From a virus, in the IMG/VR virus record IMGVR_UViG_3300046810_000149, positions 1 through 33,163 of that record: a stretch of 33,163 bases of DNA; one strand, written 5' to 3'. Position 1 is the stretch's first letter, and each line of letters begins with the position of its first letter. The translations under genes and the position numbers were made by a program. The notes under the pieces are model-generated. The model worked only from the letters and a program-made list of their open reading frames with translations. It did not search any database and was not told the origin of the DNA. This document shows positions 1-33,163 of this stretch, one piece after another.

Positions 1-88
1 GGATGGGATCCACCCCAATCCCGATGCCCAGCCGTTTATTGCCGGGCTGATGGCCAAAGAACTGGCTCCACTAGTTAAGCATGAGTAA
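1..88 (+). CDS. tesA: TesA, 3' end (acyl-CoA thioesterase I / lysophospholipase L1)
   Basis: Only the last 28 codons are in the window. They contain the DGIHPN motif, the Asp-x-x-His of the SGNH-hydrolase catalytic triad, followed by the DAQPFIA stretch typical of enterobacterial TesA. The enzyme is periplasmic and hydrolyses acyl thioesters and lysophospholipids. The stop codon TAA at 86-88 overlaps an ATGAGTAA that starts the remnant of ybbO, so the two genes were translationally coupled before the phage inserted. The tesA-ybbO order is that of Escherichia coli and relatives. Confidence 0.9.
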   Translation, partial: DGIHPNPDAQPFIAGLMAKELAPLVKHE

Positions 89-158
89 CGGGGTTTGCAG
101 ACGGCTCACAGGTAAAGTTATGCAAAATAACAAGTTACTACTATTAATGCACTTTTAA
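81..158 (+). pseudogene. ybbO: 5' remnant of ybbO cut off by the prophage
   Basis: An ATG at 81 overlaps the tesA stop and opens a 25-codon frame. Its residues 9-15 are LTGKVMQ, which match what I recall of the E. coli YbbO N-terminus (LTGKVMQK). After residue 15 the frame runs into phage DNA and stops at TAA 156-158. The rest of the gene resumes at 33045. This shows that the prophage lies inside the ybbO reading frame, not in neutral intergenic DNA. Confidence 0.75.
115..127 (+). repeat. attL: attL core, 13-bp direct repeat
   Basis: AAGTTATGCAAAA occurs here and again at 33040-33052. On the left, host coding sequence runs up to and through it. On the right, it carries the ATG from which ybbO resumes. 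Joining host sequence across the repeat restores a continuous ybbO frame, which is the expected behaviour of an attB core. Confidence 0.8.
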
Positions 159-189
159 ATCAATTAGTTACATAACTAAAGGATTTAAT

Positions 190-208
190 TGGCGACAAAA
201 TGGCGACA
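190..208 (+). promoter_or_regulatory. Integrase arm-type sites, tandem TGGCGACA (left end)
   Basis: Two copies of TGGCGACA start 11 bp apart (190 and 201), about one helical turn. The same arrangement occurs at 32931-32949 just after int. P2 integrase uses short tandem arm-type sites inside the phage side of att. The matching pairs at both prophage ends fit that role. A degenerate inverted copy (AGCGCCA) follows at about 215-221. Confidence 0.6.
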
Positions 209-313
209 GCCATTTAGCGCCAATGCCATTAACTGAGTTATCAAACATAGCAAAGATGAGCGTTATCAATCCAATGTATTGACCATTCCTTACTCATCAC
301 CAAATGACAGACG

Positions 314-340
314 TAAAAAAACCCGCTTCGTGCGGGTTTT
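314..340 (-). terminator. Rho-independent terminator after ogr
   Basis: A 6-bp GC-rich stem (ACCCGC 321-326 with GCGGGT 332-337) and a 5-nt loop are flanked by seven A on the left and four T on the right. Read on the minus strand it is a hairpin followed by seven T, just past the ogr stop at 355. It ends the late tail transcript before attL and could also work in the other direction. Confidence 0.85.
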
Positions 341-354
341 AGTTTGATTTGCAG

Positions 355-573
355 TTAGAGCCAAAGCGCGCCTTGCAGTGATCTATCCGGGTGAGGCGGG
401 ACTGGTTTTACCGTTCCGGGTTGCATGATGATCTTGGCTACGGTTTCTAAGGACTTGAACGTGCAACTGCAGTTGATGTTCTGACACTGGTTATATCTTT
501 CTTTGGTATCTTTCGAGACTTGAAAACTACTGCGGGTATGCGCTGCGCCCCCACATAATGGACAGTTCATCAT
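355..573 (-). CDS. ogr: Ogr/Delta-family late transcription activator
   Basis: This 72-residue zinc protein activates the phage late promoters together with host RNA polymerase. It has the family zinc motif C4-x2-C7-x22-C30-x4-C35 and the KERYxQCQNxNC core of P2 Ogr. The frame is open further upstream (to 651), but the ATG at 573 has a GGAG nine bases before it and gives exactly the length of P2 Ogr, so that start is preferred. It is the last gene of the tail operon. Its likely targets are the TGT-N12-ACA sites at 7154, 11398 and 20427. Confidence 0.93.
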   Translation of the reverse strand: MMNCPLCGGAAHTRSSFQVSKDTKERYNQCQNINCSCTFKSLETVAKIIMQPGTVKPVPPHPDRSLQGALWL

Positions 574-652
574 AGTTAAATACTCCGTTATTTGTACACA
601 GGTGGGAACTTGTGGCGAGTATATAGATAAATTGGCCCCAATAGGAATCACT

Positions 653-1747
653 TTATTCCATTTCTATCCCATCAATTTTCACTTCAAGTTCCAGACTTGT
701 CGTAAACCCGCTGTCGCCCAGGTTATGGGTCAGCGTGGTAATGATCCACTCCGCCGCATCAATCTGCTGCTTGAACCCGCTCACCTTTACCGGCATCTCC
801 GTGTAAAGCTCAGCCCTGCCGCGCGCCAGCTCAATGGAAAACGTTGCCACGCCCCGCTGCAACCGTTCCCATTGCATTTTGGCGGCCCGCTCAGCATTAG
901 CGCGGCTTGCATATGTCCGGCTCAGCACCAGCACGTTTTCATCCGTGCCGATCAGGTAATCACCCTGCTTGGCTTCCGGCTCTTTTTTCTTTGCCGTGGT
1001 TTTCCGCCTGCGCTTCACCTTCGTGACTTCTTTCTTCACCGGCTCCCGCGTGTGCAGCCAGCTGGCTATTACCCCCGTATAGGCATCCCGATCTGCCAGG
1101 CTGAACCGGTGGCTGTCGCCGTCCCTGCGCTGAAGGGTGATCACCGGCAAAACTTTACCGCTGGCCGTTTTCCCCTGACCCTGACGGATAAACAGCAGGC
1201 TGCCATTTTTCACGCAGGCAAGCGCCCCGGACTGGCGCGCAAGGCGCATCAGAAAGCTGGCGTCTGACTCGTTCGTCTGGTCCAGATGGTCAACGGCAAG
1301 CTTTGCCACGTCTTCACCCAGCGCCAGCTTCAGCTTATGCCTGGCCGCGATATCGCGCGTGATGTCGCCCACCGTAACCTTATGCCATGACTTTTCGCGC
1401 TTCGTGTTAAGCGTCTCGCGAAAGTCGGCACTGCGCGCGCGAAGCGTCAGCCGGTCAGGCGATCCCGAGTGTTCAATTTCATCAACCGTGTAGGTGCCTT
1501 TGGGGATAAGCAGCTGCCCCTCCCACCCCAGCGCCAGCGTCAGCGCAACGCCCCGGCGGGGAAGCTGCAGCAGGCCGTCCGCATCGTCCAGCTGAATATC
1601 CAGCTGGTCAGCCTCAAATCCGCGGTTGTCCGTGAGCGTCAGGCTGATAAGCCGCTTCTCAATCTTCTGCGTGATGTCAGCCCCTTCCATCGTCAGACGA
1701 AACTGCGGCGCGCTGATGGCCCCGTTAGCCCAGGCTGAACTCTTCAT
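653..1747 (-). CDS. D: Tail protein D (baseplate hub, late control protein)
   Basis: The product is 364 residues (P2 gpD 387) and belongs to the phage late control D / gp27-like hub family. Such proteins form the ring that joins the tail tube to the spike. A lysine/arginine-rich stretch near residues 240-262 (KKEVTKVKRRRKTTAKKK) is probably a flexible loop. Its ATG overlaps the U stop by four bases, indicating translational coupling in the tail operon. It is the last structural gene before ogr. Confidence 0.93.
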   Translation of the reverse strand: MKSSAWANGAISAPQFRLTMEGADITQKIEKRLISLTLTDNRGFEADQLDIQLDDADGLLQLPRRGVALTLALGWEGQLLIPKGTYTVDEIEHSGSPDRLTLRARSADFRETLNTKREKSWHKVTVGDITRDIAARHKLKLALGEDVAKLAVDHLDQTNESDASFLMRLARQSGALACVKNGSLLFIRQGQGKTASGKVLPVITLQRRDGDSHRFSLADRDAYTGVIASWLHTREPVKKEVTKVKRRRKTTAKKKEPEAKQGDYLIGTDENVLVLSRTYASRANAERAAKMQWERLQRGVATFSIELARGRAELYTEMPVKVSGFKQQIDAAEWIITTLTHNLGDSGFTTSLELEVKIDGIEME

Positions 1748-2229
1748 TGCAGCAGCCCTCCCACCGCAGAGTTAAGCCTGCCCGCCGCGCCGGTTGCCGC
1801 ATTCTGCATGGCCGTTAACTGGTCGCTCAGGCTGCCAAACATCTCGCGCAGCGATTCATCCGTACGCCGGAGCGTGAGGGTAAACTCGATGCGCCTGCAC
1901 GCGCCGTTACTGAAAAACTCAGTACTGGTTTTATTCACGCTCTCGATAACAAACATGCCGTAAATTGCCCCGCTGCCCTCAATCAGCGGCCACGCGCGGC
2001 CAAGCTCCGCAATCTGCTCCAGCGCGAACAGCGTCAGGCGGCCACCGGTCATTTCAGGCAACAGAACGCCCGTCAGCGTGATGGTGTCGTTATCCGGCCC
2101 CAGAAACTGCATCGACGGGCGGACACCCACCCGGCTGTTTGTCGGAAACCGCCAGCTGCGCTGGTGTTGCAGCTGCTGATAGGGGGCAGTTTTCAGCATG
2201 AAAACAAACAGCCCCAGCGTCATCATCAT
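1744..2229 (-). CDS. U: Tail protein U
   Basis: This 161-residue protein closely follows P2 gpU from its start (MMMTLGLFVFMLKTAPYQ) through LIEGSGAIYGMFVI and the FTLTLRRTDESL segment. In P2, gpU is needed to finish and stabilise the contractile tail. The gene overlaps T upstream and D downstream by four bases each, so T-U-D form a coupled chain. Confidence 0.93.
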   Translation of the reverse strand: MMMTLGLFVFMLKTAPYQQLQHQRSWRFPTNSRVGVRPSMQFLGPDNDTITLTGVLLPEMTGGRLTLFALEQIAELGRAWPLIEGSGAIYGMFVIESVNKTSTEFFSNGACRRIEFTLTLRRTDESLREMFGSLSDQLTAMQNAATGAAGRLNSAVGGLLQ

Positions 2230-4871
2230 GATTCAAACCCTCCCCGGTCACTGTAGGAACTGCGCGCGCGGGCCTGTGCCTGCCGCTCTTTTTCTTCAAT
2301 CCGGCGCATCACCTCATCCACCACACTCTGATGGCTTTCGCCCGGCTGCTGCAGGATGGTGAATGCATAGCTGTTATGCACCGGGGCAGCCGCTGTGGCA
2401 GATATTACGCCGCCGGTGGCACTGGCAGACTGTGCTTTGGCGGGCAGACTCATAGGGTGCAGTGGGCGCGCTGCGGCCGGAGTGCCTGCCAGCCCCATCG
2501 CCAGCGCGGCGGACGCGGCCAGTGATGCGGTGCGCCTGCGGCTGGTAATACTGGCCGGACCGTTCACAAGCTCCGGCCCGTTCTCGCCCGCAATCCCGAA
2601 CTTCCCGGCGGGAATAAAGCCACCGCTGTCATACAGCCCGGCAAATCCCGTTGCCGCTCCCGGACTCTTACCCGGCACGCCCGGCATCACCGGTGAGACT
2701 TCACCCGGTTTCATCCAGTCAGGCAGATAGCTGGTCAGCGATGAAAGCTTGCTTTTCAGCCCCTCCCACTTAGCGCTTATCCCCGCCATCAGCCCGTCAA
2801 TCATCTGCGAACCGGCCTCCTGAAAACGGGCCGGCAGCGCCTGCACGTCAGCAACAATTTCACTCCACTTTGAACTGATGTACGTCCTGATGGCGTCCCA
2901 TACGGCGCTGACCTTGGTGCTGATGCCATCCCATAACGCGGCAAGCTTTGGCCCCAGCGTGCCCCAGTTCTGCCAGATAAGCAGCGCTCCGGCGGCAATC
3001 AGCCCAATTACCGCAAGAATGGGGTTCGCCAGCATCAGGCGGCCCAGCCATAAGATGCCGTTGCCCATCAGGCCAATCGCCCCCCGGATAAGGGTAAACG
3101 CGCTGACGGTTTTGATGCCCAGCACGCCACAACTCAGGCGCAACAGCGCCAGCGGGCCAAGAATGGCGGCAGCGGCCAGCGACAGAACGCCCACGGCACT
3201 GGCCGCAATGGCAAACCCCGCGCCAAGCTTGAACAGCCCGGCGGTCAGCTGCGGGTGCTGCTTCACAAAATTACCCAGCGAGGTGGCAAGGTCACCCAGC
3301 CAGTCAGACAGCCGCTTGAGGTCCGGCGCGACGGTTTCACCGATGGCGGCCATTGCGTTGGTAAACGAACCGGTGGCCGCCTCCCATTTGTTGCCCAGGG
3401 TGTTAAGTGACGCATTGACGCGCTCACGCAGGGATGCCTGATTTTCAAGCTTGGACGCCGTTTCCCGGTAGCCCTCCACGCCCTTGGAAATCATGATGTT
3501 CAGCACCTGCAGCGTCTCCGCGTCATCGCCAAACATATCCTTCAGGGTTGTGAGCCGCTTCTGGGTGCTCAGGCTTTTAAGCTGTGCCAGCTGCTGATAC
3601 ATCTTATCGATGCCGCCGAACTCGCCCTTGCCGTTGGTGAAGTCAAACTTCACGCCGGTGCCTTTCAGATCGCTGTTTACGCCCTTCATCTTGTCGGCGT
3701 CCATCATGCCCTGAAACACCTTGCGGTAGGCGTTACCGGCAGACTCGCCCGCCATGCTGGACTGATCGGCCATGACCAGCAGCGGCGCAAAGGTTTTCGA
3801 AGCCTCCAGCCCTTTCTGTTTGATGATGTCCATTGCGCTGCCGATTTTTGCATAGCCCTGCAGCATGTTTCCCGGATCGACACCGGCATAGAATCCCTTC
3901 TGGATGATGTCGGTCAGGGCCATCATGTCCTTTTCGCTGGTCTGCGTGGCGTCCTGCAGCTTGGCGGCAAATTCCGCCGCATCAGTGGGCGCCATCTTCA
4001 GCTGAACGCCCAGATACGCCGTTGCCTCACCCAGGCCGCCCAGGATTGACTGCGCGCTCATACCCTGACGCCGCAGCATGGTCATCATGTTCTGAAAGTC
4101 CGCCGTGGTGCCGGGCAGCTTGTCGCCCAGGCCCACCGCCAGCTTGTTGATATTCTCAAACTCCGGCAGCACTTTGGCCCCCGGCCCCATCATGGACGCG
4201 GCCAGCTGCGTGGAGGCATCCTCTGATTCAGCGTAAGCCCTGACCGGGGCCATCATCGTCATCCCGGTGGTCACGCCGGTGGCAACCATGCCCGCCCCGT
4301 TACCGGCGAGGTTATTACGCAGCTCCATCGATTTGTCATGCCGCGCCCGGATGGCGCTCAGCTTCTGCTGCCGTTCGCCCAGCTTTCGCAGCTGCGCCTG
4401 CTGGCGCTCAATTGCCGCGCTGGCACCGTCAGCGTCCGTTCTGAGTCGGCGCTGCGCCGCGCTCAGCTGTTTGGTATCAATACCCGCCGTGGTAAGCGCC
4501 TCGCGCTGGCGCTGAACCGACAGGCGCAGACCGTTATAAGCCTGCTGCAGTTCGCTGGCGCGCCCTTTGGCCTGAGCCAGCAGCCTGGCCTGCTGCGCCG
4601 TGGGTTTGTTGGTCGCGGCAAACTGGGTCGCCAGCTGTGCGGCCTCATGCCGGGCGGTTGCCAGATTCTTTTCCGTGATGGCAAGCTGGGAGCGCGTCTT
4701 GCGAAAGCCGTCAATGCGCCCGGCCTGCTCGTTCAGGGATTTCAGGCCGTCTTTGCTGGCCCTGAGTGCGGCGGCCAGCTCCTTAGAGCCAGCCTGCGCA
4801 TTTTTGAAAGGGCGGGTGATTTTATCCACCGCGTTAAGAACCACCTGCAGACGCAGGTTTGTATCACTCAT
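2226..4871 (-). CDS. T: Tail tape measure protein T
   Basis: About 881 residues (P2 gpT about 815). It sets tail length and is thought to be ejected with the DNA. The N-terminus (MSDTNLRLQVVLNAVDKITRPF) is typical of P2 T. Residues 30-200 are Gln/Ala/Leu-rich and probably coiled coil. Residues near 545-640 are strongly hydrophobic, as expected for a segment that enters the membrane during ejection. A GTG at 4877 is an alternative start, but the ATG at 4871 has a better-spaced GGAG. The start overlaps the end of the E' frame. Confidence 0.93.
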   Translation of the reverse strand: MSDTNLRLQVVLNAVDKITRPFKNAQAGSKELAAALRASKDGLKSLNEQAGRIDGFRKTRSQLAITEKNLATARHEAAQLATQFAATNKPTAQQARLLAQAKGRASELQQAYNGLRLSVQRQREALTTAGIDTKQLSAAQRRLRTDADGASAAIERQQAQLRKLGERQQKLSAIRARHDKSMELRNNLAGNGAGMVATGVTTGMTMMAPVRAYAESEDASTQLAASMMGPGAKVLPEFENINKLAVGLGDKLPGTTADFQNMMTMLRRQGMSAQSILGGLGEATAYLGVQLKMAPTDAAEFAAKLQDATQTSEKDMMALTDIIQKGFYAGVDPGNMLQGYAKIGSAMDIIKQKGLEASKTFAPLLVMADQSSMAGESAGNAYRKVFQGMMDADKMKGVNSDLKGTGVKFDFTNGKGEFGGIDKMYQQLAQLKSLSTQKRLTTLKDMFGDDAETLQVLNIMISKGVEGYRETASKLENQASLRERVNASLNTLGNKWEAATGSFTNAMAAIGETVAPDLKRLSDWLGDLATSLGNFVKQHPQLTAGLFKLGAGFAIAASAVGVLSLAAAAILGPLALLRLSCGVLGIKTVSAFTLIRGAIGLMGNGILWLGRLMLANPILAVIGLIAAGALLIWQNWGTLGPKLAALWDGISTKVSAVWDAIRTYISSKWSEIVADVQALPARFQEAGSQMIDGLMAGISAKWEGLKSKLSSLTSYLPDWMKPGEVSPVMPGVPGKSPGAATGFAGLYDSGGFIPAGKFGIAGENGPELVNGPASITSRRRTASLAASAALAMGLAGTPAAARPLHPMSLPAKAQSASATGGVISATAAAPVHNSYAFTILQQPGESHQSVVDEVMRRIEEKERQAQARARSSYSDRGGFES

Positions 4872-5324
4872 CGTCACCGGCTCCGCTGCGTAAAACTGCC
4901 CTGTGCCGCCACTCCAGCACCTCCGTCAGTGGCATGTTCTCCGTTGCGGAGGGCGGCCAGTGAAAAACGGTGGCGATGTCCGCCACCAGATCGTCTACCG
5001 TCAGGCCGCCTGGAAATCCGACGTCACCGACTTCGGCAACAAAAAAGTCACCACCTCAACCGACAGCAGCAGCAGATCGGCAGGGTCCATTTCGTTGATT
5101 TCGTGCGGCTGTAGCGCAGGCACCGAAATGCGCGGGAGCACAACCATCATCGCGTTGACGTCCATATCCATCAGCGCCTGCAGGCGGGTGCCGCGCAGCG
5201 AACCGGACTGGGGCTTACGCAGGGTGACCTGGGTGATGGTTTCTTTGCCGCGCTGGATAGGCGTATCCAGCACAACGATTTTTTGCAGCGGCAGTGTTAC
5301 CGCCTGTTCAGCGTCTTTAGCCAT
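4864..5324 (-). CDS. E': Tail assembly chaperone E+E' (-1 frameshift product)
   Basis: Ribosomes that slip back one base at T-TTT-TTG (5040-5046) leave the E frame and read an extension that ends at TGA 4864-4866. The fused product is about 153 residues (P2 E+E' 142). The extension contains FHWPPSATENMPLTEVLEW, which matches P2 E' closely and cannot be reached without the slip. The two products are the usual chaperone pair for the tape measure protein, whose gene T starts inside the end of E'. Confidence 0.88.
5001..5324 (-). CDS. E: Tail protein E, zero-frame product
   Basis: The product is 107 residues (P2 gpE 91) and acts in tail assembly as the short partner of E+E'. The core ITQVTLRKPQSGSLRG and the DPADLLLLSVEVV segment are typical of the family. 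The frame continues past the slippery site for 15 codons and stops at 5001. The start has an AGGAA about nine bases upstream. It lies between FII and T. Confidence 0.9.
   Translation of the reverse strand: MAKDAEQAVTLPLQKIVVLDTPIQRGKETITQVTLRKPQSGSLRGTRLQALMDMDVNAMMVVLPRISVPALQPHEINEMDPADLLLLSVEVVTFLLPKSVTSDFQAA
5040..5046 (-). promoter_or_regulatory. Programmed -1 frameshift heptamer T-TTT-TTG
   Basis: On the minus strand the zero-frame codons are ACT TTT TTG, giving the X-XXY-YYZ heptamer TTTTTTG. It is the same heptamer at the same gene position as the one shown for P2 E/E'. The open -1 frame beyond it encodes a conserved E' domain. Confidence 0.88.
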
Positions 5325-5382
5325 GTTGTTCAGTTCCTGAATTCAGTGAGAATAAGCGGCAGGGTTTCACCTGCCGGAGTAA

Positions 5383-5898
5383 TCAGAGGCCCAGCGCGTT
5401 GCGGTGTGCTTCCAGCATGTCCACGCCGCCCACGATTTCGACCATGTTCACCAGGTCAACCTCGTAAAGCACCTCGCCGTTAATCGTCAGCTTGGCGTAG
5501 CTGTTGGTGCCGGACACTTTGGTGGTGCTGGACTCACCCGGTTTCCATTCGCCGGAGTCCACCTCCTTGTGGCGGCCACGAACGACCAGCTCAACGGCCT
5601 GCACTTCAGCGGTGTCATCGCGCTGGATGGATCCGGTAAAACGCAGCTGGATACCGTCCACGGTGGTAGCTCCCAGCTGCTTGAACAGCAGCAGTTCGGT
5701 GCCGCCAATGCTGAATTCGGTATCCAGCGCGCCATCATCCAGCCCCATATCGATGTCCACCGCGCCGGGCATCCCGCCGCCACGGTATTTTTCAAACTTG
5801 CGGGTGAATTTTGGCAGCGTCACGGACTCCACGATGCCCATCCAGTTGTTTCCGGCATTGAACATGTTGAGGTGCTTAAGCTTGCGGGGTAAGGCCAT
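5383..5898 (-). CDS. FII: Major tail tube protein FII
   Basis: The product is 171 residues (P2 FII 172). It polymerises into the inner tube of the contractile tail. The N-terminal MALPRKLKHLNMFNAGNNW and the GxVEIDMGLD-like segment are characteristic. AAGGAG sits eight bases before the ATG, a strong ribosome binding site as expected for an abundant structural protein. It follows the sheath gene FI with a 12-base gap. Confidence 0.95.
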   Translation of the reverse strand: MALPRKLKHLNMFNAGNNWMGIVESVTLPKFTRKFEKYRGGGMPGAVDIDMGLDDGALDTEFSIGGTELLLFKQLGATTVDGIQLRFTGSIQRDDTAEVQAVELVVRGRHKEVDSGEWKPGESSTTKVSGTNSYAKLTINGEVLYEVDLVNMVEIVGGVDMLEAHRNALGL

Positions 5899-5910
5899 GT
5901 TTCCGTCTCC

Positions 5911-7083
5911 TTATGCGCTGACGCGGCTGGCAAAGTTCACCAGATACTGGTCAGTAATACGCTGGCGCAGCAGCAGGTTTTCCAGCGGTGGCACCGGCGT
6001 ATAGTCGTAATCGATCCGCAGCTGCCCGGCTTTCAGCGTGTCTTTGGTGTTCACGCTTTCATCCAGCCAGCAGTCACCGCCAATGAGATAACCCTGGTTA
6101 ACCAGCTGGCGCATTTTGGCGCGGATACCTTCAATGATGTCGCGGGCCAGTGACGGGTTAAGCGGGCCGTCCACAGACCACATGTGTGCTTCCGCCATCG
6201 TGTCGGCCAGAACCTGCGCGGTGCGGGTGTAGTTTTCAAAGGCGAAAAGCGGATCGTCACTGAGGCAGCGGGAACCCCAGAAGCGAAAGCCGTCCTTGCG
6301 GATAAGCGTGGTGATGTCGTTCTTGTTCAGCAGACCCGCATCGGTGGCCGGATCCTGCAGGTCCCAGAACACATCGGCGGAAATGCCGGTGACGCCGTTC
6401 ACGCCGACGTTCGACAGGGTTTTGTGCCAGCCGGTCTGTTCGTCAATTTTGGCGCGCAGGCCCAGCGCGCGGGCGGTGGCGTAGGCCGTTGCGTCCGCAC
6501 TGGTCACGGTGTCAAAGTTGATGAAATCCGGCCAGATAAGCATCCCTTCGCGCTGGCTGAAGTTGTCGCGGTAGGCAATCGCGTCTTCAACGGTTTTACA
6601 GCCATACGCCGCCAGATAGGCAAAGCCGCGCAGGCTCTGCGCCACGGACAGCAGCTCGGTGGCCACCGCCTGCGTGTCATGCCCCGGCACGCCAAGAATG
6701 CGCGGCTTAACGCCCAGCTGCGCCTGCGCGGCCAGCAGCGCTTTCATGCCGGTGCGTTTGCCGTCAGTCGTCACGCCGCCGATGATGTTGGTTGTGGTTT
6801 CCGCTTCGGTTTCGCCCTGCGCCACGCGCACAATCACGGTAACGGGTTTCGCCTGGTCAGCAATCGCATCCAGTGAACGGGCCAGCGTGCCGGACTCCCC
6901 GGCCTTGCCGCTGGCGGTCAGTACGTCAGTAACCAGCACGGGCTTGTTGAGCGGGAACATCGCCGCATCGGCATCATCGCCGGTACAGACCATGCCCACG
7001 ATTGCCGTGCTGACGGTAGTGATGGTTCGGGTGCCTTCGTTGATTTCCTCAACGCGCACGCCGTGGTGATAGTCTTGCGCCAT
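5911..7083 (-). CDS. FI: Major tail sheath protein FI
   Basis: The product is 390 residues (P2 FI 396). It forms the contractile sheath around the tail tube. It starts [19 protein letters not shown] and has the conserved C-terminal region with [18 protein letters not shown] and the [14 protein letters not shown] segment. AGGAG lies nine bases before the ATG. It is the first gene of the F operon, about 24 bases downstream of the predicted Ogr-dependent start of transcription. Confidence 0.95.
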
Positions 7084-7153
7084 GTAACGAATCTCCTGTT
7101 AAGGGGTTTCGCTATGGTGAGAGGTCAGGCGGGTTACTGCACTCGGTTGCCGT

Positions 7154-7171
7154 TGTGTGGGGAGTGGTACA
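7154..7171 (-). promoter_or_regulatory. Ogr-binding site of late promoter PF
   Basis: The dyad TGT-N12-ACA is the P2 late-promoter activator element, normally centred near -55. Here it is centred at 7162.5, which puts the start of transcription near 7107, upstream of FI. CCATAG around 7112-7117 on the minus strand is a plausible -10. No good -35 is seen, as usual for activator-dependent late promoters. Confidence 0.7.
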
Positions 7172-7173
7172 AA

Positions 7174-7200
7174 TAAAACAGGCCCACTGGCGGGCCTGTT
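7174..7200 (-). terminator. Terminator after the baseplate/fibre operon
   Basis: A 9-bp stem (AACAGGCCC 7177-7185 with GGGCCTGTT 7192-7200) has a 6-nt loop and, on the minus strand, is followed by TTTTATTT. It lies three bases past the end of the tail fibre assembly gene and directly upstream of the PF activator site, so it separates the V-to-tfa operon from the F operon. Confidence 0.85.
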
Positions 7201-7202
7201 GG

Positions 7203-7793
7203 TTATGCTGGCATCTGAGGCCAGCTGATATCGGGGGCTGTTGAAACATCAACCGCCTGGACCATCTGGATATACTTCATCCAGACCGTCAGCAAAGCCT
7301 TGTCAGCGTCAGTGATAATGCCCAGTGAAAGCTGCGTCTGCCATGCCTGCGTCGCGCTGTTCGCCTGGCTGATTAATTCCGCCTTGTGGCGGGCGGCCTC
7401 AGCAACATTCGCGGCCCGCAGGGCATCCGCGTCCGTTACCCACTTTTTGCCGTCCCATACGTCAAAGACCGAGGACGGTTTAAGTGTCGTGCTATCAGAG
7501 GGATATTCACCCGTTTCGGTAACCATGACTTCAGAACCATCAGCCACTGAATAAACCGTTTCGCCACGGTGATCCGGTTCCGTCACCCAGCTGCCATTAC
7601 GGAAAATCACCACCTGCCCGGTGGCCACTGATGGCGGCACTGACGTGCAGGCATTGGCCGGGATCCCCACTCCGGGCAACAGATATTCATCCGTTGTTCC
7701 GGTATATTCCCCGCTGACGGCGTCGAAGTTATAGACCTTCAGCGTGCCTGCAGACTTTGCCAGCCCGTCATTATCTAATGTCACCTTAGCCAT
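7203..7793 (-). CDS. Tail fibre assembly protein (Tfa type)
   Basis: This 196-residue protein takes the place of P2 gene G, directly after the tail fibre gene. It resembles the caudoviral tail fibre assembly family: an N-terminal fibre-like part, a WDGKKWVTDADALRAANVAEA segment, then a helical C-terminus ending in DISWPQMPA. Such proteins chaperone fibre trimerisation and may stay on the fibre tip. Its ATG overlaps the H stop (TAATG). Fibre and chaperone usually exchange together. Confidence 0.85.
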   Translation of the reverse strand: MAKVTLDNDGLAKSAGTLKVYNFDAVSGEYTGTTDEYLLPGVGIPANACTSVPPSVATGQVVIFRNGSWVTEPDHRGETVYSVADGSEVMVTETGEYPSDSTTLKPSSVFDVWDGKKWVTDADALRAANVAEAARHKAELISQANSATQAWQTQLSLGIITDADKALLTVWMKYIQMVQAVDVSTAPDISWPQMPA

Positions 7794-8908
7794 TATGCAG
7801 CCCTCACAATGTAGTTAAATGCCACGTTCCGTGGGCGCACAGAAATCCACTGACTGCTGGTGATAACCCCACCCTGTTTTTGCTCGGCATACATACTGTT
7901 GTCGTTAAGAATTGCGCCAAGCGCGCCGTTTGCCGGAGATTTAGCATCGCCAGGCTGTGAACTTGTTACGCTGTCTGCCTGACTGAAAGAGGTACCAATG
8001 GTGCCGTTGGTTGTCGTTGCATCAGCGCCATAATAATCCAGCGCTGCCGTTCTGATTGATGTGGCCGCCTGGGACGAAAGCAGGGCACGGGCATTGTCTG
8101 CAGCCCGCCCGTCATCCCATCCACGAATAAACTCACCTCTCAAATCAGGCAATTTCAGTGAGGGGTACGCTTTTGCCAGCACCGGGTACGTTGTGGCGCT
8201 GAACGAGGCGCCATTGCATTTCAGCCATCCTTCGGGGGCAGCGGCAAGCGACCAGGGCAACGGCACGCCAACCGGCAGCGCAGAGCCAGTCCCCAGACCA
8301 AGATTTGTCAGAACGTCAGCTATTTTACCGGCGTCCTTAATCTCCTTCAGGGCATTTGCAATCTGAAGATATTGCTTATGGGGATTGGCGGCTCCGTTGT
8401 GCTCGGTCATCAGCTCTTCAGCGTACTGCCTGACAGTCAGGATTGCTTCATCAACATATTTACGGGTTGCCAGAACCACTGACGGGTCAATTTTGAGGGT
8501 GATGGCATCCGTGCTGTTCACAATCAGGATCATGCGGACGGTCTGCGTGCGCCCGCTTCCTTCCTGCAGCGCTGGCTTGTAGGTTTCCGGCGTATTGCAC
8601 ACGGCAATCAGCGTACCATCCTCGGAAAACAACCCCATCTCACGGATCCAGAATCCCCCGTCCGTTTCGGGAATAATCTGCTCTGCGACAATCTGGCTGG
8701 CGTTCGCCGGATCAACGCTCAGTGCATTGATTGCTGCCCGCCGGTTCTCATGCACCAGCGCCGTCTGTGTTGCGGTTGGGGTTGGCAGCAAGCCGTTCCC
8801 GTCACCCACGGCCATCTGGGTAATGTTCAGCTTGGTGCCCAGCGCGGCGGCATTCGCAATCTTCGCCGCGCCGAGGTTAGTCACGATGGCATAATATTTT
8901 TGTGTCAT
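7793..8908 (-). CDS. H: Short tail fibre protein H
   Basis: The product is 371 residues, much shorter than P2 H (669). Residues 1-150 form the conserved baseplate-attachment domain of P2 H (MTQKYYAIVTNLGAAKIANA). Around residues 215-290 is a collar-type domain with EGWLKCNG and LPDLRGEFIRGWDDGR. The end ISVRPRNVAFNYIVRAA is typical of receptor-binding tips. The repetitive shaft is almost absent. H determines host binding. It overlaps I by four bases and tfa by one. Confidence 0.9.
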   Translation of the reverse strand: MTQKYYAIVTNLGAAKIANAAALGTKLNITQMAVGDGNGLLPTPTATQTALVHENRRAAINALSVDPANASQIVAEQIIPETDGGFWIREMGLFSEDGTLIAVCNTPETYKPALQEGSGRTQTVRMILIVNSTDAITLKIDPSVVLATRKYVDEAILTVRQYAEELMTEHNGAANPHKQYLQIANALKEIKDAGKIADVLTNLGLGTGSALPVGVPLPWSLAAAPEGWLKCNGASFSATTYPVLAKAYPSLKLPDLRGEFIRGWDDGRAADNARALLSSQAATSIRTAALDYYGADATTTNGTIGTSFSQADSVTSSQPGDAKSPANGALGAILNDNSMYAEQKQGGVITSSQWISVRPRNVAFNYIVRAA

Positions 8909-9519
8909 GGTCCCACTTCCAGCAGATCGATAACGTGAACCGCCGCGCCGCCGTAAACGGTGCCGCTGACGGAGATAATTTCCGGGGTGTAGGGATAAAC
9001 GGTCATGTCGTCACCGTCATAGCTGGCGGCCGCCACGCACATCTGGCCGTCAACCTGCAGATTGATGGACATCCCCAGCATATGGCGGCTGCATGGCTTG
9101 GCATCGCCGATCAGCCGCTCCAGCTCCTGATAGGTTTCTTCAGTAATGCCCTGGTCCTGCACGCCGATATCCAGGCGAAACGTGCCGGGTGCCTCACCGG
9201 TCTGCCACCACTCAATAATGCGAATGAGAAAGCCGAACGGTTCCACCACGCGGCGGATGGCGCTGGTTGTGCCTTTATGCTGATGGATATAAAACGCATC
9301 CAGCACCACCCGGCGTTTGACGCTTTCCGCCCATGCTTCATCCCAGCGGTCCACCGAAAACGCCCAGGCGAGATACGGCAGAAACAGCACCGGACAGGTG
9401 GCGGGATTCCACAGGTCACGCAGCGGCACCTCCAGCCCTGAAACCCCACTGCATGCCTCCGCCATCCGGCGCTCAAGCGTGGACGATCCCGGCGGCATCA
9501 GGCTGTTATTCAGGCTCAC
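8905..9519 (-). CDS. I: Baseplate protein I
   Basis: The product is 204 residues (P2 gpI 176), of the phage tail protein I family. It links baseplate wedges to the tail fibres. The LRDLWNPATCPVLFLPYLAWAFSVDRWDE stretch is a hallmark. The C-terminal 30 or so residues extend beyond P2 gpI. It overlaps J and H by four bases each within the same operon. Confidence 0.92.
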   Translation of the reverse strand: MSLNNSLMPPGSSTLERRMAEACSGVSGLEVPLRDLWNPATCPVLFLPYLAWAFSVDRWDEAWAESVKRRVVLDAFYIHQHKGTTSAIRRVVEPFGFLIRIIEWWQTGEAPGTFRLDIGVQDQGITEETYQELERLIGDAKPCSRHMLGMSINLQVDGQMCVAAASYDGDDMTVYPYTPEIISVSGTVYGGAAVHVIDLLEVGP

Positions 9520-10430
9520 CCCGCATCCTCCTGATCCGCAACGGTTACAGCCGTTCCTTTGCAGTAACCGGTCTGCGTGCAGTCCATAATAATGTCCGCT
9601 GCAGGTTCGATAACTTCCACCCAGTCAACACCGGCCACGCGCATCACCGCGCCGTAAGACTCCCTTCGCACACTGCGCCCCAGCCTGCCCTGCTCAGTCA
9701 GATAGGCGGCAAGCGCAGTCTTCGCAGCTGCCAGACACGGCCCGGCCGTCACGCCGTCAAACAGATGCAGCCGGGCATTAACGCTGTAACTGAAAATCTC
9801 CGCCCCCTGAGTCGTCACCCTGTCCGCCACCGGCCTGACGGTTTCTGCATTCAGCGCCTTATCGACAATAGTCAGCAGGTCAGCGGGTGCCGTTCCGTCA
9901 CCCTCACGGCTCAGCACGGTGATCAGCACTTCCGCCGGTGACGGACTGGTGGCAGACACATCCGCCACGCGCCCGTCCGCGCTTTTGGCGTAAAACTCGT
10001 AGGCCGCCGTTGGCCCGGCCACGGATAAACCTTCAAAAGCATTTGGCACTCTGAGGCGCAGATCGTCGTCCGACTCCATTACGGCATCCACCGGCGGCAC
10101 TGCATCGGTATCAGCAGGCGTGATGGTCAGGCGGGATACGTTGTAGTTGGCTGCCAGCTGGTCCAGATCGCTGCTCAGGGCATAGGCAACCATCACCGCC
10201 TGCGCCGCCTCATTAATCCGCTGTAGGAGCAGGATTTCCCGATAAACGTTTTCCTGCAGGGTTTTGACCTGCGGATCGGACTCCAGCGCCAGCACCCGGC
10301 GCACCGCTTCCTGTTTATCCACCGGATAAAGTGCGATCAGCGCCTCTTTACGCTCAGCCAGCAGCACCTCAAAATCAGGTACCTGTACAACCTGCGGCGC
10401 AGGTAGTTGTGATAAATCAATTACTGCCAC
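9516..10430 (-). CDS. J: Baseplate wedge protein J
   Basis: The product is 304 residues (P2 gpJ 302), of the baseplate J-like family found in all contractile injection systems. It forms the wedge arms around the hub. The N-terminus IDLSQLPAPQVVQVPDFE and the segment with VDWVEVIEP near residue 272 are typical. It overlaps the end of W by 14 bases, so translation is coupled. Confidence 0.93.
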   Translation of the reverse strand: MAVIDLSQLPAPQVVQVPDFEVLLAERKEALIALYPVDKQEAVRRVLALESDPQVKTLQENVYREILLLQRINEAAQAVMVAYALSSDLDQLAANYNVSRLTITPADTDAVPPVDAVMESDDDLRLRVPNAFEGLSVAGPTAAYEFYAKSADGRVADVSATSPSPAEVLITVLSREGDGTAPADLLTIVDKALNAETVRPVADRVTTQGAEIFSYSVNARLHLFDGVTAGPCLAAAKTALAAYLTEQGRLGRSVRRESYGAVMRVAGVDWVEVIEPAADIIMDCTQTGYCKGTAVTVADQEDAG

Positions 10431-10773
10431 TGTTCACCCCCGTTGATACCGACATTGAAACCGGGGAGCCGTCATCGCGCTGCCCGGCAATATCAACCTG
10501 CATTGAGCCATCAAAATCAGTCGTCAGGTTCACCGTATCCAGCCGGATACGTGGCTCCCAGCGACTGAGGGCCGAATAGGTGGCTGCCATAACCTGCAGG
10601 CGCAGCACATCGTTTTGTGGCTGGTCAATCAGCACCGATAAAAGTGAACCGTATTCGCGCCGCGCCACCCTGCTGCCCTCCGGGGTAACCAGAATGTCGC
10701 GCACCGACTGGCGGATATGGTCAATATCGGTAATGGCTTCGCCGGTATCCCGGTTCATTCCCAGATACATCAT
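10417..10773 (-). CDS. W: Baseplate wedge protein W (gp25-like)
   Basis: The product is 118 residues (P2 gpW 115) of the T4 gp25-like family. The motif DIDHIRQSVRDILVTPEGSR, including the conserved REYGS region that follows, identifies it. It is the central baseplate wedge piece that helps start sheath assembly. Its ATG overlaps the V stop by one base. Confidence 0.94.
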   Translation of the reverse strand: MMYLGMNRDTGEAITDIDHIRQSVRDILVTPEGSRVARREYGSLLSVLIDQPQNDVLRLQVMAATYSALSRWEPRIRLDTVNLTTDFDGSMQVDIAGQRDDGSPVSMSVSTGVNSGSN

Positions 10774-11351
10774 CAGTGTGGCCCTCCGGTATTTGCGCCG
10801 CCTTTTGCCACGCCATCATGGGTATGGCCATCCGCAACAACACCGTTAGAAGTCATTGACCCGCCGCCCTGCGTCACGCCACCGTTAATGACAACCTCAC
10901 TGTTAATTTGCGTCTGGTCTGCGGTGACGATGAACGCGCCTGTTTTCAGCTCTATGGTGTCCGAGGCTTCAATCAGCACGCTCTTTATGCCCTTTATGAG
11001 CCAGCGCCCGGTGGCAGGTTCATATTCAAACCAGCCGCCGTCCGGGTACTCCGTCAAGCTGCCATCTTCAGAATCCGAGGGCGGCGGGAAAGCATCAGAA
11101 TAGACGGCGGGCAGCGCAAAGGCGGTTTCCAGATTGCCGCCCAGACTCAGGAGCACAACCTGCTCACCCACTGACGGTTTCCACCAGGTGCGTGAATTCC
11201 CTGCCCGTAATGTCAGCCAGTTAATCCAGTTGGTTTCAAGGTCGCCCGTTTTCACCCGGCACAGCCATTTATCCTTATCCACTTCCGATACTGTCCCGGT
11301 GCGGATAAGGTTGGTGATAAGGCGCATGATTTCGGTCAGTTGTGCATTCAT
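10773..11351 (-). CDS. V: Baseplate central spike protein V
   Basis: The product is 192 residues (P2 gpV 211), a membrane-piercing spike. It has an N-terminal OB-fold with LTLRAGNSRTWWKPSVGEQV, then a beta-helical part, and near the C-terminus GHTHDG, the His-x-His that binds iron at the spike tip. It is the first gene of the baseplate operon. No Shine-Dalgarno sequence is visible before the ATG at 11351. The Ogr site centre is only about 55 bases upstream, so the leader may be very short. Confidence 0.92.
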   Translation of the reverse strand: MNAQLTEIMRLITNLIRTGTVSEVDKDKWLCRVKTGDLETNWINWLTLRAGNSRTWWKPSVGEQVVLLSLGGNLETAFALPAVYSDAFPPPSDSEDGSLTEYPDGGWFEYEPATGRWLIKGIKSVLIEASDTIELKTGAFIVTADQTQINSEVVINGGVTQGGGSMTSNGVVADGHTHDGVAKGGANTGGPH

Positions 11352-11794
11352 GCAGAAAGGTTGCCATTAACGAAAGTTAAGGGGCAGCGATGGGCATTGT
11401 GCGAGGGGTGATACAACGGTTCAGCTTAACTAGCTGATATAGAAGCGTACGTTCTCTGCCTTGAATTAAGTCTCACCTCAAACTCAGTTTTTTAATGAAG
11501 GAGGACTTTAGCGGATAACCTTAGAGTCATCGCTTGAGAAATTATGTAAGTGTTAATGAAACCATTGTTACGACAGTTTTTATATGAATGATCGGTACTG
11601 ATTCAAACAATATCATGGTGTTATGAATACTTCCCTTTCACAAAATTGATAAAAAACTTAAGCCAAACTGGTAAATCGTAAAGAGAAAGCTACCTTTATA
11701 ACGAAATGTTTCACGCTTCAAAGACCATCATGATGAGGTTCGTAGCGTTTTACATGGAAAGTTCATCACTCAACTATGACCATGAGGTTAGAAA
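11352..11794. other. Intergenic region between V and the alkyl sulfatase gene
   Basis: This 443-bp AT-rich stretch separates divergent genes. Its left part (to 11415) holds the PV promoter of the minus strand. The rest must contain the promoter of the sulfatase gene, but I see no convincing -35/-10 pair; TTGATA at 11646-11651 has no well-spaced partner. No open frame of note and no repeat is seen. Base composition shifts here from GC-rich phage DNA to AT-rich DNA, marking the left border of the cargo insert. Confidence 0.5.
11398..11415 (-). promoter_or_regulatory. Ogr-binding site of late promoter PV
   Basis: TGT-N12-ACA (TGT 11398-11400, ACA 11413-11415) is centred 55 bp upstream of the V start codon. 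It matches the activator sites before FI and O in form. GTTAAT at about 11366-11371 on the minus strand is a possible -10. Confidence 0.68.
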
Positions 11795-13774
11795 ATGAGA
11801 TTGAAGCCAGTCGTAATAAATATGGCCTTAGCGGGATTACTGTCCACTTTTGCAATTTCGTCCTTCGCCGAGTCGGTACCCCCTAAAGACGCCACAGACG
11901 CAACTAAACAGGCTAACGAGGCGCTTTACAATCAGCTACCCTTCTCCGATAAAACTGACTTCACCGATGCACATAAAGGTTTTATTGCTCCCCTTCCGCA
12001 AGAAGTGATCAAGGGTGAGCAAGGCAATGTCATCTGGAATCCCAAACAATACGATTTTATCAAAGAAGGGGAGAAAGCCCCGGATACGGTTAACCCAAGC
12101 CTGTGGCGTCAATCCCAGCTTATTAACATCAGTGGTCTTTTTGAAGTTACTGACGGGGTCTATCAGATCCGTAACCTCGATTTATCCAACATGACCATCA
12201 TTGAAGGCAAAGAGGGTCTGACTGTAGTCGATCCGCTGGTTTCGGCAGAAACAGCGAAAGTGGGTATGGATCTCTATTATAAAAACCGTGGGAAAAAACC
12301 CGTTGTTGCTGTGATTTACACTCACAGCCATGTTGACCACTATGGTGGTGTGCGCGGTGTTGTTGATGAAGCTGACGTGAAATCGGGCAAGGTAAAAATT
12401 TATGCACCTGCCGGATTTATGGACTCTGCTGTTTCTGAAAATATCATGGCGGGCAACGTAATGAGCCGCCGGGCCAGTTATATGTATGGCAACCTGTTGA
12501 AGGGAGACACTAAAGGTCAGGTGGGTGCTGGCCTTGGAACAACAACGTCAGCAGGTACCGTGACCCTTATTGCACCAACAAATTACATTACCAAGACCGG
12601 TCAGAAAGAAGTCATTGATGGACTGACCTATGACTTTATGATGGCGCCAGGTTCTGAAGCACCGGCTGAAATGTTGTGGTATATCGAAGAGAAAAAACTC
12701 ATTGAGGCTGCCGAAGACGTAACTCATACCCTCCACAATACTTATTCACTGCGTGGAGCTAAGATCCGTGAGCCTCTGCCTTGGTCTAAATATATTAATG
12801 ATGCCATCAATCGCTGGGGCGATAAGGCTGAAATTCTGATGGCTCAGCACCACTGGCCTACCTGGGGTAAAGAGAACGTCAACAAATTGCTGAAAAGTCA
12901 GCGCGACCTTTATCGTTATATTAATGATCAGACATTGCGCATGGCAAATGAAGGTCTGACGCGTGATGAAATTGCTGCCAACTTCAAACTTCCCCCTGAT
13001 CTAGCTCATACCTGGGCAAACCGGGGTTATTATGGTTCGGTGAGCCATGATGTCAAAGCTACCTATGTGCTGTATCTCGGCTGGTTTGACGGCAACCCGG
13101 CAACGTTGGATGAATTGCCACCAGAAGAAGCGGCGAAGAAGTTCGTTGATTACATGGGTGGTGCGGATAACATCCTCAAAAAAGCCAAAGATGACTACGC
13201 CCAGGGCAATTACCGTTGGGTGGCACAGGTCGTCAGTAAAGTGGTATTTGCAGATCCAAACAATAAAGCCGCGCGTGATCTGGAAGCTGATGCACTTGAG
13301 CAATTGGGTTATCAGGCTGAATCTGGCCCATGGCGCAACTTCTATCTGAGTGGTGCGCAGGAACTGCGGAATGGTGTGCAGAAACTTCCAACACCAAACA
13401 CCGCTAGCCCGGACACTGTCCGTGCAATGACACCGGAAATGTTCTTTGATTATCTGGCCGTGCATATCAACGGTGAAAAAGCGGCGAATGCGCATGCATT
13501 GCTGAACTTTGACTTTGGTAAAGATGGTGGAAAATACAAGGTAGAACTTGAGAATGGCGTGCTTAACCACACGGCAAATTCTTCTGCCGACAACGCAGAT
13601 GCAACAATCACACTTTCACGTGACACCCTGAATAAAATCATTCTTAAAGAAGAATCGCTTGATGATGCGAAAAGTAAAGGTGACGTGAAAATCACTGGTA
13701 ATGCAGACAAGTTGAATGAACTTTTGGGTTACATGGATAAATTTGAGTTCTGGTTTAACATCGTAACACCTTAG
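11795..13774 (+). CDS. Periplasmic alkyl sulfatase (SdsA1/YjcS type), cargo
   Basis: This 659-residue enzyme cleaves sulfate esters of primary alkyl chains such as SDS. A signal peptide (residues 1-25, ending SSFA) sends it to the periplasm. The metallo-beta-lactamase metal ligands are all present: H177, H179, D181, H182, E288, E307 and H352, each eight residues after its counterpart in Pseudomonas SdsA1. A helical dimerisation domain follows, then an SCP2-like domain from about residue 550. The length fits the family. It lies on the strand opposite to the flanking tail genes, at the P2 Z/fun locus, and has an AGG about eight bases before the ATG. It is lysogenic cargo rather than a virion gene. 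An alternative is activity on other sulfate esters. Confidence 0.92.
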   Translation: MRLKPVVINMALAGLLSTFAISSFAESVPPKDATDATKQANEALYNQLPFSDKTDFTDAHKGFIAPLPQEVIKGEQGNVIWNPKQYDFIKEGEKAPDTVNPSLWRQSQLINISGLFEVTDGVYQIRNLDLSNMTIIEGKEGLTVVDPLVSAETAKVGMDLYYKNRGKKPVVAVIYTHSHVDHYGGVRGVVDEADVKSGKVKIYAPAGFMDSAVSENIMAGNVMSRRASYMYGNLLKGDTKGQVGAGLGTTTSAGTVTLIAPTNYITKTGQKEVIDGLTYDFMMAPGSEAPAEMLWYIEEKKLIEAAEDVTHTLHNTYSLRGAKIREPLPWSKYINDAINRWGDKAEILMAQHHWPTWGKENVNKLLKSQRDLYRYINDQTLRMANEGLTRDEIAANFKLPPDLAHTWANRGYYGSVSHDVKATYVLYLGWFDGNPATLDELPPEEAAKKFVDYMGGADNILKKAKDDYAQGNYRWVAQVVSKVVFADPNNKAARDLEADALEQLGYQAESGPWRNFYLSGAQELRNGVQKLPTPNTASPDTVRAMTPEMFFDYLAVHINGEKAANAHALLNFDFGKDGGKYKVELENGVLNHTANSSADNADATITLSRDTLNKIILKEESLDDAKSKGDVKITGNADKLNELLGYMDKFEFWFNIVTP

Positions 13775-13779
13775 AAAAT

Positions 13780-13809
13780 TAGCTCAGGGGAATAATACCC
13801 CCTGAGCTA
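13780..13809 (+). terminator. Hairpin after the alkyl sulfatase gene
   Basis: A 10-bp perfect stem (AGCTCAGGGG 13781-13790 with CCCCTGAGCT 13799-13808) with an 8-nt loop begins six bases after the stop codon. The stem is strong but is followed by ATAAACTTT rather than a clean T run, so it may terminate only in part or protect the 3' end of the mRNA. Confidence 0.55.
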
Positions 13810-13937
13810 TAAACTTTCCGCACACTATTTCATCCTTCTGTATTTTAAATATTTCAATCTACATAATTAACGTTGACTCAATTTTAATGAAACAAAAAAA
13901 ACATCAATGATAATGCTTTTTACCAATTGGAATATCT

Positions 13938-14735
13938 ATGAACATAAATAAAGCGTCATTGCTGGTACTTCTTTTGCTAACCAGTGAGTCCTTTGCGCAG
14001 TCTGGTCAGGCTTCGGATGAGAAAGATAAGTTGGATGATGACCCGACCAAAGTCACCACAAAAGCGGGTGTCTCGTGGTCCGATAATTATGATCTTGATG
14101 ATAGCAATCTCTCGTTTTCTGGTTCCGTAGCTTTGGATGCGGCACGGAAACTCAACGCCCGCATTAATAGTGATGCCAGCGAATGGCGTATTGGTGGTTC
14201 CTGGCTATTTCCCGTGGGCATCCTGAACTTCAACTTTGGAAAAAATGAATACACAAATGGGGCTTCCCAAACTAACTATTCTGTAGGGACTTTTGTTCCA
14301 TTAAGTTATTTCGGTATTGAACCTGCGGGATTTCAGATTTTCCCAATGGCAGGCTATACCTATAACACAGGTGAGACACTGGGATGCAAAACGGATGGAA
14401 GCTCTAAATGCCCTTCACCAGAAATTATAGCCAGTGGGTCCACCGATTTGGGGTTAGACACAATAACCACCTCGGGCAGTAGCGGCTATCTTGGTTTGTT
14501 TACTTTGAAACCCTTGACCTCCGATCTGAGGGCCATTGCTTTTGCTGCCGGCTCGTATGGTTCAAAAAATGACGATGGCGAGAATTATAAGGGCTATTTC
14601 GGCGGTTTGGGTCTGGGTTACTCCCTGAACAAGCATAACTCCTTCAATCTACTTACATTCCTGATGGACAACAACACCTATCTGGAAGATCCTGATAAGC
14701 GGTTCTTACTTTCCTACACTTACCAGTTTAATTAA
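13938..14735 (+). CDS. Predicted outer-membrane beta-barrel protein, cargo
   Basis: The 265-residue product has a signal peptide (residues 1-20, ending SFAQ), an acidic linker (DEKDKLDDDPTK), then repeated amphipathic strands rich in Gly, Tyr and Asn. It ends in SYTYQFN, a final strand with aromatic residues at alternate positions as in outer-membrane barrels. A Cys pair (LGCKTDGSSKC) probably forms a loop disulfide. I do not recognise the family. It lies 163 bp after the sulfatase gene in the same direction, so it may admit or bind sulfated amphiphiles, but this is inference from context. It could also be a receptor-masking or surface-modifying factor. Confidence 0.7.
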   Translation: MNINKASLLVLLLLTSESFAQSGQASDEKDKLDDDPTKVTTKAGVSWSDNYDLDDSNLSFSGSVALDAARKLNARINSDASEWRIGGSWLFPVGILNFNFGKNEYTNGASQTNYSVGTFVPLSYFGIEPAGFQIFPMAGYTYNTGETLGCKTDGSSKCPSPEIIASGSTDLGLDTITTSGSSGYLGLFTLKPLTSDLRAIAFAAGSYGSKNDDGENYKGYFGGLGLGYSLNKHNSFNLLTFLMDNNTYLEDPDKRFLLSYTYQFN

Positions 14736-14880
14736 AATTAGCGAATTACCGCTTATAAGGACATACAATCGTTAACGCGTCATTACTCAGAAAATTGAGT
14801 GACAACCTTCAATTTCACCAACAGCCATCTGTCAGATAAGTTATATCGGTAAGAGCAAGAATATCGGATTAAGAAAATCT

Positions 14881-15327
14881 TCACTCACTCAGCCAGCGCA
14901 GGAGTGAGTCCTTCACTGAATTCTCGACGTCACTATTCACACCTAAAAGTGGGCGTTCTGCATATTTAACCTCAGTACCCCGCCGATTCACCTTATCCCT
15001 CAGCCCGTAGTGATGCACGCGGGCCAGTCGCTGCACCTGCCCGGTAAAAGATACCTCAGCCTGATTCGCACTGGCCTGCGCCTTTAGGTACTTCGCCGTT
15101 TTTAGCTTTGTGAACATTTTCCGGCGAATGCGGCCTTTCTTCGTTCTGGCCGTTATGCGCTTAGGTTCCCATGCCGTACCGTCCGGCGCGCGCTGTGCGG
15201 TGATGTTCGCCTGCTGAATTTTACGCACATCCCGCGCCACCTCGCGCAGCATCCGTGAACGTTGGGCGGGTTCCAGCTGATTCAGCAGCGCGGCCAGCCA
15301 GGCATCAACCTGCTGCAAATTATCCAT
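14881..15327 (-). CDS. S: Tail completion protein S
   Basis: The product is 148 residues (P2 gpS 150), of the phage virion morphogenesis family. It is basic, with the conserved APDGTAWEPKRITARTKKGRIRRK region and a VHHYGLRDKV motif. It is needed to join or finish the tail. Its start overlaps the end of R by eight bases. It is the last gene of the O-to-S late operon and borders the cargo insert. Confidence 0.92.
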   Translation of the reverse strand: MDNLQQVDAWLAALLNQLEPAQRSRMLREVARDVRKIQQANITAQRAPDGTAWEPKRITARTKKGRIRRKMFTKLKTAKYLKAQASANQAEVSFTGQVQRLARVHHYGLRDKVNRRGTEVKYAERPLLGVNSDVENSVKDSLLRWLSE

Positions 15328-15754
15328 GTTGATGTGATGCCCAGAATTCGTCCGGCTGCTCAGGCTCCGGCACGGCCTCCACCTGCATCACGCCATCCAC
15401 CTCGCGGGCGATCACCCGTTCGGTCAGCTTAAGATTCAGGCTCAGATCGCAGCGGTCATTACCAAGAATATCCACCTCAAACGTAAACAGCTTTTCCCTC
15501 TCTGCCGTATTCTGCAGCGCGTCAGGCTGGTTATCGCGAAGCCAGAACTGGACGGGTGCCATGAGCAGATTCTGATCGCCGGTGAAGTCCGTAATGACGA
15601 TGTTCAGCGTGTAACGGTACTCCCACGAAACGGAAGTTGCTGACGTGGCAACCAGCGAACCGTTATCCACAAACAGATGCAGCCGGTCAGGATTTTCGCG
15701 CACGTATGGCACGGCATCATTCAGGGCTTTTCGTAAGGACTGCGGCTTGTTCAT
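15320..15754 (-). CDS. R: Tail completion protein R
   Basis: The product is 144 residues (P2 gpR 155). It starts MNKPQSLRKALNDAVPYVRE and carries the LHLFVDNGSLVATSATSVSWEYRYTLN-type segment typical of gpR. It acts in tail completion with S. Its start overlaps the end of lysC by 38 bases and its end overlaps S. Confidence 0.92.
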   Translation of the reverse strand: MNKPQSLRKALNDAVPYVRENPDRLHLFVDNGSLVATSATSVSWEYRYTLNIVITDFTGDQNLLMAPVQFWLRDNQPDALQNTAEREKLFTFEVDILGNDRCDLSLNLKLTERVIAREVDGVMQVEAVPEPEQPDEFWASHQHG

Positions 15755-16007
15755 CGTCTTTTTCCTGACAGATCACTATGGTGTCCACCTTATCGGCGCA
15801 GTTCGCCCAGGCGGCTTCAGCGTCATCCAGTGCGGCCAGCAGCTCGCCGTTACTTCGGGGTGCTGACGGCCCCAGGTGGCACCGGGTGATTTTGGGACAG
15901 CCACTCACGGTAAGATTCACCTCCGGCGATGGCCGGTCTTGTGCGCAGCCGGACAACAGCATCAGGCAGAAGGGAATCAGCCCATATACGAAGTTCTTCA
16001 TTTTCAC
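15717..16007 (-). CDS. lysC: Outer-membrane spanin LysC (Rz1-like lipoprotein)
   Basis: The 96-residue frame starts with a lipoprotein signal whose lipobox LLSGC places the lipidated Cys at residue 21. A Pro/Ser-containing mature part follows. It is the outer-membrane half of the spanin pair that fuses the two membranes in the last step of lysis. Its start lies inside lysB in another frame, the classic Rz/Rz1 arrangement, and its end overlaps R. Confidence 0.85.
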   Translation of the reverse strand: MKMKNFVYGLIPFCLMLLSGCAQDRPSPEVNLTVSGCPKITRCHLGPSAPRSNGELLAALDDAEAAWANCADKVDTIVICQEKDDEQAAVLTKSPE

Positions 16008-16278
16008 GCTTCAGTTCCTCAATCCGCCGCTGCCTGTCACGCAGCAGCGTGTTATTTTTTTCAGCCGCGGCATAAAGCTGCGTCTGCGCCTGGCTGCTGG
16101 TCTGCGTCAGGATATTCAGGGCAATCAGCTGGCTGTTCTTCTGCGTGAGCGCCTGCTTTTTACTGTTCAGTTCTTTGCCCTGGCTTTCAATCGTGTGGCT
16201 GGCGTTATTCAGCCGCCACGACTGCCAGCCCAGCGCCGCAATCAGCAAAGCCATAATCAGGACGATTGGGCGCATCAT
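15850..16278 (-). CDS. lysB: Inner-membrane spanin LysB (Rz-like)
   Basis: About 142 residues. One N-terminal membrane helix (MMRPIVLIMALLIAALGW) is followed by a long Gln/Asn-rich coiled coil and a Pro-rich end (NHPVPPGAVS). This is the inner-membrane half of the spanin complex. P2 LysB is 141 residues. The longer frame from 16299 is less likely because the ATG at 16278 overlaps the endolysin stop (ATGA), and an ATG at 16275 is equally possible. Confidence 0.85.
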   Translation of the reverse strand: MMRPIVLIMALLIAALGWQSWRLNNASHTIESQGKELNSKKQALTQKNSQLIALNILTQTSSQAQTQLYAAAEKNNTLLRDRQRRIEELKRENEELRIWADSLLPDAVVRLRTRPAIAGGESYREWLSQNHPVPPGAVSTPK

Positions 16279-16790
16279 GTACCGGCACCCTTTAAGCACC
16301 AGTCCAGTTCCCGCGCACGGCGGTTATCCAGCCCCTGATTGAACACGCCTTTGACGTACACCCACCGGGGCAGCTGATTGCAGGCATCGCGCCAGCGCCC
16401 GGTCTTCAGCAGCTTCACCATCGTCGAAGCGCAGGCGTTACCGGTGCCGACGTTGAACGCAAAAGACACCAGCGCGTCATACACCTTTTGCGGCATCCCC
16501 ACCCCGGCACAGCGCGCCAGCGCGCTTTCGACCCGCAACACGTTGGTGATGAAATTCCCCGCCGCCTGCCGTTCCGTGATTGTCCTTCCCAACACCACGC
16601 CGTGGGTGTTTCCGATCCCGTCTGTCCAGACGCCTGCACTGCACTGATAGGGACTGAGGCGGCAGCCTTCATAGTCCGCAATCAGCCGCATCCCCTCAAC
16701 GGAGGTGTGCAGCTGCTGGAAGCCGGGCAGCGTGGCGGCAATTGCCAGCACCACACCCACGGCGCAACGCTTAACGAGTTGCAGATTCAT
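16275..16790 (-). CDS. K: Endolysin K, signal-arrest-release lysozyme (GH24)
   Basis: The product is 171 residues, a T4-type lysozyme that cuts peptidoglycan. The N-terminus (residues 9-27, CAVGVVLAIAATLPGFQQL) is a weakly hydrophobic helix rich in Gly/Ala, as in SAR endolysins that are exported inactive and then released. The catalytic Glu is E41 in DYEGCRLSPYQ; the family spacing E-x8-D-x5-T is here E41-x8-C50-x5-T56, with Cys in place of Asp. GGGAGG precedes the ATG. It overlaps the holin gene by 20 bases. Confidence 0.88.
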   Translation of the reverse strand: MNLQLVKRCAVGVVLAIAATLPGFQQLHTSVEGMRLIADYEGCRLSPYQCSAGVWTDGIGNTHGVVLGRTITERQAAGNFITNVLRVESALARCAGVGMPQKVYDALVSFAFNVGTGNACASTMVKLLKTGRWRDACNQLPRWVYVKGVFNQGLDNRRARELDWCLKGAGT

Positions 16791-16983
16791 AGTCCTCCCG
16801 ACTGATACGCCCGCTGGCCAGCAGCTGGTAGGTCTTGCGCTTGTAGTACCAGCTGATGAAAGCCATCAGGATCCCGACCAGCAATCCGGCCACCGTTGAA
16901 ATATCTTTGAGCGACAGATCGCCCAGCCACGCCATCAGAATTGCAATGCACCAGGTGATAACGGTGCTGATTTTCTCCGCCAT
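16771..16983 (-). CDS. Holin
   Basis: A 70-residue protein with two predicted membrane helices (about residues 5-21 and 28-46) separated by a short turn (GDLSLKD), and a charged C-terminus (YYKRKTYQLLASGRISREDYESATR). It takes the place of P2 gene Y but resembles the shorter holin family seen in Fels-2- and HP1-like phages. It triggers lysis timing by depolarising the membrane, which would also release the SAR endolysin encoded next. No lysA antiholin follows. Confidence 0.82.
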   Translation of the reverse strand: MAEKISTVITWCIAILMAWLGDLSLKDISTVAGLLVGILMAFISWYYKRKTYQLLASGRISREDYESATR

Positions 16984-16986
16984 GAT

Positions 16987-17190
16987 TCAGTCCCAAAGCT
17001 GAACGGTCTGAGAGGTGGCAGCAGGCGCAGAGTCCGGCAGCTCAACCTCAAGGCCGTGAGGTAAAATCGGGCCATGTTCGGCCAGTCCCGGATTCGCCTG
17101 CAGCACCTGCTCCGTCACGCCCTGCGTACGCCCGTAATGACGCCAGCAGAGTGCGTCCACCGTGTCATACTGCAGCGCACGCACTTTCAT
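16987..17190 (-). CDS. X: Tail protein X (LysM-like)
   Basis: The product is 67 residues, exactly the length of P2 gpX, with the conserved DTVDALCWRHYGRTQGV and LPHGLEVELPD segments. The fold is LysM-like and the protein is needed for tail formation. The frame is open upstream to 17259, but the ATG at 17190 overlaps the L stop (ATGA) and fits the family length, so that start is preferred. Confidence 0.92.
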   Translation of the reverse strand: MKVRALQYDTVDALCWRHYGRTQGVTEQVLQANPGLAEHGPILPHGLEVELPDSAPAATSQTVQLWD

Positions 17191-17660
17191 CAGATCAGTT
17201 CCACAATGTTGTGCGGCATATCCTGCACCCGGCTGATCGCCCAGCGCGCATCGCGCCACAGGTCGCCGCTGGCATCGTCCAGCACCTCACCCCGTTTTGC
17301 GGCGGCTGCCGTTGCGTCATAATCCTGATAACGCTCGTTCAGAACCGCGCGCGCCCAGCACCAGACCGCATTTCGGTAGTGATGCAGGCGCTGGCTTTCT
17401 CCGGCCAGCTTTTCTGAAGGCACGTCCGCCAGGCTGTTGAAGCCCCTGATTTCCTGCCGTTCGCGGTAGCCATACAGCTCCGCATTCACCTCCGACATAG
17501 CAGTCAGAACGACCTGACGCAGGCGGGCCGGGGTTACGGTGCCGTCAACACGCATCGCCGTGCGAAAGCCCGCCAGATCGATATCCGGCCAGAAAGAGTT
17601 GTTGAGGATAATTTCCGGCGTATCCGACGCCTTTTCTGGCGCAACAAACTGCATTGTCAT
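17190..17660 (-). CDS. L: Head completion protein L
   Basis: The product is 156 residues (P2 gpL 169). The WPDIDLAGFRTAMRVDGTVT motif and the later WCWARAVLNERYQDYD segment are typical. It closes the filled head at the portal so that tails can attach. AGGAG is present about ten bases before the ATG at 17660. A 100-base gap separates it from M, the longest gap in this operon. Confidence 0.92.
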   Translation of the reverse strand: MTMQFVAPEKASDTPEIILNNSFWPDIDLAGFRTAMRVDGTVTPARLRQVVLTAMSEVNAELYGYRERQEIRGFNSLADVPSEKLAGESQRLHHYRNAVWCWARAVLNERYQDYDATAAAAKRGEVLDDASGDLWRDARWAISRVQDMPHNIVELI

Positions 17661-17760
17661 TGCCGTGGTACTCCTGAATTAGTCGGGCGGTGGACGGGGT
17701 TTTGATGCGGCAATGCCTGTCGCCACCCCGTGCCGCCCCGCGCGTTGGCACGTCCGGTTA

Positions 17761-18411
17761 TCAGCTGGCGTTGCGAAGCTTCCGCTCCAGCTGCTCTGTG
17801 TCTTTTTTCACGCCGCATTTGTCATCCAGCTGCATGGCGCGTTTCAGGTGATTCAGGGCTGAAACGGGCTGGCTTTCGCGCAGCACGTAGCCAAGCGACT
17901 TGTGCAGGCGGGCGCGTGACTGGTCAGGCATATCCAGACCATCGATCACGTCCAGCGTCTGCAGCAGCAGCTCAGCATCAAACGGGGTTTCGGCCAGAAT
18001 GGCGGCTTTGGCGGCATCGGCCATTTCTTCCGTCAGCAGCGTCTGCACGTTCCGGTTAAAGCCGGTAGGCATAACCCAGCCGTGTTTCAGTGCATGGCGT
18101 CCGATAGCAAGCGCACCGGCATATTCCCCGGCATCGATACGCCATAGCATCACGTACATCAGCACGTCATCCTGACGCGCACCGTCAGCGGCCAACACGC
18201 CCTCCGCCCAGGCTGCATACTTGGGCAGCACTTCCAGCTTGATTTCTGCTTTCTTGACGGTGGACTGGATGCCCTTCAGGCGGCGGCGGTCTTCACCCAG
18301 CTGCATCAGCATCAGGTCATAGCCTTTTTCATGGCGAACACTGCCGCCCTGTCGGGCGGCCTGTTCGGCCTGAATGCGCTGGCGGTGTTGCCGTGCGGGA
18401 CTCAGGCTCAT
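17761..18411 (-). CDS. M: Terminase small subunit M
   Basis: The product is 216 residues (P2 gpM 247). In P2 it acts with ATPase subunit P to recognise and cut cos and start packaging. It begins MSLSPARQHRQRIQAEQAA and contains the HEKGYDLMLMQLGEDRRRLK segment found in the family. It lies three bases after N. Its DNA target is presumably the cos site at 24769-24787. Confidence 0.9.
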   Translation of the reverse strand: MSLSPARQHRQRIQAEQAARQGGSVRHEKGYDLMLMQLGEDRRRLKGIQSTVKKAEIKLEVLPKYAAWAEGVLAADGARQDDVLMYVMLWRIDAGEYAGALAIGRHALKHGWVMPTGFNRNVQTLLTEEMADAAKAAILAETPFDAELLLQTLDVIDGLDMPDQSRARLHKSLGYVLRESQPVSALNHLKRAMQLDDKCGVKKDTEQLERKLRNAS

Positions 18412-18414
18412 GGG

Positions 18415-19476
18415 TTATGCCCCTGCTTCAGGGGCCACGGCTGAGAAGTCGCCGATGGTGATGTTTTCTACCAGCGCGGCGCAGCGGTAATCCTCAACCA
18501 CGTAGGCTTCGTTGACCGACTCAAAGTTTTCGATGCGGTCACGCTTCGGATTGTCGATAACCGAACGGCGGCGGGTGTCTTCCTGCCAGTAGATGGACAG
18601 GTTATCCAGGCGGGTGATCATCACCGCATTGGCCGGGAAGTACGGCGCACGAACTGCCTGCAGGCCACCCATGCGTTTCTGGCTGATAATCAGGTCAGCA
18701 GCCAGCTTTTCCGTATTGGCCTGATCGCTGTTGACCAGCGGGAAATACTTGTCAGACAGCAGCTCACGGCCACAGATAACAACCAGCTCGTCATCGTCCT
18801 GGAAAATCGGATCGATAAGCTCATTGACCGCATCCATCACCAGCGCGTCCAGGTTGGCGTAAGCGCCACCTTTGCCCACCTTCACCGGTGCGGCTGTGGT
18901 GGTGCCATCTTCTGCAGTGGTGCTGCCCAGCACGTTATCCGGCGCATCCTCACGCACCTTCTGCAGCCAGCCCTTGTTTACGTCCTGCAGCAGCTGATTC
19001 TCCGCGCGGTTGGAGGTTTTGACGCGCTTCACGCCGTTAAAACCGATCATGATGCGGTCCAGCGACTGACGCTTGATGATCGCGTCACGGATACGCACCT
19101 GGAAGTCCTGAAACTTGGCCCACATGTCCAGCTTCGCGTAGGTCAGCGCCGTATCGAAATTGGTCTGCTCACACTTGTACTCAACGCCCGCCATCACGGT
19201 CGGATCGGTTGGCTCACGGTCTTTCGCGGTGGTGTCAGTGGTGCCTGCAATGGTGCTGCCCACGCCAAGGCCTAGCAACTCGCCGGACTGTTCGGCCACG
19301 CCGATCACGTTGATGTTGGTGAGAAATGCGGCCGACTGCTGGATCTGGTCTTCAAGCGTCTGCGCCACTGACGCCTCCACGTTGAATTTGCTGGACAGGT
19401 CAATGACCTCCACGCCGTTCAGGCGTGCCAGCTGCATCAGGTAGGCGTTAAAGGCAAAGCGGGTTTTCTGTTTCAT
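18415..19476 (-). CDS. N: Major capsid protein N
   Basis: The product is 353 residues (P2 gpN 357) and has the HK97 fold in this family. It starts MKQKTRFAFNAYLMQLARLNGV, and the first 31 or so residues are normally removed by protease O. The segments DRIMIGFNG and the region with YFPLVNSD are characteristic. It follows the scaffold/protease gene O by 16 bases and is the main shell subunit. Confidence 0.95.
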   Translation of the reverse strand: MKQKTRFAFNAYLMQLARLNGVEVIDLSSKFNVEASVAQTLEDQIQQSAAFLTNINVIGVAEQSGELLGLGVGSTIAGTTDTTAKDREPTDPTVMAGVEYKCEQTNFDTALTYAKLDMWAKFQDFQVRIRDAIIKRQSLDRIMIGFNGVKRVKTSNRAENQLLQDVNKGWLQKVREDAPDNVLGSTTAEDGTTTAAPVKVGKGGAYANLDALVMDAVNELIDPIFQDDDELVVICGRELLSDKYFPLVNSDQANTEKLAADLIISQKRMGGLQAVRAPYFPANAVMITRLDNLSIYWQEDTRRRSVIDNPKRDRIENFESVNEAYVVEDYRCAALVENITIGDFSAVAPEAGA

Positions 19477-19492
19477 CGGGTTTGTTGCTCCA

Positions 19493-20347
19493 TCAGCAAT
19501 TGGTCAGGCCGCCAGCCGGTACGTCACCGCCCGGCGCACGCTGGCGATAATCGGTGCGGCTGTCCTGACGGCTCAGCTGCGCCTGAAGTTCGTTAAATGC
19601 GGCCACCTGCTCAGAGAAAGCGGCCTGCTGCGTTTGCAACTCCGTTTCCAGCTGGCTCAGCCGTCCGGCCTGCCCACTCAGTGCGGAATCCGTGCGGCTG
19701 CTCAGGCTCTGCTGCTCGGTGGCAACCAGCTCCACCGCCTTATGCACGTCAGAAAAGCGCGCATCGTCGGACTGCTCTTTTTTGCTGAACAGTGCGGTAA
19801 CGCGGGTGAACAGGGAAGGCTTGTCGTCCTGCGCTTCCGTCAGTTCGATCAACGTTTCTTCGGCGGCGGTAAACAGGTTTTCAGGGTGCTGTTTGCGGTT
19901 TGCCAGCGGATTACGCGTGGCCGTTGCGCTGAACGACAGGATTTCAGTTCCAAGGCTGGCCGGATCGTCAGTGGCTGCCAGGCCAATCAGATACGCCTTG
20001 CCGGTGTCGGCAAATTTCGGGCTGATCTCCATTGAGGTGAACAGCTTCTGCCCCAGCTTAACCAGCGCCACCAGACCGTCAGTCGGTTCGATGTCCGCAT
20101 ACAGCGCCATCTTTCCGGCCAGCGGCCCATCCTTGATTTCCTCTGCCGCCAGCGCCGTCACTTTGCCGTAGCGGTTAAACGTGCTGTCCGGGGAGTAAGA
20201 CTTGATGTGCTCAAGGTTGATCGTGGCTGTGTACAACTCCGGGTTATACGCGGCGGCCATCTGTTCCAGCCATTCGCGCGTGATTTCGCGTCCGTCCGTG
20301 GTGGCACCTTCCACCCCGATACGAAAACGTTTTGCTTTTACCGTCAT
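19493..20347 (-). CDS. O: Capsid scaffold and protease O
   Basis: The product is 284 residues, the same length as P2 gpO. The N-terminal half is a serine protease whose triad is visible as D18, H47 (in INLEHIK) and S105 (in FTSMEIS), equivalent to D19/H48/S107 of P2. The C-terminal half (from about 200) is a Gln-rich coiled coil that serves as internal scaffold. It is the first gene of the long O-to-S operon, about 33 bases after the predicted PO start. Confidence 0.94.
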   Translation of the reverse strand: MTVKAKRFRIGVEGATTDGREITREWLEQMAAAYNPELYTATINLEHIKSYSPDSTFNRYGKVTALAAEEIKDGPLAGKMALYADIEPTDGLVALVKLGQKLFTSMEISPKFADTGKAYLIGLAATDDPASLGTEILSFSATATRNPLANRKQHPENLFTAAEETLIELTEAQDDKPSLFTRVTALFSKKEQSDDARFSDVHKAVELVATEQQSLSSRTDSALSGQAGRLSQLETELQTQQAAFSEQVAAFNELQAQLSRQDSRTDYRQRAPGGDVPAGGLTNC

Positions 20348-20426
20348 GAGCCAGGCTCCGTTGAGAAATAACTCTGTGAGGCCTTATGTTTGCGGTGATG
20401 GGGGGTCTGAAACAACGGGCTGGCAT

Positions 20427-20444
20427 TGTGGGGGGAACCACACA
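20427..20444. promoter_or_regulatory. Shared Ogr-binding site for divergent PO and PP
   Basis: TGT-N12-ACA sits inside a larger near-palindrome (TTGTGGGGGG ... CCACACAA). Centred at 20435.5, it predicts a minus-strand start near 20380 for O and a plus-strand start near 20490 for P. CATAAG at 20383-20388 (minus) and TATTTT at 20479-20484 (plus) are plausible -10 elements. It is the only such dyad in the O-P gap. Confidence 0.65.
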
Positions 20445-20490
20445 ATCAGATGCGGCAGAAAAGGCGGCGTCGGGGCCGTATTTTGGGGCA

Positions 20491-22257
20491 ATGAATACAA
20501 CACTGACGCCCGCAGACCTCGATCCCCGCAGACAGGCTCTTATCCTGTACTTTCAGGGATACCGCATCGCCCGCATTGCTGAAATGCTGGGAGAGAAACC
20601 CGCAACCGTTCACAGCTGGAAGAAGCGCGACAAGTGGGGAGACTATGGCCCGCTTGATCAGATGCAGCTGACCACCGCCGCACGTTACTGCCAGCTGATT
20701 ATGAAGGAGCAGAAAGAAGGGAAAGATTTCAAGGAGATTGACCTGCTGGCGCGCCAGTCCGAGCGCCACGCCCGCATCGATAAGTTCAGCAACGGCGGGA
20801 ATGAATCGGATCTGAACCCGAAGGTGGCCAACCGCAACAGCGGCCCGCGTAAGCCGCCTGAGAAAAACGTCTTTAGCGACGAACAGATTGAAAAGCTGCA
20901 GGAGGTTTTCCACGGCTCGATGTTCGGTTATCAGCGCAACTGGTGGGAAGCGGGCAACAAGCACCGCATCCGCAACGTCCTGAAGTCGCGCCAGATTGGC
21001 GCAACCTTCTACTTTGCCCGCGAAGCGCTGATTGATGCGCTAACCACCGGCCGCAACCAGATTTTCCTGTCAGCCAGTAAGGCGCAGGCGCACGTCTTTA
21101 AGCAGTACATCATTGAGTTTGCCCGTGAGGTGGACGTGGATCTGAAGGGCGACCCGATGACGCTCAGTAACGGCGCGTGCCTGTACTTCCTTGGCACCAA
21201 CGCCCGTACCGCGCAGAGCTATCACGGAAACCTCTATCTGGATGAATACTTCTGGATCCCGAGATTCCAAGAGCTGCGCAAGGTGGCGTCCGGTATGGCG
21301 CTGCACAAAAAGTGGCGGCAAACCTATTTCTCCACCCCGTCCAGCCTGACGCACAGCGCTTATCCGTTCTGGTCCGGCGCCCTGTTCAACCGCGGCCGCG
21401 CCAAAACGGATCGCGTGGACATCGACCTTACGCACGGCTTCCTGTCGCCGGGCAAGTTTTGCGATGATGGCCAGTTCCGCCAGATTGTCACCGTTGAGGA
21501 TGCGGTGCGTGGTGGCTGCAACCTGTTCGATATCGACCAGCTACGCCTGGAGTACAGCCCGCCGGAATATCAGAACCTGCTGATGTGTGAGTTTATCGAC
21601 GACCTCGCGTCCGTGTTCCCGCTTGCCGATCTGCAGGCGTGCATGGTGGACAGCTGGGAAGTCTGGCAGGACTTTGAGGCGCTGGCACTGCGTCCATTCG
21701 GCTGGCGTGAAGTCTGGATTGGATATGACCCGGCCAAAGGCACGCAGCACGGCGACAGCGCCGGATGCGTGGTGATTGCGCCCCCTTCCGTTCCGGGCGG
21801 CAAATTCCGCATTCTGGAGCGCCACCAGTGGCGCGGTATGGACTTCCGCGCGCAGGCCGATGCCATCAAAGAGCTTACCCGCCAGTACAACGTGACCTAC
21901 ATTGGCATTGACTCCACCGGTGTGGGCCATGGCGTCTATGAGAACGTGAAGATGTTTTTCCCGGCGGTAAAAGAGTTTGTTTATAACCCGAACGTGAAAA
22001 ACGCCCTGGTGCTTAAGGCATACGACATCATCAGCCACCGCCGTCTGGAGTTCGACGCGGGCCACACCGACATCGCCCAGTCATTCATGGCTATCCGCCG
22101 GGCAACAACCGCCAGCGGCAACCGTCCGACCTATGAAGCCAGCCGCAGCGAAGAAGCCAGCCACGCCGATTTAGCCTGGGCAACCATGCACGCCCTTTCC
22201 AATGAGCCGCTTCAGGGTGAAGCCGCACACACCAGCAACATCGTGGAGATTTTTTAA
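20491..22257 (+). CDS. P: Terminase large (ATPase) subunit P
   Basis: The product is 588 residues (P2 gpP 590). An N-terminal HTH (GYRIARIAEMLGEKPATVHSW) is followed by the ATPase core: the Walker A-like SRQIGAT and the Walker B LYLDEYFW. The nuclease domain has IGYDPAKG and IGIDSTG. The frame extends upstream to 20386, but the homologous part begins at the ATG at 20491. Only a weak GGGG lies just before it. It is translated with Q, whose ATG overlaps the P stop region (TAAATG). Confidence 0.94.
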   Translation: MNTTLTPADLDPRRQALILYFQGYRIARIAEMLGEKPATVHSWKKRDKWGDYGPLDQMQLTTAARYCQLIMKEQKEGKDFKEIDLLARQSERHARIDKFSNGGNESDLNPKVANRNSGPRKPPEKNVFSDEQIEKLQEVFHGSMFGYQRNWWEAGNKHRIRNVLKSRQIGATFYFAREALIDALTTGRNQIFLSASKAQAHVFKQYIIEFAREVDVDLKGDPMTLSNGACLYFLGTNARTAQSYHGNLYLDEYFWIPRFQELRKVASGMALHKKWRQTYFSTPSSLTHSAYPFWSGALFNRGRAKTDRVDIDLTHGFLSPGKFCDDGQFRQIVTVEDAVRGGCNLFDIDQLRLEYSPPEYQNLLMCEFIDDLASVFPLADLQACMVDSWEVWQDFEALALRPFGWREVWIGYDPAKGTQHGDSAGCVVIAPPSVPGGKFRILERHQWRGMDFRAQADAIKELTRQYNVTYIGIDSTGVGHGVYENVKMFFPAVKEFVYNPNVKNALVLKAYDIISHRRLEFDAGHTDIAQSFMAIRRATTASGNRPTYEASRSEEASHADLAWATMHALSNEPLQGEAAHTSNIVEIF

Positions 22258-23298
22258 ATGAGCAAACGCAGGAACCGCAGCGGCCAGCAGGCCATTACCC
22301 GAACCGTTCAGGCCAGCGCGCCGCAACAGCCGCACGCGGAGGCGTTCACCTTTGGCGATCCGGTGCCGGTGCTGGACCGGCGGGAGCTGCTGGATTACGT
22401 CGAATGCGTGGTGATGGATAAGTGGTATGAGCCGCCGGTGAGCTTTGACGGGTTAGCGCGCACGTTTCGCGCGGCCGTTCACCACAGTTCGCCGATTGCT
22501 GTTAAGCGCAACATCCTGACCAGCACCTTTATCCCGCACCCGCTCCTGAGCCAGCAGGCGTTCAGCCGTTTCGTTCAGGACTATCTGGTCTTTGGTAACG
22601 CCTATCTGGAAAAGCGCACTAACCGGCTTGGCGGCGTTTTATCGCTGGAGCCGGCACTGGCAAAGTTTACCCGGCGCGGAACTGATTTGGATACCTACTG
22701 GTTTGTGCAGTACGGCCTGACATCGCAGCCGTATGAATTCACCAAAGGCAGCATCTTCCACCTGATGGAACCGGATCTGAATCAGGAGGTTTACGGTCTG
22801 CCGGAGTACCTGTCAGCCATTCCTTCCACGCTGCTGAATGAGTCGGCCACGCTGTTCCGCCGTAAGTACTACATGAACGGCAGCCATGCGGGCTTCATCA
22901 TGTATATGACCGACCCGGCGCAGAGTCAGGAGGACGTGAATAACATCCGTACGGCGATGAAAGGAGCCAAGGGGCCAGGCAACTTCCGTAACCTGTTTAT
23001 GTACTCGCCGAGCGGCAAGAAGGACGGCATTCAGATCATCCCACTGTCAGAGGTGGCAGCGAAAGATGAATTTCTTAGTATCAAGAATGTCAGCCGCGAT
23101 GACATGATGGCCGCGCACCGAGTACCGCCTCAGATGATGGGAATCATGCCAAGTAATGTTGGGGGATTTGGTGATGTTGAGAAGGCTAGTCGGGTGTTTG
23201 TAAGGAACGAACTAATTCCCATACAGAAACGGTTAGAAGAACTTAATCATTGGATTGGTGATGACGTAATCAATTTTACACTGTACTCATTAGAGTAA
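22258..23298 (+). CDS. Q: Portal protein Q
   Basis: The product is 346 residues (P2 gpQ 344), of the PBSX/P2 portal family. It forms the dodecamer ring at the capsid vertex through which DNA passes. Conserved segments are VFGNAYLEKRTNRLGGV and MGIMPSNVGGFGDVEKA. It follows P without a gap. The last 200 or so bases are distinctly more AT-rich than the rest although the protein stays conserved, which suggests recombination next to the cargo operon. Confidence 0.95.
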   Translation: MSKRRNRSGQQAITRTVQASAPQQPHAEAFTFGDPVPVLDRRELLDYVECVVMDKWYEPPVSFDGLARTFRAAVHHSSPIAVKRNILTSTFIPHPLLSQQAFSRFVQDYLVFGNAYLEKRTNRLGGVLSLEPALAKFTRRGTDLDTYWFVQYGLTSQPYEFTKGSIFHLMEPDLNQEVYGLPEYLSAIPSTLLNESATLFRRKYYMNGSHAGFIMYMTDPAQSQEDVNNIRTAMKGAKGPGNFRNLFMYSPSGKKDGIQIIPLSEVAAKDEFLSIKNVSRDDMMAAHRVPPQMMGIMPSNVGGFGDVEKASRVFVRNELIPIQKRLEELNHWIGDDVINFTLYSLE

Positions 23299-23317
23299 AT
23301 GATATTTAGACTATGAT

Positions 23318-23347
23318 AAAGGAACCCCATTTCAATGGAGTTCCTTT
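23318..23347. terminator. Bidirectional terminator between Q and the TIR gene
   Basis: An interrupted stem (AAAGGAAC 23318-23325 with GTTCCTTT 23340-23347, inner CCAT/ATGG) with a TTCA loop lies between convergent genes. T runs follow on the plus strand (CCTTTTCT) and A-derived T on the minus strand, so it can end both the P-Q and the cargo transcripts. Confidence 0.75.
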
Positions 23348-23353
23348 TCTCAT

Positions 23354-23971
23354 TCAAAATCCAAACAGTGAATTACTTCTAATTGCTGGAACTTCTGCGG
23401 AATTTCTTTTTGCAGCAGGAACCATAGCTTTTCTTTTGTCGAATGCCTGATCTATAAAATATTCAGGATTAACTACAAATTGTGAAAATCTCACCAAAGA
23501 GCAAAAGACATCACTGTCATTATAATGTGGCACTGTTTTTTCATAAACATGATTTTTCTTAACAAGGTATGGAAGATATAAATCATAACCGACACCTGGA
23601 GTTCTCAGACCCATTGAGCACCCACAACTCGCATCAGAACATGTGGCAGGAGAAAAGATGCTATCGTAAAGATCATCTCGAATGACTCCCACTAGCCCAT
23701 TATAACCATCACCCCATAAGGAAGCTTGTATTTCTGAGTTAACAAATTTTCTTTGCTTTGTTTCCCTACCAATCAAAACCACAGTAACAGTAGAATCTTC
23801 AAGGTATTCCTCACGGATTTTTCTCATGATACTTTCTTCACTGATAGTTGTACTTATATCCCCATCACTAACAGATTTATCTATAAATGACTCCCCCCCA
23901 AATTTCTCAATAAGATCATCTTTGAGGTCTTGCTCATTCGCATGATGATAACTTAGAAAAGTCTTGTGCAT
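23354..23971 (-). CDS. TIR-like protein (DUF1863/ThsB type), putative defence gene
   Basis: This 205-residue protein starts MHKTFLSYHHANEQDLKDD, the first strand and helix of the MTH538/ThsB-type TIR-like fold. Conserved features follow: FIDKSVSDGD, then SIMRKIREEYLEDSTVTVVLIG, RETKQRKFVNSEIQASL with a Glu at position 80 where TIR enzymes keep their catalytic Glu, and a later YLPYLVKKN. ThsB proteins make NAD-derived signals after phage infection. The frame could start at 23983, but the ATG at 23971 has GGGAG five bases upstream. The gene follows the membrane-protein gene at once. GC content is about one third, unlike the neighbours. The role in defence is inferred. Confidence 0.75.
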   Translation of the reverse strand: MHKTFLSYHHANEQDLKDDLIEKFGGESFIDKSVSDGDISTTISEESIMRKIREEYLEDSTVTVVLIGRETKQRKFVNSEIQASLWGDGYNGLVGVIRDDLYDSIFSPATCSDASCGCSMGLRTPGVGYDLYLPYLVKKNHVYEKTVPHYNDSDVFCSLVRFSQFVVNPEYFIDQAFDKRKAMVPAAKRNSAEVPAIRSNSLFGF

Positions 23972-23973
23972 CA

Positions 23974-24702
23974 CTACTCCCATTTTTCAATTTCAATTTC
24001 AAATTTAATAGCAAAAGATTTTTTGAAAAAATCATTCACATCCATAAAACCCTCAACAATCTTAGCAAAATGGTAATAATGTGTTTGAATTGTGCCGATA
24101 GGGGTCAAATGGTAGGATAAGGAAATAATCTTACCTTCTGAATCTTGATCTTGCGTTTGCACACAATCCTTTTCAGATATAAATTTATGCCACCGCCTGT
24201 AATTATTTTGATGTTGTGTCAAAAAATCATTGAGCGTTTTAAGGGCTTCATTGGAAATCAAGTAAAGATCTTTATCTCTTTTTCTCTTGATATTAAGTAT
24301 TTTCATTTCACTTCTAATGAAGTTATAACATTCGAAATAAGAGTTCAACACCTCATCAAAGGCATCATAATTTGGATTAATTTTAAAAACGGTGCGCTTC
24401 GTATCAAAATAATTCTTTATTGATTTTTTGAACAAAATGTCGGAATTATCAAATAGAACATTAATACCACCAAAGCTTAACTGTTCAACTTTGAAAGAAT
24501 AACGCTTGTGCGCGGCTCCTACTAGAAGTAGGTATGCCACAAGACACAAAATAAACACTGATAATAATGCTTTGATGATGCCAACATTTGACATGAAATT
24601 GGCAGTAAACCACCATTTCTCCATAGGAGAAAATGGAACTGAACCAATGATAGTCATGAGCAATACAAACAAGCACCCCCATGAAACCCAATACTTTAAC
24701 AT
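23974..24702 (-). CDS. Two-helix membrane protein paired with the TIR-like gene
   Basis: The product is 242 residues. Helix 1 (about 5-22) and helix 2 (about 40-63) are followed by a charged cytosolic domain of about 180 residues, rich in Lys, Phe and Tyr and mostly helical (YFECYNFIRSEMKILNIKRK, then DKDLYLISNEALKTL). I do not recognise the soluble domain. AAGGAT lies seven bases before the ATG. Its last bases (TGGGAGTAG) carry the ribosome binding site of the TIR gene, so the two are one operon. By analogy with Thoeris and CBASS membrane effectors it may damage the membrane when a TIR signal binds. This is inference. Confidence 0.6.
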   Translation of the reverse strand: MLKYWVSWGCLFVLLMTIIGSVPFSPMEKWWFTANFMSNVGIIKALLSVFILCLVAYLLLVGAAHKRYSFKVEQLSFGGINVLFDNSDILFKKSIKNYFDTKRTVFKINPNYDAFDEVLNSYFECYNFIRSEMKILNIKRKRDKDLYLISNEALKTLNDFLTQHQNNYRRWHKFISEKDCVQTQDQDSEGKIISLSYHLTPIGTIQTHYYHFAKIVEGFMDVNDFFKKSFAIKFEIEIEKWE

Positions 24703-24726
24703 CGGATTATCCTTAATTTTTCTTTA

Positions 24727-24755
24727 ATAATACTCTACATTTTGGGTGTATGGAA
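24727..24755 (-). promoter_or_regulatory. Possible promoter of the TIR/membrane-protein operon
   Basis: On the minus strand TATTAT (24727-24732) is a good -10 about 25 bases before the first start codon. The sequence at -35 (TTCCAT) is poor. It lies wholly on the Q side of cos, so the operon would keep its promoter on the linear virion DNA. Confidence 0.3.
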
Positions 24756-24768
24756 GTCACTGCGCGCG

Positions 24769-24787
24769 CTCGTACCCCCGCCACGCC
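24769..24787 (-). other. cos: cos site (P2-type cohesive end)
   Basis: The minus strand reads GGCGTGGCGGGGGTACGAG, close to the 19-base cohesive ends of P2 and 186 as I recall them (GGCGAGGCGGGG... and GGCGTGGCGGGG...). It is followed by CGCGCGCAGTG, much as in P2. Position and polarity agree: the end that starts GGCG faces Q, as on the P2 map. The terminase P/M pair should cut here. It marks the ends of the virion genome. Confidence 0.7.
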
Positions 24788-24833
24788 TGCCCGCTTTATG
24801 AAGTGGTTTTCATGCACTGCATGACCTACGCAA

Positions 24834-24857
24834 AAGCCCGCCATTGCTGGCGGGCTT
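24834..24857 (-). terminator. Terminator of the early operon before cos
   Basis: A 9-bp perfect stem (AAGCCCGCC 24834-24842 with GGCGGGCTT 24849-24857) has a 6-nt loop and is followed on the minus strand by TTTTGCG. It ends transcription from the A operon and the two SOS-linked small genes before it reaches cos and the cargo operon. Confidence 0.8.
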
Positions 24858-24925
24858 CAGGTAAAACGATCATCGCGGGATCATGCGAACTCATGCAGCA
24901 TAGGCATGCACTGCCCTTGCATCAG

Positions 24926-25183
24926 CTATAACAAGGAAAAGTCATCGTCAGCTGGCAGATTTTCTGTCACGTCTGAAGATAGCTGTTGAAGATATAAAAG
25001 ACCTTGTGAGAGTGAAACAGGTTCTGAAAACTCAAACATGAATGCGCCATCGATAGTCCTGCCTAACCAGTAACCTCCACCGTTCTTCTTTGGGCGCTGG
25101 AAGAAAACCCATCCGCCAGGAACGTATTTTGTGAGTGTGTCACCGCGATAGATTATCTGATAATTGTCGTCGCGCTTGGCCAT
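24926..25183 (-). CDS. Small phage protein of unknown function
   Basis: The 85-residue product starts MAKRDDNYQIIYRGDTLTKY and has an aromatic, Gly-rich middle (GGWVFFQRPKKNGGGYW) and an acidic end (DDDFSLL). No family recognised. It is the last gene before the early terminator, 48 bases after the other small gene and downstream of the same LexA box. It may therefore be expressed on DNA damage. Confidence 0.6.
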   Translation of the reverse strand: MAKRDDNYQIIYRGDTLTKYVPGGWVFFQRPKKNGGGYWLGRTIDGAFMFEFSEPVSLSQGLLYLQQLSSDVTENLPADDDFSLL

Positions 25184-25231
25184 ACGTCACCATCTTTTTC
25201 TAAGCTGCTGTTACTGTTTATCATCTGAATT

Positions 25232-25423
25232 TTAGCCCTCACCTAACTTCTTTCGTCCGCCAATCTTCTGATCCCGAATCTCATCCACAATCCCCGTGAA
25301 CATCTCAGCTACCCAGACCATGGCAATTTCTTTGTCGTCATCATTGTAGAGATCGTTGACCAATGAACGTGTAATCAAATCAATGCGCTGCAGCCGAATA
25401 GACTCCATGTAAAAATCTTTCAT
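25232..25423 (-). CDS. Small SOS-linked phage protein
   Basis: The product is 63 residues starting MKDFYMESIRLQRIDLITRS; GGGGAGGGAGA directly before the ATG is a very strong ribosome binding site and decides this start over an ATG at 25441. It is a soluble, acidic, probably helical protein with a central VNDLYNDDDKEIAMVWVAEMF region. Similar short genes follow A in P2-like prophages. A LexA box lies 20 bases upstream, the position of the Tum antirepressor gene in 186, but it does not look like Tum or DinI. Function unknown. Confidence 0.65.
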   Translation of the reverse strand: MKDFYMESIRLQRIDLITRSLVNDLYNDDDKEIAMVWVAEMFTGIVDEIRDQKIGGRKKLGEG

Positions 25424-25442
25424 TCTCCCTCCCCAAAGCAAA

Positions 25443-25462
25443 CACTGTATGCATGTACAGTA
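25443..25462 (-). promoter_or_regulatory. LexA (SOS) box
   Basis: CACTGTATGCATGTACAGTA matches the E. coli LexA consensus TACTGT(AT)4ACAGTA at 17 of 20 positions, with the essential CTG-N10-CAG intact. TATACT at 25459-25464 (minus strand), a near-perfect -10, overlaps it. LexA binding would therefore block the promoter of the two small genes downstream. Confidence 0.85.
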
Positions 25463-25527
25463 TATAAAGTCTCATCAAATGTGAAACGATTTTTACCCTT
25501 CACCAGGATTAACCTTAGCTTTTTTGA

Positions 25528-27789
25528 TTACATAGGTTTACCTCTCTGCTTCTCTGCAAGTAGATGAAATCTGGTAAGTAACTCTGTTGCACTGGTTCTC
25601 TTGCGGGGCAGTAACAGCTCACCTTGTGAAGTACTGCTGAACCACATCCCACCAATCCGCGTTTCAGTTCCATCAACCAAACGTGAGGCCAGTCCGCGGC
25701 TTATAACTTCGCCACTAAGATCACGCACCTGTTCAATCACACGAATGCATGCGGCCTCTTTCTTATCCGAACGCTTGAACACTTTGGCTGACTTTTGAGG
25801 CTGTTCGGAACGTATTCTGGTCAACTGCTTGCGCCGTTCCTTCCTGCTCATACTTCCAAAGTCCAAATCAGGCATACCTTCCGGTATCATCAGATCCTCA
25901 GATCCCGATCTCCCCGTACAGTTATTGACAGAACTCCGAGAGGGCGCATTCGCACCCTTAAGGTCAACCCCCAAATCAACGGCCCGTTTCGCGACAATTT
26001 TCCACTGTACGAGACGGGTCAGGATTGGGGTGTCTTCGCCAACTGATGTGGCGTATACGCCTTTGATGCGCACGGTTTCCTCGCCGTACTCGTTGCACTC
26101 TTCCGATGACTGATACCAGGTGCGCACCGCCAGCTCATCGCGACGGACAAACGGCCCGCCCTGAGCGTTAACATATTCAGCCCAGTCGCCAGCGTCGGCG
26201 GCATCATGCGCTGCAGCAAACTCGACACTAAGACCGTGAGCCGCTTCGCTGTCATCCATGCGGCGCAGTTCGCGGTAAACCGTCACCGGCGCACCGCCAA
26301 CAAACTGAAACTGGCGAATGTGCCACCGTGCCGCCCAGGCTGAAACGGCTGGCGCAGTCTCTTTAAGTTCTTTCCCGCTCTCGTCGTCAAGCTCACCATC
26401 AAGAGCGTATCCGTCGATATTCTTAGAAATGTATTTCGCCACATAGCCCGTCGCACTGCCTTTATCGGGATCGATGGCTTCAGCGTGAAAGCGGGCCTTG
26501 CGGGCTTTATCCGTAGTCAGTTCATCACTCTCTTCCTGATAGGCGTAATCACGCAGGATTTGACGTACGCGGTCCACGTTTTCTGGAAGCATAAACATCA
26601 GCATGTGCCAGTGAGGCGTAGCGTCATGATGCGGCTCAGCTACACGAATGCCGAAAATGCGAATATCTTCACGATGCAGTTTTGCGCGGACTTTCTGCCA
26701 AACATTGCAGAGATAATGCTGAGTGTCTGCCGGGCTTGCACCATTCCATTTGCGGTTGCGGTAGCCAGTTTTGATAGTGGCGTGATACCGCGATGGTGCA
26801 GTGATGGTATAAAATTCCCCCACAAAGCCCATCTCGTTACAGATATCCTCAAAGCCACGAATACGGGTCATCAGCTCACAGCGGCGGATCGCGGGGTTCG
26901 CCACGCTGCCGTCATATTTTTCAATCAGGCTGATGCGGTTGCCTTCTTCGTCTTCCAACTCCATCCCTTTGAGGAATTCACGGGTACGGCGTTTCTGCTC
27001 ACGCCATTCGATCACGGTCATGCTGCTGGCATACGGGGTATGTTTTTTGCTGACGTTAGCCATGGCAATCTGAAGGTGTTCACGCCATGAGGCGGCAATG
27101 CGGCGCAGGCGGCCTTTCCACCATTTTTCAGTCTGCATCCGCATAATGGCCGGGGTGACTTCTTCCGGGTCAAACAGACGGGAGGTGACCTTTTCCCAGA
27201 GTGGCGGGGTCTGCTTCAGTTCACGCGTGATGGTTGCCGCCATCATGTAGATGCGGTGTGTGTATTTGTAGTCGGATTCATCGCTGCCCTGGCCGTGCGC
27301 CTGTACCATCTCAGCCAGAATAAAGCTGGCAATGTCGCCGGCCAGCAAATCAACGTCGGCGCGGGCCATCTCAGGCAGACGGTTAAATCGTCTCATTACC
27401 TCCCATAACGTACCGGCAGCAGTAGCAGCACGGCTGTTGTCTCCGGCGTTCTCCGCCAGTGTTGTGAACGTGCCCTGATGCATTTCGCCAAGACGATATT
27501 GCGCATTCACCAGCTCAAGGCGTGGCAATGTCCGCTCAACGAAGGTTTTCGTTAAGTAGGCATTGGCCCGCTGAACTCCGTGCTCTTTTTCCAGCTCATT
27601 CAGGCGGCGGTTAACATCGATACGCACCAGGGCGGGCTGGGCTTCCAGCAATTCGCGTGCATGCGAAACGGCCGCGATCAGTTGATCACGGCGGAAGATT
27701 TCTTCATAGGTGAGGTATGGGCTGGCGATGGCCTGCCGTGGTGCGTTCCAGGCATAAGCCCATTCTTGTGAAGTAGTTGGGCGGTTCAT
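25528..27789 (-). CDS. A: Replication initiation endonuclease A
   Basis: The product is 753 residues (P2 gpA 761). It nicks the phage origin and stays bound to the 5' end to drive rolling-circle replication. The HUH metal motif is HWH at 393-395 (PHWHMLMF). The two catalytic tyrosines are Y449 and Y453 in GYVAKY, matching P2 Y450 and Y454. The origin lies inside the gene at about 25925. The gene overlaps the DpdA-like gene upstream by four bases. P2 A acts in cis. Confidence 0.94.
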   Translation of the reverse strand: MNRPTTSQEWAYAWNAPRQAIASPYLTYEEIFRRDQLIAAVSHARELLEAQPALVRIDVNRRLNELEKEHGVQRANAYLTKTFVERTLPRLELVNAQYRLGEMHQGTFTTLAENAGDNSRAATAAGTLWEVMRRFNRLPEMARADVDLLAGDIASFILAEMVQAHGQGSDESDYKYTHRIYMMAATITRELKQTPPLWEKVTSRLFDPEEVTPAIMRMQTEKWWKGRLRRIAASWREHLQIAMANVSKKHTPYASSMTVIEWREQKRRTREFLKGMELEDEEGNRISLIEKYDGSVANPAIRRCELMTRIRGFEDICNEMGFVGEFYTITAPSRYHATIKTGYRNRKWNGASPADTQHYLCNVWQKVRAKLHREDIRIFGIRVAEPHHDATPHWHMLMFMLPENVDRVRQILRDYAYQEESDELTTDKARKARFHAEAIDPDKGSATGYVAKYISKNIDGYALDGELDDESGKELKETAPAVSAWAARWHIRQFQFVGGAPVTVYRELRRMDDSEAAHGLSVEFAAAHDAADAGDWAEYVNAQGGPFVRRDELAVRTWYQSSEECNEYGEETVRIKGVYATSVGEDTPILTRLVQWKIVAKRAVDLGVDLKGANAPSRSSVNNCTGRSGSEDLMIPEGMPDLDFGSMSRKERRKQLTRIRSEQPQKSAKVFKRSDKKEAACIRVIEQVRDLSGEVISRGLASRLVDGTETRIGGMWFSSTSQGELLLPRKRTSATELLTRFHLLAEKQRGKPM
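25925..25947 (-). other. ori: Replication origin (A-protein nick region) inside gene A
   Basis: The minus strand reads CTCGGAGTTCTGTCAA within 25925-25947, which differs by one base (T for C after GAGT) from the P2 ori core as I recall it (CTCGGAGTCCTGTCAA). It encodes SRSSVNNC in gpA, so it serves as coding sequence and origin. P2 and 186 also carry the origin inside A. The exact nick position is not assigned. Confidence 0.6.
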
Positions 27790-28538
27790 ATTTCAAATGC
27801 CAGTTGGGGAGTAAATATATCTTTTACGGCATCATAATTAAGAGAACTGGCGCTGTTCATTGACTCAATACGCTCAACAAGCACAGAAGCCCTAGTTTCT
27901 TTACTTGCTGGAGCATAAGCACTTTTGTTCCAAGCTTTATCAATACCTATGTTTCTCGCTACGTTCGTACTGTCTGCAGAGGACAAAGGTATTTGAGTGA
28001 ATAAGCTTTTATTCAGCATTCGCAATCCGTGCAGTTTAGCGATTGGATAGCCGTTTTCATCTACAACATGACGAATTAGATCGCGAAGGCGTGCGCCGCA
28101 ATCTTTGGGCCTTCTTGCGTCGTATTCCCCCATCGAACCTACCGCAACTCGAGGGAATTCATGGCACAGACGAATGAACCGTTCATCTGGCTCATTCATA
28201 TGCCACACAGGTACTCCAATGACTTTACCGTGCGGCCACTCAGCAATAAGCGCATCATTTTCTTCACTGCTGCCGCCAATTACATCCGGGATGATGGCAA
28301 ATGAAAAGCGGGGATGGTTAGCCCAGCGCGCCACGAACTTGTAATAAACGCTCCAACTCACAACGCGATTTTTTGTCCAAAAGCTGAACGCGCCATTATC
28401 CAGCGCGAAGCTCTGGCAAATTTCACTTGCAAGGGGCAACTGGGATGCATTTGCAAAACTGATAAACGCATGCCTACCTTTCCAAGCTTTCAGCGCGCAG
28501 GTATCTGGCGTGATTGGTCCCCCGTGATAATGGATCAC
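27786..28538 (-). CDS. DpdA-like protein (tRNA-guanine transglycosylase fold)
   Basis: The 250-residue product shows the signature order of the TGT/DpdA superfamily: ALDNGAFSFW (TGT: DSGGF), AIIPDVIGG, GVPVWHMNE, RVAVGSMGEY (TGT: GGLAVGE), LHGLRML and SSADSTNVARN (compare DSTSW). DpdA enzymes exchange guanine in DNA for a 7-deazaguanine; related TGTs act on tRNA. No preQ0 synthesis genes are present, so a substrate would come from the host. It overlaps dam upstream and A downstream by four bases each, so it is expressed early with them. Substrate unknown; the family call is by motif only. Confidence 0.6.
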   Translation of the reverse strand: MIHYHGGPITPDTCALKAWKGRHAFISFANASQLPLASEICQSFALDNGAFSFWTKNRVVSWSVYYKFVARWANHPRFSFAIIPDVIGGSSEENDALIAEWPHGKVIGVPVWHMNEPDERFIRLCHEFPRVAVGSMGEYDARRPKDCGARLRDLIRHVVDENGYPIAKLHGLRMLNKSLFTQIPLSSADSTNVARNIGIDKAWNKSAYAPASKETRASVLVERIESMNSASSLNYDAVKDIFTPQLAFEI

Positions 28539-29389
28539 AATGCAATCTCGCTTAATAGCCCAGGATAAATTTGCGGGTTAGCATGCTTCACCGCCGTGCC
28601 AATCGGCCGGCTGACGGCAATAATCTCTTCCGCGTTTTTGCCCCTTCCAGCGGCTACACCAATGCTGCGCGGGACAGTAATCTGATGAAGGTCGAACTGG
28701 CGATAGAGACTTTTAACCAGGCGGGTGTGGCTGTTGGAAGCGATGACCGGATGGCGGGTAGCCATATCACTCAGGACAGATGCCAGCTCATACTGTTTAT
28801 CTTTTCCAAAGCCTCCACTGTGATAATCCGCAAAGGTGTCATCGTATGGAGGATCGCAATAAACCACATCGCCGGTTTTAAGCATGTTCAGCGTTTCAGT
28901 AAAATCAGCACAAACGAACGTTGCCCGTTTTGCTTTTTCTGCAAAGGCTTTGATTTCTTCCAGCGGAAAATACGGCTCAGTGTAATTACCAAAGGGGATA
29001 TTGAAATTGCCCTTCTGGTTATAGCGACACATGCCGCGATAGCCATTGCGGTTCAGATAAAGGAAATAGGCAGCGCGTTCCAGCAATGGCAGACCAAGAT
29101 GATGATTAAATGCTTCGCGGATCGTGTAATAACTTTCCTGCGTGCGATTTTCCGCAAATGCCCGGAATGCCAAAATAATGAACTGCTGAGAGTTATCTTT
29201 AATCTGACGATAAAGGTTAATCAGGTCTGGATTAACGTCCGCCACCAGATAAGCAGGATAATCAGTGTTCATCATCACAGCACATGAACCCGCGAAAGGT
29301 TCAACGAGGCGATCGCCCGCCGGCAAGTGTTTATTAATCTCAGCCATGATGCGTGACTTACTGCCAGCCCACTTCAAAACGGTGTTCAT
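28535..29389 (-). CDS. dam: DNA adenine methylase (Dam, D12 class)
   Basis: The product is 284 residues. The SAM-binding motif KWAGSKSRI is at residue 6, FAGSCAV follows, and the catalytic DPPY is at 179-182, in alpha-class order. Enzymes of this type methylate adenine in GATC. 186-like phages also carry dam in the early operon. It may protect phage DNA from restriction or keep GATC sites methylated during fast replication. It overlaps the DksA-like gene upstream and the DpdA-like gene downstream. Confidence 0.9.
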   Translation of the reverse strand: MNTVLKWAGSKSRIMAEINKHLPAGDRLVEPFAGSCAVMMNTDYPAYLVADVNPDLINLYRQIKDNSQQFIILAFRAFAENRTQESYYTIREAFNHHLGLPLLERAAYFLYLNRNGYRGMCRYNQKGNFNIPFGNYTEPYFPLEEIKAFAEKAKRATFVCADFTETLNMLKTGDVVYCDPPYDDTFADYHSGGFGKDKQYELASVLSDMATRHPVIASNSHTRLVKSLYRQFDLHQITVPRSIGVAAGRGKNAEEIIAVSRPIGTAVKHANPQIYPGLLSEIAL

Positions 29390-29613
29390 ACAGAGGCCCC
29401 TCTGAAATGAGATGCGTGCAGCTCCTCAACTTGTTTACAGGTCACACACAGCGTCACGCCAGTTAGTGCCTTGCGGCGTTCTTCGGGGATCGGAGCCTCG
29501 CATTCTTCACAGAAGAACGCGCTAATCTTCACAGGGCGATTGATCACGTTTGCCAGACTGCGGGCCAGATTCTCAGCCTCGCGCTGCTGCGCTAAATCCA
29601 TTGAATCAGCCAT
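29386..29613 (-). CDS. TraR/DksA-family zinc finger protein
   Basis: The product is 75 residues, the size of TraR and P2 orf82. The Cys4 zinc motif is C35-x2-C38-x17-C56-x2-C59 (FFCEECEAPIPEERRKALTG...LCVTCK). Short TraR-like proteins bind the RNA polymerase secondary channel and mimic DksA/ppGpp. It overlaps the gene upstream by one base and dam by four. Confidence 0.88.
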   Translation of the reverse strand: MADSMDLAQQREAENLARSLANVINRPVKISAFFCEECEAPIPEERRKALTGVTLCVTCKQVEELHASHFRGASV

Positions 29614-29840
29614 TAGTGCAGTTCCTGCGCCTGTTTCTGAATCTCTTCAGCTTCTTCGCGAATCAGTTCAGCGGCTTCAATAGAATTCGCCGCACCACTG
29701 GCAATTTTTTCCGCAAGGAAATTAAGGCGAGATGAAAAGACAACTGCACGATTACGGCGCTCATCCATACGTGCAGTATTCAGCAATGACTCGATCGCTT
29801 CAGGGGTGGTTTTCATTACTTTCGTTTCAATGTTTCTCAT
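29613..29840 (-). CDS. DUF2732-like early phage protein
   Basis: The product is 75 residues and all helical in appearance, with SLLNTARMDERRNRAVVFSS and an acidic tail (AAELIREEAEEIQKQAQELH). It resembles the DUF2732 proteins found at this position in P2/186 prophages. Function unknown. GGAGAG before the ATG at 29840 supports that start over the Met nine codons later. Confidence 0.7.
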   Translation of the reverse strand: MRNIETKVMKTTPEAIESLLNTARMDERRNRAVVFSSRLNFLAEKIASGAANSIEAAELIREEAEEIQKQAQELH

Positions 29841-29907
29841 TAACTCTCTCCAGATTTAAGGCAAAAGAATGCCCGGCGGGTTTACGCCTTTAATTTCGGT
29901 TGGTTAC

Positions 29908-30249
29908 TTAATTAGGTAGTGAAAGCTTCTTAGGAAATAAGCTCACGACTGCACGAAAATGGTTCATTGCACCTATCAGCGCGTACTTTTCATCACTCGT
30001 CAGCTCATCAAAGTCACATTCATGACGCTCTGACTTAAGGTTTGCCAAAAAGAATATTGCGGCCAGCGCACGCTTATTCTTTTCGAAATACACATCGCGC
30101 TTATCGCGCATATCAAACATGAACCGCTTAAGCTCGTCACCGCAGCTTTCACCGAAAACTTTTGTACGAAGATTTGCAATGTGGCTCAGGCCTTTGACGC
30201 GTTCACCTGCCGTCATTGGGACAATAGCTTGTTCAGCATTGATAGCCAT
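29908..30249 (-). CDS. Early phage protein, DUF5347-like
   Basis: The 113-residue product has a conserved-looking LSHIANLRTKVFGES start and an AIFFLANLKSERH centre. Proteins like it lie after fil in enterobacterial P2-like prophages and are named DUF5347; I make this link with moderate certainty. No catalytic motif seen. It overlaps the fil-like frame by 37 bases in another frame. Confidence 0.6.
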   Translation of the reverse strand: MAINAEQAIVPMTAGERVKGLSHIANLRTKVFGESCGDELKRFMFDMRDKRDVYFEKNKRALAAIFFLANLKSERHECDFDELTSDEKYALIGAMNHFRAVVSLFPKKLSLPN

Positions 30250-30404
30250 TTGCTCTTACTCCCTGTGGTAGTTAAACCTGCCAGTAATTCCGCCTGTGAA
30301 ATTGACGGATGCCAGCGCCTGCCCTTCTCACCCATGATCCAGCCATTACCGAAAGATGGAGAGGGATTCTGACGCTTCAAAAGAGGTGCTACAGAAAAAG
30401 CCAT
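30213..30404 (-). CDS. fil: Fil-like filamentation protein (DUF2724)
   Basis: The product is 63 residues: MAFSVAPLLKRQNPSPSFGNGW, then GEKGRRWHPSISQAELLAG. This pattern fits the 186 Fil family, whose expression after induction stops host cell division. It lies directly after cII, as in 186. The overlap with the next gene is large for this operon but both frames look genuine. Confidence 0.72.
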   Translation of the reverse strand: MAFSVAPLLKRQNPSPSFGNGWIMGEKGRRWHPSISQAELLAGLTTTGSKSKWLSMLNKLLSQ

Positions 30405-30411
30405 AGTTCCC

Positions 30412-30921
30412 TCAACTCAGACCGATAGAAGCAGTGATACCACTTACTGCGTCTACAGTGGATGACAACGTGGGGTTACTGTGAATACGCGCTTGCACTG
30501 CAAGAGCTGCCAATGACAGATAACGAACGCCGGCATTTATGCTGGTAACAAGGGCACTTCTACCGCCAGCTGTCATTCGACCACCTGAGACTGCATATGC
30601 TGCTAGCTGGCCAACCTCAGCTGTGGCTTTCAGTGCGTAGATATCCAGCTTGTCTGCCGTCATCTCGTTAACCGGGACAGATGGCAGACAGTGCATCTGA
30701 GCCAATAGCGCATCAAGCAGGCTTGCGTCCTCAGTAACATCTGTCAGCCGCATAAGATCCGCACAGGTCAGCTGGTGCTTTTGATCGGGGTTGAGTTTAT
30801 TACGCAACATCTGCACGTTCATGCTGGCTTCAACCGCTACATCTGCCAGGTTATGACGCTGCGCGAACGCCCGGCACGCATCGTCAAAATGTGGGTGTTT
30901 GGAAACCTGAAAATCAAACAT
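30412..30921 (-). CDS. cII: CII-like transcription activator (186 type)
   Basis: The product is 169 residues, the length of 186 CII. The N-terminal part (residues 8-60) is a predicted HTH (FAQRHNLADVAVEASMNVQML). The C-terminal half is Ala-rich and helical. In 186, CII activates the pE promoter to establish lysogeny and is unrelated to lambda CII in detail. It follows the apl-like gene by 12 bases; AGGGAA precedes the ATG. Confidence 0.82.
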   Translation of the reverse strand: MFDFQVSKHPHFDDACRAFAQRHNLADVAVEASMNVQMLRNKLNPDQKHQLTCADLMRLTDVTEDASLLDALLAQMHCLPSVPVNEMTADKLDIYALKATAEVGQLAAYAVSGGRMTAGGRSALVTSINAGVRYLSLAALAVQARIHSNPTLSSTVDAVSGITASIGLS

Positions 30922-30933
30922 TTCTAAAGTTCC

Positions 30934-31188
30934 CTATTGGGTACAGGATGATTCATGGCCCACGATGATCTGGAAGCGATTGTGCCCAACTGCCTGGCGG
31001 GTCTGACGCTCAATGTATTTGAGGTAATGGATGGATGTTCTGCTGTGTTTATTGGACTTCTTATCTTGGGTAAGAATCCCCTTTTCACACCATAAACGTA
31101 CAGTGCGGATGTTCATACCGTGCAGTTCTGCGAACTCCTTAGGGCTAAGTTTCGCTTTTGGGATATAAATTGAAATCATGGTCGCCAT
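30934..31188 (-). CDS. Apl/Cox-like excisionase and repressor
   Basis: About 84 residues from the ATG at 31188. A MerR/excisionase-type winged HTH is clear: SPKEFAELHGMNIRTVRLWCEKGIL. In 186, Apl directs excision and represses pR and pL; P2 Cox does likewise. It is the first gene of the early operon, divergent from cI. The frame is open to 31257, but that would run through the operator, so an inner start (31188 or 31179) is chosen. Ribosome binding is weak (AAGAGA). Confidence 0.75.
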   Translation of the reverse strand: MATMISIYIPKAKLSPKEFAELHGMNIRTVRLWCEKGILTQDKKSNKHSRTSIHYLKYIERQTRQAVGHNRFQIIVGHESSCTQ

Positions 31189-31230
31189 GAGGCATATTCT
31201 CTTGTTGGGATACGTTGAGTTTACATTAAC

Positions 31231-31256
31231 TGTACACAAGGTCGCATTTGGGTACA
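31231..31256. promoter_or_regulatory. Operator dyad in the cI-apl control region
   Basis: TGTACACAA (31231-31239) and TTGGGTACA (31248-31256) form an inverted repeat with 8 of 9 matching positions and an 8-bp spacer. It lies between the divergent cI and apl-like starts. A third exact TTGGGTACA occurs at 30937-30945, between apl and cII, about 300 bp away. This looks like the CI binding sites of the lytic promoter, but Apl sites are possible too. Confidence 0.55.
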
Positions 31257-31277
31257 CAGAGAAGATAGGATCTTAGA

Positions 31278-31880
31278 TTGGTCATGTCAACAACAAAGTA
31301 TACAAGTGAGATCACACTAACACCTCAGTCGGGTGGTAGGGATGCCATAGAGCGCATCATGGAAGCCTATGGATTTGGGGTGAGACAGCAGTTAGCGGAC
31401 CATCTTGGGATTTCTAAGAGCACTTTAGCCAACCGTTACATGCGAGATACCTTTCCTTTCGATTGGGTCATACTTTGTTCCGTCGAGACCAAAGCCTCAC
31501 TTCCATGGCTAATGACAGGCAAAGGCCCCACGTTTGATCCAAAAGAATCGGACGTGATTAGCATCAATAGCATTCAGTTGGTGAATGGAGAGATTCAGCA
31601 GGTAGGCCATACCTTGTTCGATCAGTCCTTCCTAAAAAAAGACATTAAAAAACCACTACAGTTAATTGATGGTCAGAACCGATATATTATTGAATCGTCA
31701 TTTGGCGATGTTAATGATGGCTTATGGCTTGTTGAGATTGATGGTAATAGCAGCTTGCGAAAACTTTCCCGACTCCCAAATAAAAAGTTGAGAGTCAGTG
31801 ATAATGAAATCTCGTTTGAATGTAACCTTGATGATATTACACCTGTCGGACGTGTATCTATGACCGTCAGTTATTCTTAG
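31278..31880 (+). CDS. cI: CI immunity repressor (186 type)
   Basis: The product is about 200 residues (186 CI 192). The N-terminal HTH (RQQLADHLGISKSTLANRY) binds operators; the C-terminal domain with DGLWLVEIDGNSSLRKL and FECNLDDITPVGRV matches 186 CI and mediates oligomerisation. There is no LexA-type Ala-Gly site with Ser/Lys, so RecA cleavage is not expected; induction would need another SOS product. TTG at 31278 has AGGA seven bases upstream; the ATG at 31284 is the alternative. int follows after eight bases. Confidence 0.88.
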   Translation: MVMSTTKYTSEITLTPQSGGRDAIERIMEAYGFGVRQQLADHLGISKSTLANRYMRDTFPFDWVILCSVETKASLPWLMTGKGPTFDPKESDVISINSIQLVNGEIQQVGHTLFDQSFLKKDIKKPLQLIDGQNRYIIESSFGDVNDGLWLVEIDGNSSLRKLSRLPNKKLRVSDNEISFECNLDDITPVGRVSMTVSYS

Positions 31881-31888
31881 GTTATCAA

Positions 31889-32929
31889 GTGTCTGTTAGA
31901 AAGCTTGATAGCGGTAAGTGGCTGTGTGAATGCTATCCTGCCGGACGTTCTGGACGCAGGGTTAGAAAGCAGTTCTCAACGAAAGGCGAGGCTGTTGCGT
32001 TCGAAAAGCACACCATGTCTGAGACTGACGCTAAGCCCTGGCTTGGCGAGAAAGATGATACCCGCCTCTTAAGTGAACTGATTCAACTGTGGTGGGAACT
32101 GCATGGCGTCACACTAGCTGACGGCAAAAACAAGAAATTACGCTTTCAAAATTTAAACAGAACTTGTGAAGCTCTTGGCGATCCCATCGCTGCGGACCTT
32201 ACCCCTTTCGACATATCAGAATATCGAAGAAAGAGAATTAGCGGTGAAGTCTTTAGCAAAAAACGTAACCGGTTTAGATTACCGGCCGCGCTATCTACAA
32301 TAAATATCGAATGCACTTACCTCACTTCCGTATACAACACGTTAAAAAAACTTGGCCATATTAAATACCCCAATCCTATCGAGAACGTTCCACCATTCAG
32401 GATTAAAGAAAAAGAGCTATCATTCCTGAACATTGCCGAGGTGAACGCACTACTTAAGGCTTGTGAGGCATATGACAATGCCGATTTGACTACTATCGTG
32501 AAGATTTGCCTGAGCACTGGCTGCAGGTGGGGAGAGGCTTTGAACCTAAGAGGTTCTCAGGTCATCCCCTACAAAATCAATTTCGCTTATACGAAAAGCG
32601 GTAAGAATCGATCCGTACCAATTACCAAAGAGCTATTTGGCGAGATCAACAAAAAGCAGGGAGCGCTTTTTAAAGATGTGACCAAGCGATTCAATACAGT
32701 CCTGAAGATGGCTAATATTGAACTGCCTCATGGTCAGAAAACGCATGTTTTGCGTCATACGTTTGCTAGCCACTTCATGATGAACAGCGGAAATATTCTG
32801 GTGCTGAGACAGATTTTGGGCCACACAGACATCAAAATGACGATGATTTACGCTCACTTTTCGCCCGATCATTTAGAAGATGCAACGACAAAAAATCCGC
32901 TGGCTATGATTGATGTGACTGCGGATTAA
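31889..32929 (+). CDS. int: Tyrosine-recombinase integrase
   Basis: The product is 346 residues (P2 Int 337). It has an arm-binding N-terminus (SVRKLDSGKWLCECYPAG), a SAM-like core domain, and a catalytic domain with R213 (TGCRWGEAL), a Lys in TKSGKNRSVPI, H286-x-x-R289 (HVLRHTF), H312 (LGHTD) and nucleophile Y321 (MIYAHF). All catalytic residues are intact. GTG start, eight bases after cI, so both are expressed in the lysogen. It acts on the att core at 115 and 33040. Confidence 0.93.
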   Translation: MSVRKLDSGKWLCECYPAGRSGRRVRKQFSTKGEAVAFEKHTMSETDAKPWLGEKDDTRLLSELIQLWWELHGVTLADGKNKKLRFQNLNRTCEALGDPIAADLTPFDISEYRRKRISGEVFSKKRNRFRLPAALSTINIECTYLTSVYNTLKKLGHIKYPNPIENVPPFRIKEKELSFLNIAEVNALLKACEAYDNADLTTIVKICLSTGCRWGEALNLRGSQVIPYKINFAYTKSGKNRSVPITKELFGEINKKQGALFKDVTKRFNTVLKMANIELPHGQKTHVLRHTFASHFMMNSGNILVLRQILGHTDIKMTMIYAHFSPDHLEDATTKNPLAMIDVTAD

Positions 32930-32930
32930 A

Positions 32931-32949
32931 TGGCGACAAAATGGCGGCA
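32931..32949 (+). promoter_or_regulatory. Integrase arm-type sites, tandem repeat (right end)
   Basis: TGGCGACA (32931-32938) and TGGCGGCA (32942-32949) are 11 bp apart, right after the int stop. They share TGGCGACAAAATGGCG exactly with 190-205 at the left end. The positions on the phage side of each att core fit arm-type sites. Confidence 0.6.
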
Positions 32950-32952
32950 GAG

Positions 32953-32972
32953 AGTGTCAACTCATAGACACT
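32953..32972. repeat. Inverted repeat between int and attR
   Basis: AGTGTC (32953-32958) and GACACT (32967-32972) form a 6-bp stem with an 8-nt loop. No T run follows, so it is a weak terminator at best. It lies between the arm sites and the core, where an excisionase (Apl) or IHF-like factor could act. Confidence 0.4.
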
Positions 32973-33039
32973 TAAGGCATACATAAATTGGTTAAATCAT
33001 TAATTATTAATAATTTTTCATATTAATCAAGGATGTATT

Positions 33040-33052
33040 AAGTTATGCAAAA
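33040..33052 (+). repeat. attR: attR core, 13-bp direct repeat
   Basis: Second copy of AAGTTATGCAAAA. It includes the ATG at 33045 from which ybbO can be translated again. The base before it changes the upstream codon into TAA (33039-33041), so phage-side reading cannot run into ybbO. Confidence 0.8.
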
Positions 33053-33163
33053 AATCATAGTAATAACCGGCTGTTCCAGCGGAATTGGCCTGGTCGCCGC
33101 CAACGATTTACTGCGTCGTGGCTATCACATTTATGCGGCCTGTCGTAAGCCGGCAGACGTGGC
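33045..33163 (+). CDS. ybbO: YbbO-like SDR oxidoreductase, N-terminally trimmed, partial
   Basis: The frame starts MQKIIVITGCSSGIGLVAAN, the beta-alpha-beta NAD(P)-binding motif TGxxxGIG of short-chain dehydrogenases, and continues through YAACRKPADV to the window end. E. coli YbbO reduces aldehydes with NADP(H). The first 13 or so residues of the original protein are now on the far side of the prophage. The ATG at 33045 lies in the att core; AAGGA (33029-33033) is phage DNA and spaced 11 bases away. Expression would depend on phage-derived signals. Confidence 0.85.
   Translation, partial: MQKIIVITGCSSGIGLVAANDLLRRGYHIYAACRKPADV

Follow-up and report, generated by a model that had tools for sequence, protein, structure and literature searches.

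A candidate sulfated-amphiphile cassette in the orf30 slot of a P2-like prophage

A P2-like temperate phage carries, between its tail genes V and S, a gene for a complete alkyl sulfatase of the SdsA type and, beside it, a gene for a protein that is likely an outer-membrane beta-barrel. Our data suggest, with a probability of roughly 0.6, that these genes form a horizontally acquired lysogenic-conversion module for sulfated amphiphiles lodged in the orf30 slot. Sequence comparisons further indicate that the sulfatase has entered unrelated phages repeatedly and is under strong purifying selection.

The prophage and its S-V cargo

The window, by which we mean the whole 33,163-nucleotide stretch analysed here, is a P2-like (Peduoviridae) prophage that counts the Elveevirus phages Cartapus and 4LV2017 among its named relatives. 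The minus strand carries D, U, T, FII, FI, G, H, I, J, W, V, S, R, the lysis genes, L, M, N and O, as well as A; P, Q, a CI-type repressor gene and the integrase gene are on the plus strand. The features of the cargo region are as follows.

10773 to 11351, minus strand: gene V, baseplate spike, left edge of the orf30-type slot (Phage_base_V, Apex)
11398 to 11415, no strand assigned: Ogr-type late-activator box TGT-N12-ACA, 47 bp upstream of V
11795 to 13774, plus strand: sulfatase gene, 659 aa (Pfam, PDB relatives, PHROG 8061)
13780 to 13809, no strand assigned: inverted repeat with a 12-bp stem, directly 3' of the sulfatase stop codon (terminator scan)
13938 to 14735, plus strand: putative barrel gene, 265 aa, with signal peptide (open reading frame; no Pfam, NCBIfam or PHROG match)
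14881 to 15327, minus strand: gene S, tail completion, right edge of the cargo slot (Phage_tail_S)

An earlier note on this DNA had described two opposite-strand genes between V and S that are AT-richer than the tail genes, and both points hold. Pfam confirms the flanking genes, and the cargo genes, antisense to the tail genes, have a GC content about 10 points lower (46.7% for the sulfatase and 45.3% for the barrel gene, against 55-62%) and a GC3 of 46-48% against 62-76%. The same note placed the cargo at the Z/fun position. The P2 annotation rules this placement out: fun(Z) is located in the G-FI gap, whereas the antisense gene orf30 lies between S and V, where the cargo is found. The window's own G-FI gap, of about 120 bp, is without cargo.

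P2-like phages vary at three loci, namely the orf30 site, the Z region and the cos-proximal (TO) region (PMC3091744). The window cargo has the features of the first, being antisense genes between S and V that are replaced or absent in relatives. The S-V gap is empty (73-93 bp) in five related phages and holds other antisense genes in nine further phages, P2 and Cartapus included. The cargo is absent from relatives and foreign in composition, as would suit a candidate moron; such a gene would also have its own transcription and be expressed in the lysogen. Among the relatives' S-V genes are an OLD-like ATPase and the candidate defence families PDC-S59, PDC-S31 and PDC-S15, and the slot may serve as a defence hotspot that has been little described. 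In an Erwiniaceae prophage (L210), an OLD-like ATPase/TOPRIM gene at 5538-8149 fills it.

The late promoter region is undisturbed by the cargo, since the Ogr-type box still stands 47 bp upstream of V; the P2 pV box stands 42-69 bp upstream of V (P2 annotation). Boxes of this form are not enriched in the window (5 observed against 7.4 expected by chance), so the evidence for this one lies in its position and not in the count. Our promoter and terminator scan gave counts near the shuffled expectation, and no conserved operator or regulatory motif was seen upstream of the sulfatase gene. By score, the hairpin at 13780-13809 resembles a terminator on the minus strand alone, its T-tract on the plus strand being weak; it is a possible terminator between the two cargo genes.

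Three similarities lead us to suspect an Erwiniaceae host: the closest chromosomal sulfatase is that of Mixta theicola (93%), the closest plasmid-borne barrel protein comes from Pantoea (74%), and Erwiniaceae prophages share up to 79% DNA identity with the window across the S-O region.

Two other gene pairs in the window deserve mention. At 23354-24702 on the minus strand, genes for a ThsB-type TIR protein (PF08937; PADLOC ThsB and PDC-M50B models) and for a membrane protein of 242 aa without a family adjoin each other and form a candidate two-gene TIR defence system. The pair occupies the cos-proximal slot between Q and A, a site known in P2-like phages as an anti-phage hotspot. At 27786-29389, also on the minus strand, genes for a Dam-like DNA adenine methylase (28535-29389, assigned by eye) and a neighbouring 250-aa protein without a family adjoin the replication gene A.

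A complete SdsA-type sulfatase

The sulfatase contains, in order and at full length, the Pfam domains Lactamase_B, Alkyl_sulf_dimr and Alkyl_sulf_C. This arrangement of metallo-beta-lactamase fold, dimerisation domain and SCP2-like C-terminal domain is that of a type III sulfatase. The protein also matches PHROG 8061 over its full length, and residues 31-659 align with PDB chains 7tl5, 4nur (SdsAP), 4pdx (YjcS) and 2cfu (SdsA1). We used the published zinc ligands and selectivity pair of SdsAP as the reference for mapping (PMC5426288). The seven ligands (HxHxDH, Glu, Glu, His) fall on H177, H179, D181, H182, E288, E307 and H352, and the substrate-selectivity Tyr/Gly pair characteristic of primary alkyl sulfatases falls on Y231 and G248. 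Domain content and ligand mapping thus agree with the earlier reading of a complete SdsA1-type enzyme with all seven metal ligands. Sec-type signal peptides were read by eye at the N termini of both the sulfatase and the barrel protein. By these features the gene at 11795-13774 encodes a complete SdsA-type (type III) alkyl sulfatase, predicted to be secreted, with an intact active site, and we infer that it acts on primary alkyl sulfates.

A putative outer-membrane protein of a nameless family

The 265-aa product of the second gene matched no Pfam, NCBIfam, PHROG or PDB profile. It ends in YTYQFN; the 25 homologues that we aligned with it share DPTK, WRxGGSWLFxxGI and related motifs, and most end in or near F. 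Searches with the 26 members of the family gave weak single-member hits (Porin_4, 0.012; OMP_b-brl, 0.19), and AlphaFold models built from 2 or 3 sequences were unusable (pLDDT 34). The protein also lacks a match to PF03349, the family of FadL/Toluene_X transporters, unlike the sulfatase neighbour in another locus (L038). Its signal peptide, its terminal aromatic residue and the ends of its homologues make it likely that the protein is an outer-membrane beta-barrel of a nameless family. Of the earlier description as a barrel protein with a signal peptide, the second half stands, while the barrel label is plausible but has no family or usable model behind it. A search of a broad gammaproteobacterial sample for the barrel gave no match and was uninformative. 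One viral contig with a 44% identical barrel protein (L190) was rejected as a case of cargo, being a Mu-like phage contig that ends in apparent host DNA.

The sulfatase recurs in unrelated phages

Our scan of IMG/VR viral contigs found 36 viral loci with a related sulfatase. Sulfatases 85-96% identical are carried by other P2-like phages, by lambdoid phages (including the Salmonella Gifsy type) and by another contractile-tailed phage. The earlier note had thought metabolic cargo at this locus unusual; as a one-off, this view is not borne out, and carriage by Gifsy-2 was already published as an annotation.

The pair itself recurs in related prophages, so that the refuting case named in the earlier note, a pair that never recurs, does not apply. 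Two metagenome contigs carry it between S and V, at 99.8% (L002) and, on a partial contig, 96% (L117) nucleotide identity with the window. In a second P2-like phage (L003), sulfatase, barrel and a 261-aa protein are encoded beyond Q on the cos-proximal side, and the order and relative orientation of sulfatase and barrel genes differ from those in the window. Elsewhere in P2-like phages the sulfatase gene is found between S and V, alone and running in the sense direction (L020), at a contig end past Q, again on the cos-proximal side (L034), or past D (L026, L027). In the other contractile-tailed phage (L023) it follows the tail-fibre genes, together with MscS and FadL genes. In lambdoid phages it is found mostly in the replication-nin region: beside a divergent GGDEF gene in about 20 contigs of the Salmonella ZC-S1_prp type (L004 group), with MscS and FadL genes in two (L030, L031), with a FadL gene in three (L021, L024, L073) and in one further contig (L022). 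It follows the lambdoid tail-tip genes in L029.

Alkyl sulfatase and GGDEF (diguanylate cyclase) genes are repeatedly paired (L121, L122, the L004-L035 group, L043, L062, L070 and others); this holds on the chromosomes of Enterobacteriaceae and also in lambdoid prophages of the Salmonella type, where the two genes diverge. An alkyl sulfatase of about 50% identity, left without annotation, is present near the ends of four phage records labelled Listeria (OR846723.1, OR846729.1, OR848255.1 and OR848249.1); the DNA is possibly not of phage origin.

A tree of 103 sulfatases requires 8 switches between cell and phage, at least 6 of them forced by well-supported branches. The sulfatases of the window and L003 group with the chromosomal gene of Mixta theicola (SH-aLRT 99), and one well-supported clade brings together carriers of three kinds, P2-like, other contractile-tailed and lambdoid. 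A single acquisition by phages is ruled out by the tree and by the differing insertion sites. Between the window and L003 the sulfatases share 95.6% of residues, and the phage proteins N, O, P and Q share 56-68%. Across phage-host and phage-phage copies dN/dS is 0.016-0.03 (0.015-0.022 for sulfatase pairs with measurable dS, 0.029 for the barrel), values that are approximate because dS is high. The sulfatase thus occupies at least six phage sites in at least three phage types under strong purifying selection, which points to a recurrent benefit to lysogens. We found no measurement of such a benefit in the literature searched.

Partner genes in cellular and plasmid clusters

Two Pantoea plasmids encode the sulfatase, a protein of the 261-aa type, YicS and FadL, followed downstream by the barrel protein and MscS; one of the two additionally has an arylsulfatase and a maturase. 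Phage and chromosomal partners were identified as FadL and MscS by Pfam. Among 30 barrel loci in bacterial genomes, two have an alkyl sulfatase gene within 10 kb. The genes adjoin in one, an Erwiniaceae genome (L163), and lie within 3 kb in the other (L180), with a patatin-like gene (assigned by eye) between them. No sulfatase gene is nearby in the other 28 or in the K. aerogenes and Vibrio plasmids that we inspected. The function of the barrel need not be specific to sulfate esters, since most of its cellular homologues have no sulfatase nearby. In about ten probable Vibrio genomes (L168-L179) a FadL-type gene lies directly upstream of the barrel homologue; these loci are related and amount to few independent cases. 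Inspection of two of these Vibrio loci showed a one-base overlap between the FadL and barrel genes, with an enoyl-CoA hydratase-like gene upstream.

The window cassette resembles a cut-down version of a larger cluster in cells, made up of sulfatase, outer-membrane proteins, FadL, YicS, MscS and sometimes arylsulfatase. Different phages, in turn, look to carry different subsets of it.

Proposed function and alternatives

If the two genes form a conversion module, both would be expressed from the repressed prophage. The sulfatase would be exported to the periplasm, act there as a dimeric zinc enzyme and split primary alkyl sulfates, be they SDS-like compounds or sulfated lipids and alcohols that occur in nature, into alcohol and sulfate. 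The barrel protein would insert in the outer membrane and could aid the crossing of amphiphilic substrates or products. The lysogen would thereby gain sulfate and possibly fatty alcohol, or dispose of a sulfated amphiphile.

Prophage porins and Lom-type proteins can act in superinfection exclusion or receptor replacement. The main rival explanation is that the two genes are unlinked passengers, the sulfatase being general metabolic cargo and the barrel an exclusion or receptor-replacing outer-membrane protein. Several observations fit it: the slot is common to defence-like genes in relatives, a hairpin lies between the genes, their relative orientation differs between the window and L003, and barrel homologues often occur without a sulfatase. 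We nevertheless consider it rather improbable, because two phage types and four clusters in cells or on plasmids contain both, and linkage in the 30 genome loci exceeds expectation (2 found against about 0.2 expected, by our own rough estimate). Barrel homologues also keep company with FadL, enoyl-CoA hydratase or patatin-like genes.

Alternatively, the sulfatase could defend the lysogen against detergent or bile by breaking down anionic surfactants, for example SDS or sulfated bile alcohols. Enzymes of this class hydrolyse SDS (PMC5426288), and the Gifsy-2 'yjcS' has been linked to SDS resistance by annotation (PMC10138188). On the other hand, Yersinia ruckeri remained resistant to SDS when its alkyl sulfatase was lost by mutation, AcrAB-TolC being responsible for that resistance, and the bacterium cannot grow with SDS as its only source of carbon (PMC4207315). 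These results disfavour simple SDS protection and weaken the detergent tolerance that the earlier note had offered as one benefit. Copies of the gene in plant and soil Erwiniaceae also argue against this alternative, which we regard as unlikely. The cassette probably serves sulfate or lipid scavenging instead. That the cargo is decaying or neutral DNA lately acquired by one phage, as its GC below that of the backbone might suggest, is contradicted by purifying selection and recurrence (open frames, intact ligands, dN/dS of about 0.02, and the pair in the same phage type in L002 and the partial L117) and is very improbable.

The recurrence of the sulfatase hints that phages spread an alkyl-sulfatase trait among enteric and plant-associated bacteria. 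More speculatively, temperate phages of Enterobacterales, whether P2-like, lambdoid or of another contractile-tailed type, could together distribute a modular operon for the use of sulfated amphiphiles, with the sulfatase as constant core, varying envelope subsets and the barrel as a new uptake family. We hold this broader scheme doubtful; were it true, lysogeny would give access to host- or plant-derived sulfated lipids. The recurrence makes one question testable: what sulfated lipid in nature is encountered by enteric and plant-associated bacteria so often that phages carry the enzyme for it?

Comparison with known systems

Prophage cargo is usually discussed as toxins, effectors and defence genes. 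The enzyme family, the variable locus of P2 and a prophage-borne alkyl sulfatase are each already known separately. As far as our searches show, three things are new: the occurrence of the pair in the orf30 slot, the range of unrelated phages that the sulfatase has repeatedly entered, and the link between a nameless, probable outer-membrane family and FadL and sulfatase clusters.

The window sulfatase is homologous over its full length to SdsA1 and SdsAP (2cfu, 4nur; the nearest solved chain is 7tl5) and shares with them the seven zinc ligands, the Tyr/Gly pair and a signal peptide. It differs in being phage-encoded and in that its substrate and activity are predicted; its scores against 7tl5 and SdsAP exceed that against E. 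coli YjcS. Phage carriage of the sulfatase is not new in itself, because it is annotated in ZC-S1_prp and a 'yjcS' in the Salmonella Gifsy-2 prophage has been mentioned at the level of annotation (PMC10138188). The ZC-S1_prp enzyme, likewise prophage cargo, is 86% identical to that of the window. The Gifsy-2 type is lambdoid, however, and its gene lies in the replication-nin region, mostly beside a divergent GGDEF gene, without the barrel.

The Pantoea clusters (NZ_CP142690, NZ_CP144369) share both families with the window (sulfatase 85-87% and barrel 73-74% identical) but are larger, with FadL, YicS and MscS added. In P2, orf30, fun(Z), tin and old are non-essential cargo antisense to late genes, as in the window, where the cargo takes the place of orf30 and not the fun(Z) locus. 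The conversion genes of P2 are exclusion genes, whereas the window cargo comprises a metabolic enzyme and a putative outer-membrane protein.
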